Of a stretch of 64,000 nt of DNA, positions 1-64,000 are shown one piece after another. The translations under genes were made by a program, and so were the position numbers. The notes beneath the pieces were generated by a model. The model had not been told where the DNA came from and searched no databases. It saw nothing but the letters and a program-made list of their open reading frames with translations. Origin of the DNA: a virus; IMG/VR virus record IMGVR_UViG_3300040856_003829, positions 32,161 through 96,160 of that record. The stretch is one strand, 5' to 3'. Numbering within the stretch: the stretch's first letter is position 1; every line of letters begins with the position of its first letter.

Positions 1-1072
1 AGGTGTGATTACGTTCTTTGATAGGAGTTGGTACAATAGAGGTATTGTTGAACCAGTCATGGGATATTCTTCAGAGGAAGAATACGAAAAATTTATGAAT
101 GAAGTTGTACCATTCGAAAAAGATTTAATTTCAAAGGGTGTAATATTATTAAAATTCTGGTTATCGATAACTCAAGATAGACAGGAAAAAAGGTTTACCC
201 TTAGACAACAGTCACCTTTGAAATATTGGAAATATTCTCCTAATGACGAAGCATCCAAAGATAAGTGGGATGAATATACAAAGTATAAAGAAAGAGTATT
301 CAAAGACACATCTCATGATGAATCACCATGGATTGTGTTGGACTCAAATGATAAAAGAGTTTCAGGTCTAAATGCGATGAGAAAGTTATTACAAAAAATA
401 AGTTACGATGATAAAAATAATGAAATCGTTGATCTGAATTATCCTGAAGTTGTAAGTACAATAAAAGAATCGTTGATTATTGAGAGAAGTTTTACAGATC
501 AATACGTTAGAGATATTGTAAAGTCATTGACTGAAATTGTGAAAACTAGAATTGAAAAAACATATTACTTACCAGAAGACATAACTAATGGTGAAAAGTT
601 CGAATATGAAATCGATGGTATACCTCCATTTAGTATAGAATTCGTGTATAATTTAGATGAATATTTAGATGGTGAATATCGTCTTGATGGTGATTATGAT
701 AAAGATGATGATGTTATCGAAATAAGATTAACTGCTAATCCTAATTTTCTTCCTAAACTACTTTATGATTTAATCGGTGACTTGAATGATATTGTTAGGC
801 ATGAAATGGAGCATTTATTTCAAAATGAAAGAGGGGAATTAGATGATGACGGTGATGTACCAAAAGATAAAAGTTATTACTTACAACCTAAAGAATTACC
901 CGCACAGATACAAGGATTAAGAAGAATTGCAAGACTAAGAAAACAACCTATAGACTTCGTAATTAGATCATGGTTTCAAAGAAATAAACCGATCCATGGA
1001 TTAAATGATGAAGATATCGAAGAATTAACCTTGTATTTATCATCGTTATATGATGATAAATTTAAACAATAA
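1..1072 (+). CDS. PPK2-family polyphosphate kinase fused to a zincin-like metallopeptidase domain (5' truncated)
   Basis: The reading frame is open at the left window edge (codons from base 2), so the true start lies upstream. Counting from the GTG at base 5, residues 1-130 match the C-terminal half of polyphosphate kinase 2: the FDRSWYNR motif, VMGYSSEEEY, then the lid helix with SITQDRQEKRF. PPK2 moves phosphate between polyphosphate and nucleotides. Residues about 140-355 are not PPK2: they contain RHEMEH (HExxH, residues 266-270) and, about 27 residues on, PKELPAQI, where Glu297 could be the third zinc ligand, as in gluzincin-like phage peptidases. PPK2 identity is firm; the peptidase role is inferred from the motif. 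The Walker A part is outside the window, so activity cannot be judged. Confidence 0.85.
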   Translation, partial: GVITFFDRSWYNRGIVEPVMGYSSEEEYEKFMNEVVPFEKDLISKGVILLKFWLSITQDRQEKRFTLRQQSPLKYWKYSPNDEASKDKWDEYTKYKERVFKDTSHDESPWIVLDSNDKRVSGLNAMRKLLQKISYDDKNNEIVDLNYPEVVSTIKESLIIERSFTDQYVRDIVKSLTEIVKTRIEKTYYLPEDITNGEKFEYEIDGIPPFSIEFVYNLDEYLDGEYRLDGDYDKDDDVIEIRLTANPNFLPKLLYDLIGDLNDIVRHEMEHLFQNERGELDDDGDVPKDKSYYLQPKELPAQIQGLRRIARLRKQPIDFVIRSWFQRNKPIHGLNDEDIEELTLYLSSLYDDKFKQ

Positions 1073-1075
1073 TAT

Positions 1076-1083
1076 ATATTTAT
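1076..1083 (+). promoter_or_regulatory. ATATTTAT element before 1088
   Basis: Exact ATATTTAT, four bases before the ATG of the OmpA-domain gene. Confidence 0.45.
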
Positions 1084-1087
1084 TATT

Positions 1088-2230
1088 ATGGAGAAGAAAT
1101 TATTGAATGAGATAAGTCGTTATAGAGAGATTCTAGGTCTAGACTCTATTTTAGAACAAGAAAATAAAAGAGCTGAATTCAGATTCAAGCTCGGTGGAGA
1201 TCTGATTTTTAAAATTTCAGATAATGGTAATGGTAATTCTCTAGAAGTTGCAAATGATACTTCAGGACCTAAGAAGTATACTGATATTGGAAATGCTAGA
1301 AGTGTAGTTTATGATATCACCACTGGAACTGCCGTTGGAGAAGGGACACCAGGTTTCAAAAATTATCAGATTGCGAATGAAATTCAATTTGATAGAGATA
1401 AATATCCAGATCAGAAACCTTGTAAAAGAGGTAGTCAAGGACAGTCAGCATTGGCCGGTGGAGTATCACTTTATACAGGAAAAAGTTTTTATGTTTTAGA
1501 TATACCAAGAAATGTAAAAAATCCAAATATCAAATATCCTACAATAAGATTACTTTGTGTCAAAAAATCTTCAACAGAGATGGGTACTGGATTACCAAAA
1601 AACAGACGTGTAGATTCTCCTCAAATTAGATTTGGTCAATATTGGTGTGAAAAAGGAAAACCTGGAAAAGGAAAAGGTTGTTACTTTTTAGAACCAAATG
1701 GTATGGGTCCGAGAGCGGAGGAGTTTGGACCCGCAGAAAAACAAGTAAGAAGACCAATTGAAATACAATTTAGAATCGGAAACCCATTCGTGTTCAACTC
1801 AGTTGATTTCTTACCTCAAGGTCAATCAGAATTTGATAAGAAAATTCAAGAACTAAATGCAATATTCGAGGAACAACCAGATTACAAGGAGTTTTTGAAA
1901 CAAAATCCAATAAATATACTTGGTTTCTCATCCCGTGATGATGATCCAGAAGGTCCTAGACCAAGTCAGGGTTGGCCATTTAGTCCTTGTTCTAATAGAT
2001 CAAAAAGAAAAGACTACAACCTTTGTTTATCACAAAAAAGAGCTGAAAGAGTTGCTGAGTTGTTGAGTGCAAAATATCCAGATCTAAAATTCAATCCAAA
2101 AGGTATGGGTGAGAATTGTGATAGTGGAAATTGTTGGAAACCCGGTAAGAAGAATCATGACTCGAAGCAAACTGCAATGGACAGACGATTTGAAGTGAAA
2201 CTTCCCAAGTACACTAGTCAAATTAATTAA
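1088..2230 (+). CDS. Internal-head-type protein with C-terminal OmpA-like domain
   Basis: A 380-residue protein. The first 24 residues form a short amphipathic leader ending in SILE/Q (Glu23), resembling a T4 capsid-targeting sequence. From about residue 225 the protein has an OmpA-C/MotB-like fold: a start at FNSVDFLP, then LSQKRAERVAELL and the closing RRFEVKLP. OmpA-C domains bind peptidoglycan. Residues 25-220 are unrecognised and rich in Gly, Lys and Cys. No signal peptide is seen, so export by the Sec route is unlikely; delivery inside the virion would fit better, but this is inference. An ATATTTAT element lies 4 bases before the ATG. Confidence 0.7.
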   Translation: MEKKLLNEISRYREILGLDSILEQENKRAEFRFKLGGDLIFKISDNGNGNSLEVANDTSGPKKYTDIGNARSVVYDITTGTAVGEGTPGFKNYQIANEIQFDRDKYPDQKPCKRGSQGQSALAGGVSLYTGKSFYVLDIPRNVKNPNIKYPTIRLLCVKKSSTEMGTGLPKNRRVDSPQIRFGQYWCEKGKPGKGKGCYFLEPNGMGPRAEEFGPAEKQVRRPIEIQFRIGNPFVFNSVDFLPQGQSEFDKKIQELNAIFEEQPDYKEFLKQNPINILGFSSRDDDPEGPRPSQGWPFSPCSNRSKRKDYNLCLSQKRAERVAELLSAKYPDLKFNPKGMGENCDSGNCWKPGKKNHDSKQTAMDRRFEVKLPKYTSQIN

Positions 2231-2609
2231 AGATATAGATGGTCGTTCTATTTCGACCATACTTTTCATCTGTATATTCTCTAGTCTCGATAAAAACATA
2301 CTTAGAATCCATCTTGTATTCTGGTGTACCGTATTCTTCTTTGACAAATGATGTTACATTGTCATTACCATATTTAAAACAGTGGTAACCTGTACAAAAA
2401 TAATCACCATGTGTCAACTCTTTGTAAAGTGAATCTTCATCATGAATAAACATCATATCAGAAATGTTAAGATCATAATGTTGAGTAAGACTATCAATAT
2501 AAACATCTTCCAGATCATTAATTGATACCCAACATGAAATAACAAAGTCATTCTGAGCAATTGACTGTAGAGAAATAAAAGAGAGTAAGAGGACTAATAC
2601 GTTTTTCAT
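2223..2609 (-). CDS. Small exported protein with signal peptide, function unknown
   Basis: Starts MKNVLVLLLSFISLQSIAQ, a typical Sec signal peptide with cleavage after SIAQ or nearby, leaving about 110 acidic residues with four cysteines. I chose the ATG at 2609 over the in-frame ATG at 2624 because it puts the lysine at position 2 of the signal peptide. It is convergent with the OmpA-domain gene and overlaps it by 8 bases at the 3' end. No family recognised. A lone exported protein on the opposite strand of a virion-gene block is typical of a host-modifying or superinfection-exclusion gene, but nothing in the sequence proves this. Confidence 0.65.
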   Translation of the reverse strand: MKNVLVLLLSFISLQSIAQNDFVISCWVSINDLEDVYIDSLTQHYDLNISDMMFIHDEDSLYKELTHGDYFCTGYHCFKYGNDNVTSFVKEEYGTPEYKMDSKYVFIETREYTDEKYGRNRTTIYIFN

Positions 2610-2645
2610 ATTACTAATATACAAAAAACTGTTCAGAAAAAAAAA

Positions 2646-3263
2646 TTATTGTAACTTATTTACAAGTCTATCAATAAATTCTTTGATTGCGGCACCACTC
2701 AATGTAATTAGTCCAGAAGAGACTAATGGTTCTATAATATCATTTAAAGTATCACTGTTTACATTTTGGTCTGTTATTAAATTCAACAAAACTGAAAATA
2801 TTGGTAAGAGAAATGTGTAAGATAATATATCCATACTTCTATAAATCGAGGACCCAGTAATTTTAAGAATATTACTCACTTTAGCTTTCATTCTTTCTAG
2901 ATATTCAATTGCGGTTTCTAATTCATCCCCCAAAGTTCTTGTTTCAAACCATTCTTTATTAACCTTTAGATTCTGTTTTTCAAAAAATACTATAGAAACT
3001 GCCATGATAAATAAAGATGCTATTTGTTCTCTATTTAAAGTAGGAAATTCACCTTGTAAATATTGCGTTACAGGACCTACTAATGCACCAATACCTGCTC
3101 CGTAAGTTATTAGGAATCTAAACGAATCTTTCAATTGTTCTTGTGCTGTCTTTAGTATAGATAAAAAAGACTGAAAGTTTTCTTGAGTTGTTGATATAAT
3201 CTTTTCTTTTGATGATTCAACAATTAAAGTTCTGTACTGAGTTTCTGATATTAATATTTTCAT
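2646..3263 (-). CDS. Membrane-associated protein with capsid-targeting-like N-terminus
   Basis: 205 residues. The N-terminus MKILISETQYRTLIVE/S looks like the short leader shared by many genes here, with a hydrophobic-x-Glu site at Glu16. Two to four hydrophobic segments follow: around FRFLITYGAGIGALVG, IASLFIMAVSIVFF, YTFLLPIFSVLLNLI and GLITLSGAAI. A hydrophobic protein carried in a head would be reminiscent of ejected proteins that act at the host membrane, which is speculation. It is divergent from the gene at 3299 and the 35-base gap contains an ATATTTAT element for each direction. Confidence 0.6.
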   Translation of the reverse strand: MKILISETQYRTLIVESSKEKIISTTQENFQSFLSILKTAQEQLKDSFRFLITYGAGIGALVGPVTQYLQGEFPTLNREQIASLFIMAVSIVFFEKQNLKVNKEWFETRTLGDELETAIEYLERMKAKVSNILKITGSSIYRSMDILSYTFLLPIFSVLLNLITDQNVNSDTLNDIIEPLVSSGLITLSGAAIKEFIDRLVNKLQ

Positions 3264-3274
3264 GATCTATTAAT

Positions 3275-3282
3275 ATAAATAT
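3275..3282 (-). promoter_or_regulatory. ATATTTAT element for the gene starting at 3263
   Basis: Exact match in minus-strand orientation, 11 bases from the ATG; shares the spacer with the next entry but faces the other way. Confidence 0.45.
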
Positions 3283-3284
3283 AC

Positions 3285-3292
3285 ATATTTAT
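3285..3292 (+). promoter_or_regulatory. ATATTTAT element before 3299
   Basis: Exact match, 6 bases from the ATG of the DUF4314-like gene. Confidence 0.45.
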
Positions 3293-3298
3293 AAACAT

Positions 3299-3946
3299 AT
3301 GAAGCAAGAGTCAAAATTAAATCCAGAATTAAAAGTAGGTGACACTATAAGATTGATCCATATGGACGATCCATTCTCACCTATCACTGTTGGTACGACT
3401 GGAAAAGTAACGAGAAAAAACAAAGATCCATTTTCTAAAGAAGGAGAATTTATGTATGGGGTTGATTGGGAAAATGGTAGAAGTCTGAATCTTATGCCAG
3501 AGGATAGTTGGATGATTGTTGACCAATTATTGGAACAAGTCGGAGGAAATCCTGACAGATATAAAGATATTGTAAATCTCCTAAAGAAATTAAGTGGATC
3601 AGACTTAAGAAAATTAAATCAATTTTTATTAGATCTTAGAGACAGCGGAATAACTAACATGTGGGGTGCAGCTCCTTTTATTTATTCTGGAAGAGATTGG
3701 ATAGAAAACTGGGTCAAAGCTGAAAACTTCAAGAACACAAATCGACTAGAATTACCTGAAGATAATGAAAATTTAGACGAAGTTTTAGATAAGGCCGATG
3801 AAATGAGAAACATTATGGCAAGAGGTGCAATGAACGCAGTAAGAAACAGTGAAGATGATTTGAACTTGAATCAGATAAATGACGAACTATTTAAACTAGC
3901 CAAAGAAGTTCATACATTCTATATGGAATTTGGAACTTTATTATAA
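3299..3946 (+). CDS. Protein with DUF4314-like SH3/KOW-type N-terminal domain
   Basis: 215 residues. Residues about 8-72 (LKVGDTIRLIHMDDPFSPI, then TTGKVTRK, VDWENGRSLNLMPEDSW) resemble the small beta-barrel DUF4314/KOW-like domain found in phage and bacterial proteins: GDxVRLxxMDDP, a GTxGxV turn, WDNGxxL and a final P. The rest, residues 75-215, is helical and acidic with no recognised fold (LLKKLSGSDLRKLNQFLLDLRD onward). Role unknown. The ATG follows an ATATTTAT element by 6 bases and there is no Shine-Dalgarno sequence. Confidence 0.55.
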   Translation: MKQESKLNPELKVGDTIRLIHMDDPFSPITVGTTGKVTRKNKDPFSKEGEFMYGVDWENGRSLNLMPEDSWMIVDQLLEQVGGNPDRYKDIVNLLKKLSGSDLRKLNQFLLDLRDSGITNMWGAAPFIYSGRDWIENWVKAENFKNTNRLELPEDNENLDEVLDKADEMRNIMARGAMNAVRNSEDDLNLNQINDELFKLAKEVHTFYMEFGTLL

Positions 3947-3965
3947 AAAATAAAAAATTATTACA

Positions 3966-4316
3966 ATGATTAGAATAACTGAAGAAGAAAGAAAAATTAT
4001 TTTGGAAAGTCACAGAGTTGCTTTCGAAAAACAAGTAATGTTACAAAAAACTGATAACTTGACTCCTTTAGAAGAAGAAGATTTAGCCACAGACAAAAAA
4101 GGAATTACTGTCGATGGTAAAGGTGATGTAAAGGAGTACACCAATATTGTTAATGAACAAGACGGTAAAGGTTGTGCTGACACCGAAGCTGGATGTATCA
4201 GAAAGAAAGATGGTGGTTGGGTTGTAATGAATAATAAGAAAGGAGGTGTTTGGAGAAAATGTGATTCTAAGAAACACTGTGAAGAAATTCTCGACGCTTA
4301 TCATTCGAATCAATAA
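3966..4316 (+). CDS. Small protein with capsid-targeting-like N-terminus
   Basis: 116 residues. It begins MIRITEEERKIILE/S, with the ILE site at residues 12-14, matching the leader class seen in other genes here. The remainder is charged, with four cysteines (CADTEAGC, CDSKKHC) spaced as two pairs that could bind metal or form disulfides. It follows the DUF4314-like gene after 19 bases in the same direction. No family recognised; an internal head protein is the best guess. Confidence 0.55.
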   Translation: MIRITEEERKIILESHRVAFEKQVMLQKTDNLTPLEEEDLATDKKGITVDGKGDVKEYTNIVNEQDGKGCADTEAGCIRKKDGGWVVMNNKKGGVWRKCDSKKHCEEILDAYHSNQ

Positions 4317-4376
4317 TTTTTTAAGAAAACTTGATTTTTGAAACTTTTATAGATATTTGTATAAAAAATAAATGTT

Positions 4377-4655
4377 ATGAAAGTTCTCGAAGTAATATAT
4401 CAGAATTTCGATTCATTTGAAAATTCTATCGAAGTTGAATTTTTGGATGAGGATGAAAATGTATTTTCAGACAAAATCGAATATAATCATTTGATTGATT
4501 TTGGTTATGTCGAAGAAGAATTAGAGGTTTTTGATTTCAATGATGATACCGATTGGGAAGAATTCATTGATCAAAACGAAATTGATGTTGAAAATCTCGT
4601 TTCATTTTTAAATGAGTATTATACAACTTTTCCCGATAGAATTCCTATCGATTAA
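4377..4655 (+). CDS. Small acidic protein, unknown
   Basis: 92 residues, very rich in Asp and Glu (for example FNDDTDWEEFIDQNEIDVENL), with no lysine-rich stretch and no signal peptide. Spacing to the next gene is only 11 bases, so the two are probably co-transcribed. A near-match ATATTTGT element lies 16 bases before the ATG. The acidic surface could mimic nucleic acid, as many small phage inhibitors do, but there is no direct support for that. Confidence 0.5.
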   Translation: MKVLEVIYQNFDSFENSIEVEFLDEDENVFSDKIEYNHLIDFGYVEEELEVFDFNDDTDWEEFIDQNEIDVENLVSFLNEYYTTFPDRIPID

Positions 4656-4666
4656 AAATAAAAAAT

Positions 4667-5143
4667 ATGAGTGGAGTAATAAACATACCAGATAGTAATC
4701 AAAAGAGGATCTCAGATATAAAGGGGATGGTGTACTCTCTGCTCGGAAAAGTGTATTTAACAAAACCTACTTTTTTTGGTTTAGATAGTAAGCAAATAAT
4801 AATTATCGTGAGTCCTACACTCAAAGTCTTACATGTCGGTGCAACTCAAAACAAACTATTGAGTAATTTTCCTCAAAAAGTAGACACTAAATTGGATGCT
4901 GAACCAATTATGGATTGGGCTAATGATAATGATTTTGTAATCACATTTGAGGCACCGACTCCAAAACTTAATAGGATATTATATTATAAATTTTCTAGGG
5001 TCCTTAACGATTCTTTGAATGAAAAGACTTTTGATGATTATATTGTAGAGTCGAGATTACCTGATAACATAAAAAACAAAGCCTTAGATAATCAGGAATG
5101 GTTCAAAACTAATATTATTGAAATATTTAAAAAAATAAAATGA
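4667..5143 (+). CDS. Hypothetical protein
   Basis: 158 residues, mixed alpha/beta composition; a beta-like core (SKQIIIIVSPTLKVLHVG) is followed by helical segments. No motif I recognise. The TGA stop lies inside the upstream arm of the hairpin terminator at 5137-5162, so the gene ends its transcription unit. It is convergent with the lipoprotein gene at 5164. Confidence 0.5.
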   Translation: MSGVINIPDSNQKRISDIKGMVYSLLGKVYLTKPTFFGLDSKQIIIIVSPTLKVLHVGATQNKLLSNFPQKVDTKLDAEPIMDWANDNDFVITFEAPTPKLNRILYYKFSRVLNDSLNEKTFDDYIVESRLPDNIKNKALDNQEWFKTNIIEIFKKIK

Positions 5144-5162
5144 GGGGAAGTCCCCTCATTTT
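5137..5162. terminator. Bidirectional hairpin terminator
   Basis: An 11-bp inverted repeat, AAAATGAGGGG / CCCCTCATTTT, with an AAGT loop and flanking A and T runs. It sits between the convergent genes ending at 5143 and 5164, so it can serve both. Confidence 0.85.
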
Positions 5163-5163
5163 A

Positions 5164-5688
5164 TTATGCACCTACTCTAATAAATTCTAGTTGATAATTA
5201 CACTTAAAACCAGTGATGGGATCTTCATATTCAGTTGGACCCTCCAGCATCAAATATTCCATACCATCTTCAATGATCATATAACGACGGAGACTGTTAA
5301 GAATAGGTGTTACGTATTCGACATTGATTGCAACCCAACGATTAGTGATAAAATCTTGTTGAAGAGTGAAATCATAATCATAGTGCCAATGATCACCTCC
5401 ATTCTGAAGATAATAACCTGTGTACAATTTATTCCCACTAAAGTGAATACGTGTTTTACCTACTTTCATTGAATCTAGTGGACCTGCTGGGTTGAGATAT
5501 GAGAAGTCACCGTGGTAGATTGTCGTATCACCAATCTCACTAGTATATACGTTACTACGATTGATGGTGACAGACCGAAGAATATACGTACCATCCAAGG
5601 TAGGAAAGGTAGGTTCTGAATATTGGTAACAACCAGTACAAATTGTTGCGACAATGAAAAAAAGAGGTACAATTACTTTGTTAAACAT
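5164..5688 (-). CDS. Putative lipoprotein
   Basis: 174 residues with a lipoprotein-type signal: MFNKVIVPLFFIVATICTGC, where Cys20 would be lipidated after a somewhat degenerate lipobox (CTG-C). The mature part resembles small beta-sandwich lipoproteins (TLDGTYILRSVTINRS, TRIHFSGNKLYTGYYLQNGG), a pattern like the lipocalin/DUF-type lipoproteins common in Bacteroidota. It stands alone on the minus strand inside a plus-strand block. A surface lipoprotein made by a phage is often a superinfection-exclusion factor; that role is inferred from type and context only. Confidence 0.65.
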   Translation of the reverse strand: MFNKVIVPLFFIVATICTGCYQYSEPTFPTLDGTYILRSVTINRSNVYTSEIGDTTIYHGDFSYLNPAGPLDSMKVGKTRIHFSGNKLYTGYYLQNGGDHWHYDYDFTLQQDFITNRWVAINVEYVTPILNSLRRYMIIEDGMEYLMLEGPTEYEDPITGFKCNYQLEFIRVGA

Positions 5689-5691
5689 GAT

Positions 5692-5699
5692 ATATTTAT
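5692..5699 (+). promoter_or_regulatory. ATATTTAT element before 5704
   Basis: Exact match, 4 bases from the ATG; helps fix the start of that gene. Confidence 0.45.
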
Positions 5700-5703
5700 A
5701 GAT

Positions 5704-6159
5704 ATGAATTTAAAAACCGAAATTTCCCGTATTAAGGGATTAATGACTGAGGGTGAAAATCAACTTTATAAAGATAAGGAATCAAAGTCTAAAAACAAAA
5801 TAAAAGAAGAAGAAACTGATGATATGGATGTATCAGATGTGGAATCTGGTTATAACTTCGATTCTGGTGGTCCAGAACAATTCGAAGAACCAGTAGATTT
5901 TAGTTTAGATTCACTATTGGGAATAAAACCAGCATATAATTTCGATTCGGATGGTGGTGACGTTGATGTGTATGGTGAAGAAATGGCAGAACAAGAAGAT
6001 GGTGGAGGAGATACAACAGGTGATTCAGATGCAACTAATGCTGGGATTTCAACTTGGGACAGTGGAGTTTCTAGAGGACCCGCAAATCCTATTGATCAAA
6101 ATTCTAAATGGCAAGATTCTTATGGTATCACCAGGGGTAAAGGAAATCCTCTTTGGTAA
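5704..6159 (+). CDS. Acidic virion-type protein with capsid-targeting-like N-terminus
   Basis: 151 residues starting MNLKTEISRIKGLMTE/G, again the leader ending in a x-T-E site at Glu16. The rest is low complexity and acidic, with a repeated phrase (GYNFDSGG and AYNFDSDGG) and a Gly/Asn-rich tail. I chose the ATG at 5704 rather than an upstream ATG at 5623 because the leader matches other genes and an ATATTTAT element sits 4 bases before it. Function unknown; internal head protein is likely. Confidence 0.6.
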   Translation: MNLKTEISRIKGLMTEGENQLYKDKESKSKNKIKEEETDDMDVSDVESGYNFDSGGPEQFEEPVDFSLDSLLGIKPAYNFDSDGGDVDVYGEEMAEQEDGGGDTTGDSDATNAGISTWDSGVSRGPANPIDQNSKWQDSYGITRGKGNPLW

Positions 6160-6160
6160 G

Positions 6161-6168
6161 ATATTTAT
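6161..6168 (+). promoter_or_regulatory. ATATTTAT element before 6178
   Basis: Exact match, 9 bases from the ATG of the peptidoglycan-binding-domain gene. Confidence 0.45.
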
Positions 6169-6177
6169 ATAAAATAT

Positions 6178-7524
6178 ATGACCTACGACCAAAAAATATC
6201 AACACAAGTCAGTGAGATGAATAGACTTATCAATTATGATAGGTCTAAAACTCTATTAGAACAAAAACCTGACTCTGTTTCGGACAGAAACCTAGGGATA
6301 TCAAGGAGAAATGCACGTGCACTTAATATGACTGATAAGGAATATGAAGATAAAATGTACGGTAAGGATTCCTTAGATAATATTAAATGGAATCATGATT
6401 TGGCAGGTTACTTAGAAATAGGACTTACAATTGGTGGTATATTAGCTGTTGCTACAGGTGTTGGAGCACCAATAGGGGCTGCTATGTTAGCTGCAGGTAC
6501 TACTATTGGTGTTGCTGATGCCGCTGCGTATTTCGTTCAGGAAAAAGATCCTTATATGGGTAGTATGATGTTAGCACTCTCATTGATACCAGGTGGTGAG
6601 TTAGTGAGTGCACTTGGTAAGAAAGCCGGTAAAGAAATTACTGAACAGGAATTAAAAAAGTTACCAGCGTTATTACAAAAAATTTCCAATAATAAAGTCT
6701 TAACTGATTTAGAAGGTGAATTATGGCAAAGATTTTCAAAATCATTCGTAGAAAATGCACCTGAAATATTAAAGACTAGTGCTAGAAACTCATTGAAATT
6801 TCTAAATAAACATATGGTCAGTAAAGGATTATTGTGGACTCTAGGAACTTTAGCAAAAGTTAGTGGTAAGGGTCTTCAATTAGTTGTTAAAATAGGTCGT
6901 ATAGCCGTCAGTGTAGATTTATTATGGACACTTTTAGCAGCTCCAGAAGGATACCGAAAAAGAATGAGAGATAAGTCAGAATTCTCGAAGATTATGGACA
7001 TGTTATATGATGGTACTTTAGGACCAACTATAATCGATGGACTTTATGATCTATGGTTAAGTTTGACTGATTCTGATGGTAATATAGATAAAAGTAAGGA
7101 ACAAGAATTGATCATAGAAATTATCGAAAATAGTGACATAGATTTTACAGATAGTGATATCGCAGATCAAATTCAAGATAGTTTCAATGATACATACGAT
7201 AACATTACGTTCGATTTGATTGACAATAGATGGTCTAACTTAGAACAAGGTACAAAACAACAGACAACCTTTAATGATTTATTATCGGGAGATAAAATAG
7301 CCAAATTAGGATCAAAGGGTAAATTTGTTAGAGACATTCAAATAATGTTAAATACACTAGGTTATGATCTAGGTGAATCAGGCATAGATAGTGATTTTGG
7401 AAAAGTTACACAAGACGCTGTAATTGATTTTCAAATTGATTATGATTTAGATGGGTTAGATGGTATTGTTGGAAAAGAGACATCAACTAAATTAAAAAGT
7501 TTATATGATGAAAGAAAAGGATAA
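6178..7524 (+). CDS. Large protein with hydrophobic core and C-terminal peptidoglycan-binding domain
   Basis: 448 residues. The leader ends at TLLE/Q (Glu28). Residues about 75-145 are Gly/Ala-rich and hydrophobic (LEIGLTIGGILAVATGVGAP), resembling membrane-inserting pre-toxin segments. Residues about 375-445 form a PG_binding_1 domain: LGSKGKFVRDIQIMLNTLGY, IDSDFGKVTQDAVIDFQ, GIVGKETSTKL. The combination of an in-virion leader, a hydrophobic stretch and a cell-wall-binding domain suggests a protein released from the head that engages the envelope during infection; this is inference. It overlaps the next gene by 20 bases. Confidence 0.65.
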   Translation: MTYDQKISTQVSEMNRLINYDRSKTLLEQKPDSVSDRNLGISRRNARALNMTDKEYEDKMYGKDSLDNIKWNHDLAGYLEIGLTIGGILAVATGVGAPIGAAMLAAGTTIGVADAAAYFVQEKDPYMGSMMLALSLIPGGELVSALGKKAGKEITEQELKKLPALLQKISNNKVLTDLEGELWQRFSKSFVENAPEILKTSARNSLKFLNKHMVSKGLLWTLGTLAKVSGKGLQLVVKIGRIAVSVDLLWTLLAAPEGYRKRMRDKSEFSKIMDMLYDGTLGPTIIDGLYDLWLSLTDSDGNIDKSKEQELIIEIIENSDIDFTDSDIADQIQDSFNDTYDNITFDLIDNRWSNLEQGTKQQTTFNDLLSGDKIAKLGSKGKFVRDIQIMLNTLGYDLGESGIDSDFGKVTQDAVIDFQIDYDLDGLDGIVGKETSTKLKSLYDERKG

Positions 7525-10279
7525 TATAAAAAGAATACATGAAATAATGGGTGTTAATAAAAAAGTCATCGTTGAACAAGCATATATTGATGACTTATTA
7601 CAATTTCTTATTTCCAGAGGTGCTAGAAGTATTGATGAACTTGCACCTTTAATTACAAAGTTAGAAAATCAAGTTGCCGATGCGTCAACTTCAACCGCAG
7701 CAAAAAGAAAAACTTTAAATGATATTGTCACAACAGCTAAAAAGTTAAATAATACAGAACTGGTTGATGTGATAACAGCGCAAATATTGAAAGATCCTGG
7801 ATTTGTTTCGAAACTAGTCAACGATTTTTTCAGAAATGCAGAAGTGAAAAAATTCTTAGATGAAATGATAGGATCTGGATTTACTCCCGAAAGTGCTGCC
7901 GCTAGAATGGTAAATGAATTTGGAAATAAAGTATTAAGAACCCAATCTAAAGGTGAGGTACTTGACAATCAGATCTTAAGGGAAGTCAATAAACAAACTA
8001 GAGAAAGATTTGAAAAAAGAACCTCCGAACTAGCTAAAGCAACTGACGATACAACAACTCCAAAAGCTGACGAACCTGAAACTCCTTCACCTGAACCAAA
8101 TGTGTCTGAAAAAGATATCGCAGATATGGAGGATTTTACTGAAGAATCTTCGTGGGTTAATGTTCCATCTTATTCGGATGAAGAGATTGACCAATTATTA
8201 AAACAAGAGGGAGGTATCGGAGCAAGACTAAGGAACGTTTTTAAGGTACCATCAACTAAAGTTAAAGAAAGGGCGGAAAGATTATTACGTAATTCAAGAA
8301 AATTCGCTGAGACAAAAGATCCAACAATTAAAGCTAGACTCAGAAAAAAAATTAACGAGGATATTCTAAAATTAGCAGACGACCAGTCGTCTGCTTTGGA
8401 TGGTGTTAGAGAACAACTAGAACTTGTTATTGATCAAGCTCCAAGAGGAAGAGGAGGAACTATAGAAGATCCGGGAATTAGGTCTTTGGAAAAGTTATAT
8501 AACGACCTGAAAGGGGGTACAAACAATTTCAGAGATTTTTTAGGAATATCAAAATTACTTTATGGTGATAGATTTCCTACAACTTTAGTTTTGAAAGAAG
8601 CTTTCATGTCGAATACCTTTAGACCATTTCTCAAACAATTAAGATCTAGTTTAAAAGGCGTAAGTTTAGGTAGATCTAAAATTCTAGATACTACCATAAC
8701 AGGTTTTAAAGAATCTTTCCCTAGTGAAGCATGGTGGAAAAGAGCGGTGTATGGAGATTATAGAGGTGTACCAACACAAGATAATCCCGCATATGCTGAA
8801 CTTGTAAGGGCTGGTGGTAAAAAAGCTGCGAGAGCATCATTTTTGATTGCACTTTTAGGTAGACTAATCAAAATTAGAATTTTATATGCCTTTGCTGAGA
8901 CAATGAGAAATTCATTTGCTTTTTATGTTTCAGGTAAAGAAGGTAGGGACATTATAAATTCTTGTTTATCTTCCGGTAGAAATCCGGAAAATGAAGCTTG
9001 TAAAAAAATAGCAAATGATAAATCATTTTTACCTTGGTTAGCTTGGGCTATGGACATCATGGAAGAAGGTGAGTCTTCACCTTTTTTAAAAGAAATGTTA
9101 GAAGATTTTTTAGGGCAAAGTACTGATGATTTTAGTGGTGATTTAACGAGAGAAGTTATGAAAGGATCACCGACATTAATTGACGATTTGATTTATTATC
9201 TAAATGAAGTTAGGAAAGGGTTTCTAAATCAAGAAACTGCGGACAATATGGAAGACCGTTGGAATCAAACGGAAGAAGAATTAGAAGACGATTTAAGACA
9301 GGCTGAAAGAGAAATAGATCAAGAGATAGATAATGACACTCCTAGATCTTCTTCAGGATCATTTAATACAATCAGAACAAGCCCTGAACTACGTGGAATA
9401 ATTGGCGATATCGCGTCTGATCTAAGAATATCTGAAACTAGTAGTGAATTAAAAAATCTAGTGAATCAATATCTAAAAGTTGAAAACGGGAAAGTATACT
9501 TCAAATGTGGTGACTATAAAGGTGTATTGAGGCCTAGTGGTGGAAGATGGTATATGGACTTTGGAAGTGGAGGTAATTATAAATTTGGAGAAGGAGGAGA
9601 AAATAATTTAGCAACGGATTATTGTAGTCCTGTAAGTAGTTGGTCAGTAAATGAATCAAATGAAGGTTTAATTAATGTATTATTAGAACAAAGAACCGCA
9701 CCAGTACCAGGTACAGATGATTCTGAAAGTGCAACTGGAGATGGATCATCTGCAGAACCAACTCAACCTGATGATCCAACTCCACCAACACCAAGTAACC
9801 CAGATACTCCAGATACTGAAAGCAGTCGTTGTGTTGAAACGTTATCAGAAAGTTTTTTCTGTAAAAGATGTGAAAATGGAAACTCGATAAGTGAATGTGA
9901 TCAACTATGGGGTAATGATTTATATACTGGAAAATGTTTCGACTTTGATAAAAAGAAAATCTCAAATGAATTATCGAACAAAATGGCATGTAGGTTTGGT
10001 GATGACCCAAAATTCTCGGTAGGAAAATCACAACTACAAGAAGAAAATAATTTATTATACGTTTTAGGTGAGAAAAAAGACCAAGAAACAAAGGATGATT
10101 TACAACTTAAAAAAGTAGTAAATGGTGGAAATAGAGATTGGGTTTTTATGGAAAATGGACAGTGGTTAGATTTCTTCAACAAGTACCATGGTAATGTTTC
10201 TGAGTCTACCGATACTGTAAACAAAACTTTTTCAGGATTAGAAAATATTTTAGAAATTTACAGGAAAAACATAAACTAA
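7505..10279 (+). CDS. Very large putative internal virion protein
   Basis: 924 residues. Start MMKEKDNIKRIHEIMG, then KKVIVE/Q with Glu24 as the candidate cleavage site; the second ATG at 7508 is equally possible. The body is helical and charged, with a basic central region (RARLRKK, GGKKAARASFLIALLGRLIKIRI) and a hydrophobic helix near residue 450. The C-terminus has Pro/Thr/Asp-rich linkers and a cysteine cluster (CVETLSESFFCKRCENGNSISEC). No enzymatic motif was found. Its size and leader suit a large ejected head protein, as in the high-copy internal proteins of big phages. Coupled to the previous gene by the overlap. Confidence 0.55.
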   Translation: MMKEKDNIKRIHEIMGVNKKVIVEQAYIDDLLQFLISRGARSIDELAPLITKLENQVADASTSTAAKRKTLNDIVTTAKKLNNTELVDVITAQILKDPGFVSKLVNDFFRNAEVKKFLDEMIGSGFTPESAAARMVNEFGNKVLRTQSKGEVLDNQILREVNKQTRERFEKRTSELAKATDDTTTPKADEPETPSPEPNVSEKDIADMEDFTEESSWVNVPSYSDEEIDQLLKQEGGIGARLRNVFKVPSTKVKERAERLLRNSRKFAETKDPTIKARLRKKINEDILKLADDQSSALDGVREQLELVIDQAPRGRGGTIEDPGIRSLEKLYNDLKGGTNNFRDFLGISKLLYGDRFPTTLVLKEAFMSNTFRPFLKQLRSSLKGVSLGRSKILDTTITGFKESFPSEAWWKRAVYGDYRGVPTQDNPAYAELVRAGGKKAARASFLIALLGRLIKIRILYAFAETMRNSFAFYVSGKEGRDIINSCLSSGRNPENEACKKIANDKSFLPWLAWAMDIMEEGESSPFLKEMLEDFLGQSTDDFSGDLTREVMKGSPTLIDDLIYYLNEVRKGFLNQETADNMEDRWNQTEEELEDDLRQAEREIDQEIDNDTPRSSSGSFNTIRTSPELRGIIGDIASDLRISETSSELKNLVNQYLKVENGKVYFKCGDYKGVLRPSGGRWYMDFGSGGNYKFGEGGENNLATDYCSPVSSWSVNESNEGLINVLLEQRTAPVPGTDDSESATGDGSSAEPTQPDDPTPPTPSNPDTPDTESSRCVETLSESFFCKRCENGNSISECDQLWGNDLYTGKCFDFDKKKISNELSNKMACRFGDDPKFSVGKSQLQEENNLLYVLGEKKDQETKDDLQLKKVVNGGNRDWVFMENGQWLDFFNKYHGNVSESTDTVNKTFSGLENILEIYRKNIN

Positions 10280-10282
10280 TTG

Positions 10283-10290
10283 ATATTTAT
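10283..10290 (+). promoter_or_regulatory. ATATTTAT element before 10316
   Basis: Exact match, 25 bases from the ATG. Confidence 0.4.
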
Positions 10291-10315
10291 CAATAGTAAC
10301 AATCAAGTTATAGTT

Positions 10316-10942
10316 ATGGATTTAAAAAAGAAATTAAAGAAAAATCTATATCTTCTGAAGGAAGGAAAAGAGAGGTTCCTTATAGAAGAAAAAATTGTAA
10401 AATCACGATTAAACCTTTTACCTAAAAATGTCAACAAGAATTCAAAAATTCAAGTGACAGATGCATTCAATAAATTATTTGAAGAAATAAAATTCTACAA
10501 TTCAAATGATATAGGAATTCCATTTTTAAATGAAAATTTAGTTGATGTTTTAGGACAAATGTTCAATGAGGATAGTGATAAATTTTTGGATACAATAAAA
10601 GATAAACTTACCGACTTTTTAGTCTCGAAATTACAAGGGACCGATTTTGATCGGGAAGCTATCGAAATGGCAATAGGTGATACTGAATTGGATGATATAT
10701 CCAAGTTATTTACCGATACCAGATTCCTAGCCAAAAAATTAGCAGAAATCTACTCTACAAAATATAACGAAATGTCACTTGATCTTTCTAGTCTTTCAGG
10801 GCCGACAGTATCTAGTCAGATTTCAAGTGGGCAATCGGAACTCGAAGATAAAATTGTAGATCAACTTCGTCCAATCATGGGTGATATAAATTCCAAAATG
10901 GAATTGAAACTGAGCGATATCAGAGATGGTATCATATCATAA
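10316..10942 (+). CDS. Putative internal head protein
   Basis: 208 residues. The N-terminus MDLKKKLKKNLYLLKE/G is basic and amphipathic, with candidate sites LKE (Glu16) and LIE (Glu24). The rest is helical, alternating acidic and hydrophobic, without recognised domains. I took the ATG at 10316, not the TTG at 10280, since the leader begins there and an ATATTTAT element lies 25 bases upstream. It closes the plus-strand block and is followed by a strong terminator. Confidence 0.55.
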   Translation: MDLKKKLKKNLYLLKEGKERFLIEEKIVKSRLNLLPKNVNKNSKIQVTDAFNKLFEEIKFYNSNDIGIPFLNENLVDVLGQMFNEDSDKFLDTIKDKLTDFLVSKLQGTDFDREAIEMAIGDTELDDISKLFTDTRFLAKKLAEIYSTKYNEMSLDLSSLSGPTVSSQISSGQSELEDKIVDQLRPIMGDINSKMELKLSDIRDGIIS

Positions 10943-10980
10943 ACTTGAAAAATAAAAGGGGATAATCAAGTCTATTAAAG

Positions 10981-11006
10981 AAGGTGTCGAAAGACACCTT
11001 TTTTTT
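10981..11006. terminator. Hairpin terminator with GAAA loop
   Basis: AAGGTGTC, GAAA tetraloop, GACACCTT, then a run of T. It lies between the convergent genes ending at 10942 and 11005 and has its T-run on the plus strand. Confidence 0.9.
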
Positions 11007-11508
11007 ATATACTATTGAAAGACTTTGTATAATTATTCCAAATAGACTCTACCTCATCATAAATTATATTCGAGAATATTGTGGGTTCTTTAGGTTTGTT
11101 AAGTAACTTCAAACCTGCTTCTTTGAGTGTCTTATTTCCTTTATATGTGTTACATCTGGAACAACACGTCACCATATTAACCCAGGTATTTTCACCCCCC
11201 TTAGATCTAGGAATTACATGGTCTATTGTTAGATTCTTCTTAGTTCCACAATATTGACATGTATTTTTATCTCTCTTGAATATTCTTCTACGATTCACCC
11301 TTAGACCTTCTCTTCTGAATCTTATATAGTTTAGTAACCTTATAATCACTGGTCTCACAAAATTACCCACTGATGTTACTATATCATTTTCCCCTTTTTT
11401 TACTACCTCAGCTTTACCTTTATCTACAAGTACAAAACCTCTGTGTAATGACGTAATGTTTAATGGTGAAAAATCTGCATTTAATACTAATACTAAATTA
11501 TTTCTCAT
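11005..11508 (-). CDS. HNH endonuclease
   Basis: 167 residues with a clear HNH core: zinc knuckle CQYC (84-87), then IDHVIPRSKGGENTWVN (Asp96-His97 and Asn111) and the second cysteine pair CSRC (116-119). The N-terminal half (VLVLNADFSPLNI) matches the free-standing HNH proteins common in bacteria and phages. Such enzymes cut DNA; in phages they act in packaging or as homing nucleases. It is far from the terminase, so a homing or host-DNA role is as likely. An ATATTTAT element is 15 bases upstream and a GGGG tract precedes the ATG, one of few Shine-Dalgarno-like leaders here. Confidence 0.85.
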   Translation of the reverse strand: MRNNLVLVLNADFSPLNITSLHRGFVLVDKGKAEVVKKGENDIVTSVGNFVRPVIIRLLNYIRFRREGLRVNRRRIFKRDKNTCQYCGTKKNLTIDHVIPRSKGGENTWVNMVTCCSRCNTYKGNKTLKEAGLKLLNKPKEPTIFSNIIYDEVESIWNNYTKSFNSI

Positions 11509-11523
11509 AATCCCCTTTTTTAA

Positions 11524-11531
11524 ATAAATAT
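11524..11531 (-). promoter_or_regulatory. ATATTTAT element before the HNH gene
   Basis: Exact match on the minus strand, 15 bases from the ATG, beside the tmRNA terminator. Confidence 0.4.
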
Positions 11532-11549
11532 TTTTTTAAACTATAAAAA

Positions 11550-11579
11550 AAAAGATCGACTTTTTCAAGTCGATCTTTT
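11550..11579 (-). terminator. Terminator of the tmRNA gene
   Basis: A 13-bp stem, AAAAGATCGACTT / AAGTCGATCTTTT, with a TTTC loop (plus-strand reading), beginning two bases after the tmRNA 3' end on the minus strand and followed there by a T-run. Confidence 0.85.
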
Positions 11580-11580
11580 G

Positions 11581-11966
11581 TGGAGATGCTGGGCCTCGAA
11601 CCCAGGTCCTGATTGTCCCAAACAGAAAGGACTACACGTTTAGGTCATTATTGATTCTCAACAATCCGAAATAGGTGATTGAATTTTTACATCCTCCGTC
11701 ACCAATAGATGTATGACTCAATTTAGGGTTTAGTCATTTCTCCACCACAACAACGGACTTCTGTTCATAGGTACATGTCCTGACCGACCCGCTGGATACG
11801 TCGCCTTAGGCTGCGTATACCTCTTCAGTACGGATCAAACCGAGAGTCTGAAGTTTTGCGAAAGTTTCGCCATTTGTGTTTTGAAACCGTGGATTAAAGT
11901 GATAGGTAACCTCTCACTACGTGCCCTTTGTGACTGATGACACCAGTCAAATCCATAATCATCCCC
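11581..11966 (-). ncRNA. ssrA: tmRNA (trans-translation RNA)
   Basis: The minus strand reads GGGGATGATTATGGATTTGA at the 5' end and closes with GGGTTCGAGGCCCAGCATCTCCA-type tRNA-like sequence. Bases 1-7 (GGGGAUG) pair with CAUCUCC exactly as in E. coli tmRNA, including the G-U at position 3; the T arm is CTGGG/CCCAG around TTCGAGG. CCA is not encoded beyond the discriminator A. The tag frame starts with GGC at 11871 and stops with TAA at 11808-11806: 21 codons, GETFAK...EEVYAA. Bacterial tmRNA rescues stalled ribosomes and tags the peptide for proteolysis. The long tag and its VYAA end are unusual. Length about 386 nt. It lies beside ClpC-like and peptidase genes. Confidence 0.93.
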
Positions 11967-11998
11967 ATATGTAAAGAACTTATTGATAAGTATCTTTC

Positions 11999-13042
11999 TT
12001 ATTCTTCATAATCAACAAACCGTTCCTCGATCAAATCCAAAAGTCGATCGATATCATTCGGTGACAGAGTTACTCCATCACCAGTAAGTTCATTTTCGAT
12101 CACCAGATTGTTACCCATATAATACATGTCCACCTCATATTCGTCAAGTTCATCATCAGAATTGTCTTCTTCATTGTTCTGGAACAAATCGAAGAAAGAG
12201 CTAGACATTGGGTTACGATACTCAAAATCATATTTCACATATCCCAATCGGTTAACAATCTCTTTTGCCATATAAAATGCATTCTCTACGTCTTCCAATA
12301 CAACAAACTCTTGGACAGAATGCATATTATAGTAACCACATGAGAGGTTGATGCAAGAAAAGTCTCCTTTTCTTTTGATTTGTGACACATCCGTGTAAGG
12401 ATGGGACTGAAGCATGGGATCAGTTTTCATGTACTTTGTAAAAACTGGGATAATTTTATTAATAAATTCACCATCCCGATCAAACAATCTAACACCTGAA
12501 CAAACTTCCGTAATAAGGTGATTTCCGGGAGCATCAAACTGAATCGCATATCCTACATCTTTGAGAAACTCTTCATCACATTGCTGAGAACCGTGACAAC
12601 CAGTTTCCTCTGATACGAATAAACCGATCTTTACTTTCGGAAGTTCCATCAGGAGTTCGAGACACAAAAAGATCCCACACTTGTCATCTCCACCAATACC
12701 TGTTGGAAGTCCGCCCGTAGTGTATGCCTTATATGACGCATACGTCTGATTACCAAATGACTTACCAAAGGTAGTTGGTTTCGAAAGAAATTCATCTTTG
12801 ACAACGATTTCTTTCTGAATATCGTGAACTGTATCTGTATGTGCGATGAACATTGGGTAGTATTCACCTTGATCCAGAACACCTTTCGTGACATAGATAT
12901 TTCCCATATGATCAGTTTCAAAATTGACATTTGGGATCTTAGTCAAAAAGTTAACAACATAATCGATCATCATTTCCTCCCTATAAGTTTTGGTTGGGAC
13001 ACTCAAGAGGTTTTTAAAACGATTTGCCTTTTCGATATTCAT
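11999..13042 (-). CDS. M20-type metallopeptidase (peptidase T-like)
   Basis: 347 residues with the dinuclear zinc peptidase signature: AHTDTVH (His68, Asp70), GIGGDDKCGI (bridging Asp around 119), SEETGCHGS (catalytic and ligand Glu145-146), DAPG and a late NMHSVQE histidine. The family removes N-terminal residues from short peptides in the cytosol. The lid domain between the catalytic halves is short, so the protein is smaller than typical peptidase T (about 400). The C-terminal 60 residues are acidic and lack a match. Its position between tmRNA and a ClpC-like unfoldase suggests it clears peptides from proteolysis; that link is inference. Confidence 0.8.
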   Translation of the reverse strand: MNIEKANRFKNLLSVPTKTYREEMMIDYVVNFLTKIPNVNFETDHMGNIYVTKGVLDQGEYYPMFIAHTDTVHDIQKEIVVKDEFLSKPTTFGKSFGNQTYASYKAYTTGGLPTGIGGDDKCGIFLCLELLMELPKVKIGLFVSEETGCHGSQQCDEEFLKDVGYAIQFDAPGNHLITEVCSGVRLFDRDGEFINKIIPVFTKYMKTDPMLQSHPYTDVSQIKRKGDFSCINLSCGYYNMHSVQEFVVLEDVENAFYMAKEIVNRLGYVKYDFEYRNPMSSSFFDLFQNNEEDNSDDELDEYEVDMYYMGNNLVIENELTGDGVTLSPNDIDRLLDLIEERFVDYEE

Positions 13043-13070
13043 AGTTAATTATTTCTACAAATATAGAACA

Positions 13071-13104
13071 AAAAGTCCAAGTAAACAAACTTACTTGGAC
13101 TTTT
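13071..13104 (-). terminator. Hairpin terminator after the ClpC-like gene
   Basis: A 14-bp stem, AAAAGTCCAAGTAA / TTACTTGGACTTTT, loop ACAAAC, followed on the minus strand by further A/T-rich sequence. The stem overlaps the last codons and TAA stop of the ClpC-like gene. Confidence 0.75.
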
Positions 13105-15106
13105 TTATAAATAACTTTTCTTCTTTGTCTATATCAAGTAGATATTTTAAATTCTCTTTGATATTACCTCTAAGGACTTCTTCAGATATTAAATCTTCAA
13201 TCTTTTCTTGAATTGCTCTTTTAATAGGTCTAGCCCCGAACTTCTCATCAAAACCTATTTTTTGTATGTATGATTTAACTTCATCTGAGACCTCAACGTT
13301 GTAGTTCAAAGAATCCAATCTTTCATTCAACTTATATAATTCAATAGATACAATCCTATTAACTTCATTTTCTTTCAGTTGGTTAAATATAATAATTTCA
13401 TCTACCCTATTCAAAAACTCAGGTGTAAAGTAATTTTTAAGTTCTTTTCTTAACAAAGATTTCTTAATTTCTTCGTTATTACTCATTCTGTTTTTTGTAT
13501 CAAAACCAACACCTACTCCAAAATCTTGTAATTTCTTCACACCTAAATTAGAAGTCATAATAATCAAACAATTCTTGAAATTAATCTTACGACCAAAACT
13601 ATCAGTCAAATGACCATCATCAAGTAATTGTAATAGTAGTGAAAAGATGTCCTTATTTGCTTTTTCAATCTCGTCAAATAATACAACAGAATATGGTTTA
13701 TTCTTTACCGCCTCAGTTAACTGACCTCCATCATTGTGACCAACATATCCTGGAGGAGATCCGATCAATCTACTCATTGAGTGTTTTTCTTGATATTCAG
13801 ACATATCAACTCTTATAAGACAATCTTCAGATCCAAAAATCTCTTTAGCCAATTGTTTCGCCAAATAAGTTTTACCAATACCAGTAGAACCTAAGAATAT
13901 AAATGAACCTATTGGTCTATTAGGGTCTTTGATACCAATTCTATTTCTCCTAATCGCCTTAGAAATCTTTTCAACAGCCTGTTCTTGACCAATAACCTTA
14001 TTATTAAGATTTTCTTCCAAATTCAACAAACCTTTTTTGTCATCAGCGGTAAGTTTCGAAATTGGTATTTTAGTCATGTTAGATACAACATCATAAACCA
14101 TCTCTTCAGTAATTGGTTTTCTAGTTGTATTTTTTTCCTCTTCGAATTCTTTCTTTTCTTGTTCGAGTTTACGTAATATTTTACGTTCTTTATCTCTTAA
14201 TTCAGCAGCTTCTTCATACTTCTGACTTTTGACAACTTCAATTTTTTGTTTTTTAATCTCTTTGGAATCGAGTTTAAGTTTCTCTATACTTTCAGGATAT
14301 TTGACATTTATCTGTGCTCTTGCACCGACTTCATCTAATATATCAATAGCCTTATCTGGAAATTCTCTATCAGTTATGTATCTGTCCGCCAAAGAAACAC
14401 AAGCTTGAATAGACTCATCAGTATAAATAACTTTGTGGTGGTACTCATATTTGTCCTTCAAATTATTCAAAATCTCTAAAGTTTCTTCAGGAGTTGATCC
14501 ATCAACCATAATCTTTTGAAATCTTCTTTCTAATGCACCATCCTTTTCGATATTTTCACGATACTCATCCAAAGTTGTCGCACCGATACACTGCAATTCA
14601 CCTCTAGCTAATGCAGGTTTGAATATATTTGATGCATCCAAAGAACCAGAAGTATTACCAGCACCTATGATGGTGTGAATCTCATCAATAAAAATTATAA
14701 TATCATCAGCATTTTGTAATTCTTCTAAAATTACTTTTAATCTTTCCTCAAATTGACCCCTGTATTTTGTACCAGCAACAATAGAAGTCATATCAAGAGA
14801 TAATATTCTTTTTTCTGTTAGACTCTGAGGACACTCACCATTAAGTATTTTCATCGCTAAACCTTCAACAATCGCAGTCTTACCGCATCCTGGTTCACCA
14901 ATTATAATTGGATTATTCTTTTTACGTCTCGAGAGTACTTGAGCAATTCTTGTAATTTCTCTATCTCTACCAATTACGGGATCTAATTTTCCTTCTTCAG
15001 CTAACTTAATTAAGTCCCGTGAAAAGTTATCTAAAACTGGTGTATTCGAATTAGTATTACTACTTTCTTTTTCACTTTTTTCATTTGGGTCAATCGACTC
15101 TATCAT
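13091..15106 (-). CDS. ClpC-like AAA+ protein unfoldase without N-domain
   Basis: 671 residues with two AAA+ modules: Walker A GEPGCGKT (70-77) and Walker B IIIFIDE (to 142) in D1; Walker A GSTGIGKT (about 406) and Walker B VVLFDE in D2. Between them is a short UVR-like coiled segment ([15 protein letters not shown]) that marks ClpC rather than ClpB, which has a long M domain. A VGF tripeptide (about residue 531) sits where ClpA/C/X carry the ClpP-binding loop. The double Clp_N domain is missing: the protein begins with a 25-residue Ser/Asn/Glu linker. It could therefore pair with host ClpP but would not use normal N-domain adaptors. No clpP gene is visible in the window. Confidence 0.9.
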
Positions 15107-15189
15107 ATCCTTGGTTTTTAGTTAAAGATAAATGAATTTGGTATATAATCAATTTAATTCTCAATTTGTCAGGGTATTTTATTTGCGCA

Positions 15190-15202
15190 TGACAAAATGT
15201 CA
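15190..15202. promoter_or_regulatory. Perfect palindrome in the clpC-hsp20 divergent spacer
   Basis: TGACA-AAA-TGTCA lies in the 162-base spacer between the divergent ClpC-like and Hsp20 genes. A second TGTCAG half-site occurs at about 15166-15171. It could be an operator for a shared stress-type regulator; no -35/-10 pair is obvious and the site is short, so this is tentative. The rest of the spacer is AT-rich with nothing else recognised. Confidence 0.3.
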
Positions 15203-15268
15203 GTAAATTATCAAAAGGTACAATTTTTACTATATCAGAGGTAAATAAAAAATAAATTTAATAAAATT

Positions 15269-15646
15269 ATGAAAAGTTTAATTTTAAATTCTAAAACTCT
15301 ATTCGATTCGATCTTTGATGATCCTTACTTCTTTAATGAAGATAAACAAAATACCGATTATATTGTAAAAAATGAAGAGGGTTATTTTTTTGAGTCATTC
15401 CTTCCCGGGATGAATAAAAAAAATCTTACCATTGAAATTGATGATGATATAGTGTCGATCATAGGTGATTATAATAGTAAAAATGAAATAACCTCAGATA
15501 TGTCCTATTCATATACAAAAAAATATAAAGTTCCCATAGATGTGGACCAATCACAAATAAGTGCTAACATAAAAGATGGAATACTTAGAATTAAGTTTCC
15601 GTATTCAGAAATAAAAAAGAAAAAGAAACGTGTGGTCACACTCTAA
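15269..15646 (+). CDS. Small heat-shock protein, Hsp20 family
   Basis: 125 residues carrying an alpha-crystallin domain: FFESFLPGMNKKNLTIEIDDD (strand pattern with the family PG turn), then the hallmark ANIKDGILRIKFP near the C-terminus. The N-terminal arm is short (about 30 residues) and the C-terminus is KKKKKR-rich instead of an IxI tail. Hsp20 proteins hold unfolding proteins in a refoldable state. Hsp20 genes are frequent in T4-like cyanophages. It is divergent from the ClpC-like gene and followed by a terminator. Confidence 0.85.
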   Translation: MKSLILNSKTLFDSIFDDPYFFNEDKQNTDYIVKNEEGYFFESFLPGMNKKNLTIEIDDDIVSIIGDYNSKNEITSDMSYSYTKKYKVPIDVDQSQISANIKDGILRIKFPYSEIKKKKKRVVTL

Positions 15647-15649
15647 ATT

Positions 15650-15675
15650 AAACACCCTTCGGGGTGTTTTTTTTT
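15650..15675 (+). terminator. Hairpin terminator with TTCG loop
   Basis: AAACACCC, TTCG tetraloop, GGGTGTTT, followed by seven or more T. Ends the Hsp20 transcription unit. Confidence 0.92.
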
Positions 15676-15681
15676 CTCATG

Positions 15682-15689
15682 ATATTTAT
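15682..15689 (+). promoter_or_regulatory. ATATTTAT element before 15708
   Basis: Exact match placed after the Hsp20 terminator and 18 bases before the ATG, as a promoter would be. Confidence 0.45.
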
Positions 15690-15707
15690 AACAAAACATC
15701 AGTAATT

Positions 15708-16190
15708 ATGTACAACAAAATTTTAAATGAAATCAAGGAAATTAAGCATATGATGGGTCTGACAGAATCCGAAGTCGATGAACAAGTTTTTCAGACAGCA
15801 ATGTCAGCAATAAAAAAAGGTTCAGATAAGGCTAAAGAAACTTTAAAAAAAGGATCGAATAAAATCAAAGACTTGATCAATAAATCTGACGAAGATACTG
15901 GAGTAGATGATTTAGGTGACTACAATGGAAAACCTATATCAGAAATTTTGGAAGAGATAAAAGAAAAGATAAAAGAAGAGAATGAAGATTTCGGTACAAT
16001 TGATGTAAATGGAGAAACACTTCAATTTGGTGTTGGTGAGAGTATGAGTCAAGCTACTTCATCAAAAATAGCTAATGATAATGCTGACAAATCATTTGGA
16101 AGAAAAGGGAATTACGCAACAGAAATTAAAAAAGTATTTTTAGTAGGAAACAACTATATAACATATATTTTAAAGAAAAAACTTTCATAA
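15708..16190 (+). CDS. Putative internal head protein
   Basis: 160 residues. It begins MYNKILNEIKEIKHMMGL, then TE/S and VDE/Q candidate cleavage sites (Glu20, Glu25), the leader type shared across the window. Next is a Lys-rich amphipathic segment (KKGSDKAKETLKKGSNK) and a charged tail. I chose the ATG at 15708 over an ATG at 15630 that lies within the Hsp20 gene and runs through the terminator. The stop overlaps the next ATG (TAATG), so the two are translationally coupled. Confidence 0.6.
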   Translation: MYNKILNEIKEIKHMMGLTESEVDEQVFQTAMSAIKKGSDKAKETLKKGSNKIKDLINKSDEDTGVDDLGDYNGKPISEILEEIKEKIKEENEDFGTIDVNGETLQFGVGESMSQATSSKIANDNADKSFGRKGNYATEIKKVFLVGNNYITYILKKKLS

Positions 16191-16441
16191 TGTCGATAAA
16201 ATCAGAAAAAATTGAAGGAAAGAAAATTATATGTGAAATAGATTCATCCAACTTGATGAAAGCAATCTATGATACATTATCTAAAACACTCACCGTCACT
16301 TTCAAAAATGGAAATGAATATGAGTATTATAAAGTACCTCACCAAGTATTTACTAAATTGAGAATGGCAGAATCACAGGGAAGATTCTTTAACTATGAAA
16401 TATCGAAAGAATATAAATACAAAAAGATTTCTATGAATTGA
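16190..16441 (+). CDS. KTSC-domain protein
   Basis: 83 residues. The core (IYDTLSKTLTVTFKNGNEYEYYKVP, then FTKLRMAESQGRFFNYEI and a final Y/K region) matches the small KTSC domain, found alone or fused in many bacterial and phage proteins. In this copy the eponymous C-terminal KTSC-like residues are replaced by the YKYKKIS end. Its biochemical role is not established. Coupled by 1-base and 1-base-overlap junctions to its neighbours. Confidence 0.75.
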   Translation: MSIKSEKIEGKKIICEIDSSNLMKAIYDTLSKTLTVTFKNGNEYEYYKVPHQVFTKLRMAESQGRFFNYEISKEYKYKKISMN

Positions 16442-17169
16442 TGGAGACTAATACAAAAATATTAAGTTCATTCAAAGTTAAAGACAAAATGAATGATGAA
16501 ATCTGGGATCTAAGTAAGAAAACCCCAACGATGCATTCTGATGTAAGAAATTCTTTATTAGATATTGCTGAAAATTTCATTTCATTCTTAGGGTTTGATA
16601 TTTTTGTTCAAGACATTACAATGACAGGGTCTTTAGCAAACTATAACTGGTCATCATTTTCAGATATTGATTTACATATAATATTCAATTACAAAGATGC
16701 TGGAGAACAGGAAGAAATATTCAAGGATCTTTTTAAGTTGAAAAAGACTGTATATAATTCAACTCATGATATAACAGTTAAAGGATATGAAGTTGAATTA
16801 TATGTTCAGGATTCAAACGAACCACATTTTTCTACTGGTGTATATTCTGTACTGTATAATAGTTGGATCGAGAAACCTGAAAGAGAATCAGTAAAAATTC
16901 AATATGAAAAAATCTTAGAAAAATCACAATTGTGGATGGATAAAATTGACAACTTAATTGAAAATTATGAAGATAATGATTTAGATCAAGTTTTGAAATC
17001 AATTGATAATCTAAAAACAAAATTAAAAGATTTTAGAGGTTCTGGTTTAGAGGATGGTGGTGAATATTCTTATGAAAATCTCACGTTTAAGTTTTTAAGA
17101 AGAAATGGATATATTGATAAATTATTCGATTTTAGTAATCAAATAACCGATAAATCACTTTCTTTGTGA
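16441..17169 (+). CDS. Nucleotidyltransferase-fold protein
   Basis: 242 residues. The motif TGSLANYNWSSFSDIDLH has the polymerase-beta-type nucleotidyltransferase signature: Gly63-Ser64 and the metal-binding Asp75/Asp77 pair. A third acidic residue may be the Glu in GYEVELYVQD. The C-terminal half is helical. Members transfer nucleotides to proteins, RNA or small molecules; the substrate here is unknown. The start overlaps the preceding TGA (TGATG), which supports the ATG at 16441 rather than the TTG just before it. Confidence 0.75.
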   Translation: METNTKILSSFKVKDKMNDEIWDLSKKTPTMHSDVRNSLLDIAENFISFLGFDIFVQDITMTGSLANYNWSSFSDIDLHIIFNYKDAGEQEEIFKDLFKLKKTVYNSTHDITVKGYEVELYVQDSNEPHFSTGVYSVLYNSWIEKPERESVKIQYEKILEKSQLWMDKIDNLIENYEDNDLDQVLKSIDNLKTKLKDFRGSGLEDGGEYSYENLTFKFLRRNGYIDKLFDFSNQITDKSLSL

Positions 17170-17187
17170 TAATTACATAAAAACTAC

Positions 17188-17195
17188 ATATTTAT
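17188..17195 (+). promoter_or_regulatory. ATATTTAT element before 17211
   Basis: Exact match, 15 bases from the ATG. Confidence 0.42.
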
Positions 17196-17210
17196 TAATA
17201 AAATAATATA

Positions 17211-17393
17211 ATGACCGCTTATACCGCATGTACAGTTGTTAACGAAGCAAAAGTTCCTCCAATTACTGGTGGGACACGTCAGGATGTTGAACATGCTATT
17301 TTTAGAACCTGGGTCTATGACAATGACTCATCGGGCGATACAAGATCACAATGTGCAACAGTTCGACTAGGACCAGACGGATTACAAAATTAA
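17211..17393 (+). CDS. Small hypothetical protein
   Basis: 60 residues (MTAYTACTVVNEAKVPPITG onward) with two cysteines and no low complexity. It is preceded by an ATATTTAT element 15 bases from the ATG and followed after 18 bases by the acidic protein at 17412. Composition differs from the leader-bearing head proteins and resembles a compact beta fold. No family recognised; a minor virion or decoration protein is possible. Confidence 0.5.
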   Translation: MTAYTACTVVNEAKVPPITGGTRQDVEHAIFRTWVYDNDSSGDTRSQCATVRLGPDGLQN

Positions 17394-17411
17394 AATAAAA
17401 AAATTTAGAAA

Positions 17412-18587
17412 ATGTCAGATTTAAGACCTTTAGGAAGTGAAAAATTAACTGGTGATGATAAGATTCAAAGAATCCTAGAAATTGCTAATTTCAAAAAAAA
17501 CGATGTAAAAAATAAAAATATAACTGAATCTGTAGTTACTCTAGCCGATGGTAAAACTTACGGTATCGAAAAAGAAAAGGGAGGTTATATTGTAAAGGTA
17601 CAGATAGATGAATCTAGTGATTTTGAATATCGTACTAATATAAAAAATAGAAGATACCATAAATCATTTTCTCAGGCTCTGAAAGAAATGAATTTGTTAG
17701 CAAAAGAGTTGAACAGACTAAACGAGAACAGTGAAAATATTGACTTATTTGTTGAACAGAAGAAATTTGTTCTCAAAACTCCAAAACCAGAAGTAAGTGA
17801 TGAACCAGCAATGGATGAACCAATGGACGATGGTGGTGATGATCTAAGTCTAGATTTAGATATGACATCTGATGAAGGTGACACAGAATTAGATATGGAC
17901 TTAGATGATGAAGATACTATGGGTGATTTAGATTTGGATTTAGATACTGAAACAACTCCAGCTGGTGAAGAAGGTGATGAGGAAGCGAGTTTTAAATCAG
18001 TACAAAAATTAGTCGGTAAATTAGGACAAAAGGTTAGATCATTAGAAAGTCAACAAGGTCTAACTTCAGAGGAAATTAAATACGTTTTAAATTCAGTTAT
18101 TTCAGCGGTTAATTTAGAGACTCTAACTGAGGAAGATAAAGATGACATTTTGGAAAACTTCGAAGAGGAAGTTGAATATGATGATTTAGAAGGTGATATT
18201 GATATCGATTCTACTGGTGATGAATTAGATCTTGATTTGGATCTTGACGCAGGTGGTGACGAAGGTGAAATGGGAGAACCATTAGAAATGGTCATGGATG
18301 AAATTTTTTCAGAATCAAAGGCTGAAGAAGTAATATCTAAGTATTACGACAAAGAAGTTGACGAAGAAATCAAAAATAAATCTTACTTGAAGGAGACAAT
18401 CGAAAAAGTAAAATTGAAAAAAGAAATCAATAGACTTTCTACCTCTGTAGAACAACAGGTAGTTTCGGAGTCAATTGTAAATGAAAACAAGAATATTAAA
18501 TTAGTTGGAAGAACAAATTTAAAAAATTTAGTTTTCGAAACAGAGGATAAAAAGTTTAAAATAAGTCCATCGGGTGAATTATTATGA
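17412..18587 (+). CDS. Acidic virion-associated protein, unknown
   Basis: 391 residues. Residues about 38-100 look folded (VVTLADGKTYGIEKEKGGYI and following). Two long Asp/Glu/Gly tracts follow (about 140-190 and 250-290, for example DLDLDLDAGGDEGEMGE), separated by a helical segment with QKLVGKLGQKVRSLESQQ. The C-terminus is a conserved-looking mini-domain (VGRTNLKNLVFETEDKKFKI). Acidic proteins of this kind recur beside head genes in T4-like phages and could help scaffold or neutralise; the exact role is unknown. Its stop overlaps the next ATG by 4 bases. Confidence 0.5.
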   Translation: MSDLRPLGSEKLTGDDKIQRILEIANFKKNDVKNKNITESVVTLADGKTYGIEKEKGGYIVKVQIDESSDFEYRTNIKNRRYHKSFSQALKEMNLLAKELNRLNENSENIDLFVEQKKFVLKTPKPEVSDEPAMDEPMDDGGDDLSLDLDMTSDEGDTELDMDLDDEDTMGDLDLDLDTETTPAGEEGDEEASFKSVQKLVGKLGQKVRSLESQQGLTSEEIKYVLNSVISAVNLETLTEEDKDDILENFEEEVEYDDLEGDIDIDSTGDELDLDLDLDAGGDEGEMGEPLEMVMDEIFSESKAEEVISKYYDKEVDEEIKNKSYLKETIEKVKLKKEINRLSTSVEQQVVSESIVNENKNIKLVGRTNLKNLVFETEDKKFKISPSGELL

Positions 18588-18991
18588 AACTTGTATATGT
18601 AAATGAATTAGGACCTAACTATAGGGGTGATAATGTTTATGAATTTATCTTTTCTGATAAAGAAAACGTTTGGGGAGAAGGATGGGATGAAAGTCCCGCA
18701 ATGTCAAAACCAGAACCACCTAATTTAGAATTTATATCACTTGTTAAAATTTTGAAAAATTCAGGTCTTGAACTAAATCTAATTCAAGACTCTGATTTTT
18801 TCTCTTTTTATGACTCAATTGATGGAGTCATTGCACTTGCTTGGGAAAACGAGGATTCTCATTATGTAGTTAATAAAAAATTTGATAGATTAGTATTTTC
18901 TTATGGTGAAACAGTACAAAGTATTGAAGATAAGATTTATGAAAGAGATCTAATCTTGATGGATGATAAAATTTTGATTGGAAATGAATAA
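18584..18991 (+). CDS. Hypothetical protein
   Basis: 135 residues; starts MKLVYVNELGPNYRGDNVYE and contains an aromatic-rich N-terminal part (FIFSDKENVWGEGWDESPA), suggesting a globular protein. No recognised family. Sits in a tight chain of overlapping genes leading into the terminase, so it is probably a virion or packaging accessory. Confidence 0.5.
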   Translation: MKLVYVNELGPNYRGDNVYEFIFSDKENVWGEGWDESPAMSKPEPPNLEFISLVKILKNSGLELNLIQDSDFFSFYDSIDGVIALAWENEDSHYVVNKKFDRLVFSYGETVQSIEDKIYERDLILMDDKILIGNE

Positions 18992-19841
18992 AAATAGAAA
19001 AATATTGAAATTGGTAAGTGAGGGATTTAAGTATAACACACTTAAAGAAATGACTAATAGTGACATTCATCAATTATATAATAAAATTATCGGTGAATCC
19101 ACAACCACTACAGTTCAAAAGACCACGTATTCAAAACAAGACGTACAGTCAATGAAAAATAAAAATGCCGGTATAAAAGTTGATGATGGTACTGTAGTTC
19201 CAAATGACGATGGTTCAGTGACAGTGACCACACAAGAAGGTGAAATGGGAGAATCAGATATCAACACAATTAACCCGTATGACGGTCAACAAACTCAGGA
19301 CCCTAAACAAGTAGGTCCAAGTACGGATGACGGTATGGATAATTATCAAGATGGGATGATTGATGAGGAAGAAGATAATCCATATGCTATCTGCACATCT
19401 TCTTTAGGGTTAGTTGGTAGAAAAAGAGATTCCTATTCTAAAGAAGAATCTAAGAAGTTTGAAAGATGTGTTTTAGATGTTAAAAAAGAAAGTATTAGGA
19501 AATTAGAAGAATCTTTAGTATCTTTAATTTTAGAAACTGAAGGTATGATTACAAAAAAAGATTTGATCGAACAAGAAGTTGCACCTACAAGGGTTAAGCC
19601 TGGTACAAAAGAAAAACCCAAAAGAGGTACACCTTATAAACCAAAACATTCACCCAAACCAAAAGCGGGAAACACTGAGACTGCACCTACAAGAGTAAAA
19701 CCAGGAACAAAAGAAAAACCAAAAAGAGGTACTCCTTACAAACCAAAACATTCACCGAAGCCTAAGGCCGAGGATCAATCAATTCCAGATTTTTTCAAAT
19801 TCGATAATATCAATATTACATTTAAAGATGAGCAAGATTAA
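18984..19841 (+). CDS. Putative head protein with tandem basic repeat
   Basis: 285 residues. The leader (MNKNRKILKLVSEG onward) has a candidate site IIGE/S at Glu38. The C-terminal part carries two near-identical 29-residue basic units, each APTRVKPGTKEKPKRG followed by TPYKPKHSPKPKA. With 8-9 Lys/Arg each and many prolines, they look like an unstructured nucleic-acid-binding arm. The ATG at 18984 was preferred to a TTG 6 bases earlier. It overlaps both neighbours, and the context is head morphogenesis. Confidence 0.55.
   Translation: MNKNRKILKLVSEGFKYNTLKEMTNSDIHQLYNKIIGESTTTTVQKTTYSKQDVQSMKNKNAGIKVDDGTVVPNDDGSVTVTTQEGEMGESDINTINPYDGQQTQDPKQVGPSTDDGMDNYQDGMIDEEEDNPYAICTSSLGLVGRKRDSYSKEESKKFERCVLDVKKESIRKLEESLVSLILETEGMITKKDLIEQEVAPTRVKPGTKEKPKRGTPYKPKHSPKPKAGNTETAPTRVKPGTKEKPKRGTPYKPKHSPKPKAEDQSIPDFFKFDNINITFKDEQD
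19581..19769 (+). repeat. Two tandem 87-base basic-peptide repeats
   Basis: Units at 19581-19667 and 19683-19769 encode the same 29 residues, separated by 15 bases (GNTET). They differ mainly at synonymous sites, so the protein sequence rather than the DNA appears conserved. Confidence 0.85.
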
Positions 19842-21099
19842 AGAACAAATACAATATGACGGTCCAGAAAGAATGGATCAAGATATCGAAAGAAAGATTT
19901 CAAGTGGTGATACACCTCTGTCAGACAATCCAGCTTTTCCAGGAAAAGAAGAGGATGAGTTTGATAATAGTTTTGCGGAACTTGTAGCTTCTAAGAGATT
20001 TAAAGATGTTGTTGAAAAGGTTAAACAATATACTGGAATGCAAGAAGTTGCGGGTCAAAATGCTTTCATGCAATTACAGATGATGTTGATGAATGCCGTA
20101 AGACGTGTAAAGGAATTAGAATCAAATAATGAGGGTTTTTTAGAACAATTAGCTGTCGATCTCGTAAAAAAAGAAATGTCTTTACCGGACGATGCTTTTC
20201 AATATGACGTAGAATTAATGTCGATGCCAGGCGGTATTGACACTTCAAAAATGCAAGGACAACCTGAAGAATTTGAAGATGAGGAAATTCAGGATGTATT
20301 CGGTATTGAAAGTAATGAAGCCGAAGATGACCTTGAAAACTTTATGGCAGCATTTGAGAAATTTGATCTTGAGAAGGCTAAAAGGAGATTCATAAACTCA
20401 TTGATTCAAGGAGCATCAAAAAAGGGTCACTATATGTTCAATCTCGTTAGTGAAGAAATAAATAATATCAATCCAGAACTTCTAAATCTATATGGTGTAC
20501 TAATGTCTATTAATGATCTTCTATATTGGATTATGCCAGACCAAATGACTATGTCAGCCGCTGAGGGTGGTGAAGGAGTACAGGGTTCCGAAGAAATTGA
20601 TGAAACTACTGATCCACCTACGATCAGAGCTAAAGGTCTCTTTTTTCCAGTCCTTATTCATGAATTGATTAAAGGAGTTTACGAAGTTTTAGGAACTCAA
20701 GGTTTACCTGATGATCCTAGAGCTGCGGAAATGGTTATGGGTGCTGAAGATACATTACCATATGAAGTTTGGGATTTAAGACTTGGACCAGTCATTTGGG
20801 AAAAGTTCACTGAGTCCTATCCAGATAAACTTTTCGAAGATGATATGAGAGAAATTCAAAACTATCTATTCTCAAGATTTTCATCTTTGACTACCGATGA
20901 ATTCTTCGAGGTTGCTAGAATGATACTTTCAGGATCTGAAGAGGGTAAGAAAATTGTATCTAACATGGTTGATGAAATCATAGACGAATTAAAAGGATAT
21001 GATTATGAGGATGCAATGAGTCAATACTCAGATGATGACGACGATGATGAAGGAGGATTAGAAGATTTCTTAGGTGATTTAGGAATCTCTCTTACATAA
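19828..21099 (+). CDS. Conserved-type virion protein upstream of terminase, unknown
   Basis: 423 residues, acidic, mostly helical, with an Asp-rich tail (YSDDDDDDEGGLEDFLGDLG). A middle segment is hydrophobic and aromatic (LLNLYGVLMSINDLLYWIMP). Its start overlaps the previous gene by 14 bases and its stop overlaps the terminase ATG by one base, so it is expressed with the packaging genes. No clear match to T4 gp16 (small terminase) was found, although its place directly upstream is where that gene sits; the size is well above gp16. Function open. Confidence 0.5.
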   Translation: MSKIKEQIQYDGPERMDQDIERKISSGDTPLSDNPAFPGKEEDEFDNSFAELVASKRFKDVVEKVKQYTGMQEVAGQNAFMQLQMMLMNAVRRVKELESNNEGFLEQLAVDLVKKEMSLPDDAFQYDVELMSMPGGIDTSKMQGQPEEFEDEEIQDVFGIESNEAEDDLENFMAAFEKFDLEKAKRRFINSLIQGASKKGHYMFNLVSEEINNINPELLNLYGVLMSINDLLYWIMPDQMTMSAAEGGEGVQGSEEIDETTDPPTIRAKGLFFPVLIHELIKGVYEVLGTQGLPDDPRAAEMVMGAEDTLPYEVWDLRLGPVIWEKFTESYPDKLFEDDMREIQNYLFSRFSSLTTDEFFEVARMILSGSEEGKKIVSNMVDEIIDELKGYDYEDAMSQYSDDDDDDEGGLEDFLGDLGISLT

Positions 21100-22868
21100 T
21101 GGGTCTGACAAAGGAAAAAGTTTTACTAGAATACGCTAAGTGTGTCAGAGATACTGACTATGCTATGAGTACTTATCTACAAACATATGATAATACTCAA
21201 AAGGGATACGTACCTTTAAAATTATTTCCTGATCAAAAAAAATTGATAGAAGATTTTGAAAAACATGAAGAAAATATTGCTCTGAAATATAGACAAGCAG
21301 GTGTATCCACAGTCACATCGGCTTGGGTATCCAAGAAAATTGTATTTGCTTCCAAAAGTAGACCAGAAAAAATTCTGATAATCGCAAATAAATTAGATAC
21401 TGCGGTTGAGATGGCCAATAAAATCAGAGGGTTTGTTGATCAATGGCCAGATTGGTTAGGTATTAATTTCTCTAACGAAAAAAATTCACAGAGACATTTT
21501 AAACTAAGTAACGGTTGTGAAGTTAAGGCGGTTGCAACATCAAAGGACGCACTTAGGGGATATACACCTACCACACTAATTTTTGATGAGGCGGCTTATA
21601 TTGAAGCTGATGATGATTTTTGGGCAGCTTGTATGGCTTCCCTCTCAACAGGGGGTAAAGTGATTGTAATTTCAACACCTAATGGGTTTGACCCCATATA
21701 TTATCAGATATATGATCAGTCATTGAAGGGTATGAATGATTTCCAAGTCACCGAAATGTTTTGGTATCGGGATCCAAGATACACTTCTGACTTAAAGTTG
21801 GTTCAAACTAAAGATATAGTTCATTATTTGTTGAATAGAGAAGACTATAATGACAGTGAAATAACAATAGATTATTCACACATAAATCCCAGAGAAAGAG
21901 ACTTTGATGAGATCAAATCACATTTTGAAAAAGGATATAAACCATTGTCCTCTTGGTTCGAAGCTATGGCTAAAAAACTCAAGTTTGACAGACGAAAAAT
22001 TTCTCAAGAACTTGAATGTAATTTTCTTGGATCTGGTGATAATGTTATTCCCTCTGAAACTGTTGAATATCTAAAAGACAATTGTATAAGGGAACCTGAA
22101 AATAAATTTATGGGTGGTGCTCTTTGGCAATGGAAAGAACCGGTCATAGGTCACAAATACATTATGGGTATAGATGTTTCTCGAGGTGATAGTGAAGATT
22201 TTACGACATTTTGTATCATAGATTTCGATGAAAGGGAACAAGTTTTAGAATACTTAGGTAAGATACCACCAGATGTCGCAGCTGAAGTCGCTTACAAATG
22301 GGCAACAATGTATTCCGCATTTGTTGTTATCGATATTACTGGAGGTATGGGAGTTTCTACTTCACGTAAATTACAAGAACTAGGTTACAAAGACTTATAC
22401 GTAGAGGGAAAAGATGTATTCAACAAATGGAAATATGATCCGAAAGTTAACGAAAAAATACCAGGTCTAAATTTCAACTCAAAAAGAGTACAAATAATTT
22501 CGTCATTTGAGGAGTGTTTGAGACATAAGTTTACTGTAAGATCAATCAGACTTTTGAATGAACTTAACACTTTTGTATATATAAATGGTAGACCAGACCA
22601 TATGAAGGGACAACATGATGATTTGATAATGGCTATGGCAATGGCAATTTACGTCGGTGAAAATTCATTTACACAACTTAATAAATTGACCGAACAAACT
22701 AAAGCAATGGTTGACAGTTGGTCGTTACAAGAAAGTGACCAAAGTCAAAAAGTTGCAGATTTTAATCCATCAATACCAAACTACTATAGAAGTGAGGGTC
22801 ACCAAAGAGATGCTTTGAAGAAAGATTATAGAGAATATTCTTGGCTTTTTGGTAGAGGTTCTATTTAA
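21099..22868 (+). CDS. Terminase large subunit (gp17-like)
   Basis: 589 residues, the normal T4-type length. ATPase part: KYRQAGVST (Walker A-like, about residue 63), TLIFDEAAY (Walker B with catalytic Glu, about 160), and STPNG (coupling motif III). Nuclease part: IMGIDVSRGDSEDFT with the first metal Asp (about 356), VVIDITGG (about 410) and HDDLIMAMAMA (about 505) closing the RNase-H-like site. The enzyme pumps DNA into the prohead through the portal and cuts the concatemer. The start at TAATG couples it to the preceding gene. Confidence 0.95.
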   Translation: MGLTKEKVLLEYAKCVRDTDYAMSTYLQTYDNTQKGYVPLKLFPDQKKLIEDFEKHEENIALKYRQAGVSTVTSAWVSKKIVFASKSRPEKILIIANKLDTAVEMANKIRGFVDQWPDWLGINFSNEKNSQRHFKLSNGCEVKAVATSKDALRGYTPTTLIFDEAAYIEADDDFWAACMASLSTGGKVIVISTPNGFDPIYYQIYDQSLKGMNDFQVTEMFWYRDPRYTSDLKLVQTKDIVHYLLNREDYNDSEITIDYSHINPRERDFDEIKSHFEKGYKPLSSWFEAMAKKLKFDRRKISQELECNFLGSGDNVIPSETVEYLKDNCIREPENKFMGGALWQWKEPVIGHKYIMGIDVSRGDSEDFTTFCIIDFDEREQVLEYLGKIPPDVAAEVAYKWATMYSAFVVIDITGGMGVSTSRKLQELGYKDLYVEGKDVFNKWKYDPKVNEKIPGLNFNSKRVQIISSFEECLRHKFTVRSIRLLNELNTFVYINGRPDHMKGQHDDLIMAMAMAIYVGENSFTQLNKLTEQTKAMVDSWSLQESDQSQKVADFNPSIPNYYRSEGHQRDALKKDYREYSWLFGRGSI

Positions 22869-22886
22869 GTAATAGTATATTTCTTT

Positions 22887-22894
22887 ATATTTAT
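22887..22894 (+). promoter_or_regulatory. ATATTTAT element before the portal gene
   Basis: Exact match, 4 bases from the ATG. Confidence 0.45.
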
Positions 22895-22898
22895 CAGT

Positions 22899-24749
22899 AT
22901 GGCAGATAACAATTATACAATTTGGCAAAGACTAACAAAGGTTTTTGGACCTGATTCAACCTTGGATCAGCAACCACCAGTTTTCAAATTTGATAAACAA
23001 GAATTATTAAAGACGACTAACAAGAGTGAGTATGAGAAGGAAAAACTACAAGCACAACAAACTTACTATTTAGGTCAACAGTGGCAAAAAATTGAAAATA
23101 ATTTATACACACAAGCCGTCTATTATGAACCTACTAGGTTAGCATCTTTTTATGATTATGAATCTATGGAGTATACTCCTGAAATATCTGCCGCATTAGA
23201 CATATACGCCGAAGAATCTACAACACCTAATGAAGATGGATTTATTTTACAGATATATTCTGAAAGTAAAAGAATAAAGTCTATACTCGCTGATTTGTTC
23301 AATAACAAATTGGATATTAATACGAATCTTCAAATGTGGACTAGAAACACATGTAAGTATGGAGATAACTTTGTATTTTTAAAACTTGACCCAGAAAAAG
23401 GTGTAATGGGAGGACAACAATTACCTAACATTGAAATACAAAGATTAGAGAGAGGTATGAAACTACGTCCTGAAAGAAACACTACCGATACTGAAAATGA
23501 TTCGTTAAAGTTTCTTTGGCAAGTTAAGGACATGAGTTTTAACACATGGGAAATTGCTCACTTCAGATTATTAGGTGACGATAGAAAGTTACCCTATGGT
23601 ACTTCCATGTTAGAAAAAGCTAGAAGGATTTGGAAACAATTAATCTTGTCTGAAGATGCGATGTTAATTTACAGAACATCTAGGGCACCAGAAAGAAGAG
23701 TCTTTAAAGTTTTCGTGGGAAATATGGACGATAAGGATGTTGAACCATATATCCAAAGAGTTGCGAATAAATTCAAGAGAGATCAAGTTGCAGATCCTCA
23801 AAATGGTAATGTTGATTTGAGATACAATCAGATGGCTGTCGATCAAGATTATTTCATACCTGTCAGGGACCCTAACGCACCTAATCCAATCGATACTTTA
23901 CCAGGAGCACAAAACTTATCTGAAATAGCGGATATTGAGTACATCCAAAAAAAGTTATTGACAGCACTAAGGGTTCCTAAAGCATTCCTAGGTTTTGAAG
24001 AAGTGGTGGGTGACGGTAAAACTTTAGCTTTACAAGATATCAGGTTTGCAAGAACAATTAATAAAATACAAAAGTCTATGATAGCAGAATTGAATAAAAT
24101 TGCTATTATTCACCTTTACATATTAGGATTTGAAGATGAACTAACAAACTTTACTCTTTCACTGACTAACCCATCAACTCAAGCAGACCTACTCAAAGTA
24201 GAAAATTGGCAATCTAAAATTCAACTATATAGAGATGCGGTCTCTGATCCTGGTAATGGAATCCAAGCAGTATCCAGCTCATGGGCTAAGAAACATATTC
24301 TTGGTCTTTCAGATGACGAAATTAAGTTGGATATACAACAACAAAGAATTGAAAAAGCCGTAGCTGCTGAATTAGAAAAAACACCTGAAGTTATTTCTAA
24401 GACTGGATTGTTCGCCAACATTGACAAACTTTACGGTAATAAGGTTGATCAAGATACGGGTGAACAAGAAGGTGAGGTTTCAGAACCATCTGATTCTGGA
24501 TTTGGAGATTTGGGTGGAGGACCTCCTCCTGATTTAGGTGGAGATTTAGGTGGAGACTTAGGTGGTGATTTAGGAGGTGATGAAGGTGGTGGTACTGAAG
24601 AAACACCCATAGAATCATTTGTAAAAAATAAGGATCTTGATTTAATTTTAGAGGATTCATTACTAAATGGTAAAGATTCTATTGATCTATCTAAAGGTCG
24701 TGAAGACTTGAAAGAAATCGAAGAAAAACTCAATAAACTTTTATTGTAA
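22899..24749 (+). CDS. Portal protein (gp20-like)
   Basis: 616 residues. The central region matches T4-type portals: YESMEYTPEISAALDIYAEES near the N-terminus, then ISEIADIEYIQKKLLTALRVP-like crown/stem signature (here NLSEIADIEYIQKKLLTALR) and KSMIAELNKIAIIHL. The C-terminus holds a Gly/Asp repeat (DLGGDLGGDLGGDEGGG), a flexible tail not found in T4. Twelve copies form the DNA gate and connect head to neck. An ATATTTAT element precedes the ATG by only 4 bases. Confidence 0.93.
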   Translation: MADNNYTIWQRLTKVFGPDSTLDQQPPVFKFDKQELLKTTNKSEYEKEKLQAQQTYYLGQQWQKIENNLYTQAVYYEPTRLASFYDYESMEYTPEISAALDIYAEESTTPNEDGFILQIYSESKRIKSILADLFNNKLDINTNLQMWTRNTCKYGDNFVFLKLDPEKGVMGGQQLPNIEIQRLERGMKLRPERNTTDTENDSLKFLWQVKDMSFNTWEIAHFRLLGDDRKLPYGTSMLEKARRIWKQLILSEDAMLIYRTSRAPERRVFKVFVGNMDDKDVEPYIQRVANKFKRDQVADPQNGNVDLRYNQMAVDQDYFIPVRDPNAPNPIDTLPGAQNLSEIADIEYIQKKLLTALRVPKAFLGFEEVVGDGKTLALQDIRFARTINKIQKSMIAELNKIAIIHLYILGFEDELTNFTLSLTNPSTQADLLKVENWQSKIQLYRDAVSDPGNGIQAVSSSWAKKHILGLSDDEIKLDIQQQRIEKAVAAELEKTPEVISKTGLFANIDKLYGNKVDQDTGEQEGEVSEPSDSGFGDLGGGPPPDLGGDLGGDLGGDLGGDEGGGTEETPIESFVKNKDLDLILEDSLLNGKDSIDLSKGREDLKEIEEKLNKLLL

Positions 24750-24756
24750 TATTTAT
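24749..24756 (+). promoter_or_regulatory. ATATTTAT element before 24764
   Basis: Exact match, 7 bases from the ATG; it overlaps the portal stop codon and is palindromic with TATAAATA. Confidence 0.45.
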
Positions 24757-24763
24757 AAATAAA

Positions 24764-25489
24764 ATGGCTATGAAAACTTTTGGACAACTCAAGACATATA
24801 TCGAAAATTCATTGACGGAATCATATGGTACTAATGAATTTAAAACAAACATGAAATTTTTCAAAGATAACGTATTATCTGACAAACAAATTTGTGAAGC
24901 TTACAGTATTTACGATAACCTAAGTGAATCACAAGAATTAGATCAAACAGTATCAGGAGAATATTTGGAAGAAAGTTTAACCATTTTAGAGAATATTCTG
25001 ATAAGTAACAAAGATAAGATCGGTAAACTCTCTGAAGGTTTGAAATTGGATGTTAATAATTATATTGATATTGATAATCTAGTTTACCATAAAACATCCG
25101 ATAAAATTCTAGAAAGAATTGAATCAAAAAATAAGATTAAATCTTTATTACAAGAAAGTAAGGTCGACATACCAACTTCTAAAATAGATTTACCTCTTTC
25201 TTCAATGAAAGTCATTGCCGCAAAAACATTCGATAGAAATTTTTCGAACTTGAGTGAGTCAGATCTAAATCAGGTAAAAAAATATTTATCGATGAGTAAT
25301 GATGAATTAAAGGTAGAGTATGAAAATGAAAAGACTAAAATTTTCGAAAGTCTTAATTTACAACTAAATGAATCATCTAGTGACCAAGAATTGAAAACAA
25401 AAGTTGATAAGACAATCGAGAAAATTAATTCTAATGAAGTAAACTTATTTTCTTTATTTCAATTGAAACAGTTATCAGAAAATCTGTGA
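24764..25489 (+). CDS. Prohead-core-type protein between portal and protease
   Basis: 241 residues. Starts MAMKTFGQLKTYIENSLTE/S: the MKTF-Q beginning and the LTE site at Glu19 closely resemble T4 capsid-targeting sequences (MKTYQEFI...E). The rest is helical and charged, with further LxE sites (LQE, LSE). T4 carries small core genes 67 and 68 in the same slot, so a core or internal head protein is the best call; sequence similarity to those is not evident. Its 3' end overlaps the opposing bS21 gene by 15 bases. Confidence 0.55.
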   Translation: MAMKTFGQLKTYIENSLTESYGTNEFKTNMKFFKDNVLSDKQICEAYSIYDNLSESQELDQTVSGEYLEESLTILENILISNKDKIGKLSEGLKLDVNNYIDIDNLVYHKTSDKILERIESKNKIKSLLQESKVDIPTSKIDLPLSSMKVIAAKTFDRNFSNLSESDLNQVKKYLSMSNDELKVEYENEKTKIFESLNLQLNESSSDQELKTKVDKTIEKINSNEVNLFSLFQLKQLSENL

Positions 25490-25663
25490 TTTTTTGTGTA
25501 AGTAAATCGCCTTCTTTTTAGATTTTCTTTTTTTAACACTTTTTTTCTCAAAAAACATATTAGAACGAATCTTTTCATTCTGTTTAACTTTTTGAACTTT
25601 GTTCTTGTAAATTTTCAGAGCCCTCTCTATCCCATCTTTTTTATTTACTTTGACTATTAGCAT
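25475..25663 (-). CDS. rpsU: Ribosomal protein bS21
   Basis: 62 residues: MLIVKVNKKDGIERALKIYK, then FFEKKSVKKRKSKKKAIY. This matches bS21, with the order I-V (strand), D-x-I-E-R-A-L-K (helix 1), a basic linker, F-x-K-x-S-V-x-K-R-K-x-K-K-K-A (helix 2), and it resembles Bacteroidota bS21 (MLIIPIKEGENIDRALKRYK) more than the proteobacterial form. bS21 sits by the 16S 3' end, near the anti-Shine-Dalgarno. The gene is alone on the minus strand among head genes, with a CTATTTAT element 5 bases before the ATG and no Shine-Dalgarno. Phage bS21 genes are known from metagenomes. Confidence 0.85.
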   Translation of the reverse strand: MLIVKVNKKDGIERALKIYKNKVQKVKQNEKIRSNMFFEKKSVKKRKSKKKAIYLHKKSQIF

Positions 25664-25668
25664 GTTAT

Positions 25669-25676
25669 ATAAATAG
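25669..25676 (-). promoter_or_regulatory. CTATTTAT element before the bS21 gene
   Basis: One-base variant on the minus strand, 5 bases from the ATG. Further upstream (25687-25703) are TAnnTTTG-like words of the Bacteroidota -7 type, without a clear -33 partner. Confidence 0.35.
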
Positions 25677-25748
25677 TTTCTTTTGACAAATGTACAAATA
25701 TAACTTATATTTTTAATTATAAAAATAAACTATTATTATGTTTAAAAT

Positions 25749-26195
25749 ATGAAAAAAGGAAAAACCAGTCGGTTGAATTTTTTACAAAATGCGACATGTT
25801 TTTTTGGTACAGTTGACGCTAAAAAATTAAAATCATTATATATCGTTTTACAATGCTGGATCGAACCAACAGATCATTACGAGAATTGGGAAAGAATCGT
25901 AGGTAATTTGGAGAGAAAAATAAAACATACAGTCTTGGAGTCTATGGATTTAATAACATTCAAAAAATATAATATCATAGATCTAGACATCAGAAGTAGT
26001 GGTATAAAAGAAGGTAAGAGAAGTTTTGCGAATCTTGAAATTACACTATTTCTAAATGAAGAAAACGAAAATTTCAAATCCTTAATATTAAGAAATAAAA
26101 TAAAAAATATTATAGGTCAGATTTATAAAGAAGATCTTATGAAATCAAAATATTTCAAAATACATAAGTCTAAATCAATCAAAGTTTCATCTTAA
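25749..26195 (+). CDS. Hypothetical protein in the head cluster
   Basis: 148 residues, basic (for example KHTVLESMDLITFKKYNIID and KSKYFKIHKSKSIKVSS). Predicted mixed alpha/beta, with an FLQNATCFFG start. No known domain. It lies between the core-type gene and the prohead protease in the same direction, so a head-assembly role is likely by position only. Confidence 0.5.
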   Translation: MKKGKTSRLNFLQNATCFFGTVDAKKLKSLYIVLQCWIEPTDHYENWERIVGNLERKIKHTVLESMDLITFKKYNIIDLDIRSSGIKEGKRSFANLEITLFLNEENENFKSLILRNKIKNIIGQIYKEDLMKSKYFKIHKSKSIKVSS

Positions 26196-26207
26196 ATCAA
26201 ATTCAAA

Positions 26208-26215
26208 CTATTTAT
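26208..26215 (+). promoter_or_regulatory. CTATTTAT element before the protease gene
   Basis: One-base variant, 13 bases from the ATG. Confidence 0.38.
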
Positions 26216-26228
26216 AAATAAATTTGAT

Positions 26229-26945
26229 ATGAAAGTTTTAGGACCCTCAGATATAGGAAAAGGTATATTAATTGAGTATGATGCCGGATCGATCTCACCA
26301 GGAGATTCAAGAAATGCCCAAGTTATCAAAGAATCTTATGGTGACTTAGATCACTCCAAGCCGTTTGTTTTTTACGCGACTTTACAAAAGTATGATATAC
26401 CAAATAGAAACGGTAGAACTTATCCAGAAAAAATATTGAGAAGAGAAGTTGAAAAGTATAAAAATAACATTCAAAAAGGTTTGGCAATTTCTGAGTTAAA
26501 CCACCCAGAATCTTCATTAATTGACTTAGATAGAGTTTCTCATTTAATAACTGACGTTTGGTGGGAAGGAAACACATTGATGGGTAAGATAAAGTTATTA
26601 ACCTCACCTGGTTTCCATGAAAGAGGTGTTGTTTCAACACCAGGTGATCAAGCGGCAAATTTAATGAGACAAGGTGTTACGATGGGTGTGTCATCAAGAG
26701 GTGTTGGATCACTTGTAAATAAAGGAGAAAAAAATGAAGTTCAAGATGATTTCGAATTAATATGTTTTGATTTGGTTTCGGCACCTTCAACTCCAGGAGC
26801 TTACTTATACTTAAATCCTGATGATAGAGGTAAGTATGATGAAAAACTAGATGAAGAAAAAAATCAAGAAAAAGAGGTAAATACAGATAAATTTACACGT
26901 TCACTTGATTTGATGACAAAGTTATCCGATTATTTAGATAAATAA
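26229..26945 (+). CDS. Prohead maturation protease (gp21-like)
   Basis: 238 residues. Motifs of the T4 gp21/U9-type serine protease are visible: YDIPNRNGRTYPEKIL, ELNHPESS with catalytic His92, and MGVSSRGVG with the nucleophile Ser (155 or 156); the LVSAPSTPGAYL segment follows. The enzyme cleaves core and capsid proteins after Glu in sites like L/I-x-E. Its probable targets in this window are discussed under findings. An ACTATTTAT element lies 13 bases before the ATG. Confidence 0.9.
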   Translation: MKVLGPSDIGKGILIEYDAGSISPGDSRNAQVIKESYGDLDHSKPFVFYATLQKYDIPNRNGRTYPEKILRREVEKYKNNIQKGLAISELNHPESSLIDLDRVSHLITDVWWEGNTLMGKIKLLTSPGFHERGVVSTPGDQAANLMRQGVTMGVSSRGVGSLVNKGEKNEVQDDFELICFDLVSAPSTPGAYLYLNPDDRGKYDEKLDEEKNQEKEVNTDKFTRSLDLMTKLSDYLDK

Positions 26946-26952
26946 TATTATT

Positions 26953-27168
26953 ATGGTTACAGCTGAAAAATACTTTGTGGTCAAAATACAGATTGATGAC
27001 GTAGATCCACAAACAGGAAGAATTAAAAAACTACGTGAAGAAAAGTTAGTCAATGCTATTAGTGTCACTGATTGTGAAGCTAAAGTTATGGAAAGAATGG
27101 GTAATATTTCATTGGATTGGAGAATTACTTCAGTCAGTGAAAGTAAGATTGACGAAGTTTTCGAATAA
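26953..27168 (+). CDS. Small DUF4494-like protein
   Basis: 71 residues: KYFVVKIQIDDVDPQTGRIK, then EKLVNAISVTDCEAKVMERM and a final ITSVSESKIDEVF. The layout resembles the DUF4494 family of Bacteroidota and their phages (strand, loop, L-V-x-A-x-S-x-x-x-A, terminal I-x-E-V-F). Role unknown. Follows the protease after 7 bases and precedes a terminator. Confidence 0.5.
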   Translation: MVTAEKYFVVKIQIDDVDPQTGRIKKLREEKLVNAISVTDCEAKVMERMGNISLDWRITSVSESKIDEVFE

Positions 27169-27191
27169 ACTTTCTACAACTAACAAATTAC

Positions 27192-27217
27192 AAGTCGAGG
27201 TAAAACTCGACTTTTTT
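27192..27217 (+). terminator. Hairpin terminator
   Basis: AAGTCGAG / CTCGACTT with a GTAAAA loop and a following T-run; separates the protease operon from the scaffold and capsid genes. Confidence 0.88.
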
Positions 27218-27259
27218 GTTTTCTAGAAATAGATGGCCAGATTTTTTTTAGTTTTTCAC

Positions 27260-27267
27260 ATATTTAT
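27260..27267 (+). promoter_or_regulatory. ATATTTAT element before the scaffold gene
   Basis: Exact match, 27 bases from the ATG and after a terminator, so it should start the scaffold-capsid transcript. Confidence 0.48.
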
Positions 27268-27294
27268 TTAGAAATAAACCTTATTAATAAAAAA

Positions 27295-28746
27295 ATGGCA
27301 GATAAAAAACAATCTTTGGTTGAAGAGGCACTTTTACAAATGGAGAATTTGAAAGAAGCCGTAACTGAAAACGCAAAAGGAATACTTGCTTCAACAATGA
27401 AGGAAGAAATCAGTCAATTAGTAAAAGAATCTCTAAAAGAAGAAGAGGTTGAAATCGAAGAATCTGAAAAGGACGAGACAGAAGAAGCAGTTCATAAAGA
27501 AATTGATGAACAAGAAGAAGTCGGTGATGACACCGAAGATCTCGAAATTGATGTAGATTTGGATAACTTAGATTTAGATGATGATTCTGATGATGAAGAA
27601 GTTGAATTAGATCTTGATGATATGGGTATGGACACTGATGTGGAAGACGACGTTGAAATCGATGATCTGATGTTGACTGACTTACCTGGTGACGACTTGG
27701 AAGTCGATTCTGAAGAAGAAATTTTAGCACCTTTAGATCTCACAATGGCAACTGATGATGAAATTATTCAGGTGTTCAAAAAAATGGGTGAAGAAGATGG
27801 TATCATTGTTCAACAAACAGATTCTGGTGTTAACATTAAAGATGACACTGAAGATGTTGAATATGAAATCAAAATGGAATCAACTGAATCTGATGAATCA
27901 GATGAAATTCTTTATGAAATTGAATTTACTGAAGAAGAAACCGAAGAAGGTTACAATGAAGTAGAAGAAGGTTACAACGAAGAAATGGATGAAGCTAGTT
28001 GTGGAACTCATGAAGGTGAAGAGCACGAAGGTGAAACACATGAAATGAGAGAGATAATGGACAAAATGAAAGAAATGATGGAAAGAGAAGATTTAGATGA
28101 TGACATGAAAGAGATGATGAAAAAAGTCACTGAAATGATGTCTACTGAAGAAGAAACTGTAGAAGTTGAAGAAGGATATGAAAAGACGGAAATGGATGAA
28201 GTAGAAGAAATCGAGGAAACTGAAGAAGTTGACGAAGGTGAGGTTGAAGAAAGATCTTTAGCACAAGGACAAAGAAAAGGTGTAAATCCTGACGGTAGTC
28301 CTAAAGGTGGTTCTAAACCAGGTACTGGTCCAGTTCCAAATAAATTATTGTATAGAAAACTTCAAAATGAAGTGAAACAACTTAGAGAAAAGAATCAAGA
28401 GTACAAACAAGCTCTAGGTGTTTTCCAAGAGAAGTTAACTGAAGTTGCAGTTTTTAATTCAAACTTAGCTTACGCTACTAGATTGTTCACTGAACACACT
28501 ACAACTAAGCAAGAGAAAATAAATATATTAAGACGTTTCGATGGTGTCGATACGTTAAAAGAATCAAAATCATTATATAAGAGTGTCAAAAAATCTTTAA
28601 GTGATGATTCAACCCTCGTTAAGGAAACAATTGAAAACAAAGTTGAAAAAACTCCAACTACGGGTTCAGCTACAAACCTTATCGAAAATAAAACTTATGA
28701 GAACCCTCAATTTATGAGAATGAGGGACCTCATGAAAAAACTATAA
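27295..28746 (+). CDS. Prohead core/scaffold protein (gp22-like by position and composition)
   Basis: 483 residues, extremely acidic. N-terminal helices (MADKKQSLVEEALLQMENLK) are followed by Asp/Glu tracts (residues about 60-330), then a less charged helical C-terminus (KLLYRKLQNEVKQLREKN coiled coil, about 340-480). It lies between protease and major capsid protein, the place of T4 gene 22, whose product is also acidic and helical and is digested during maturation. Direct homology is not obvious. Numerous Glu-rich LxE sites would make it a good protease substrate. Confidence 0.75.
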   Translation: MADKKQSLVEEALLQMENLKEAVTENAKGILASTMKEEISQLVKESLKEEEVEIEESEKDETEEAVHKEIDEQEEVGDDTEDLEIDVDLDNLDLDDDSDDEEVELDLDDMGMDTDVEDDVEIDDLMLTDLPGDDLEVDSEEEILAPLDLTMATDDEIIQVFKKMGEEDGIIVQQTDSGVNIKDDTEDVEYEIKMESTESDESDEILYEIEFTEEETEEGYNEVEEGYNEEMDEASCGTHEGEEHEGETHEMREIMDKMKEMMEREDLDDDMKEMMKKVTEMMSTEEETVEVEEGYEKTEMDEVEEIEETEEVDEGEVEERSLAQGQRKGVNPDGSPKGGSKPGTGPVPNKLLYRKLQNEVKQLREKNQEYKQALGVFQEKLTEVAVFNSNLAYATRLFTEHTTTKQEKINILRRFDGVDTLKESKSLYKSVKKSLSDDSTLVKETIENKVEKTPTTGSATNLIENKTYENPQFMRMRDLMKKL

Positions 28747-28772
28747 TAAAAATAACTTAAAAAATTATAAAA

Positions 28773-30524
28773 ATGGGAGCATTATTAGAATCAGGTCTCG
28801 TTGGTAACATTGGTCTTAAGCACCTCAAAGTTATCAAGGAAGACACAGTAAACAAATGGGACAAGTTAGGGTTCCTAGATGGCCTCAATGGTCAATTAAA
28901 AGAGAACATGGCTCAGTTATATGAGAACCAAGCATCTCACCTAATCAACGAAGCTGCGACATCTGACGCTGGCGGATCATTTGAAACAGTCGTTTTCCCA
29001 ATCATCAGAAGAGTATTCTCTAAGTTGTTGGCTAACGATATCGTTTCTGTACAGGCTATGAACCTACCAATCGGTAAGTTGTTCTACTTTGTACCTAAAA
29101 TTCAGGCTAGAGGTGCTGCTAACGAGCACGTTCCTCCATTCGGAGCACCTAATGGTCCTACTACTCCATATTCTGGATACTCTGAAAGTTCGGTTAACCT
29201 ATACGATAGATTCTACGAAGGATCTGTTCCAGGTACTGCTGGATCAGGTGTTGATCCTGAAGGATTGTTTGACTACTCTAAGGGTAGATTCAGTGCACAC
29301 ACCATCCAAGGTACTATCGTTTCTGGTAGTAGCTATGGTACTGTAGTGACTGATGCGGCATTTACTGGTGGAACATCATTCCCTAAGTCTGTTGTTGTTG
29401 CATTCTCTGGATTTAGTAATGTTGCTGCTGGTAGAATGATTGGTCCAAGCGGTAACGAAATGGATACTGAAGAATTCCTATCTTACTTAAATGTTCAAGG
29501 TGAGGGTTCTGCATTCCCAGTAAACGTTCTTACTCAGAAGTATGGTAAGGGTATTGTTGAATATGGTGATACTCAGACATCTACATTCTCTGACGGTAAC
29601 GGAGGTAGATATCAAGATCTATGTGACGCTAATGGTATTTTACGTGTCGTTGTTGACTTGAAGACACCAACAGACGATAGTAGTTCACTTGATGGTTACA
29701 CAGGTACATCATTCACAGCGGCTTTCGCTGGATTCCAGGCAACATACAGAGTATATGAAGAACTCGAATTCGAAGACAAGATCGGTGAAGTATCGTTCGA
29801 TCTTGAAGCGGTTACTGTAACAGCAATCGAAAGAAAACTAAGAGCACAATGGTCTCCAGAACTCGCACAAGACGTTTCTGCATTCCACAACATTGACGCT
29901 GAAGCTGAATTGACAGCTTTATTGTCAGAGCAAGTGGCAGCAGAAATTGATCGTGAGATCTTAAGAGACTTGAGAAAAGGTGCGGCTTGGAAACTAAGAT
30001 GGGACTATGACGGATGGAGAAGATTATCAACAACTTCTACAGCATACAACCAGAAGGACTGGAACCAGACATTGATCACTGCGATCAACCAGATTTCAGC
30101 TCAAATCCACAAATCAACATTGAGAGGTGGTGCTAACTGGGTAGTTTGCTCTTCAGAGGTTTCAGCAATCTTTGACGATCTAGAGTACTTCCACGTTTCA
30201 AACGCGGCTCCTGATCAGGATAACTACAACATGGGTATTGAAAGAGTTGGTACTCTTTCTGGAAGATACCAAGTGTACCGTGACCCATACTTCCCACCAA
30301 ACATGGTATTGTTAGGTCACAAGGGTAATTCAATGTTGGATACTGGATATGTATACGCACCGTATGTACCACTCCAGTTAACACCAACTATGTACAACCC
30401 ATTCAACTTCACACCAATTAAGGGTATCATGACAAGATACGCTAAGAAGATGGTTAACAACAGATTCTATGGTGTGATTCAGGTTGATGGTGTTAGAACA
30501 TTCGACCTCAACTCTTTAAGATAA
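28773..30524 (+). CDS. Major capsid protein (gp23-like)
   Basis: 583 residues. HK97-fold capsid protein of the T4 class: LNGQLKENMAQLYENQASHL at the N-terminus, FPIIRRVFSKLLANDIVSVQ and MNLPIGKLFYF, and a C-terminus with PYFPPNMVLLGHKG and TRYAKKMVNN. Cleavage should fall at LINE/A (Glu60-Ala61), the counterpart of the T4 gp23 propeptide site. Codon use is richer in C-ending codons than neighbouring genes, as expected for a very highly expressed protein. A strong terminator follows. Confidence 0.95.
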   Translation: MGALLESGLVGNIGLKHLKVIKEDTVNKWDKLGFLDGLNGQLKENMAQLYENQASHLINEAATSDAGGSFETVVFPIIRRVFSKLLANDIVSVQAMNLPIGKLFYFVPKIQARGAANEHVPPFGAPNGPTTPYSGYSESSVNLYDRFYEGSVPGTAGSGVDPEGLFDYSKGRFSAHTIQGTIVSGSSYGTVVTDAAFTGGTSFPKSVVVAFSGFSNVAAGRMIGPSGNEMDTEEFLSYLNVQGEGSAFPVNVLTQKYGKGIVEYGDTQTSTFSDGNGGRYQDLCDANGILRVVVDLKTPTDDSSSLDGYTGTSFTAAFAGFQATYRVYEELEFEDKIGEVSFDLEAVTVTAIERKLRAQWSPELAQDVSAFHNIDAEAELTALLSEQVAAEIDREILRDLRKGAAWKLRWDYDGWRRLSTTSTAYNQKDWNQTLITAINQISAQIHKSTLRGGANWVVCSSEVSAIFDDLEYFHVSNAAPDQDNYNMGIERVGTLSGRYQVYRDPYFPPNMVLLGHKGNSMLDTGYVYAPYVPLQLTPTMYNPFNFTPIKGIMTRYAKKMVNNRFYGVIQVDGVRTFDLNSLR

Positions 30525-30546
30525 TAATTAAAGTTTTGAAAAAATT

Positions 30547-30573
30547 AAAGGGGGACATTAGTCCCCCTTTTTT
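30547..30573. terminator. Terminator downstream of the capsid gene
   Basis: AAAGGGGGAC / GTCCCCCTTT with an ATTA loop and flanking A and T runs; placed between the capsid stop and the convergent gene at 30558, whose stop codon lies in the stem. Confidence 0.92.
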
Positions 30574-30746
30574 ATTTCACAATATTTGGAATCTGGTCCA
30601 AAATATAAACATCTGTATAATTTTAGTTTTTCTCTATGAGATTTAAAATGATCATCAACTGATGACTTATCATAACCTAAAATTACTTCAGATGTAATTT
30701 CACTCTGCAATTTCACGATTTCACTTAGTAGTTCGTCTTTTGTCAT
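30558..30746 (-). CDS. Small hypothetical protein
   Basis: 62 residues, helical N-terminus (MTKDELLSEIVKLQSEITSE) followed by a C-terminal YRCLYFGPDSKYCEIKK with two cysteines. Ends inside the capsid-gene terminator. No family recognised; probably in the same unit as the gene at 30784, from which it is separated by a hairpin. Confidence 0.45.
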   Translation of the reverse strand: MTKDELLSEIVKLQSEITSEVILGYDKSSVDDHFKSHREKLKLYRCLYFGPDSKYCEIKKGD

Positions 30747-30747
30747 A

Positions 30748-30776
30748 TCAAAAAAAAAAGGAAGATAAACTTCCTT
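30748..30776 (-). terminator. Terminator of the gene at 30784
   Basis: On the minus strand AAGGAAG, loop TTTAT, CTTCCTT followed by ten T. Between two minus-strand genes, so it may be partial, with read-through into the smaller gene. Confidence 0.75.
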
Positions 30777-30783
30777 TATTAAT

Positions 30784-31113
30784 TTAATTTATATTAAGAT
30801 CTTCATTATGTTTTTTCAACATCCTAATTGATTTGGATAATAATTCGGATTCTTCAATTGTAAATATATTTCTATTGTGAGCCATTTTGGATGCTTCAAT
30901 CAAACAAAATAGTGCTTGATTGACACTTAAATTATTTATGAAACGATCTAGATCATCAGTACTAGTATAGTTTATAGAATTATATAATGTACCCATTGGG
31001 TTTGTCTGGACATTATTTTTTAGGGACTCGTAAATTTCATTATATTTTTTTTCAATCTCAGAAACATTCTTAGATCTCCTTTTTCTTGTTTTTGTATTTT
31101 CTAATTCACTCAT
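30784..31113 (-). CDS. Hypothetical helical protein
   Basis: 109 residues. A basic N-terminus (TKTRKRRSKNVSEIEKKYNE) is followed by an all-helical part (DLDRFINNLSVNQALFCLIE). It could bind nucleic acid through the basic end, but no motif is recognisable. It is divergent from the gene at 31185. Confidence 0.5.
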   Translation of the reverse strand: MSELENTKTRKRRSKNVSEIEKKYNEIYESLKNNVQTNPMGTLYNSINYTSTDDLDRFINNLSVNQALFCLIEASKMAHNRNIFTIEESELLSKSIRMLKKHNEDLNIN

Positions 31114-31131
31114 TTTAATCTATATTTAATG

Positions 31132-31139
31132 ATATTTAT
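31132..31139 (+). promoter_or_regulatory. ATATTTAT element upstream of 31185
   Basis: Exact match 45 bases from the ATG, in the divergent spacer; the longest leader of the set. Confidence 0.35.
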
Positions 31140-31184
31140 TTGTATACAATCATAATATAGTATAAATCCTCAAAGAAAGAAGAC

Positions 31185-31742
31185 ATGAACCTAAAAAAAA
31201 CTATAAGAGAATCTTTACTTAAAAAAGTAATGTCAGAAGAATTAAAATATCACGTAGATAATAATATTTCGTTGACTGAAAATGTTTTTAGATATGGTAG
31301 TGATAAATATTTTGAAGTTATTAATGAAGCAAGAAAACTTTATAAGTTAGGATATAATTTCGATGAGTTTGATCGTGAAATACTAGAATCAGATTTAGGT
31401 ACAATAGTCAAAACAAAATCAGGAAAAAAGATTCCTTTAGATATGCCATTTGAATATGGATCTGTCAATGAGGCTGAATATCAAGGAAAAAAAGTTAATT
31501 TAAATGATCCAAAAACTGGAGGATCAAAAAAATGGTACGTTTATGTAAAGGATGGTGATAAAGTAAAAAAAGTTAGTTATGGTTCTCCTGTTATGACTGC
31601 GAAATGGAATGACCCTCAAGCTAGAAAGTCATTTGCCGCTAGACATCAGTGTGCAAAGAAAAAAGACAAAACTAAAGCAGGTTATTGGGCTTGTAGGGCA
31701 CATAAAGATTTCGGTAAAAATGTATCTGGTAGATTTTGGTAA
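31185..31742 (+). CDS. Leader-bearing protein with basic Cys/His C-terminal domain
   Basis: 185 residues. The N-terminus MNLKKTIRESLLKKVMSE/E is the common leader. From about residue 100 the sequence (GKKVNLNDPKTGGSKKWYVY, then GSPVMTAKWNDPQARKSF and ARHQCAKKKDKTKAGYWACR) matches a small basic domain that I have seen in T4-like phages, ending ARHxC...KTxxxYWxCR. The Cys/His pair may bind zinc. Likely a DNA-associated internal head protein. Its TAA overlaps the next ATG by one base. Confidence 0.65.
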   Translation: MNLKKTIRESLLKKVMSEELKYHVDNNISLTENVFRYGSDKYFEVINEARKLYKLGYNFDEFDREILESDLGTIVKTKSGKKIPLDMPFEYGSVNEAEYQGKKVNLNDPKTGGSKKWYVYVKDGDKVKKVSYGSPVMTAKWNDPQARKSFAARHQCAKKKDKTKAGYWACRAHKDFGKNVSGRFW

Positions 31743-32005
31743 TGATTTATATTCAAAACGATATTTCAGATAATAAATTTACTAGAACTTTTTCATCAGA
31801 TATAGACAGTTCAGAGTTAGTCTGGCATATGGATGCTGAAAATAGGTTGGTTGAAGTTCTAGAGGATAGTGATTGGAAGTTCCAAATGGATAATGAACTA
31901 CCTAGGACCCTCGTAAAAGGACTTAAATTTGAAATACCTAAAGAGACCTTTCATAGAGTAATTAAGGGTACAGGATCTCTTAAAATCCTTATTGAGGAAT
32001 ATTAA
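31742..32005 (+). CDS. Small cupin-like protein conserved in T4-type phages
   Basis: 87 residues: MIYIQNDISDNKFTRTFSSD, then LVWHMDAENRLVEVLEDSDW, FQMDNELPRTL and IPKETFHRVIKGTGSLKILI. The pattern WHxDxxxRxVxVLE...FQxDNxLP...IPxxxxHRVIKG matches a cupin-fold protein found in many marine T4-like phages. The His and Asp residues could hold a metal. Its function is unknown. The ATG at 31742 is coupled to the previous stop. Confidence 0.65.
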   Translation: MIYIQNDISDNKFTRTFSSDIDSSELVWHMDAENRLVEVLEDSDWKFQMDNELPRTLVKGLKFEIPKETFHRVIKGTGSLKILIEEY

Positions 32006-32172
32006 CGTTCGTGGGGTAACTTAACCGTTTTGAATGTGTAATTCGAATCGACGTAAGCGTCTGGATAAAATTCAAAAAAGTAATCAAGTGCACTATCGAA
32101 ACTCGCAGATTGAGTTTCCATAATAATTTTACCTTCTTTGATTAATTGATATGTGCGTTGAGTGTGTTCCAT
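32002..32172 (-). CDS. Small unlisted ORF, 56 residues
   Basis: A complete frame from ATG at 32172 to TAA at 32002: MEHTQRTYQLIKEGKIIMET, then SFDSALDYFFEFYPDAYVDS and a final VKLPHER. Composition is normal, with no low complexity, and it fills an otherwise empty 210-base gap between the plus-strand gene ending at 32005 and the next minus-strand gene. The two genes overlap by 4 bases tail to tail. No match known; the frame is short, so translation is probable but not certain. Confidence 0.55.
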   Translation of the reverse strand: MEHTQRTYQLIKEGKIIMETQSASFDSALDYFFEFYPDAYVDSNYTFKTVKLPHER

Positions 32173-32217
32173 TTACAAGTGTAAATGTAAAAAAACTAAT
32201 TCAAAAATCAAAATATT

Positions 32218-32529
32218 TTATTTCTTTTTTCCCCATTTTTTACCTTTACCTTTTGTTGAACATGCTGAGGGTGTCGGTCTACATGATGGATACTTTGCTC
32301 TTTTTTCTCCTTTTTCTCTACCACAAGGCTTACACTTTTTTCGACCCGTTTTAGAATCTTTACGACAAGTATTACAATCTACCCATCCACTACTTTTCCC
32401 TTTACCTCCTTGTCTACTAAACCATCCATGTAGTCCACTTTTTTTTTCCTTAGAGTAATCGGTTTTTTCGTCAATAATTTGTTTGATCAACTCTACAAGT
32501 TGCGATTCTGTCATACGAAATTTTTTCAT
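32218..32529 (-). CDS. Basic Cys-rich leader-bearing protein
   Basis: 103 residues. MKKFRMTESQLVELIKQIID is the leader, with IDE/K at Glu21. The rest is Lys/Gly/Cys-rich (DCNTCRKDSKTGRKKCKPCG and KYPSCRPTPSAC): six cysteines in CxxC-like pairs with strong positive charge. It resembles a short basic domain known from T4-like phage proteins with the ending YPxCRPTxxxC. I chose 32529 because an ATG 102 bases upstream would start inside the next gene. A DNA-binding role in the head is plausible. Confidence 0.6.
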   Translation of the reverse strand: MKKFRMTESQLVELIKQIIDEKTDYSKEKKSGLHGWFSRQGGKGKSSGWVDCNTCRKDSKTGRKKCKPCGREKGEKRAKYPSCRPTPSACSTKGKGKKWGKKK

Positions 32530-32533
32530 GATT

Positions 32534-32728
32534 TTAACATTTTTTTCCTTTCCAGATTTCACCTTTTCTACATTGGACCATTGCACCACTTTTATATGCC
32601 GAAGTTTCTGGTCCGTATGATTGATCAGCACATCTGTGACATCTATCCTTTTTTTTCTTTTTCTTTTCTGAAATGACTTTCTCTATCAATTCAATCAATT
32701 CAGTTTCGGTAATTCTTATCTTTTTCAT
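32534..32728 (-). CDS. Very small basic Cys-rich leader-bearing protein
   Basis: 64 residues. Leader MKKIRITETELIELIEKVIS then E/K (Glu21), nearly the same as in the neighbouring gene, suggesting duplication. The body (CHRCADQSYGPETSAYKSGA, then CRKGEIWKGKKC) matches the short SAYxSGAxVxCRKG domain of T4-like phage proteins. It overlaps the structural gene at 32725 by 4 bases (ATGA-type junction). Confidence 0.6.
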   Translation of the reverse strand: MKKIRITETELIELIEKVISEKKKKKKDRCHRCADQSYGPETSAYKSGAMVQCRKGEIWKGKKC

Positions 32729-34239
32729 TTTCTGTTAACGATTTGAAATTTGAGTTCTCTTTTATAAGTATTAGTCTCACCATCGGTTTCAACTTTGATG
32801 TCTAAAAAGTATTCGTTTGGTATTTTATCATTCATATCCAAATAAAAGTGATTACCATCATTTGTGCGATTTATCCTTGTCCAGTCCTGAACCATAACTT
32901 CAGTAGTACCCTCTTTGACATACAACCTATAATGTCCTAGAAAATCAACTAATTGTTTATTAGTTGAATAAGCTTCTTTGACATCGACCTCAATTTTTCT
33001 TATATCCGATGTCAATATCTTTTCATCTTGCTTTATACCTGTAAAATTAAATGAATATCTTTTTGGATTGTAAGTTGAAATTCCAATATTATACTTTTCT
33101 GATTCTTCTTTAATTATAAAAGAATTTTCAACATCTCTAAGTGGTTTTTGATCGATTTCAATTCCATTCCAATTGTCATAATACATACATGGTATTGTTT
33201 CACCAGTTAGACCATCGATTTCACAAACATAAACACCCTTTGTCACTCTACAAGTACTTAAACCAGTGAAACCTTGAATAGGTTCATAGTTTAAATCTAA
33301 GATATCCACAAAAGGATTTCTATCTAAATTTTTTGGAACTCCGTTTTCGTAGGAATATAAATATAACTTATTTTTGTGACCATTGATAAATAAATTTCTA
33401 TCATCTTCTATTAAGTCATCATAAGTCGTTTCTAGATATGGTTCATAGAATGTTTGAGTGTGTCTTGTAAAAAACCCTACAGAATGAGATTCAGTCATTC
33501 CGGAAATATTTTCTATTTGTCCAGGGAATGCGATTATATATCCCGTTGTAACAAGCCGTCCTCTTAGAATCTCGGTTATCTCTTTAGACATATCAAAACT
33601 AATATCTTCATTACCAAATTCAAAAGACTGAGAATCAACCAATACTAGATCATTTTCCGTTACTGTCGCAAAATCTCCAAGTACATTAGAATATATCCCG
33701 GGAGTACTCCAACTAGTTGTAGTTGTACTGTTAAAATAATTAGATGGTCTATCAGAATAAGTTTTGTCAGTTGCTAATTCCTGAGTATAATATTGTGTAC
33801 TACCATTATCATTATTTGTATTAGAATAATAATCAAAACCAACACCTTCGTCCCAATATTGGGGTTCACCCCTGGTCCCAGAAGTATAAGGAATACGATA
33901 TAAATTTAAAGTAAAAGAACTTGCCCTTCTTTTTCCATTCGACCACTTATCATTTAATAACTCTTTGTCAAAGGCAGATGTATTTGTCATCCTTAATATG
34001 TGAGAAGTTTCTCCAGAACATGGTTGACTTGCTATGGGTAACCGAATAGTACCATCAGCGACTTTCGATCTTAAATCTTTTAGATCTAAATCAAATATAA
34101 ATCTAGAAAATCCTACAGGTGAGATAACATTATCTACAGATCCGAAAAAAAGTTCAGTAAAAGGACTTTGACCTGTGTTGGTCGTAGATCCATAAATGAT
34201 GGTATTATTTCTCGAGAAGTAAGACTTGTGAACTGACAT
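32725..34239 (-). CDS. Tail or fibre structural protein
   Basis: 504 residues, beta-rich with many Tyr, Asn and Asp. The first 300 residues resemble DNRLRE/collagen-adhesin-like modules found in phage appendages: FDLDLKDLR, SHILRMTNTSAFD, YWDEGVGFDYY and RPSNYF. Later parts look like Ig-type beta sandwiches (ISTYNPKRYSFNFTGIKQDE). No leader or signal. First gene after the spike gene in the minus-strand tail block. The exact position in the virion is unknown. Confidence 0.6.
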   Translation of the reverse strand: MSVHKSYFSRNNTIIYGSTTNTGQSPFTELFFGSVDNVISPVGFSRFIFDLDLKDLRSKVADGTIRLPIASQPCSGETSHILRMTNTSAFDKELLNDKWSNGKRRASSFTLNLYRIPYTSGTRGEPQYWDEGVGFDYYSNTNNDNGSTQYYTQELATDKTYSDRPSNYFNSTTTTSWSTPGIYSNVLGDFATVTENDLVLVDSQSFEFGNEDISFDMSKEITEILRGRLVTTGYIIAFPGQIENISGMTESHSVGFFTRHTQTFYEPYLETTYDDLIEDDRNLFINGHKNKLYLYSYENGVPKNLDRNPFVDILDLNYEPIQGFTGLSTCRVTKGVYVCEIDGLTGETIPCMYYDNWNGIEIDQKPLRDVENSFIIKEESEKYNIGISTYNPKRYSFNFTGIKQDEKILTSDIRKIEVDVKEAYSTNKQLVDFLGHYRLYVKEGTTEVMVQDWTRINRTNDGNHFYLDMNDKIPNEYFLDIKVETDGETNTYKRELKFQIVNRK

Positions 34240-34253
34240 TTAAGACTTTTATA

Positions 34254-34261
34254 ATAAATAT
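34254..34261 (-). promoter_or_regulatory. ATATTTAT element before 34239
   Basis: Exact match on the minus strand, 14 bases from the ATG. Confidence 0.42.
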
Positions 34262-35824
34262 TCAATTTATACGAATATTCTTATTCAAGACTTTTTGATT
34301 TGCATTGAGTAGTTCTCTTTGGATTTGATCCATAGTAATTGTACTGTTATATCCCACAGGTATAGGGGGTAAACCTGGATATGGGTGAACATGTTTAAAT
34401 AAAAATTCTACAATCATTTCTAATAACTCTAACATTTCTTCACCCCTCACCATACTAGATGTCTTAGGTTCAATCTCATTAGCAATTCTATCTCTATCTA
34501 TACCATATAAAGTACCATCTAAATCAATTTTTTGTCCATTGTTAGACTTGTTAGATTTATGTGAAAGTAAGTAAATGGTATCCGCACCCATTAACGCAGA
34601 AGTATTAACTTCTGTTGATGTATTTTGGGGTACAATTGTAATTTCTTGAGTCTCAGTCGGGGCTTTACAAGAATACTTTTTATCAAAAACTAAATTATAT
34701 CCCTTTTTACTACAACCTGAATTAACATTTATTTTATTGAAAATCGAGTTCAAATTTTGTTTTTCAACAGGATTGAAACTTTGAGTAGATTTTTTATACT
34801 GTTCTGGATTAGGTCTAAAATAAAGAGGTATATTATCAACTCTATAAATTTTTTGACCTGAAATCGAAAGTGTATTATATTTGTCATTAAGTGATTTTAT
34901 TTCATTAAAGTCCTTTTCGTCAACAATCGATTTTATAATTTTATTAACTAATTCAGAATACTCTTCGTGGTTAAGAGGAGTATTTATTTGTATACTAGAA
35001 CCTAAACCTAGGTCTTCACCTACATTTAAATCAACTTTCGTACCGCTAATTCTGAAATTTTTAGTGGATGTTCTTGGTCCGGGTTTTACTTTATATATTG
35101 AAATATTACCTGTAAATTGACCCTGAGTACTAGATGAATTTTCAACATAGTATTCGACTAAAATTTTTAGATCATCGTAGACAGTTTTCAATTTTTTCTT
35201 TTTTGAAGGTAACCCAAAAGAGATGTTTTTTTCAAATTTTGATATTTGTAAAAATCCCCTTCCTATATAAGAATTAGGCGGTACTTTTTTATTAGGATTT
35301 TCTACATATTTTCCAGATCTCAGTAAAATATGGTTTTTTTTCACTACAATATCAGATCCACCTCTCCCTTGAACTCCAACATCTTCAGGTTTAATAAAAA
35401 CCCCTTCACTTAATTCATTAGTTAGACCTCCAGAAGATTTGAATATATCTGGTGGTGGTAAATTTCTTGAACCTATTTCTAAATTAGTCACTGCACTATT
35501 GTAAGGTTCATTTTCGACTAAAAGAGCGGAAGAATAAATAGGACCAATGTAATAACGATCTAAATTTTCAGTTTTATCAGGATTAGCATAAATTAGGTTA
35601 ACATATTCCCCTACTTTCGGTACAAGGTTTGTAAAAAAGGGATTTAGTGGATGAAAGACGAACGGATCTTTTTTGTCCCAAAAATCCCATAACTGTTCAC
35701 CGTAAGTCAAACTAGCATTTTTCTTTTGGGCTGTGTTTTCGATTATTGGTTCCACTCTGATTCTACCTAAATTTTTAGGATCATCAACATCAGTAACCAC
35801 ACCTCTAAAAATAATCTGACTCAT
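34262..35824 (-). CDS. Baseplate hub/spike protein with gp5-type OB-fold domain
   Basis: 520 residues. Residues about 1-105 fit the gp5/VgrG N-terminal OB fold: IIFRGVVTDVDDPKNLGRIR and VPKVGEYVNLIYANPDKTEN, ending in YYIGPIYSS. No lysozyme domain is seen. The C-terminus (DGTLYGIDRDRIANEIEPKT, HVHPYPGLPPIP) resembles the HxH-containing end common to many phage spike proteins. This protein forms the cell-piercing centre of a contractile tail baseplate. Overlaps the 64-residue gene upstream by 4 bases. Confidence 0.75.
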   Translation of the reverse strand: MSQIIFRGVVTDVDDPKNLGRIRVEPIIENTAQKKNASLTYGEQLWDFWDKKDPFVFHPLNPFFTNLVPKVGEYVNLIYANPDKTENLDRYYIGPIYSSALLVENEPYNSAVTNLEIGSRNLPPPDIFKSSGGLTNELSEGVFIKPEDVGVQGRGGSDIVVKKNHILLRSGKYVENPNKKVPPNSYIGRGFLQISKFEKNISFGLPSKKKKLKTVYDDLKILVEYYVENSSSTQGQFTGNISIYKVKPGPRTSTKNFRISGTKVDLNVGEDLGLGSSIQINTPLNHEEYSELVNKIIKSIVDEKDFNEIKSLNDKYNTLSISGQKIYRVDNIPLYFRPNPEQYKKSTQSFNPVEKQNLNSIFNKINVNSGCSKKGYNLVFDKKYSCKAPTETQEITIVPQNTSTEVNTSALMGADTIYLLSHKSNKSNNGQKIDLDGTLYGIDRDRIANEIEPKTSSMVRGEEMLELLEMIVEFLFKHVHPYPGLPPIPVGYNSTITMDQIQRELLNANQKVLNKNIRIN

Positions 35825-36015
35825 CTTCTTTTGTTATATTCTTTTAAAATTTTATTGTATGAATTTTCAGTAAAATCCAAAATTTGTGTTAGATTTAGAA
35901 TCTCGACTTTTGTTTTTTCGAAATTATCCGACAAATAACTTAAAGAATTTTCTAAATCTTTATTAGAAAATTCTGATGGTTTTTTAATTATATCTTTCAA
36001 ATTATCCATACTCAT
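35821..36015 (-). CDS. Small coiled-coil protein
   Basis: 64 residues, all helical with heptad-like spacing (LENSLSYLSDNFEKTKVEIL). Its stop overlaps the spike start and its start abuts the gene at 36016, so it belongs to the baseplate operon. A small chaperone or hub component is possible. Confidence 0.5.
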   Translation of the reverse strand: MSMDNLKDIIKKPSEFSNKDLENSLSYLSDNFEKTKVEILNLTQILDFTENSYNKILKEYNKRR

Positions 36016-37932
36016 TCACATTTTTTTTCCAATACCTCTACCTGGTAAAGTTGTTCCCCCACCCAAAGCTGCAACTGCCAATGGAGGTATAAAAACTTCA
36101 ACTTTACTATTTGCCAATTCCTCGTCATTCACACCTTTAATCATTTGTTGCATAGCATTCAAAGCGACATTTGGGGATCCATCAGGTAATGCACCAGTTG
36201 GGATTCCTTGTGATTCAAGGTTACCCACAACATTAGATAATGCTCTGGTTGGTGAAAATCCTCCTAAAATTCCTGCATTAGCTAAGGCAAAGCTTGGTAA
36301 ACTAACACCAATCGATGATCTGGCTAAGTTTAAAAGATTCTGAATTTCATCGACTAAAGATTTACATTGTCTAAAATCAATTATCGCTGAAACTACTTGT
36401 AATAAAATAAACAAAATTGATGCGATCATTTTGATTCTAGCATCTTTTGCTTCAGTAGCAATCTCCTTTAATAGAGTTTCTACTAATCGACGAATATTTC
36501 TTTTCAATATTTTTACCAGTTCTTCTATGAAAATCGCACCTATTTTACTACACAGTTCAATGAAAAAACTTTTGAAGTCTTTCATAAAATCTTCTATGTC
36601 TTCAACATTATCGGCTAATTCATTTTTGAGTGATTTCAAACCAATCATTAATCCTAAAACTGATTTCGGAGATAATACTGCAAAACTTACTGACTGTATT
36701 ATTTGATTTAGAATATCGGTTTTAATTTTAACATTTAAGTCCAAATTAAGACCTAATTTTTTCCATTCTTCATCATTAATCATTTTATCTAGTTCCCCCA
36801 TAAAAACCTCTGTTTTACGATTATCTGGAACTTCACGAATCACATCAATTGAATCCAATATCGAATCAACATTTACTGGAAATTTAATATTTTCACAGTC
36901 AGTAAATTCGGTTACACCTTGTTTTATATTTTCTATTTTACTATCAATATCATTTAAATCAGATGATGTGAAGTCAAAAAATGATTCATCAATTTGATCT
37001 AATACCGATTGTTTTGCATTTCCACTAACGTCAATTTCAGTATTGGAATCGAAACAAAGTCCAAGAATTCTTTGAATCATCTTGTCAAATTTTGTTTGTT
37101 TCTCGACTTGATCGATAGAGACACCACCTTTAATACTCACAATATTTTGTAATGAATCAAAAATTCTGGCAAGAACTACATCAAAATTTACAATATCTAT
37201 TGTTTTGTAGTATTCGACCAAAAAATCTGAAATATTATTTCCGTTAACTCTTTGCTTTAAATCTATTTTGTAGAAATCACCAAAATAAGGGATACCATTT
37301 TCTGTATATTCTGTAACATATTGAATATCAAATAAAGGATTTTGTGATACTCCTAATATTGTATTTACACCACCATTTTGAGTAAGATCATATAATTTTT
37401 TATCCATAGAAAATGGAATTTGACCACTTACAGGATCATTTTTCTCATAAAAAATATCAAATGGTTTCAATTCATATGAATTGGGTAGTAATCTAAATAA
37501 GTCTATACTCCTAATATCGATATATATAGAATTTTCCACTTCGAAGGTTTGTTCCTGAGAACAACCTATTGTGGAAATTGTTTCAGATAAAAATACTTCA
37601 GAAATTCTATGTTTTGTATTTTTGGCGGAATTCAATAATAGTTCTATTAAGAAACTTACAGTATCGGATCCGGATGTAGGGTCATTAGGCATGGTAGACT
37701 TTATCATACCAACAATTTGATCAAATTGACTTTTGATTTGATTTTGTAATCTTTGTGACGTATCACCTAAATTATTTAGTTGTTTTAGTGCGTCACTTTT
37801 ACTTTGTTCAAAAGTATTTCCTGCAGAGTTTAGTTTAGATTTAGCCTCATCCTTTTTTAAATTGACCGTAGATTTGAAGGATGAAATCTTCGAATTTATG
37901 TCATTATAACTTTGATTAAGATCTAAAGCCAT
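36016..37932 (-). CDS. Baseplate/tail structural protein, unknown
   Basis: 638 residues. The N-terminal 80 residues are coiled coil (KISSFKSTVNLKKDEAKSKL). The middle is mixed alpha/beta (FEVENSIYIDIRSIDLFRLL). Around residue 500-525 there is a hydrophobic helix (IKMIASILFILLQVVSAIID) and a Gly-rich C-terminus (LGGGTTLPGRGIGKK). Gene order (this, a small coiled coil, then the spike) suggests a hub component, but I do not recognise it. Confidence 0.5.
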   Translation of the reverse strand: MALDLNQSYNDINSKISSFKSTVNLKKDEAKSKLNSAGNTFEQSKSDALKQLNNLGDTSQRLQNQIKSQFDQIVGMIKSTMPNDPTSGSDTVSFLIELLLNSAKNTKHRISEVFLSETISTIGCSQEQTFEVENSIYIDIRSIDLFRLLPNSYELKPFDIFYEKNDPVSGQIPFSMDKKLYDLTQNGGVNTILGVSQNPLFDIQYVTEYTENGIPYFGDFYKIDLKQRVNGNNISDFLVEYYKTIDIVNFDVVLARIFDSLQNIVSIKGGVSIDQVEKQTKFDKMIQRILGLCFDSNTEIDVSGNAKQSVLDQIDESFFDFTSSDLNDIDSKIENIKQGVTEFTDCENIKFPVNVDSILDSIDVIREVPDNRKTEVFMGELDKMINDEEWKKLGLNLDLNVKIKTDILNQIIQSVSFAVLSPKSVLGLMIGLKSLKNELADNVEDIEDFMKDFKSFFIELCSKIGAIFIEELVKILKRNIRRLVETLLKEIATEAKDARIKMIASILFILLQVVSAIIDFRQCKSLVDEIQNLLNLARSSIGVSLPSFALANAGILGGFSPTRALSNVVGNLESQGIPTGALPDGSPNVALNAMQQMIKGVNDEELANSKVEVFIPPLAVAALGGGTTLPGRGIGKKM

Positions 37933-38294
37933 TATAGTTTGTATTCAGAAGAATTATCAACATCTTTACTTATCAAAGCTTGAAGTACATCTTCATCCAT
38001 CTCTGATAAATCAAATGATTCTTCGGAATTACTGGAACTTTTTTCCCAGATTGAGGATTGTAACTTTGAAAGAGTTAGTTTCTTTTCAATCGTATCGTTA
38101 ATTATTTTTTGTTGTTCCTTTAGTACTGGACCTATCAATGTCATATCTTCCGGTCCTTTTAATAGATTCAACATCTTATTCTGAACTCTGATTGCGGTAG
38201 ATCTTTGTTCAACTAATTCATTATAAATTTCCTGCATTAAAGATAAAACAGAATTTTTGTTTAATGATATTTCTTTCTTTTTAGGTCTTGGCAT
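37932..38294 (-). CDS. Small helical protein next to the sigma factor
   Basis: 120 residues. Basic start MPRPKKKEISLNKN, helical middle, and an acidic tail (SFDLSEMDEDVLQALISKDV) ending in SSEYKL. Directly downstream of the gp55-like gene (11 bases). T4 uses a small acidic-tailed co-activator, gp33, together with gp55; this protein has a similar size but no recognisable clamp-binding motif, so the link is only positional. An ATATTTAT element lies 4 bases before its ATG. Confidence 0.5.
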   Translation of the reverse strand: MPRPKKKEISLNKNSVLSLMQEIYNELVEQRSTAIRVQNKMLNLLKGPEDMTLIGPVLKEQQKIINDTIEKKLTLSKLQSSIWEKSSSNSEESFDLSEMDEDVLQALISKDVDNSSEYKL

Positions 38295-38298
38295 ACCT

Positions 38299-38306
38299 AT
38301 AAATAT
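38299..38306 (-). promoter_or_regulatory. ATATTTAT element before 38294
   Basis: Exact match on the minus strand, 4 bases from the ATG; it starts a probable tail-gene transcript just downstream of the sigma-factor gene. Confidence 0.42.
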
Positions 38307-39034
38307 TAAAGTTCGTTTAATTTTGCATTTATCTCATAATACAAATCCTTGAATTTTACCATAGAAGATCTTATCTCTTTGGTATTCATATTAGTCATCT
38401 CACGTAAAGATAGTAGAATTACGTTCTTATTAAATTTATTATTATCAGTACCTAAAAATATTATTTCATAATTTTCAAACAGTTCGACAAGTGCGTAACC
38501 CAACTTAGTTTCGTTTTCATTTAGATCTTGTTCTTCAATATACTCTTCTAATTCTTTAACAAATTTTTTTATTAATTGAGTGGTTTCTACTTTTTCATTT
38601 TCTAAATAATATATCATGTCTGGACGATTTTCGATCTTTGTTGAAATGTCCTCGTAAGATATTTTTCTATTTTGCTCTTTTTGATCTTTTATTATTTGAC
38701 CCATCAAATAATTTTTGCAAATAGTACCAAAGTATGAATAAGCTTTTTTGTTTTTATCTGGTTTAAATTTCTCAATCTTAGTCATTAAAAAAGAGTGAGT
38801 ATCATTATGAATTTCTCTGAAATCCATACCTTTGCGATACAATTTATATCTTCTTATAATACTGTCAATCATTTTATCAACTGGTGCCCTCAAGTAGGTA
38901 GCGTAAATTACATTACGCTCCTCTTGAGTTGTTGCACTAATAAAAAGTCTTACAGCATTTTCTTCTCTTACATCGAAATAGTTACTTGTAGATTTTTTTT
39001 TAGTCTTAGTATTTCCACTTGTTTCTCCAGACAA
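38306..39034 (-). CDS. Late-transcription sigma factor (gp55-like)
   Basis: 242 residues. The segment MIDSIIRRYKLYRKGMDFRE, then FLMTKIEKFKPDKNKKAYSY and FGTICKNYLMGQIIKDQKEQ, fits sigma region 2 (helices binding the beta-prime coiled coil and the -10 region) in the T4 gp55 style: F-x-P-x-K-x-K-A-Y-x-Y-F...A-x-N-x-x-x. The rest is helical and could be a short region 4-like or linker. T4 gp55 is 185 residues; this is longer. The target motif may be the ATATTTAT element described in the findings. Confidence 0.65.
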   Translation of the reverse strand: MSGETSGNTKTKKKSTSNYFDVREENAVRLFISATTQEERNVIYATYLRAPVDKMIDSIIRRYKLYRKGMDFREIHNDTHSFLMTKIEKFKPDKNKKAYSYFGTICKNYLMGQIIKDQKEQNRKISYEDISTKIENRPDMIYYLENEKVETTQLIKKFVKELEEYIEEQDLNENETKLGYALVELFENYEIIFLGTDNNKFNKNVILLSLREMTNMNTKEIRSSMVKFKDLYYEINAKLNEL

Positions 39035-39037
39035 AAT

Positions 39038-39850
39038 TTAAGTGTTTTCAGGTTCATATGTAATTTTATTATCTTCCTTAAAAAATTGTTGTTTTTTAGC
39101 GGTATCAATCCAAAAACTAGCTTCATCCGATGTGATTACATTCTCACCAAACTTGTAATTCCAAAAAATAGACCCTTCTCTCATATTCACATGTTTGTAA
39201 CCTATTCTAGGAATAGTCATAAATTTTACAGAATTATATGTCATTCTTAGTAAGAATTCATAAACAAATGAAAGTTTTAAACTTTGTTTGAATCCACCAA
39301 AAGAATCTATTATTTTTTTCTTAAATACTAATCCACTAGATTGGAAATTTTGGTAGTTTAATAAGACTTCATTAGTCAATATACCTATTTCAGTGTTCAT
39401 ATTAGCTGCGAAAGTTGCTTCATTCGTAAATCCTGCGAACGATTGTTTTTCATCTACATCAACAACTAATGGTAAAAACCCATCAAAATCAGGGTATGAC
39501 TCGAAATATCTTTTTACACTTTTAAACCATATTTTGGAGTATTCATCATCAAACTCTAAAATTGATACAAGATCATTTTTGGTTGATTTGATACCTAAGT
39601 TGACTTGAGATTGAAAGTCCGAATCTCCTTCATTCAAAACTCTATTTACTGTCAATCCACTAAAATCAAAGTCATCTAAATAATTGATTAAACTTTCTTC
39701 ATCAGTGTGAACAATAATCAATTCATCTACTGGTTCTTCCTGATGTAAAACAGATTGTACTGACTTACTAAAAAATGTTTCAAAATCTTTATGTTTTGTT
39801 GATTCGATGGGTAAAACCACAGAAATCAAAAAATTATCTTCTTTTTTCAT
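39038..39850 (-). CDS. Family 2-like glycosyltransferase
   Basis: 270 residues with a GT-A-type start: LISVVLPIESTKHKDFETFF, a sugar-nucleotide-binding strand VDELIIVHTDEES, and SILEFDDEYSKIW with the acidic DD region that would hold the metal. The C-terminal part contains GGFKQSLKLSFVYEFLLRM, similar to the acceptor region in GT2 proteins. Donor and acceptor unknown. Head of the glycan cassette, just downstream of the sigma factor. Confidence 0.65.
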   Translation of the reverse strand: MKKEDNFLISVVLPIESTKHKDFETFFSKSVQSVLHQEEPVDELIIVHTDEESLINYLDDFDFSGLTVNRVLNEGDSDFQSQVNLGIKSTKNDLVSILEFDDEYSKIWFKSVKRYFESYPDFDGFLPLVVDVDEKQSFAGFTNEATFAANMNTEIGILTNEVLLNYQNFQSSGLVFKKKIIDSFGGFKQSLKLSFVYEFLLRMTYNSVKFMTIPRIGYKHVNMREGSIFWNYKFGENVITSDEASFWIDTAKKQQFFKEDNKITYEPENT

Positions 39851-39851
39851 A

Positions 39852-40916
39852 TTATTCTACTTCTTCTAATTCGTTTATATTTATTTGATTCTCAAATGAT
39901 TTTAAACGGGAATCACAATAGGAACTAATTAACTGGACAACATTATAATCAAATGAATTTTTATCTGAATATTTTTCCGAGGTTTCTTTCCCTGCATTAT
40001 AAAGATCTTCAGATATATTATCTTCTAACCAGTTTTGAATAAAGTCTGCTATTATGTCTACAGTTTGTAATTTATCAAAATACCAAATTCCATTATTATC
40101 GTTCATCCAGTCTGGTTTCATATTTGGCACTTTACCAATAACAGGTGTACCACATTTCATAGACTCTAGTGGGAAGGTTCCAAATGATGATGAATCATCG
40201 ATCCATACAGATACAAAAGAATCTTGTAAGTATTCAGAAAATTTTTCCATAGAAATTCCACGCATATCTCTAAAAGTGACCCAACGATACTGCGGATACC
40301 TTATGTAAAAAGTTTTGATTATAATCATAGTATCCCTTTGGTCTCTAGTGTGTATAGAAATGATCGGTTTACAAGGGAATTTTTTTTCAGTGAATACTTC
40401 TGAAATTGTTGGTTCTAAAACGTCAACACTAACATTTCTCATCAAATCCTTAACAAATTCTTTTTGTTTTTCTGTCGTAGTTAAACACTTGTAAAAACCA
40501 TAGTCAGTCCATTCAGTTCCTGGTTTGAGGGTTTCAAGAATTGCATCATAAGATTGTGAAAGTACGATTTTACCACAAGGTAATTTTGACACTTGTTCGA
40601 TAACATGACCGAAAACCTCTGGGATAAAAATAAAATCCTCCGGACTTACCTCTAACTTTTGTGATTCTAAACTCAAATGTTCTAATTCAGTATAATCGGT
40701 CCCTAACCAATCACCAACACCTTTATAGTCATCTTTTTCGTGTAAAATAACCGGTTGATAACCCGAATTATTCAAAGACATTGCAAATTCATAAATGTAT
40801 CTGACAGATCCTTTAGCATATCCTTTACTGTCTAACACAAAGAAGTAAAATTTATTTTTTTTATCTCTTAAATTAGAAATACTTTTTTTTATTTTTTCTA
40901 ACTTTATATCTTCCAT
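39852..40916 (-). CDS. GT-B glycosyltransferase (family 4-like)
   Basis: 354 residues with the two-domain GT-B layout. N-terminal domain: FYFFVLDSKGYAKGSVRYIY (first Rossmann strand and loop). C-terminal domain: FVSVWIDDSSSFGTFPLESM, then KCGTPVIG, the E-x-x-x-x-G-T-P pattern of GT4 enzymes. Retaining transfer from a nucleotide sugar is the family reaction. Partners and sugar unknown. Separated by one base from its neighbour. Confidence 0.75.
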   Translation of the reverse strand: MEDIKLEKIKKSISNLRDKKNKFYFFVLDSKGYAKGSVRYIYEFAMSLNNSGYQPVILHEKDDYKGVGDWLGTDYTELEHLSLESQKLEVSPEDFIFIPEVFGHVIEQVSKLPCGKIVLSQSYDAILETLKPGTEWTDYGFYKCLTTTEKQKEFVKDLMRNVSVDVLEPTISEVFTEKKFPCKPIISIHTRDQRDTMIIIKTFYIRYPQYRWVTFRDMRGISMEKFSEYLQDSFVSVWIDDSSSFGTFPLESMKCGTPVIGKVPNMKPDWMNDNNGIWYFDKLQTVDIIADFIQNWLEDNISEDLYNAGKETSEKYSDKNSFDYNVVQLISSYCDSRLKSFENQININELEEVE

Positions 40917-40922
40917 TTCAGT

Positions 40923-41903
40923 TTATTTTTTTAATTTATTCCTCCAATAATCTAAAAGATCATTCATTGTTTGTTTCAATTCAATCTTAGGTTCCCATCC
41001 AGTCATTTCAACTAATTCTTTCGAATCACCAATTTGTACTTGGATATCGATTGGTCTATAGTAAGGTTCGTAAATTTTCTGTTCAACCTCATCATAGTCG
41101 AATTTGGAACATTCGATAAGTAAATCTGTATAGTGTTGCATTTTATTTACTTCACTACCACATACGTTGAAAACTTTTCCTTTAGTTTCTGGATTTATCA
41201 TTAACAAATAATATGCGTTTACACAATCTCTTACATCTATTACAACTCTTTCTGTCTCGAGATTACCAATTTTCAAAACTTTTTCTTGTAACCCAAGTTC
41301 CATTGCCGCAATTTGATATGCATCGGAACTTATGCTGAAAATTTTACCCCTTCTTGGACCTGTATGACTAAAAGCTCTTGTTACAAAACCATCTAAGAAA
41401 CCATTACTAGCTCTCTCTTGAACATATAAATCCATAGCAGCCTTCGATGAACCATAAGGATTACTAGGTTTCAAAGGTGTGTCAATCGACAAAGTCCCAA
41501 CATCTTTACATTCGTCACCATACACTTCACTGGTAGAACAGAACATGAATCTAGTTTTACTATTTTCCAAAGAAGTTATTAAGTTCATAGTTGCAGATAC
41601 ATTTTCTTCCCATGTTAAAATTGGATCTTTGAAGCTTGTTGGTGGATGAGATTGTGCGGCTAGATGAAACACTCCATCAAACTCTTCTCGATCAATCAAT
41701 TTTTTTACACCGTAAAAATGTTTCAAATCTAGATAATGAAAAGTTATTTTATCCAATTCTTCTGGAGTAAGAATATCCAACAAATCTGTTTCTCGACCAT
41801 TAGCAGTTCTTACTACTCCATGAACTTCATGTCCTTTTTCTAACAATAGTTTCGCAAGATTTGGACCAGCAAATCCTGTTATTCCAGTAACTAAGTATTT
41901 CAT
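40923..41903 (-). CDS. NAD-dependent epimerase/dehydratase, GDP-mannose dehydratase/reductase type
   Basis: 326 residues. Rossmann start LVTGITGFAGPNLAKLLLEK (GxxGFxG), LAAQSHPP, and the catalytic STSEVYG then YGSSKAA (Tyr-x-x-x-Lys). The end contains YEPYYRPIDIQVQIGDSKEL, resembling GDP-6-deoxy-4-keto-mannose reductase and GMD-like short-chain enzymes. It differs from the two other nucleotide-sugar enzymes at 43.4-45.3 kb, so it could supply a second deoxyhexose such as GDP-rhamnose. The substrate is not settled. Confidence 0.8.
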   Translation of the reverse strand: MKYLVTGITGFAGPNLAKLLLEKGHEVHGVVRTANGRETDLLDILTPEELDKITFHYLDLKHFYGVKKLIDREEFDGVFHLAAQSHPPTSFKDPILTWEENVSATMNLITSLENSKTRFMFCSTSEVYGDECKDVGTLSIDTPLKPSNPYGSSKAAMDLYVQERASNGFLDGFVTRAFSHTGPRRGKIFSISSDAYQIAAMELGLQEKVLKIGNLETERVVIDVRDCVNAYYLLMINPETKGKVFNVCGSEVNKMQHYTDLLIECSKFDYDEVEQKIYEPYYRPIDIQVQIGDSKELVEMTGWEPKIELKQTMNDLLDYWRNKLKK

Positions 41904-42169
41904 ATTTTTTTCAAAATTTTATTTAATAATAATGTATTGAAGGCGAATTTAAAGGGAAGACTTAAATTTTTACTAGAGTGAATTCCTAAGTTTTCATCTA
42001 TTTCCTCTCTTTCCGTCAATAAGACTTCGATCATTAATTTTACGAAGTCATACTTAACAACATCTGTCTGTTTTTCTACATGACCCTCTTCATTACTTGT
42101 TGCAATACCAACAAGAGAATCGATTTCTTTTAAATCGATATAATAATTTTCACCTAAAATCGAAATCAT
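41900..42169 (-). CDS. Small hypothetical protein
   Basis: 89 residues (MISILGENYYIDLKEIDSLV onward) with a basic C-terminal end (LLLNKILKKI). Tightly packed: overlaps the epimerase gene by 4 bases and the HAD-like gene by 20 bases. No family recognised. Confidence 0.45.
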   Translation of the reverse strand: MISILGENYYIDLKEIDSLVGIATSNEEGHVEKQTDVVKYDFVKLMIEVLLTEREEIDENLGIHSSKNLSLPFKFAFNTLLLNKILKKI

Positions 42170-42767
42170 TTTCTTTAAGTTTTAATTGTTTATATAGTTT
42201 TTCAAATTCTTCAAGAGAATTTATTGAAATATCTGTTTCAATACTTTTATTATATGTTGATTCGAATTTTACCAACTGAATATTTTCAGGTGAATTAATT
42301 AATAATTCCGGATTTGCGGTGACGATAATATCACACTCATCCCAGAGACTATCGATGGTGATTTTTGAGAAAAATTTAATTTTCTCAACTAGACAACCAT
42401 ATTTTGATAAGAAAAATAGAGATGCTGGCTTAGATTTTCCGATCTCATCTGATATAATTAATATTTCATTTTCATCACGTAGATCTTCATAAATTTTATT
42501 CAATTGATTGAAAGTTGTCATTTCAGAACTAGGTGAATTACCAAAAATTTGCATAGTGAAATCTTCATAAAAAAAAGAAAATAGTTCTTGATCGTCTTTG
42601 AATTTGAAGTGTGACTTTAAATCATTGAGATTAGTGACAGGAAGATTTAATCCATATTCGAATTCATCACCTTCATACTCATCAATGTAAAATTTTTGAT
42701 AAATCTGTTCTGCCTTCGCGAATGTATCTCTTAAGACATGATTTATATCGAAAGCTAACTTTTTCAT
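42150..42767 (-). CDS. HAD-superfamily-like protein with altered catalytic motif
   Basis: 205 residues starting KKLAFDINHVLRDT, a HAD-type motif I in which the second Asp is Asn (DxN). A motif II-like ILIISDEIGKSKPA and a CDIIVTANPELL motif follow. The layout resembles the 5'(3')-deoxyribonucleotidase-like proteins of phages, but the change at the general acid/base position suggests weak or no phosphatase activity. It overlaps phoH by 4 bases. Confidence 0.5.
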   Translation of the reverse strand: MKKLAFDINHVLRDTFAKAEQIYQKFYIDEYEGDEFEYGLNLPVTNLNDLKSHFKFKDDQELFSFFYEDFTMQIFGNSPSSEMTTFNQLNKIYEDLRDENEILIISDEIGKSKPASLFFLSKYGCLVEKIKFFSKITIDSLWDECDIIVTANPELLINSPENIQLVKFESTYNKSIETDISINSLEEFEKLYKQLKLKENDFDFR

Positions 42768-43447
42768 TCGTATTTATCTAAAATTTGTGTGATCAAAGGA
42801 TTTCTAATGATATTACTTTTATCAAATTTGTAAATCCCTATATTTTCTATGTTATCGAACCTGTTTATGGCATCATAAAGACCTGATTGTGTTTTATCTC
42901 TAAATCTATCTGTTTGTTCAATATCACCAGATATGAAAAATTTTGAATTAAATCCAATTCTAGTCAGTAATAATTTCATTTGACTTTTTGTTGTGTTTTG
43001 TGCTTCTTCAAAAACTAGTATGGCATTATCTATATTCATACCTCTCATATATGCCAATGCAAAGACTTCGATAAATTCGAATTCCTTAAGTTTTTCCCTC
43101 TTTTCTTTTCCAATTATTTTATTTAGTAAGTAATATGAAGGAAATATATATGGATCTAATTTTTCTTCCAAATTTCCAGGTAATGACCCTAATTTTTCTT
43201 CAGCTTCAACTGCAGGTCTTACGATTATAATTTTTTCATAATCATTTTCTGGATCTAATAATAAATCGACTGCGGCTTTCATTGAAATGTAGGATTTACC
43301 TACTCCCGCGGGTCCTGAACATATTACAATTTCTTTTTCTTTGAGGATATCGTAATATTCTTTTTGTGATTTACTTAAAAATTTTTGTTTCGGTTGACGT
43401 CCGACAATTGATTTTATTTCTTGTTTTTTTTTACTTATATTCGTCAT
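42764..43447 (-). CDS. phoH: PhoH-like ATPase
   Basis: 227 residues. Walker A CSGPAGVGKS (to Ser52), RPAVEAEEKLGSLPGNLEEK, a Walker B-like ILVFEEAQN and SGDIEQTDR: the standard PhoH fold. PhoH is a common marker gene in marine T4-like phages; its RNA-related or phosphate-linked function is not settled. The gene sits between a HAD-like protein and GDP-mannose dehydratase, and is not near phosphate-uptake genes here. Confidence 0.92.
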   Translation of the reverse strand: MTNISKKKQEIKSIVGRQPKQKFLSKSQKEYYDILKEKEIVICSGPAGVGKSYISMKAAVDLLLDPENDYEKIIIVRPAVEAEEKLGSLPGNLEEKLDPYIFPSYYLLNKIIGKEKREKLKEFEFIEVFALAYMRGMNIDNAILVFEEAQNTTKSQMKLLLTRIGFNSKFFISGDIEQTDRFRDKTQSGLYDAINRFDNIENIGIYKFDKSNIIRNPLITQILDKYE

Positions 43448-43448
43448 A

Positions 43449-44435
43449 TTATAATTTTTCTTGCCAGTAATCTATCATTTCATCTAACATAGATTCAAAT
43501 GTATATTTAGGTTCCCAACCTGTTTTTTGTTTGAGTTTAGAACAATCACCTTTCAAATCTTCTAACTCTTCAGGTCTGAAATATTTCTCATCAATAATTA
43601 AATGTTTGTCAATATCCAAATCTAGTTTTTTGAAAACATATTCCACTAAATCTCTAACAGAATGAGAAATTCCAGTTGAACAAACAAAATCATCTGGGTT
43701 GTTTTGTTGTAGTATTAACCACATGGCTTCCACATAATCTTTAGCGTGTCCCCAATCTCTTGTGGCTTCCATATTACCTAAAGACAATGTTTTGGATAAT
43801 CCTTTTTTTATTTTGACCGCAGCTTTTACCACTTTATTAGTTACAAAATTAGTCCCTCGTCTAGGTGACTCGTGATTAAATAATATACCATTAGAAACAA
43901 ACATCTGATAAGAATTCCTATAATTTCTACTTATGTTATATGCAAAAACTTTAGAACAACCATAAGGAGAAACTGGATTCATTGGTGTTGTCTCACGTTG
44001 ATATCCATCATCATCAATGTTATTTCCAAACATTTCTGAAGATGACGCTTGATATACCTTAATATTAGGATTTACTAATTTTACAGCTTCTAATAGGTTC
44101 AGAGCACCTAAACCTGTTACATTTGCAGTGTAAATTGGTTGATCGAAGGAAATTCGAACGTGTGATTGTGCCGCCAAATTATAAATCTCATCTGGATTAC
44201 ATTTTTGTATGATCCTTATTAATGATGATAAGTCTGTCATGTCAACATATTCTAAATTAGAACTAATTGCATGATATACATTATCCAGTCGATTAGTTTG
44301 GTTTTCCGCCACTGAGTTTCTTTTCACAGTACCCCATACTTCATATCCTTTTTCTATCAAAAATTCTGCAAGATATGAACCATCTTGGCCATTAATACCT
44401 GTAATTAATGCGACTTTATTTTCTTGATTTTTCAT
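43449..44435 (-). CDS. gmd: GDP-mannose 4,6-dehydratase
   Basis: 328 residues. Typical GMD landmarks: ALITGINGQDGSYLAEFLIE (Rossmann and glycine motif), AAQSHVRISFDQP, SSSEMFGN, catalytic SPYGCSK (Tyr-x-x-x-Lys), and FNHESPRRGTNFVTNKV. It converts GDP-D-mannose to GDP-4-keto-6-deoxymannose with bound NADP. The start codon overlaps the neighbouring gene by 20 bases, so the two are co-translated. Confidence 0.95.
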   Translation of the reverse strand: MKNQENKVALITGINGQDGSYLAEFLIEKGYEVWGTVKRNSVAENQTNRLDNVYHAISSNLEYVDMTDLSSLIRIIQKCNPDEIYNLAAQSHVRISFDQPIYTANVTGLGALNLLEAVKLVNPNIKVYQASSSEMFGNNIDDDGYQRETTPMNPVSPYGCSKVFAYNISRNYRNSYQMFVSNGILFNHESPRRGTNFVTNKVVKAAVKIKKGLSKTLSLGNMEATRDWGHAKDYVEAMWLILQQNNPDDFVCSTGISHSVRDLVEYVFKKLDLDIDKHLIIDEKYFRPEELEDLKGDCSKLKQKTGWEPKYTFESMLDEMIDYWQEKL

Positions 44436-45312
44436 AATTTTCTAAAAACCATTTTATTGTTTTTTTTATTCCAACTTCAATTGGTGTAAATTCAAATTCA
44501 GGTAAATATTCTTTAATCTTTGAATTGTCTGATGGTTTTCTAAACTGACCATCAGGTTTTGACTTGTCGAATAATACTTCCCCTTTAAAATTAAACTCTT
44601 GTACTAATAAATCAACTAAATCTCTAATTGAAATTTCTTGTGAAGTCGATAAAATAATTGGTTCGGGATCATTGTAATTTTTTAAAACCCATTCAGTCAA
44701 ATGACTAACATCTTCAGAATAAATAAATTCTCTTAAAGGTTTACCTGATCCCCATACCTCAAATGGTCTATTATCAATTTGTGAAATATACATTTTATGT
44801 ATCAGCATCGGAACTACATGACCGTGAGTTAAAGAAAAATTGTCATTTGGTCCATAAATATTTGTTGGAACAACTGATTTATAATTTAATCCATACTGTT
44901 CTTTATAAGATCTAATCTGTATATCCGCCATCCTTTTAGCATATGCGTAAGCATCATTCGAAAAATGAGGAGGACCCAAATGAATGTATTCTTCCTTAAG
45001 TGGATATTTGGTGTTATCAGGAAAAATACAGGTGGATAAAAAAGTAACTAGATTTTTAACACCATGATTTCTTGCTTGTTCAATCACATTAGTGTTTATC
45101 ATGATATTATCATAAAAATATTCACCTTTGAAATTCATATTAGATCCTAATCCACCAACTTTTGCGGCCGTATGTATGACTTCAGTAGGTTTATATTTTT
45201 TATACATTTTAATCACCTCATTGGTTTTAGTTAAATTATAATCCTTAGATGATATTTTTACGTCTCCATCAAGACATGAACCTACTAAACCATTTCCTGT
45301 TATTAACCTCAT
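44416..45312 (-). CDS. fcl: GDP-L-fucose synthase
   Basis: 298 residues. Matches GDP-fucose synthase (epimerase/reductase): HTAAKVGGLGSNMNFKGEYF, NVIEQARNHGVKNLVTFLST with the Cys used in epimerisation (STCIFPD), and the YAYAKRM (Tyr-x-x-x-Lys) site. Together with gmd it makes GDP-L-fucose from GDP-mannose. The N-terminus is a few residues shorter than usual (MRLITGNGLVGS). Confidence 0.93.
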   Translation of the reverse strand: MRLITGNGLVGSCLDGDVKISSKDYNLTKTNEVIKMYKKYKPTEVIHTAAKVGGLGSNMNFKGEYFYDNIMINTNVIEQARNHGVKNLVTFLSTCIFPDNTKYPLKEEYIHLGPPHFSNDAYAYAKRMADIQIRSYKEQYGLNYKSVVPTNIYGPNDNFSLTHGHVVPMLIHKMYISQIDNRPFEVWGSGKPLREFIYSEDVSHLTEWVLKNYNDPEPIILSTSQEISIRDLVDLLVQEFNFKGEVLFDKSKPDGQFRKPSDNSKIKEYLPEFEFTPIEVGIKKTIKWFLENYEKSRK

Positions 45313-45315
45313 ACT

Positions 45316-46002
45316 TTAAATTACTTTCCATTTATCAGAAACACATACTCCCCAATCATCATCTCTACTTTTGTAATTTTTATGAAAAACTAAATTCTGA
45401 TTTGGAGTGGTTGTGTGTAAGTCTACTAAATGAAAGAATGATGAGTTAACACAATGAACTTCTTCTGCGTTATCTATTAGTTTGAGATAATCAAATATTG
45501 TATCGGCTTGTTCTACAAATATCCTTTTCAAATTATTACCAATTAAGTCATAATTTATTCCATCTAATCCCCCACTATGTTTATTATGTATTAATGCATA
45601 TTTTTCATCATTAGGATTTAATTTTTCATACTGATTATTCTCCTTTATAAAGTCTCTTTCAACATAAAAATCAGTCCACCTTTTTTGATGGTCAACATTC
45701 ATACTTTTATAAAAATTTTCATCCCACATTGGTCCACAACAAAAAGTATTATGGTGACCTATTATGGTTAATTTTTGACTTAAATTATTTTTGGAAATGT
45801 AGTCGTTAACCCCGAAATCATCATTTACCGCAATCAATTCTAAATTAGAAAGATCTCTGAACATAAACTGGACACTAGGTAAATTATGATGTTTAACAAA
45901 CAAATATGTTTTATCGTAATCTCTAATTAAATTCCTTATTAAACCATTACAAATTAAATGATCCCCTAATCCTAAATGTTGGTGTATGTAGTTTATATTC
46001 AT
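45316..46002 (-). CDS. Glycosyltransferase-like protein, heptosyl/fucosyl-transferase style
   Basis: 228 residues starting NYIHQHLGLGDHLICNGLIR, which resembles the N-terminal nucleotide-sugar region of family 9-like (GLGDxL) glycosyltransferases. A middle HNKHSGGLDGINYD and the end EVHCVNSSFFHLVDLHTTTP fit the C-terminal GT-B domain. It is short for GT-B. Assignment is moderate. Overlaps the kinase gene by 4 bases. Confidence 0.6.
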   Translation of the reverse strand: MNINYIHQHLGLGDHLICNGLIRNLIRDYDKTYLFVKHHNLPSVQFMFRDLSNLELIAVNDDFGVNDYISKNNLSQKLTIIGHHNTFCCGPMWDENFYKSMNVDHQKRWTDFYVERDFIKENNQYEKLNPNDEKYALIHNKHSGGLDGINYDLIGNNLKRIFVEQADTIFDYLKLIDNAEEVHCVNSSFFHLVDLHTTTPNQNLVFHKNYKSRDDDWGVCVSDKWKVI

Positions 46003-46742
46003 TTTTTTACTGTTGCAACTCCTTTTATCTGAACAACTTCTCTAGCTTTTTTATTTGCAAAAATAATTGAATTTGGAATATCTTTAGTATTTAAATAAAA
46101 ATAAATAAATGAACTTAGAAATGTATCACCAGCACCACTTACATCAAAAGTATTAATAGGTTCTGTTTCATAAATTACATTATCGTATTGACATCCTTTA
46201 CCTCCTAAAGTGACAATCATTTTTTTATCTAAAAATTCTAAGTTTCCATGTAACTCTAAATTTTTGTTATATTCAGTTTCGTTGATCTTGATAAAATCAA
46301 TATTTTCACAATACTTACCTAATAATTTTTTTGTGTCTAAAAATACTGGGCACTTCACATTTTCACTTATGTATTGTATATCCTTTTCATTTAAAAAACC
46401 TTTATTGTAATCAGAAATGACAACCGCATCCCACTGAAGATTTAATTTTTCATATAGAATTGATCTATCTATCCGATCACATTTATCGTTTTCATCTACT
46501 CTTATTATCAGTTGATTACTTGACTTATCAACATATCTAATTTTGTGTATTGTACTCTGATTTGTTACCAGATCGACTTCAAGACCGAAAGAACTCAAAT
46601 TCTCTTTTACATTTGCAGCCATACCTGGATTTGTTGTATAATCTGAAGGTAAGAAAACTGGTACAGGCGCTTCAGGACATAACCGGTTACATTTCCCATA
46701 AACAAATTTATCGATACATGAGTCTCCAATAACTAAAATCAT
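45999..46742 (-). CDS. PfkB-family sugar kinase, HldE/RfaE N-domain type
   Basis: 247 residues. The first block ILVIGDSCIDKFVYGKCNRL then CPEAPVPVF resembles the heptose-7-phosphate kinase domain of HldE, and FDVSGAGDTFLSSFIYFYLN is the PfkB motif II with the catalytic Asp. It is shorter than a full HldE kinase domain (about 320) and lacks the adenylyltransferase. A D-glycero-manno-heptose kinase role is inferred. Overlaps neighbours on both sides. Confidence 0.7.
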   Translation of the reverse strand: MILVIGDSCIDKFVYGKCNRLCPEAPVPVFLPSDYTTNPGMAANVKENLSSFGLEVDLVTNQSTIHKIRYVDKSSNQLIIRVDENDKCDRIDRSILYEKLNLQWDAVVISDYNKGFLNEKDIQYISENVKCPVFLDTKKLLGKYCENIDFIKINETEYNKNLELHGNLEFLDKKMIVTLGGKGCQYDNVIYETEPINTFDVSGAGDTFLSSFIYFYLNTKDIPNSIIFANKKAREVVQIKGVATVKK

Positions 46743-47404
46743 TTTTTCAATATCATGTGATCATTGGTTAATGGTAAATCATTTTCATCAATTCTTTCAC
46801 CTATAAAACGACCTTCAGGATCCCTTTCGATTGGGAAGGGTCTTCCATTACCAAACTCATCATGAATTACCATATCATTTGTGTAACTTTCATAAACGGA
46901 TTTCAAAAACATTTGATCTGCTCCGTAACCTATTGGTTTTGACTCGTGCCATTTCGAAACCATATCGGTGAGAGGTAAAATTTTAGATTTTATTCCCCAC
47001 ATTCCACCTAAAATTCCAGGACGGTCGTTTCCATATGGAATCGCATGTGCAGGATGATCTCTCATTACATGGATTGATTTTCCACTGTCTATCCATTCGT
47101 CTACTGCCATTTTTTCCCTTATAGAAACTCTAGAATCACAATCCCTAAAGACAACATATTCACAGTCATCAATATCTGATGCTAAAAATCTCCAGAACAT
47201 ACCGTATAGATTTTTATCAGTAATGTCGATGGTCAATACATCTAGTTCATTTAATTTATCAATTGTTTCAGTTGGTACAGTATTATCATAATAAACTACC
47301 ATTTTCCACCCAGGATAAATATCCTGAATAATTTCAGCGTTTCTGATTGCCCCTTCATTATAAATTGTTTGTTTAGACCACAAACTAAAACTTACGTAAT
47401 TCAT
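46739..47404 (-). CDS. Glycosyltransferase-like GT-A protein
   Basis: 221 residues: YVVFRDCDSRVSI provides a DCDSR (DxD-like) metal site, followed by AVDEWIDSGKSIHVMRDHPA. The pattern resembles small GT-A enzymes with DxD then a helix, as in GT32/GT8-type proteins. No donor is evident. Part of the contiguous cassette. Confidence 0.55.
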   Translation of the reverse strand: MNYVSFSLWSKQTIYNEGAIRNAEIIQDIYPGWKMVVYYDNTVPTETIDKLNELDVLTIDITDKNLYGMFWRFLASDIDDCEYVVFRDCDSRVSIREKMAVDEWIDSGKSIHVMRDHPAHAIPYGNDRPGILGGMWGIKSKILPLTDMVSKWHESKPIGYGADQMFLKSVYESYTNDMVIHDEFGNGRPFPIERDPEGRFIGERIDENDLPLTNDHMILKK

Positions 47405-47409
47405 ATATA

Positions 47410-48084
47410 TTAATTTATAATATTCATTAATTTATATAAGTCATTCATTTGATTAAAATTCTTTACATAATGATGGGTAAAGAATTCAATAGGATTTATT
47501 ATATTGTTATATCTATCATCTAGAGTTTCAACCCCGATTCGGTCTTTTCCTTTTTCATCATGAGGATTGAATCTATCGTCATTGACAAATTTTATTTTAT
47601 TTTCTCTACAAAACATCCCTAAAGTCACGTCTGAATAACCAGTATCCAAAAACTTAATACCTTTTGATATATATTCAACCCTTTTTTTGTTGATTAAGTA
47701 ACCTGCACCACCAGAACAGTAATTTAAGAATGGGTCCTGGGAGTAATTTTGCATCACATGACCATGTATTTTGTTTTTATCAAAATTGTTCAAATTTGAT
47801 TCTAAAAGTTTTGTATTTACGAAAGTATCGTCATCACAGAAAAAAAACCACTCATATATTTGATAGAGTTTATGGGTATCAATTAACTTCCATACATTGA
47901 CATGTTTGTCTTCGTTAGATAAATAATCAGTTCTATTGGATACTTTAAATATTCTATTTTCAGGATCATGATGATCTGAGTAAAATAGATAGTTTTTACC
48001 TTGACCCCATGTATTAACTACGTTTTCCCATCTTTCAGGATTCATAGATCCATGTAAAATTACATAAAGTATATTATTGTTCAT
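47410..48084 (-). CDS. Fringe/GT31-like beta-1,3-glycosyltransferase
   Basis: 224 residues. WFFFCDDDTFVNT (DDD, residues 84-86), then CSGGAGYLINKKRVEYISKG and YSDVTLGMF, and a late HHYVK, reproduce the layout of Fringe/core-1 beta-1,3-glycosyltransferases (DDDT, GGAGY, D-V-T/x-L-G, HY/HF). This family is best known in eukaryotes, and a compact bacteriophage version is unusual. Donor (GlcNAc, Gal or other) unknown. Overlaps the GT gene upstream by 11 bases. Confidence 0.65.
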   Translation of the reverse strand: MNNNILYVILHGSMNPERWENVVNTWGQGKNYLFYSDHHDPENRIFKVSNRTDYLSNEDKHVNVWKLIDTHKLYQIYEWFFFCDDDTFVNTKLLESNLNNFDKNKIHGHVMQNYSQDPFLNYCSGGAGYLINKKRVEYISKGIKFLDTGYSDVTLGMFCRENKIKFVNDDRFNPHDEKGKDRIGVETLDDRYNNIINPIEFFTHHYVKNFNQMNDLYKLMNIIN

Positions 48085-49498
48085 TATGTATCAGTTTTTC
48101 TATCATAATTTTTTTATCAACAACATGATCTTGCGTTCCGTGAGAGTCCATTTGGAAGTGGTGTATCATATCAGGTAAAACAAGTAATTTTTTATTTTTC
48201 ATATATGTAAAAAATGTAAGTGATCTTTCGTGTTGATGACCAGCAGTATTAGACTTTAAAATATCTGGCAATAATGGTAGGAACCAATTCATATACTGAT
48301 CAAAACATGATTTTTTAAAAATACTATTAGATGTTGAAGTCCAAGACATATTTGGATTGTCCTGTAAAGACCTACGTATTTCATCCTCCATATTTCTTTT
48401 GTAGACTTTACTAATGGATAAGAATAATTCACTTACCCACCTTGGATCATTTATGAAATGATGTTCATTACAAGGTCTGGGTAGAAATCTTATCATATCC
48501 ACACCATTTTCCATATGTTTTGGTAATTTTTGAAATGATTGATTATTGATAATTGTATCGTACTCCAAAAGACTTATATATTTTTTATTTGAAAGATTAT
48601 TCTTCCAAATAGCATACCAAGCGGTGAAAGAATTTATATTAGGATATTGTTCAATATTATGTTCTAAATTTCTACAAATAATAACATTTTCGTAAGATGA
48701 TATTTTTTCTATTGGACCTTTACCAACAAAAAGGTATTTTAAATTAGGTATACCATAATACTTTTCGTGTCTTTCATATTCAACTATTATATTTTCATCA
48801 TGTACGATAATAAATGTATCAAGATCATCAAAAGAATTTAAGTTCAAAGGTAATACATCAGAATATTTTTCACTAAAATCCAACCTTTTTTTATCCCACG
48901 ATTCATTAGTCTGTCCGACTGATAAATGGGTTACTCTAACCGCAGTTGTTATTCCTATATTCACCCCTTTTAAAAAATTCGGTACACAAAAATTCATATC
49001 GTAAAAGTGGAACCCATCAACACTCTCATCAAAATTTTCTTCAATTTTTGATTTTCTGACTACCATAAATAAACCATCAATCATGACAGTAGACTCTATT
49101 CTATTTTTTATTTCTCTAGAATACCTACTTTCCCACTTATTATTCTCGTTTTGATGATTTACAATACCATACATAGTTTCAGGTACTTCCCACCACATAC
49201 CACTTTCTGGTACATATTTTGAACCGGCTAATCCAATAATTCCATACTCTTCATTTTTTTTAATGACATTATTTAATTTGAAACCCCAATTTTTAGTTTC
49301 AAAGATTAAATCATCATGGATAAGTATAACCGTATCGAAACTAGCTTTTTCTAGAATGATATTATAAACTTCTGACAAAGAATGAGTCCCTTTGTTTTCA
49401 AAAGGTATAATCTCAACATTCTTAGGTCCTACCGTTTTTTTTATGTGTTGAATATACCCTTCATCAATTGATCGAGTAGAAAATCCTATTGTATACAT
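48074..49498 (-). CDS. Two-domain glycosyltransferase
   Basis: 474 residues. N-terminal part: IILEKASFDTVILIHDDLIF and EYGIIGLAGSKYVPESGMWW resemble the Glyco_tranf_2_5-type GT-A domain (HDD metal site) including a fuller WDKKRLDFSEKYSD end. C-terminal part from about residue 225 (NLKYLFVGKGPIEKISSYEN, TAWYAIWKNNLSNKKYISLL) is an additional domain of unknown function with a YDTII site. Domain boundaries are my estimate. Confidence 0.6.
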   Translation of the reverse strand: MYTIGFSTRSIDEGYIQHIKKTVGPKNVEIIPFENKGTHSLSEVYNIILEKASFDTVILIHDDLIFETKNWGFKLNNVIKKNEEYGIIGLAGSKYVPESGMWWEVPETMYGIVNHQNENNKWESRYSREIKNRIESTVMIDGLFMVVRKSKIEENFDESVDGFHFYDMNFCVPNFLKGVNIGITTAVRVTHLSVGQTNESWDKKRLDFSEKYSDVLPLNLNSFDDLDTFIIVHDENIIVEYERHEKYYGIPNLKYLFVGKGPIEKISSYENVIICRNLEHNIEQYPNINSFTAWYAIWKNNLSNKKYISLLEYDTIINNQSFQKLPKHMENGVDMIRFLPRPCNEHHFINDPRWVSELFLSISKVYKRNMEDEIRRSLQDNPNMSWTSTSNSIFKKSCFDQYMNWFLPLLPDILKSNTAGHQHERSLTFFTYMKNKKLLVLPDMIHHFQMDSHGTQDHVVDKKIMIEKLIHNEQ

Positions 49499-49500
49499 TT

Positions 49501-50088
49501 TTAGTTACCTGTTGACCCGAAACCATTAGAGTTTCTATCTTTATCTTCTATCTTGTTCACTTTGACTAACTCTATTTCACCTCCTTGAATAACAGGACAA
49601 AGTACCGCTTGTGCGATTTTATCTCCGACACTCACTTGTTGAGTCTCGTTACTTAAATTTATAAGGATAACTTTGATCTCACCCGTATATCCTTGGTCTA
49701 CCGTACCCGGAGTATTTAAGACGGTCAATCCTTTTTTGTATGCCAAACCACTTTTAGGTCTTACTTGAATTTCATATCTATTAGGGATATCAATTCTTAA
49801 ACCTGTTGGTATTAATTTTCTTTCTCCAGGTAGAAGGGAGTGGTTTTCATTTGATCTTAAATCAAATCCTGAATCTGTATTGTAATGGTACATCGGTTCT
49901 GAATTATCAGAATCGAAACTATATTGTACTTCTAATTTTCTTTTGAATTCTTGATTAAACGTATTCTCTATTTCTTCCATGTCTAATCCTAACGAGTTAA
50001 TTAATTGTGTAGGATCAAACTCAAAATCTTCATTGGAAGAACTTAATGAATCCATAACTCGTTTTAATTCTTTAATCTTTTCAATCAT
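49501..50088 (-). CDS. dut: dUTPase with N-terminal extension
   Basis: 195 residues. The trimeric dUTPase motifs are present: DSGFDLRSN (I), PKSGLAYKKG (II), GTVDQGYTGEIKVI with the base-selecting region (III), VGDKIAQAV (IV) and the C-terminal NSNGFGSTG (V). Residues 1-50 form an extra helical, acidic segment not normally found. The enzyme hydrolyses dUTP to dUMP, keeping uracil out of phage DNA. It overlaps the exonuclease gene by 4 bases. Confidence 0.95.
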   Translation of the reverse strand: MIEKIKELKRVMDSLSSSNEDFEFDPTQLINSLGLDMEEIENTFNQEFKRKLEVQYSFDSDNSEPMYHYNTDSGFDLRSNENHSLLPGERKLIPTGLRIDIPNRYEIQVRPKSGLAYKKGLTVLNTPGTVDQGYTGEIKVILINLSNETQQVSVGDKIAQAVLCPVIQGGEIELVKVNKIEDKDRNSNGFGSTGN

Positions 50089-50786
50089 TTTAACTTATAA
50101 ATTTTTGTAATTATTTCTAATAAACTTTTAACATCTTCTTCACAGTATTTAGATATTTCATCTAACTTTCCATCATACCAATAATTTGAATGTACACTTT
50201 TACCTGTAACACTTCCCGTTTTGGGACTATCGAGTCCCATAGAAACACTCATTAGATCCAATGATGAAAGTCCATAGTTTGAATTAAATCCCCATAATTC
50301 TTTAGTGTCAATAGCTTTCATTTCCCACGGTTTTGTGGAATATGAAGGTAAGATTTTTGGAGGTTTTATAGAATTACTTAAAAACTTTTTTCCCAAATAT
50401 GGTATGTCAAAACTTTTTATATTATGACCACACAAATGAAATCCCAAATCAAAAACTTTATCTAAAAGATCTTTTATCTGCATAAGTAAATCTTTTTCAT
50501 TGTCATTTTTAAAAGTTTGGGTGTGTGTTTCCCCTTTAGGGGTTACAAATGAAAAACTTGCACAAACAATTTTTCCGAACTCAGGAACTAAAGCAGATTT
50601 GGATTCATAAACTTCATCACTGGTCATTCCATCAGTATCTGAATATTTTCTTTTGAACCAATCCATATAATTCATAAAAAGTCTATGATGTTCAGGATAG
50701 TTCTCTTCTAAACTATTCAAATCTGGTGTCATACCGACAGTTTCGATATCAAAGAATAAAATTTTATTTAAAGAGTGGTCTATCAT
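50085..50786 (-). CDS. DEDD-family 3'-5' exonuclease
   Basis: 233 residues. LFFDIETVG gives ExoI (Asp13, Glu15), GHNIKSFDIPYL gives ExoII, and YCEEDVKSL gives ExoIII, placing it with DNA-polymerase-B-like exonucleases; the Y in YCEED fits the DEDDy subgroup. There is no polymerase domain, so it acts alone, probably in DNA repair, proofreading in trans or end trimming. Overlaps dut and the next gene by 4 bases each. Confidence 0.85.
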   Translation of the reverse strand: MIDHSLNKILFFDIETVGMTPDLNSLEENYPEHHRLFMNYMDWFKRKYSDTDGMTSDEVYESKSALVPEFGKIVCASFSFVTPKGETHTQTFKNDNEKDLLMQIKDLLDKVFDLGFHLCGHNIKSFDIPYLGKKFLSNSIKPPKILPSYSTKPWEMKAIDTKELWGFNSNYGLSSLDLMSVSMGLDSPKTGSVTGKSVHSNYWYDGKLDEISKYCEEDVKSLLEIITKIYKLK

Positions 50787-51985
50787 TTTACTAAACTTTT
50801 ATATATTTCAGCCCTAACTTTAGTCATGTTATTTAGATCATATTTGTCTTTGACTGTTTCATATAGTCTTTCACCCAAATCTTCAACCCAAGAAGGATTA
50901 TCGATTAGTTTTTTCATAAATTTAGCCCAATCTCTAGGTCTTTTAGGATCAACAAGTAATGCATTACCATCAACAAAATTACCCTTATCTAAACTGTGTT
51001 TCAAATCTATAGTATACGGTCCATAATTTGATGCAATAATCGGTTTTTTGTAAAATCCTGCTTCGATGACTTTTAATTGAGACTTCATCTTATTAAAGAT
51101 GTGATCTTTGATAGGTGCGAGTGATACATCGAATTTAGAATAATTTTTTGCATAACTTGTCACAGGTAATGTCCAGACTCTTTTATATGATTGGTCATCA
51201 CCAGAATATTCTTCATTTACAAATTTGTGAAGGAATTCTTTATGATCTTCTTTTACGTGTTTAAAGTTGTTTGTTACAATTTTTTCATAGTCATACCAGA
51301 CAGTCTCTAATGGTTTAATGTCTCTAACCTTTTCTGTACCATCTGGACCTATTTCAGTTACTGAACCTCTAGTGTCAAATCCACATAGAACAAATCCAAA
51401 CTTGTCTTTTACACTATCTAACGTTGATATACCTGAAAGAAGTTGTATATCATGTAAGTGTGATGACCCACCTAACCATCCAAATCTTAAAACATCACTT
51501 TCTGTTGTTTTCTCATTAAATTGATCTTCATTTGGATCAATACAGTTTGGTAGTACGAAAACATTCTTATTAAATTTTTCTATTTCTTTTCTAAAAATAT
51601 CCGTTGTGGTCGTCACAAATTGCGCTAATTTTAAACTTTCCTGAATTCCTTTGTGAATTCCGTTTTTCATAACAATTGCGTGTGCTGGGTGTTCTTTTGT
51701 TGGTAACCAATAATCATCTAGATCACAAATAGTAATAATCCCTAATTGATTTAGTGTTTTAATAACACGCGCACTTTGATCCGGATTTCTAGTAATCGAT
51801 CGGTGGAAGTGAACTATTTGATATTTTTTCCAATAGTCGGGGTCATTAACTTGAGGATTGTAATCTATATCAACATTAAAATCATCACCATAAAGTTCTT
51901 GTAGTTTTGTATGTGGATCAACTGACCTAAATTTTCCGACTCCAGTAGTGTCAGAAGGCAGCACCAAAATATTAATCTTACTCAT
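50783..51985 (-). CDS. GT4-like glycosyltransferase
   Basis: 400 residues. Early part: INILVLPSDTTGVGKFRSVD and FHRSITRNPDQSARVI. C-terminal part: KSQLKVIEAGFYKKPIIASN (the GT4 E-A-x-x-x-x-x-P-I-I pattern) and GNALLVDP. Likely retaining GT-B enzyme. A short AT-only hairpin (51989-52007) lies just before the ATG. No Rossmann or membrane anchor is visible. Confidence 0.75.
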   Translation of the reverse strand: MSKINILVLPSDTTGVGKFRSVDPHTKLQELYGDDFNVDIDYNPQVNDPDYWKKYQIVHFHRSITRNPDQSARVIKTLNQLGIITICDLDDYWLPTKEHPAHAIVMKNGIHKGIQESLKLAQFVTTTTDIFRKEIEKFNKNVFVLPNCIDPNEDQFNEKTTESDVLRFGWLGGSSHLHDIQLLSGISTLDSVKDKFGFVLCGFDTRGSVTEIGPDGTEKVRDIKPLETVWYDYEKIVTNNFKHVKEDHKEFLHKFVNEEYSGDDQSYKRVWTLPVTSYAKNYSKFDVSLAPIKDHIFNKMKSQLKVIEAGFYKKPIIASNYGPYTIDLKHSLDKGNFVDGNALLVDPKRPRDWAKFMKKLIDNPSWVEDLGERLYETVKDKYDLNNMTKVRAEIYKSLVK

Positions 51986-51988
51986 TCA

Positions 51989-52007
51989 TATACTTTTTTA
52001 AAGTATA
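51989..52007. promoter_or_regulatory. AT-only hairpin before the glycosyltransferase start
   Basis: TATACTTT / AAAGTATA with a TTT loop, ending 3 bases before the ATG of the minus-strand gene that starts at 51985. It has no T-run on the downstream side, so it is not a typical terminator; a leader structure or operator is possible. Confidence 0.3.
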
Positions 52008-52035
52008 GTAAAAAAAAAGTGTTAAGTAAAAAGTC

Positions 52036-52578
52036 TTATTTAATTTTTTTGATTTTTGTTACGACACCCTCGAATAAATGATTCCCTACTTTGAATACTA
52101 ACTTTTCTTTTGTGTCTTTACCCGATTCACTTAAAATTATCTTGTCAGACAATTCTTCTTTGATAACATCTTTTACAGTATCTCTGACTATATCTCGAAT
52201 CATATTTCTTAAATCGACGTCATTTTCTTTAATTTTTGATATTTGAGCTTGAGGTGACTTTTTATTTTGATTAATTAGTTTAGCAGCACCTTCAATTATA
52301 TCGTTACTAAGTGTGACACCACCTTGGTCTGGTTTTTGAATCGGATTATCAATCATAAGTTTTTTTATCTCATCAGGTAGGTTCGAACCCATAATTGAAC
52401 TTTCATTTAAGCTTTTACTCATCGGATCAACAGGAACATTTTTAGGTGCTTGATTTTCGTTAACAATATTTTGAGGTATATTATAGTTAGGTAAACCTTT
52501 TCCTGAGTTTGGAATACCTTCTTGAGCATCCATTATTTGTTTAGATATTGCTAATTTTTGCATTAATGATTGATCCAT
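52036..52578 (-). CDS. Hypothetical virion-type protein
   Basis: 180 residues, low-complexity Asn/Pro/Gln-rich N-terminus (NSGKGLPNYNIPQNIV) and helical C-terminus (RDIVRDTVKDVIKEELSDKI). No domain recognised. It is the last of a chain of five minus-strand genes (52036-54353) with head/tail accessory features. Confidence 0.5.
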   Translation of the reverse strand: MDQSLMQKLAISKQIMDAQEGIPNSGKGLPNYNIPQNIVNENQAPKNVPVDPMSKSLNESSIMGSNLPDEIKKLMIDNPIQKPDQGGVTLSNDIIEGAAKLINQNKKSPQAQISKIKENDVDLRNMIRDIVRDTVKDVIKEELSDKIILSESGKDTKEKLVFKVGNHLFEGVVTKIKKIK

Positions 52579-52582
52579 GATT

Positions 52583-52963
52583 TTAGAATTTTGAGTTTAC
52601 AATGACACTATTCATACTGTTATCACCATTTGGGTTATAACCAGGTCTCATTTCTGAAAAGTTATCAAGAGTTGGTTTATATGTAAATATTTTATCTACT
52701 CTAAATAATCTCCATCCCGGTAAAGGTTGTTCACCAGTAGCGGCAGTGTGAGATGAACCCTCATAGTCCCATGCTCGCAAGACTAAATTATTTTTCTTAC
52801 TCCTACCTAGACAGACAGGTTCAATAGTTCTTAAACCCTTACCTCCCGGTTCATCCCCATCATACTGTATTTGTGTAATTATTTTATCTTTAATTGAGCG
52901 CTCAATATCAGAAACATTAGCAGCTTCTGTAATTAATAATTTTATAGTTTCAATTAACTTCAT
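52583..52963 (-). CDS. Leader-bearing protein with WYL-like domain
   Basis: 126 residues. The N-terminus MKLIETIKLLITE/A ends in the cleavage-type site ITE/A (Glu13), identical in form to T4 sites. Residues about 25-95 (IITQIQYDGDEPGGKGLRTI, EPVCLGRSKKNNLVLRAWD, then GWRLFRVDKI) fit the WYL fold (I-x-Y...R-x-I-E-P...L-R-A-W...W-R-L-F-R-V-D-x-I). WYL domains sense ligands or nucleic acid in bacterial regulators. Finding one on a head-targeted-type leader is notable. Overlaps its neighbour by 4 bases. Confidence 0.65.
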   Translation of the reverse strand: MKLIETIKLLITEAANVSDIERSIKDKIITQIQYDGDEPGGKGLRTIEPVCLGRSKKNNLVLRAWDYEGSSHTAATGEQPLPGWRLFRVDKIFTYKPTLDNFSEMRPGYNPNGDNSMNSVIVNSKF

Positions 52964-53292
52964 ACGTTAGCCAAAGGTCTTGCATTACCACCACGTTCAC
53001 TAGTTACATAATAAGGATTACCAGAAGAATATCTGTTAACTTTTATTTCACTATTTCTTTCATTAATATCAGTCTTAGTACCACCTTTTTGATTGTATAT
53101 ATCTAAAAATTTGGAAGTACCTCTTCCAAGATCGTCTCCATCTGCAACCGCATCTGGATGTTGTGCAGAATATGATTCAGTTTCCGGAGAAAAGTCATTT
53201 CTAGGAAATAATTTACCACGTTCACCAGTGGCAATTCTAGTCAACTCATTATCTGGTTGTTCGAAATTCAATTTATCGTTTTGTTGTGCCAT
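52960..53292 (-). CDS. Hypothetical structural protein
   Basis: 110 residues, rich in Gly, Asn and Asp with no hydrophobic core of note (for example FSPETESYSAQHPDAVADGD). Possibly disordered or an assembly-type virion part. No family recognised. Confidence 0.45.
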   Translation of the reverse strand: MAQQNDKLNFEQPDNELTRIATGERGKLFPRNDFSPETESYSAQHPDAVADGDDLGRGTSKFLDIYNQKGGTKTDINERNSEIKVNRYSSGNPYYVTSERGGNARPLANV

Positions 53293-53293
53293 T

Positions 53294-53674
53294 TTACAAA
53301 TTAATTAATTTATTTATTCTGTCTATTTGTTCAACTACTTGAACATTAACATCTAAGTTTCCTTCACCGTATTTTTTATTTTTTTTGGATTGATTCACGT
53401 CTTGTCTCAAAGAGTTAAGTGTGTTATCTACCCAGTTCTTACTTACTTCTCCTCCATTGAGAAGAAATGAATTATTATCTTCAGTATTTGAATCAAACCA
53501 GTTTTTCCATCTTTTCAAAGTTTGATAAGTTACAAAACCTTTTTCTCTGATTTCAATATTTCTATTGTGACCCTCTAGATTCGCATCGGACTTAATACTA
53601 TCAAAATTTGTCTTTAGTTGTGATAGAATTTTTTCTGGTACCCTAATTTTTCTATTGTAAAGTTCTTTATTCAT
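53294..53674 (-). CDS. Hypothetical protein
   Basis: 126 residues, mainly helical and basic (IRVPEKILSQLKTNFDSIKS). The compact FVTYQTLKRWKNWFDSN region suggests a small folded domain. It overlaps the gene at 53667 by 8 bases. Context is the small virion-protein chain. Confidence 0.45.
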   Translation of the reverse strand: MNKELYNRKIRVPEKILSQLKTNFDSIKSDANLEGHNRNIEIREKGFVTYQTLKRWKNWFDSNTEDNNSFLLNGGEVSKNWVDNTLNSLRQDVNQSKKNKKYGEGNLDVNVQVVEQIDRINKLINL

Positions 53675-54353
53675 CTTTAATCATATTGATTAATTCATCC
53701 TGAGATAATCCTTCTGATTGTGCTAAGTTTTTCAAAGACCTTATATTTCTCTTTATTATGGATTCAATACCATCAGACATTTCAGAATCATCGTCTTCAG
53801 ATTTTTTAATAATCAAATCTTCAACCATCTTATTAATTTCTTCCATAGAGAACTTTTTCTCTTTTAATATCAATTCTTCTTTATCGTCTTGAAGTCCAAA
53901 TTCCTCTGCCCTATCTTCAGCATCATTTTTATCAAGACCTAATTTTTTATATAAAGTTTCAACAGTGTCATCGAAATCTAATTTTTTCCACGTCTCATCC
54001 CAACCAAAAGCTTTTGACATATCAATTTCTTTTGTTGTTTCTTCACCAACATAAGTCCTATATCCTCTAGTAAGGGGGTCTTGAGTTTGTCGAGTCGCAG
54101 CAACCGTTTGGTCCATAGTCTTACTAGGTGAGACTTGTGGGTCTAAAATTGGTATTGCCGAAGAAACCATTGTACCATCATAATCAATCAATTCATCAAT
54201 CTCTCCTTGAGGTTTATTTATAACTTTTTCAAGATCTGATTTATTGCCGCATGGTTTCCAAGCATTTTTTCTAACTCTATGTGATCCTTCACATCCTAGT
54301 TTTTTTGACTGTTTTTCAGCTAGATCCTTGCTTCTATATAAATGTGATTTCAT
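53667..54353 (-). CDS. Protein with small Cys/His-bearing N-terminal motif
   Basis: 228 residues. The first 45 residues (HLYRSKDLAEKQSKKLGCEG then SHRVRKNAWKPCGN) look like a short phage motif (S-x-x-x-A-x-x-x-A-x-x-L-G-C-x-G-x-H...W-x-P-C) seen in T4-like virion proteins. The rest is acidic and helical (YKKLGLDKNDAEDRAEEFGL). First gene of its chain; a GTATTTAT element is 15 bases upstream. Function unknown. Confidence 0.5.
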   Translation of the reverse strand: MKSHLYRSKDLAEKQSKKLGCEGSHRVRKNAWKPCGNKSDLEKVINKPQGEIDELIDYDGTMVSSAIPILDPQVSPSKTMDQTVAATRQTQDPLTRGYRTYVGEETTKEIDMSKAFGWDETWKKLDFDDTVETLYKKLGLDKNDAEDRAEEFGLQDDKEELILKEKKFSMEEINKMVEDLIIKKSEDDDSEMSDGIESIIKRNIRSLKNLAQSEGLSQDELINMIKDE

Positions 54354-54368
54354 TTAGATACTTTCTTA

Positions 54369-54376
54369 ATAAATAC
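54369..54376 (-). promoter_or_regulatory. GTATTTAT element for the gene starting at 54353
   Basis: One-base variant on the minus strand, 15 bases from the ATG, in a divergent spacer. Confidence 0.35.
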
Positions 54377-54386
54377 TTCTTTTAAA

Positions 54387-54394
54387 CTATTTAT
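54387..54394 (+). promoter_or_regulatory. CTATTTAT element before 54407
   Basis: One-base variant on the plus strand, 12 bases from the ATG. The leader AAAAAAAAGAG may include a weak GAG-type Shine-Dalgarno. Confidence 0.38.
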
Positions 54395-54406
54395 CAAAAA
54401 AAAGAG

Positions 54407-56398
54407 ATGCCTAGTCAAAATATTAATAATTATGGTGCAAATAAATTTGATTTGCGTATTGATTACAGTAATTATTATGACATTACAATCGGTAATGATG
54501 AAAATGATTTTGATCAAGAAGTAGTTTTCGGAGGTAACATAATAGGATATGATGACGGTGATAGATTACCAATTAATATTGACTTAAATTCTTTTGCATG
54601 TTCTAATAAATCAGATATCCTTTGGAATGATAATCAATTGATACCTTACATATCTAGAAGTTATTTGAAAAAAGATAAGTCTGATGATTGTTATTCTGCT
54701 CAGACACTTTGTGATTTAGGTTTAACAGCCACAGATAATGGATTAGTAAATAAAGTTACTGGTGAAACTTTAACTTTCACTATGGGTGTTGATGAATCAA
54801 TTGAGATCTCACCTCTTCATTACACTAGAAAGTTTAAAATGAATAATGTTAGATCATTTGCAAACTACCCAAACTCTAGATTTAGTGGAAATACTAATAC
54901 TATCTATAATTTAGTGTCAAAAAACGCAGATAAAATCGGCTATTATAATGAATTATACGGAGGATTTTTCCAGGGATTTTATAAATTGTTCGGATATGAT
55001 TATGAAGTATTTCCTGAAAGGGTAAAAAAGGGTTGGACAATGGAGACCGTTTTGAAACCTAGACAAAGGCAAGAGTTCGATCTTCAAAAGGACGAATATT
55101 ATTTGAATGATCTTTATACCGAAAATTCTGGTACCTTTTTCTATATGGGGACTAGAAGTGAAAATAAATTCTATCATACATCTAGTGGTATGACAACATC
55201 CGGATCAACTTTTGATTGTGATAGAAACGAAATAATTTTTAGTGACGGGTTAACAGGTTTTTCGAAAGATACTAGATTCTTGAATGATGATTATGTGACT
55301 TGTGCCTGTTCAGACACAGGAGTAACTAATAGTGAATGTATTAGAATTTACCCGAATTCGGGTGACTCTAAAACTTTATCAAACACATATGATCCGGGTA
55401 TGGATGTTTATTCAAATGGATTATCAGTAAGATTCGAGGGTGACCCAATAAACCCTAAAGTATGTGTGAAATACTTAACAATCACAGGATCATGTGTTAA
55501 TGATGGGAATTGTGAAGATGATATAAACTATAGTTCAGGTTATTGTATTAATGAAATTTGTTCAGTTTCAGGAATATATGATAATTGTAATCTTATAAAG
55601 AATGAATGTAATCAGGCCAATACTGAAGAAAAATGGGTTATGATGAGTATCGTTTTTGAAAGAAAGGATTATATTGAAAATTGTGATCTATTAAATTTTG
55701 GCGGTCTAGGTAGTATTCGAAGACGTCTATATCAATCTGAAATTGAGGATAAGTACACAAACTTGATAAAACCCCCTCATACTGGTACTGGGGATACTGA
55801 GGAACATTCCAGAATAGTGACTTCAATGAATACTAAATGGTTGAGAGAAAAAGAAGAGAGAATAGGAAGTCTCAAGGTTTACGTTAATGGATATCATTTA
55901 ATGACCATTGAAGATTTCGAAGAGATTATACCAAGAGAATTAAAAACAGAAAAAGAAAAACAAATTGGGGTACCGTTTAACATATCATGGGGTGGTGGAA
56001 CACAAGGACTAAGAGAAAATATAATTCCGTTTAACACTGAGACGGTGAACGGTCCTTACATCCAAGATAAATTGTGTATGACAAATAACACACTTTCAGG
56101 AACTTCATACTCTTCAGTGACTACAAATATTTTAGCTGAGTCAACTTTTGGAGGATCATTCATGGGTGCCATATCTCAATTCAGAATGTATACTGAACCT
56201 CTGACCGCACCACAAATTCAACATAATTTTAGAGTTTTAAAAGATCGTTATGATTTATATGATTTCTGGTGTCTAGAATGTTTAGAATGTTTGACTGATT
56301 GTTTCTTCGATTATGAAACTTCCCAAGATATTTATGATTTCGATTTTGTAATAAACAAAGCATCATGTGTATTTGATGTTGAAATATATAATTTATAA
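54407..56398 (+). CDS. Tail/fibre protein with LamG-like fold
   Basis: 663 residues. Aromatic/Gly N-terminal part (YYNELYGGFFQGFYKLFGYD) is a type often seen in T4-like tail proteins. Residues about 200-620 look like a concanavalin/LamG sandwich: GWTMETVLKPR, EEKWVMMSIVFERKDYIEN, LKVYVNGYHLM, and FGGSFMGAISQFRMY as the final strands. Thirteen or more cysteines are present, many in the middle. LamG folds bind glycans. It starts a plus-strand appendage operon, with a CTATTTAT element 12 bases before the ATG. Confidence 0.65.
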   Translation: MPSQNINNYGANKFDLRIDYSNYYDITIGNDENDFDQEVVFGGNIIGYDDGDRLPINIDLNSFACSNKSDILWNDNQLIPYISRSYLKKDKSDDCYSAQTLCDLGLTATDNGLVNKVTGETLTFTMGVDESIEISPLHYTRKFKMNNVRSFANYPNSRFSGNTNTIYNLVSKNADKIGYYNELYGGFFQGFYKLFGYDYEVFPERVKKGWTMETVLKPRQRQEFDLQKDEYYLNDLYTENSGTFFYMGTRSENKFYHTSSGMTTSGSTFDCDRNEIIFSDGLTGFSKDTRFLNDDYVTCACSDTGVTNSECIRIYPNSGDSKTLSNTYDPGMDVYSNGLSVRFEGDPINPKVCVKYLTITGSCVNDGNCEDDINYSSGYCINEICSVSGIYDNCNLIKNECNQANTEEKWVMMSIVFERKDYIENCDLLNFGGLGSIRRRLYQSEIEDKYTNLIKPPHTGTGDTEEHSRIVTSMNTKWLREKEERIGSLKVYVNGYHLMTIEDFEEIIPRELKTEKEKQIGVPFNISWGGGTQGLRENIIPFNTETVNGPYIQDKLCMTNNTLSGTSYSSVTTNILAESTFGGSFMGAISQFRMYTEPLTAPQIQHNFRVLKDRYDLYDFWCLECLECLTDCFFDYETSQDIYDFDFVINKASCVFDVEIYNL

Positions 56399-56401
56399 AA
56401 A

Positions 56402-56890
56402 ATGGCAAATTTAAAAATTTCTGAATTACCTGAAACACTTTCTGCGGATACGACAGATGTATTTGCAATAGTAAATAATAGTCAAACTAAAAAAATAACA
56501 TTCGAAAACTTATATGAAGATATTCCAACATTAAATTCTGAAAGACAATCTAATACTTTTTTAGTACCTACTGTTGTAACTGGTAGTTCAGGTAGTAACC
56601 ATTATATAAGTGGAATGAGTGAAACCGCACTTATACGTTTAGCATTTACTGGCGGTAATGGTACTGCAAATTTATTTTTACCAGACGCAACAACTAACAC
56701 AAATAGATGTATTAGAATTATTGGTGATGGCACTATAGATAATCAACATACTTTCGATGTTACACCTTCATTTGGTCAGAATTTAGATGGTTCTACAGGT
56801 TCATACAATATAGGCACAAATAAATCTTACGATGGTGTTATGGTTTGGACTGACGGTATTGAATGGTTCAGAATACAAAGTAAAGGATAA
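56402..56890 (+). CDS. Small tail-fibre-type protein
   Basis: 162 residues. Starts MANLKISELPETLSADTTDV and FAIVNNSQTKKITFENL, a very common N-terminal segment of phage tail fibres and appendages. The rest is beta-rich (TANLFLPDATTNTNRCIRII, HTFDVTPSFGQNLDGSTGSY) and could be a fibre tip. It follows the LamG-like gene after 3 bases. Confidence 0.6.
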   Translation: MANLKISELPETLSADTTDVFAIVNNSQTKKITFENLYEDIPTLNSERQSNTFLVPTVVTGSSGSNHYISGMSETALIRLAFTGGNGTANLFLPDATTNTNRCIRIIGDGTIDNQHTFDVTPSFGQNLDGSTGSYNIGTNKSYDGVMVWTDGIEWFRIQSKG

Positions 56891-56910
56891 AAATATAGAT
56901 ACATTTCAAA

Positions 56911-59900
56911 GTGGAATTTTACATAAAAAAAGGAAGTACATTACCAATTCTAAGTTATGAAGTTACCGAAGACGGCATCAATAATTTAGATGCATTATTA
57001 AATGAACAAAATTATGTATGTAAATTTTCTCTTTTAAAAAAAGATGGTACTTTCGTAATTTTTCAAAAGCCAGCCCAGGTTGAGATGAGAAAAGACGGAA
57101 TTAAGGACGGTCTTTTTTTAACTTATAAGTTTAATAAAAAAGAAACTTCAGTTAGTGGTGATTATTATGGACAATTTCATTTGTATAGTATCGATGGTGA
57201 AAGGTTTTTCAAAAGAGAGGGTAAAATACCTATATTTATTTTAGACTCAATCTCTGATAATGATTTATGTTGTAAAGGAGATAAAACTAATTACGACACT
57301 ATTATAGTCTCAGAAACACCAAGAAGAACTCCAACAGGTACACCTTCAATAACATCAACACCAGCACAAACAGTAACACCTTCAGTCACTAACACACCAA
57401 ATATGACTTATTCATTTGGTGTTATTACTAGAGTTTGTGATGATGTAAGTTTTAATGTTATAGCACCTCAACTATATTTAATTAACGGTAATTATATGTC
57501 ATTTTATGGTGACTGTTATTTAATCTCAGATGTAGGTGTAATTGCAACCTATGATTTTATTATTACAGCATCAGAAATAGATCTTTATGATGAAGAATCA
57601 AACTGTACATCATTATATCCGTGTATTACACCCACACCATCACCAACAAATACTCAAACACCTTCAATAACTGCTTCAAATACACCAACACCTTCAATAA
57701 CTGCAACTCATACTCTAACACCTTCAATAACTGCAACTAATACTCAAACACCGACCAACACCACCACCACAACTTTAACCGCAACACAAACATCGACACC
57801 ATCTACTACCACAACTTTAACTGCAACACAAACACAAACGATTACGCAAACACCAACAAATACTCAAACACCTACATTTACTTTAACTCATTCACAGACC
57901 GCAACAAATACACCAACAAATACTCAAACGCCTTCAATAACCGCAACAAATACACCAACACCAACTCCATCATATACTGTAGGGGGAACCCCACTTCCAA
58001 CACCTACATTAACTTTAACCAATACGGAAACTCCAACATTTACACCTACTAATTCTGAAACTCCGACCCATACACCAACAAACACACTAACACACACACC
58101 AACATATACCCCTACAAATACAGTAACTAATTCTGAAACACCAACGTTTACACCAACTGGGACAATTAATGAAACCCCAACACTAACACCAACACAATCA
58201 GAAACACCGACAAATACTAGTACAAATACACCCACCAACACTCAAACTTCAACGTACACACCTAGCCCAACAATCACATCTACAGTAACACCAACACAAT
58301 CATCAACACCACCAGATACTGACTACGTATATGCATTCGTCTTAGCACATGATGATATTTTAGATGCTACTTTTAATGACAATAGTACTGAAAGACTTAA
58401 CGACAATACTGAAATCGATGTGTTTAGAATTTCTAGAGATTCTAGAACTTATATACCAACAAATGATTCAAAAAATTCTGCAGAAATAGATCTAGATTTA
58501 AGTAATTTTAATAGAATAAAAGATTCAAGTTTTAACCGTATAGTAATTGAATTACCAAAACTTGGTGATGAGTATGGCACATATCAAAAGGTATCTATTG
58601 AGCCCGTAGATATATTACCAGACAATATTCCATTTTCTATTGGTAATAACAACAGTATTATTAATAATTTCTACACCAAAAAGTATATACAATCTTATAA
58701 CATATATAACTCATCAAGTGAAAGACTAGGTATATTTGTCGCGTTCGGTGATAAACTTTTTGCCCAATATAGAGATGGTGATCAATCAATAGAGTTGATA
58801 AAAAGACCAGATATTAATTATGATGATAAATATATATTACAAAACACACTTGACTTAAAAAATCCTGGGGAGTTTACTTGCGGGGCACCGGAATCGACAG
58901 AAGAAAATATTGTAAATAGTATTCAAGAATCTGCAAGATCCTCAACACCAGAAAACGGATATTGTATAAGAACATGTATTGATGTTGATTACGCAACATA
59001 TAATTATTTTAATGGTAATGAAGAAGAAATTCTTATTTGGGTATCATCAATTTGTGTGGGTGCAATTTCAATATATCTAGACACATGGGATGGATTAGTA
59101 AACTGGCAGATTTCCTTAATTCACCTTTGGGATACGCAGGATCCTATCATGATAGAACCTGGACCTGTAGAAGGTAATACTTTCTTAAATAGAACCAGAA
59201 ATGCGTGGAATGATATCGATACATTATCTCAATTATATCTAGAATATGATTTACATATTGTTTATACCTTTACTATTTTAAGTCAAAATTTACAAGGACC
59301 ATTTGGACCTAACTCTTCAGGGTTACTAGGTTCTGCATATCCTGATATGGTTTGTAAAGATAATGTACCATTTATAACCGCAAATGTTGGTATATCATAC
59401 CAGTTATGGCCTGAGGGTGTAAGTGAACAAAACACTCTTACTTTAGCACATGAATGGGGACATTTAATCGGATTTAATCATACCCAGAGTTCTCAATTCG
59501 GTAGAGGATGGGTAGAGTTTAAAGATCTTACGGGTGCACCAGACCCAATAGAAAGTTCTAGTTACGGTTGTTACCCTCCAGGTACTTGTGATAGTACGTG
59601 TGGTGATATTATGAGTTACTGTTTTACTGGTAGGTTACTAGAATTCCACCCAGTCCTAGTTGAGTTTTTGCCGTTCCATATGGATTTTATAAATGCAAAG
59701 TGTTTATTGACCGACACTATTTGTACCGTACCACCCACAACTGAACAACTTAATTCACTGTCCTATTATATGGGTGACCTTCAATTTACCTTCCATATTA
59801 ACTATTACTCTACTAGCCTTAACAAATTAACCAAATACCTCGATTGGCCAGGGTTTTTATTAGGTACACAGAGAGGATCACAATTAATACAAATCCCAGT

Positions 59901-60603
59901 AAATGATGATGGTACGTTTGGTACTTTTAATATTCCAGGTTCAACATTAAGTTACGGTGAATTTACAGTTATTATAGTAACAAAATCCATGGGATATAAT
60001 GATTCAACTATTATGGGTAATATTGAAATAAATTATGACAATGGATCTACTTACTATTCATACGAAACTTTGGATGTATTTTACGGATATCATATAGATT
60101 ATAATGGATTTAGTATTGACAATACTAATAATTATAGGGTTCTTTTCTCCCCTTCTATGATTTTTAATAATAGTAATCCAACAATAACATATAAAATAAG
60201 GGGTGGTAATATGATTGAGTATGACCAATCAGTAGGATCGGATAATTCCCCCAACTATTTTGGTATATGTCTTTACAATGAAGAAAATGTTGTTGCAATT
60301 ACGGGATCAAATGTTGAAGATACCACCAGACCTAGTTTTAATCGTAGTCTTAATAAATCTTATATAATATATTTACCCGGAGATACTTATGTTGGTAATC
60401 TCTTTGACTATCCTGTTTTAGTTCCAGACGTACCCGAAAACTGGTTTTGTGTAAATTTGTGGGAAGGATCGATTTCCATCGAAACTTTAACCGTTTGGAA
60501 TAGTGACGTATTGTACACTTGGTACGCTGATAATTGTAATGATAGTTTATGTGGATTAGATCCTACAATAGGTTTACCTCCTTTAACACCGATAAACATT
60601 TAA
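56911..60603 (+). CDS. Tail appendage protein with Thr/Pro stalk and metzincin domain
   Basis: 1230 residues, GTG start, confirmed by a paralogous N-terminus ([14 protein letters not shown]; compare the next gene). Domains: 1-120 attachment module; about 240-469 a Thr/Pro repeat stalk; about 470-690 beta-rich; about 690-930 a metallopeptidase of the reprolysin-like type; then a beta-rich end. The active site is [11 protein letters not shown] (847-857, HExxHxxGxxH) and the Met-turn is DIMSY (Met901). This gives a complete zinc site. A virion-bound protease could cut surface proteins or S-layer during adsorption; the substrate is unknown. Distinct from the next gene, which lacks this domain within the window. 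Confidence 0.8.
57640..58318 (+). repeat. Thr/Pro-rich repeat stalk
   Basis: About 230 residues built from TPT, TNT, TQTPSIT and TETPT-like steps, with high Thr and Pro content. Codons vary at third positions, so the DNA is less repetitive than the protein. Confidence 0.85.
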
Positions 60604-60614
60604 AAAAACGATGT

Positions 60615-63600
60615 ATGGATTTTTATATTAGAAAAAATAGTACATTACCAGTTTTAAAGATGGAGATCCCTGATCTACCATCTTTTGATCTTAATAGTGC
60701 TTCTTCTTTTTTTAATCTAAAATTTAAATCCCAAGACAAATACAAAATATTTAATAAACCCGCAAATATTTTTTTTTCTGATGGATTGTATTATGTTGAA
60801 TTTAAATTCAATAAGAAGGAAACAAATTTTTCCGGGTCATTTGAAGGTGAATTTATTCTCAAACAAGGGGAAAACAAAATAAAAATTCCTACGGATGATG
60901 ACATCACTGTTGAGATCACAGATTCGTTTAGTAATGTGGATGCCTGTTGTAAACCACAAGAAGTTACGATAAGCGTAGTTCCAGGTATAACCCCTAAAAG
61001 AATAATTGTCACTGATACACCAAAAAGAACACCAACAAAAACTCCAAAAATAACTAATACACCAACAAATACAAAAACAAGTACAAATACACCAACATTC
61101 ACTCCAACTAATACCTTGACTCCAACTCATACTTCGACTAACACAAATACCCCAACAAATACCCCAACATTTAGACCTACTAAAACACCTACTAACACAA
61201 TAACTTCAAACGAAACCCCTACTTTAACTCCGACTAATACAAATACACCCACATTTACCCCAACTAACACTATTACCAAGACAGTGACAAATACAATAAC
61301 TAATACAATCACTAGTACTGAAACACCGACATTTACACCAACTAATACTACTACAAATACTGAAACACCCACATTTACACCAACTAATACTGTCACAAAT
61401 ACTGAGACTCCAACATTTACCCCAACTAATACTATTACAAATACCGTAACTAATACTGTTACGAGAACTGAAACACCAACATTTACACCAACTAATACAG
61501 TAACAAGTACAGAAACGCCAACATATACTCCAACTAATACGATCACAAATACAGTTACAAGAACTGAAACTCCAACATTTACTTCAACAAATACTTCTAC
61601 AAATACTGAAACTCCTACATTCACTCCAACTAATACTGCCACAAATACTGAAACCCCTACATTCACTCCAACTAATACAGTAACTAATACTGAAACACCA
61701 ACATTTACCCCAACTAATACGATCACAAATACTGTAACAAGTACTGAAACGCCAACATATACACCGACTAATACGATTACAAGTACAGAAACACCAACAT
61801 TCACTCCAACTAATACAATAACGAAAACTGAAACACCTACGTTTACTCCAACAAAGACTATCACACAGACCCCTGGTGGATCCCCAGCAGCCACTCCAAC
61901 ATTTACCCCAACTAATACTATTACAAGTACTGAGACTCCAACATTTACTCCGACTAATACAATTACAAGTACTGAGACTCCAACATTTACCCCAACTAAT
62001 ACTATTACCAATACTGTTACCAGTACAGAAACTCCAACATTTACTCCAACTAATACTATTACCAATACTGAAACACCAACATTTACTCCAACTAATACTC
62101 CAACTAATACTATTACAAATACTGAAACTCCAACATATACTCCGACTAATACGATTACAAGTACTGAGACACCTACATTTACACCAACAAATACTATTAC
62201 CAGTACCGAAACACCAACATTCACTCCAACTAATACTATTACGAGAACTGAAACTCCAACATTCACACCAACTAATACGATCACAAATAGTGTTACCAGT
62301 ACAGAAACACCAACATATACACCGACTAATACTATTACCAATACTGAAACACCAACATTTACCCCAACAAATACTGTCACCAGTACTGAAACACCAACAT
62401 TTACTCCAACTAATACTATTACACAAACACCTGGTGGATCCCCAGCCGTTACTCCAACATTTACTCCGACTAATACGATTACAAGTACTGAGACTCCAAC
62501 ATTTACTCCAACAAATACGATCACAAATACTGTTACTAGTACTGAAACACCTACATTTACCCCAACTAATACTATTACCAGTACAGAAACGCCAACATAT
62601 ACACCAACGTTTACTCCGACTAATACTGTTACCAATACTGTTACCAGCACTGAAACGCCAACATATACTCCAACAAATACCCCAACTAATACTATAACTA
62701 AAACAGTCACTAGTACTGAAACACCTACATTTACTCCAACTAACACCTTGACACCATCCCCCACAATGCCTGACGGAGACTTTATATTACAAGAAAATAG
62801 TTTTGCCATTTTACAAGAAGACAACGATTTATTAATTATCGATTATCCTCCTACCCCAACCCCAACCCCTACTTTGTCTGAAACCCCAACTTTAACTCCA
62901 ACAAATACTATAACGAAAACTGAAACACCTACGTTTACTCCAACTAATACAATTACTAATACTGTTACGAATACTGAAACTCCGACATTTACTCCGACTA
63001 ATACTATTACCAATACAATTACCAGTACGGAAACTCCAACATTTACCCCAACAAATACGGTTACTAGTTCTGAAACTCCAACATTTACGCCAACTAATAC
63101 GATCACAAATACTAAAACTCCTACATATACACCGACCAATACTGTAACCAGTACTGAAACTCCAACATTTACACCAACTAACACTGTCACAAACACTGAA
63201 ACACCCACATTTACACCAACTAATACAGTGACAAGTACTGAAACACCTACGTTTACTCCTACTAATACAATTACAAATACTATTACCAATACTGAAACAC
63301 CAACATTCACTCCAACTAATACTATTACCAATACTGTTACCAGCACTGAAACACCAACATTTACTCCAACTAACACAATAACTAATACTGAAACGCCTAC
63401 GTTTACTCCAACTAACACAATAACTAATACTGTTACCAATACTGAAACTCCAACATTTACACCAACTAATACTATTACCAGAACTGAGACACCTACGTTT
63501 ACACCAACTAACACAATAACTAACACAATAACTAATACAGAAACACCAACATTTACCCCAACTAATACAATAACGAATTCTGAAACGCCAACATTTACAC

Positions 63601-64000
63601 CAACAAATACGATCACAAACACTGTTACGAATACTGAAACTCCGACATTTACCCCAACTAATACTGTTACCAGTACAGAAACGCCAACATTCACTCCAAC
63701 TAATACAATAACGAATTCTGAAACGCCAACGTTTACTCCAACTAACACAATAACTAATACAGAAACACCAACATTCACTCCAACAAATACGATCACAAAT
63801 ACTGTTACCAGTACAGAAACTCCTACGTTTACTCCAACTAACACTGTTACGAGAACTGAAACACCAACATTCACTCCAACAAATACGATCACTAGTACTG
63901 TAACCAGTACAGAAACTCCTACGTTTACTCCAACTAATACTATTACCAGTACAGAAACGCCAACATATACACCAACGTTTACTCCGACTAATACTGTTAC
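60615..64000 (+). CDS. Giant Thr/Pro-repeat appendage protein (3' truncated by window)
   Basis: Open from ATG at 60615 to the window end (more than 1128 codons). The N-terminus ([14 protein letters not shown] onward, FNKKET, GSFEGEF, DACCK) is paralogous to residues 1-120 of the upstream gene. From about residue 135 to the end it is almost wholly Thr-rich repeats of the type [13 protein letters not shown](N/S) with an optional four-residue TVTS step, i.e. 14 or 18 residues. It is interrupted at about 718-745 by a short unique part ([20 protein letters not shown]), similar to small beta segments of tail fibres, and by two GGSP spacers. No stop codon in frame is seen. Probably a long flexible virion stalk. 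Confidence 0.8.
61030..64000 (+). repeat. Long tandem Thr/Pro minisatellite
   Basis: Dozens of 42- and 54-base units encoding [15 protein letters not shown], divergent at synonymous positions. Higher-order copies around 61870 and 62430 carry a CCTGGTGGATCCCCAGC spacer (PGGSP). The opposite strand is also open for long spans, which is a by-product of the repeat. Confidence 0.9.

Follow-up and report, generated by a model that had tools for sequence, protein, structure and literature searches.

The known enzymatic tips of phage tails mostly degrade glycans; an enzyme-tipped tail appendage is a known kind of structure, and a metzincin-bearing one is a rare variant of it. Animals and gut bacteria deploy zinc proteases of the metzincin type against surface proteins. 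In TP901-1, BppU-N domains link the parts that bind the receptor to the Dit ring, and the same fold occurs in T5 p132 and 80alpha (PMC7291167). Zincins have been proposed to act in virion maturation in jumbo phages (PMC7824862), and a phage-derived metzincin paired with a TIMP-like protein has been described in Listeria (PMC8235301). The latter shares a phage origin with the protein studied here but is secreted, accompanied by a lipoprotein inhibitor and encoded on a bacterial chromosome, and is not a tail appendage. No report of a baseplate-anchored metzincin was found in the open-access literature searched.

The window, i.e., the whole 64,000-nucleotide stretch analyzed here, comprises bases 32161 to 96160 of a 96,160-base IMG/VR virus record, which is a fragment, making the gene inventory of the adsorption apparatus partial. 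The terminase, portal, and major head protein of the window phage match tailed-phage PHROGs. Its terminase shares <30% identity with known terminases, the nearest of which include those of uncultured jumbo phages and of Flavobacterium phage immuto. In our best explanation, the virus is a large T4-like phage and its 1,230-aa protein encoded near the window end is probably a baseplate-anchored tail appendage displaying a latent metzincin that would cut host surface proteins, a reading built on sequence comparison and predicted structures. The features of the locus are as follows:

54407-56398, plus strand: 663-aa protein upstream of the metzincin gene
56402-56890, plus strand: 162-aa protein with a "KISELP" N terminus, between the 663-aa and metzincin genes
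56911-60603, plus strand: metzincin-bearing putative appendage protein, 1,230 aa, GTG start
56911-57300, plus strand: predicted N-terminal anchor module with a BppU-N-like fold, residues 1-130
57310-57399, plus strand: first short Thr/Pro stretch, residues 134-163, from sequence
57400-57624, plus strand: small domain between the stalk stretches, residues 164-238, from sequence
57625-58329, plus strand: main Thr/Pro-rich stalk, residues 239-473, from sequence
58342-58890, plus strand: predicted metzincin prodomain, residues ~478-660, ending FTCGAPE, with Cys657 at 58879-58881
58957-59685, plus strand: predicted metzincin catalytic domain, residues ~683-925
59449-59481, plus strand: zinc-binding helix motif HExxHxxGxxH, residues 847-857
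59605-59619, plus strand: Met-turn DIMSY, with Met901
59728-60600, plus strand: C-terminal region, residues 940-1230
60615-64000, plus strand: paralogue with the same N-terminal module and a Thr/Pro-rich stalk, true start at 60615, truncated at the record end

The N-terminal module was modeled with AlphaFold (AF2) from 21 aligned members (pLDDT 79). In Foldseek searches, the best PDB match of this model was the baseplate of phage NF5 (TM 0.58 to 0.62), the 80alpha baseplate was also found, and several proteins named BppU domain were among the matches in BFVD. We therefore predict, by fold, that residues 1 to 130 form a BppU-N-type baseplate anchor, the sequences of the 21 members giving no match to the BppU Pfam families at E values up to 1. 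As with the BppU-N domains of the TP901-1 baseplate upper protein, T5 p132, and 80alpha, the module would be an N-terminal anchor for distal parts; whereas in the known cases the domain carries the receptor-binding proteins of siphophages, the module here is followed by a Thr/Pro stalk and a protease in a T4-like phage, and the structural similarity stays at a TM of about 0.6. Relatives of the anchor module were found at at least 163 loci in viral contigs; among the 80 fetched, most encode the module alone, as a protein of about 125 aa. In isolate phage records, tblastn retrieved none. This ~125-aa anchor gene (in L008, L081, L010, L016, and others) often precedes a conserved ~930-aa gene whose product starts with M(I/F)xxEEIESFLHGNDPEEFIVA.

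The first-pass annotation, made from the sequence alone, had linked the protein to an appendage paralogue and a Thr/Pro stalk, and both are borne out. The next gene encodes the same N-terminal module (37% identity) followed by >950 residues of Thr/Pro-rich stalk, and all contigs of the clade break off within the Thr/Pro repeat of this paralogue. In the metzincin protein itself, the stalk spans about residues 134 to 473, interrupted by the small domain at ~164 to 238. A match to phrog_15511 was rejected as a functional clue, as it covers the Thr/Pro tract only and recurs on unrelated stalk proteins. Neither the small domain nor the C terminus had homologues outside the clade among the top matches from the fetched loci, and receptor binding could in fact reside in the C-terminal module.

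The complete metzincin zinc site announced by the first-pass annotation is present, with HExxHxxGxxH at residues 847 to 857 and the Met901 of DIMSY 44 residues past the third His. Across all six frames of the window, the zinc motif is found a single time, and it appears in none of 200 second-order Markov simulations of the window. The full protein passes the curated cutoff of Pfam Reprolysin_5 (M12) narrowly (27.1 bits against 27); substretches reach 29 to 31 bits (30.6 for residues 478 to 945), and the 88%-identical homologue on an independent contig (G003) passes clearly at 36 bits. A fold lacking the metzincin helix and the Met-turn placement would have contradicted this assignment, and the point was checked in part with an AlphaFold model of residues 478 to 945, built without zinc and of moderate confidence (mean pLDDT 60.5, pTM 0.70, no residue above 90), which retrieves metzincins. 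In Foldseek, the ADAM17 zymogen came first (E 1.2e-10), followed by profragilysin-3 (E 5e-10); the catalytic part matched snake-venom adamalysins (TMt about 0.79), and the top matches listed were metzincins, with E values of 1e-10 to 1e-6 and TMt up to 0.80. Altogether, these data confirm that the window protein holds a predicted metzincin-fold domain with a complete active-site motif.

The domain resembles the Reprolysin_5-type, M12B-like metzincins of Bacteroidota in its HExGHxxGxxHT motif, its Met-turn, and its prodomain with a terminal F-x-C, but the phage-contig members of this type mostly have signal-peptide-like starts, where the window protein has an anchor and a stalk, and identity is 15 to 25%. 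ADAM/adamalysin zymogens and profragilysin are the best structural matches to the prodomain and catalytic domain together, yet the third zinc His is followed by Thr (HExxHxxGxxHT) and not by Asp as in M12B adamalysins and ADAMs proper, so the enzyme falls outside the adamalysins as strictly defined; moreover, it is phage encoded and without disintegrin or transmembrane parts. A PDB sequence search with the window protein gave only insignificant MMP-9 and acutolysin matches. When 84,980 genomes were scanned by peptide pattern, no close cellular relative of this particular domain was confirmed, and HEWGHxxGFNH had no exact match there; other HEWGH matches in viral contigs were small, mostly different zincins.

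Between the stalk and the catalytic domain, residues ~478 to 660 aligned by hhalign with the propeptides of eight viral-contig metzincins (E 1.2e-5, probability 81%, 129 columns), in which the equivalent region follows the N terminus. The F and the C of the F-x-C closing the propeptide are invariant in 8/8 relatives, and in the window protein the segment ends in FTCGAPE, similar to PRCGVPD, the cysteine-switch motif found in matrix metalloproteases. In fragilysin, the switch residue is Asp and not Cys. Since the prodomain is homologous to those propeptides and the best structural matches are zymogens, a latent enzyme is likely, and its closure via a cysteine switch at Cys657 is a good hypothesis from alignment and modeling.

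The metzincin ORF is intact in three other contigs, two at 100% identity (L001 and L002) and one at 88% (L003). Comparison with the 88%-identical homologue gives a dN/dS of 0.24 for the whole gene, 0.21 for the prodomain, and 0.28 for the catalytic region, and on this sequence measure the gene is under purifying selection. Identity is 95% in the prodomain, 92% in the C terminus, and 85% in the catalytic domain, whose faster divergence could reflect either adaptation to a substrate or a relaxation of constraint. The prodomain being the most conserved segment would suit an adhesin, in which the metzincin fold grips a host protein, catalytically idle and with its prodomain retained, and in a related phage the same slot is filled by a module that serves for binding, a lectin (L008, below). 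We nevertheless hold this explanation to be unlikely, as the zinc ligands, the catalytic Glu, and the Met-turn (aligned with the IMSY of relatives) are all kept in both divergent homologues and in the relatives of alignment A5, and a pure binder would not need them. This idle adhesin and self-processing of the phage by the protease are the main rivals of a displayed, catalytic metzincin.

The strongest argument for the latter as the distal part of an appendage comes from synteny. Two related loci (L008 and L081) share with the window, in conserved order, the adjoining minus-strand gene block and the 663-aa gene, the homologues of which are 50 to 52% identical and directly precede N-module proteins; in the window, the anchor-module gene comes after the 162-aa gene instead. 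At the syntenic position, L008 encodes an anchor, a long Thr/Pro stalk, and a Laminin_G_3 domain (ConA-like lectin), and L081 encodes two bare anchors. Because this position holds a lectin in one phage and bare anchors in the other, the protease appears to be a swappable payload at the distal end of the appendage. The same comparison bears on the possibility that the protease acts on the phage itself, by trimming or releasing Thr/Pro appendages or by processing virion proteins at assembly or after adsorption. The metzincin gene does adjoin a giant Thr/Pro paralogue, a zymogen-like organization would suit such a role, and the virion maturation proposed for jumbo phage zincins (PMC7824862) offers a precedent; however, phages that share this anchor-and-stalk system in synteny carry a lectin or no payload, so that the system does not require the protease in order to assemble, and a terminal position on a stalk suits display better than assembly. 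We consider self-processing improbable.

We propose the following model for a baseplate-anchored, displayed metzincin. The BppU-like N-terminal domain would fix the protein to the baseplate and the long Thr/Pro stalk would extend the appendage outward, the outer part being a latent metzincin, in which the prodomain precedes a reprolysin-type catalytic domain, and then the C-terminal module, with the protease as one of several interchangeable payloads at the locus. We infer that the protein is present in the virion and catalytic; upon cell contact, the prodomain would be displaced or cleaved, and the protease would then most likely cut host surface proteins, which could help the virion toward its receptor or the outer membrane. 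The BppU-N fold, the metzincin prodomain, and the payload swap at the locus all go beyond the first-pass annotation. It is very improbable that the protein is no part of the virion and, in the course of infection, is exported to the host or acts in it. Two M43 metalloproteases whose N termini resemble signal peptides are encoded on the same record, as are T9SS-sorted proteins, so that the phage does seem to use secreted enzymes. The window protein, however, has no hydrophobic signal peptide at its N terminus (many related phage-contig metzincins have one), its anchor fold is a baseplate fold, and its gene sits among other appendage-like genes with Thr/Pro stalks in a cluster that shows synteny; the secreted-protease reading was dropped on account of the missing signal sequence and the anchor fold.

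What a displayed metzincin would cut depends on the host. T9SS is confined to Bacteroidota and close relatives. Outside the window, one protein of the same record carries a T9SS type A sorting domain above the cutoff, and a second one carries a type B domain below it. As T9SS-sorted cargo is encoded in the record, the phage host most likely belongs to Bacteroidota. S-layers are not typical of Bacteroidota, and the earlier proposal that the enzyme digests proteinaceous surface layers is thus not supported as stated: given the host indicated by the T9SS cargo, proteins of the outer membrane or of the gliding surface are more likely targets than a classical S-layer.

The first-pass annotation had also called phage tail proteases of this kind uncommon, which holds for isolates, with no tblastn match to any metzincin query tried among 50,697 phage records, but not for uncultured phages, where related metzincins recur in secreted and virion-like forms; plasmids gave no match to the metzincin queries. 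A scan of IMG/VR for HExGHxxGxxHT yielded at least 112 distinct ORFs, many with signal-peptide-like starts, and one related phage-contig metzincin has a T9SS-type tail just below the cutoff. In at least two further phage lineages, the metzincins look virion borne. In the first (L221/L211/L232), the metzincin lies inside a >2.7-kaa protein that PHROG comparison places with virion structural proteins (E 3e-49 and 9e-26), and the C-terminal part of the giant protein matches structural proteins of Flavobacterium FpV4 phages. These PHROGs (phrog_37948 and phrog_15100, of crAss-like and Flavobacterium FpV4-type phages) are linked to the window through the metzincin contained in L221/L232 proteins of this kind, which groups with that of the window, but the proteins are giant and without a BppU-like anchor or Thr/Pro stalk, and the FpV4 relatives match the C-terminal part only. 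In a tree of 34 metzincin domains, the window domain grouped with L211/L232, but the support of 92/81 falls slightly short of the star threshold and there are long branches close by, so that this kinship is suggestive only. In the second lineage (L103/L174/L227, contigs of 173 to 215 kb), the domain order is inverted relative to the window protein, and L227:4173-13008 holds three consecutive prodomain-metzincin-Thr/Pro-stalk genes (592, 672, and 2,305 aa).

More generally, and tentatively, Bacteroidota phages may repeatedly arm their virions with latent adamalysin-like proteases, either as exchangeable tips borne by Thr/Pro stalks that are anchored to the baseplate or within structural proteins, which a cysteine switch would keep shut until host contact and which would then clear surface proteins; we regard this wider idea as possible but doubtful. 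If true, it would be the proteolytic counterpart of tailspike polysaccharide depolymerases. As a modular protease tip, a probably latent metzincin displayed on a baseplate anchor would open a route through protein-rich surfaces, e.g., outer-membrane protein coats or gliding adhesins, and would supply a concrete reason, on the side of the phage, why host surface proteins vary. With homologous loci carrying a lectin, a protease, or nothing, the role of the payload is testable across natural variants.

Several other genes of the record were noted. In its first 14 kb (record G000, 1-14 kb), L097:758-4138 and 11451-13970 encode large secreted proteins with CTDPxAxNYxxxANxDDGSC repeats and the T9SS type A and B domains, and a full-length DnaK is encoded between these two T9SS-sorted protein genes. 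The two M43-type metalloproteases (Pfam Peptidase_M43, E about 1e-17) are encoded in tandem at L096:11513-15756 (bases ~25.5 to 29.8 kb of record G000, outside the window); besides their signal-peptide-like starts, they show dockerin-like repeats and sorting-tail-like C termini. Contig G002 holds one M43 gene as well as the window metzincin. Within the window, the phage genome encodes a tmRNA at 11578-11966 on the minus strand (Rfam, 99 bits), for which ARAGORN gives the tag GETFAKLQTLGLIRTEEVYAA.
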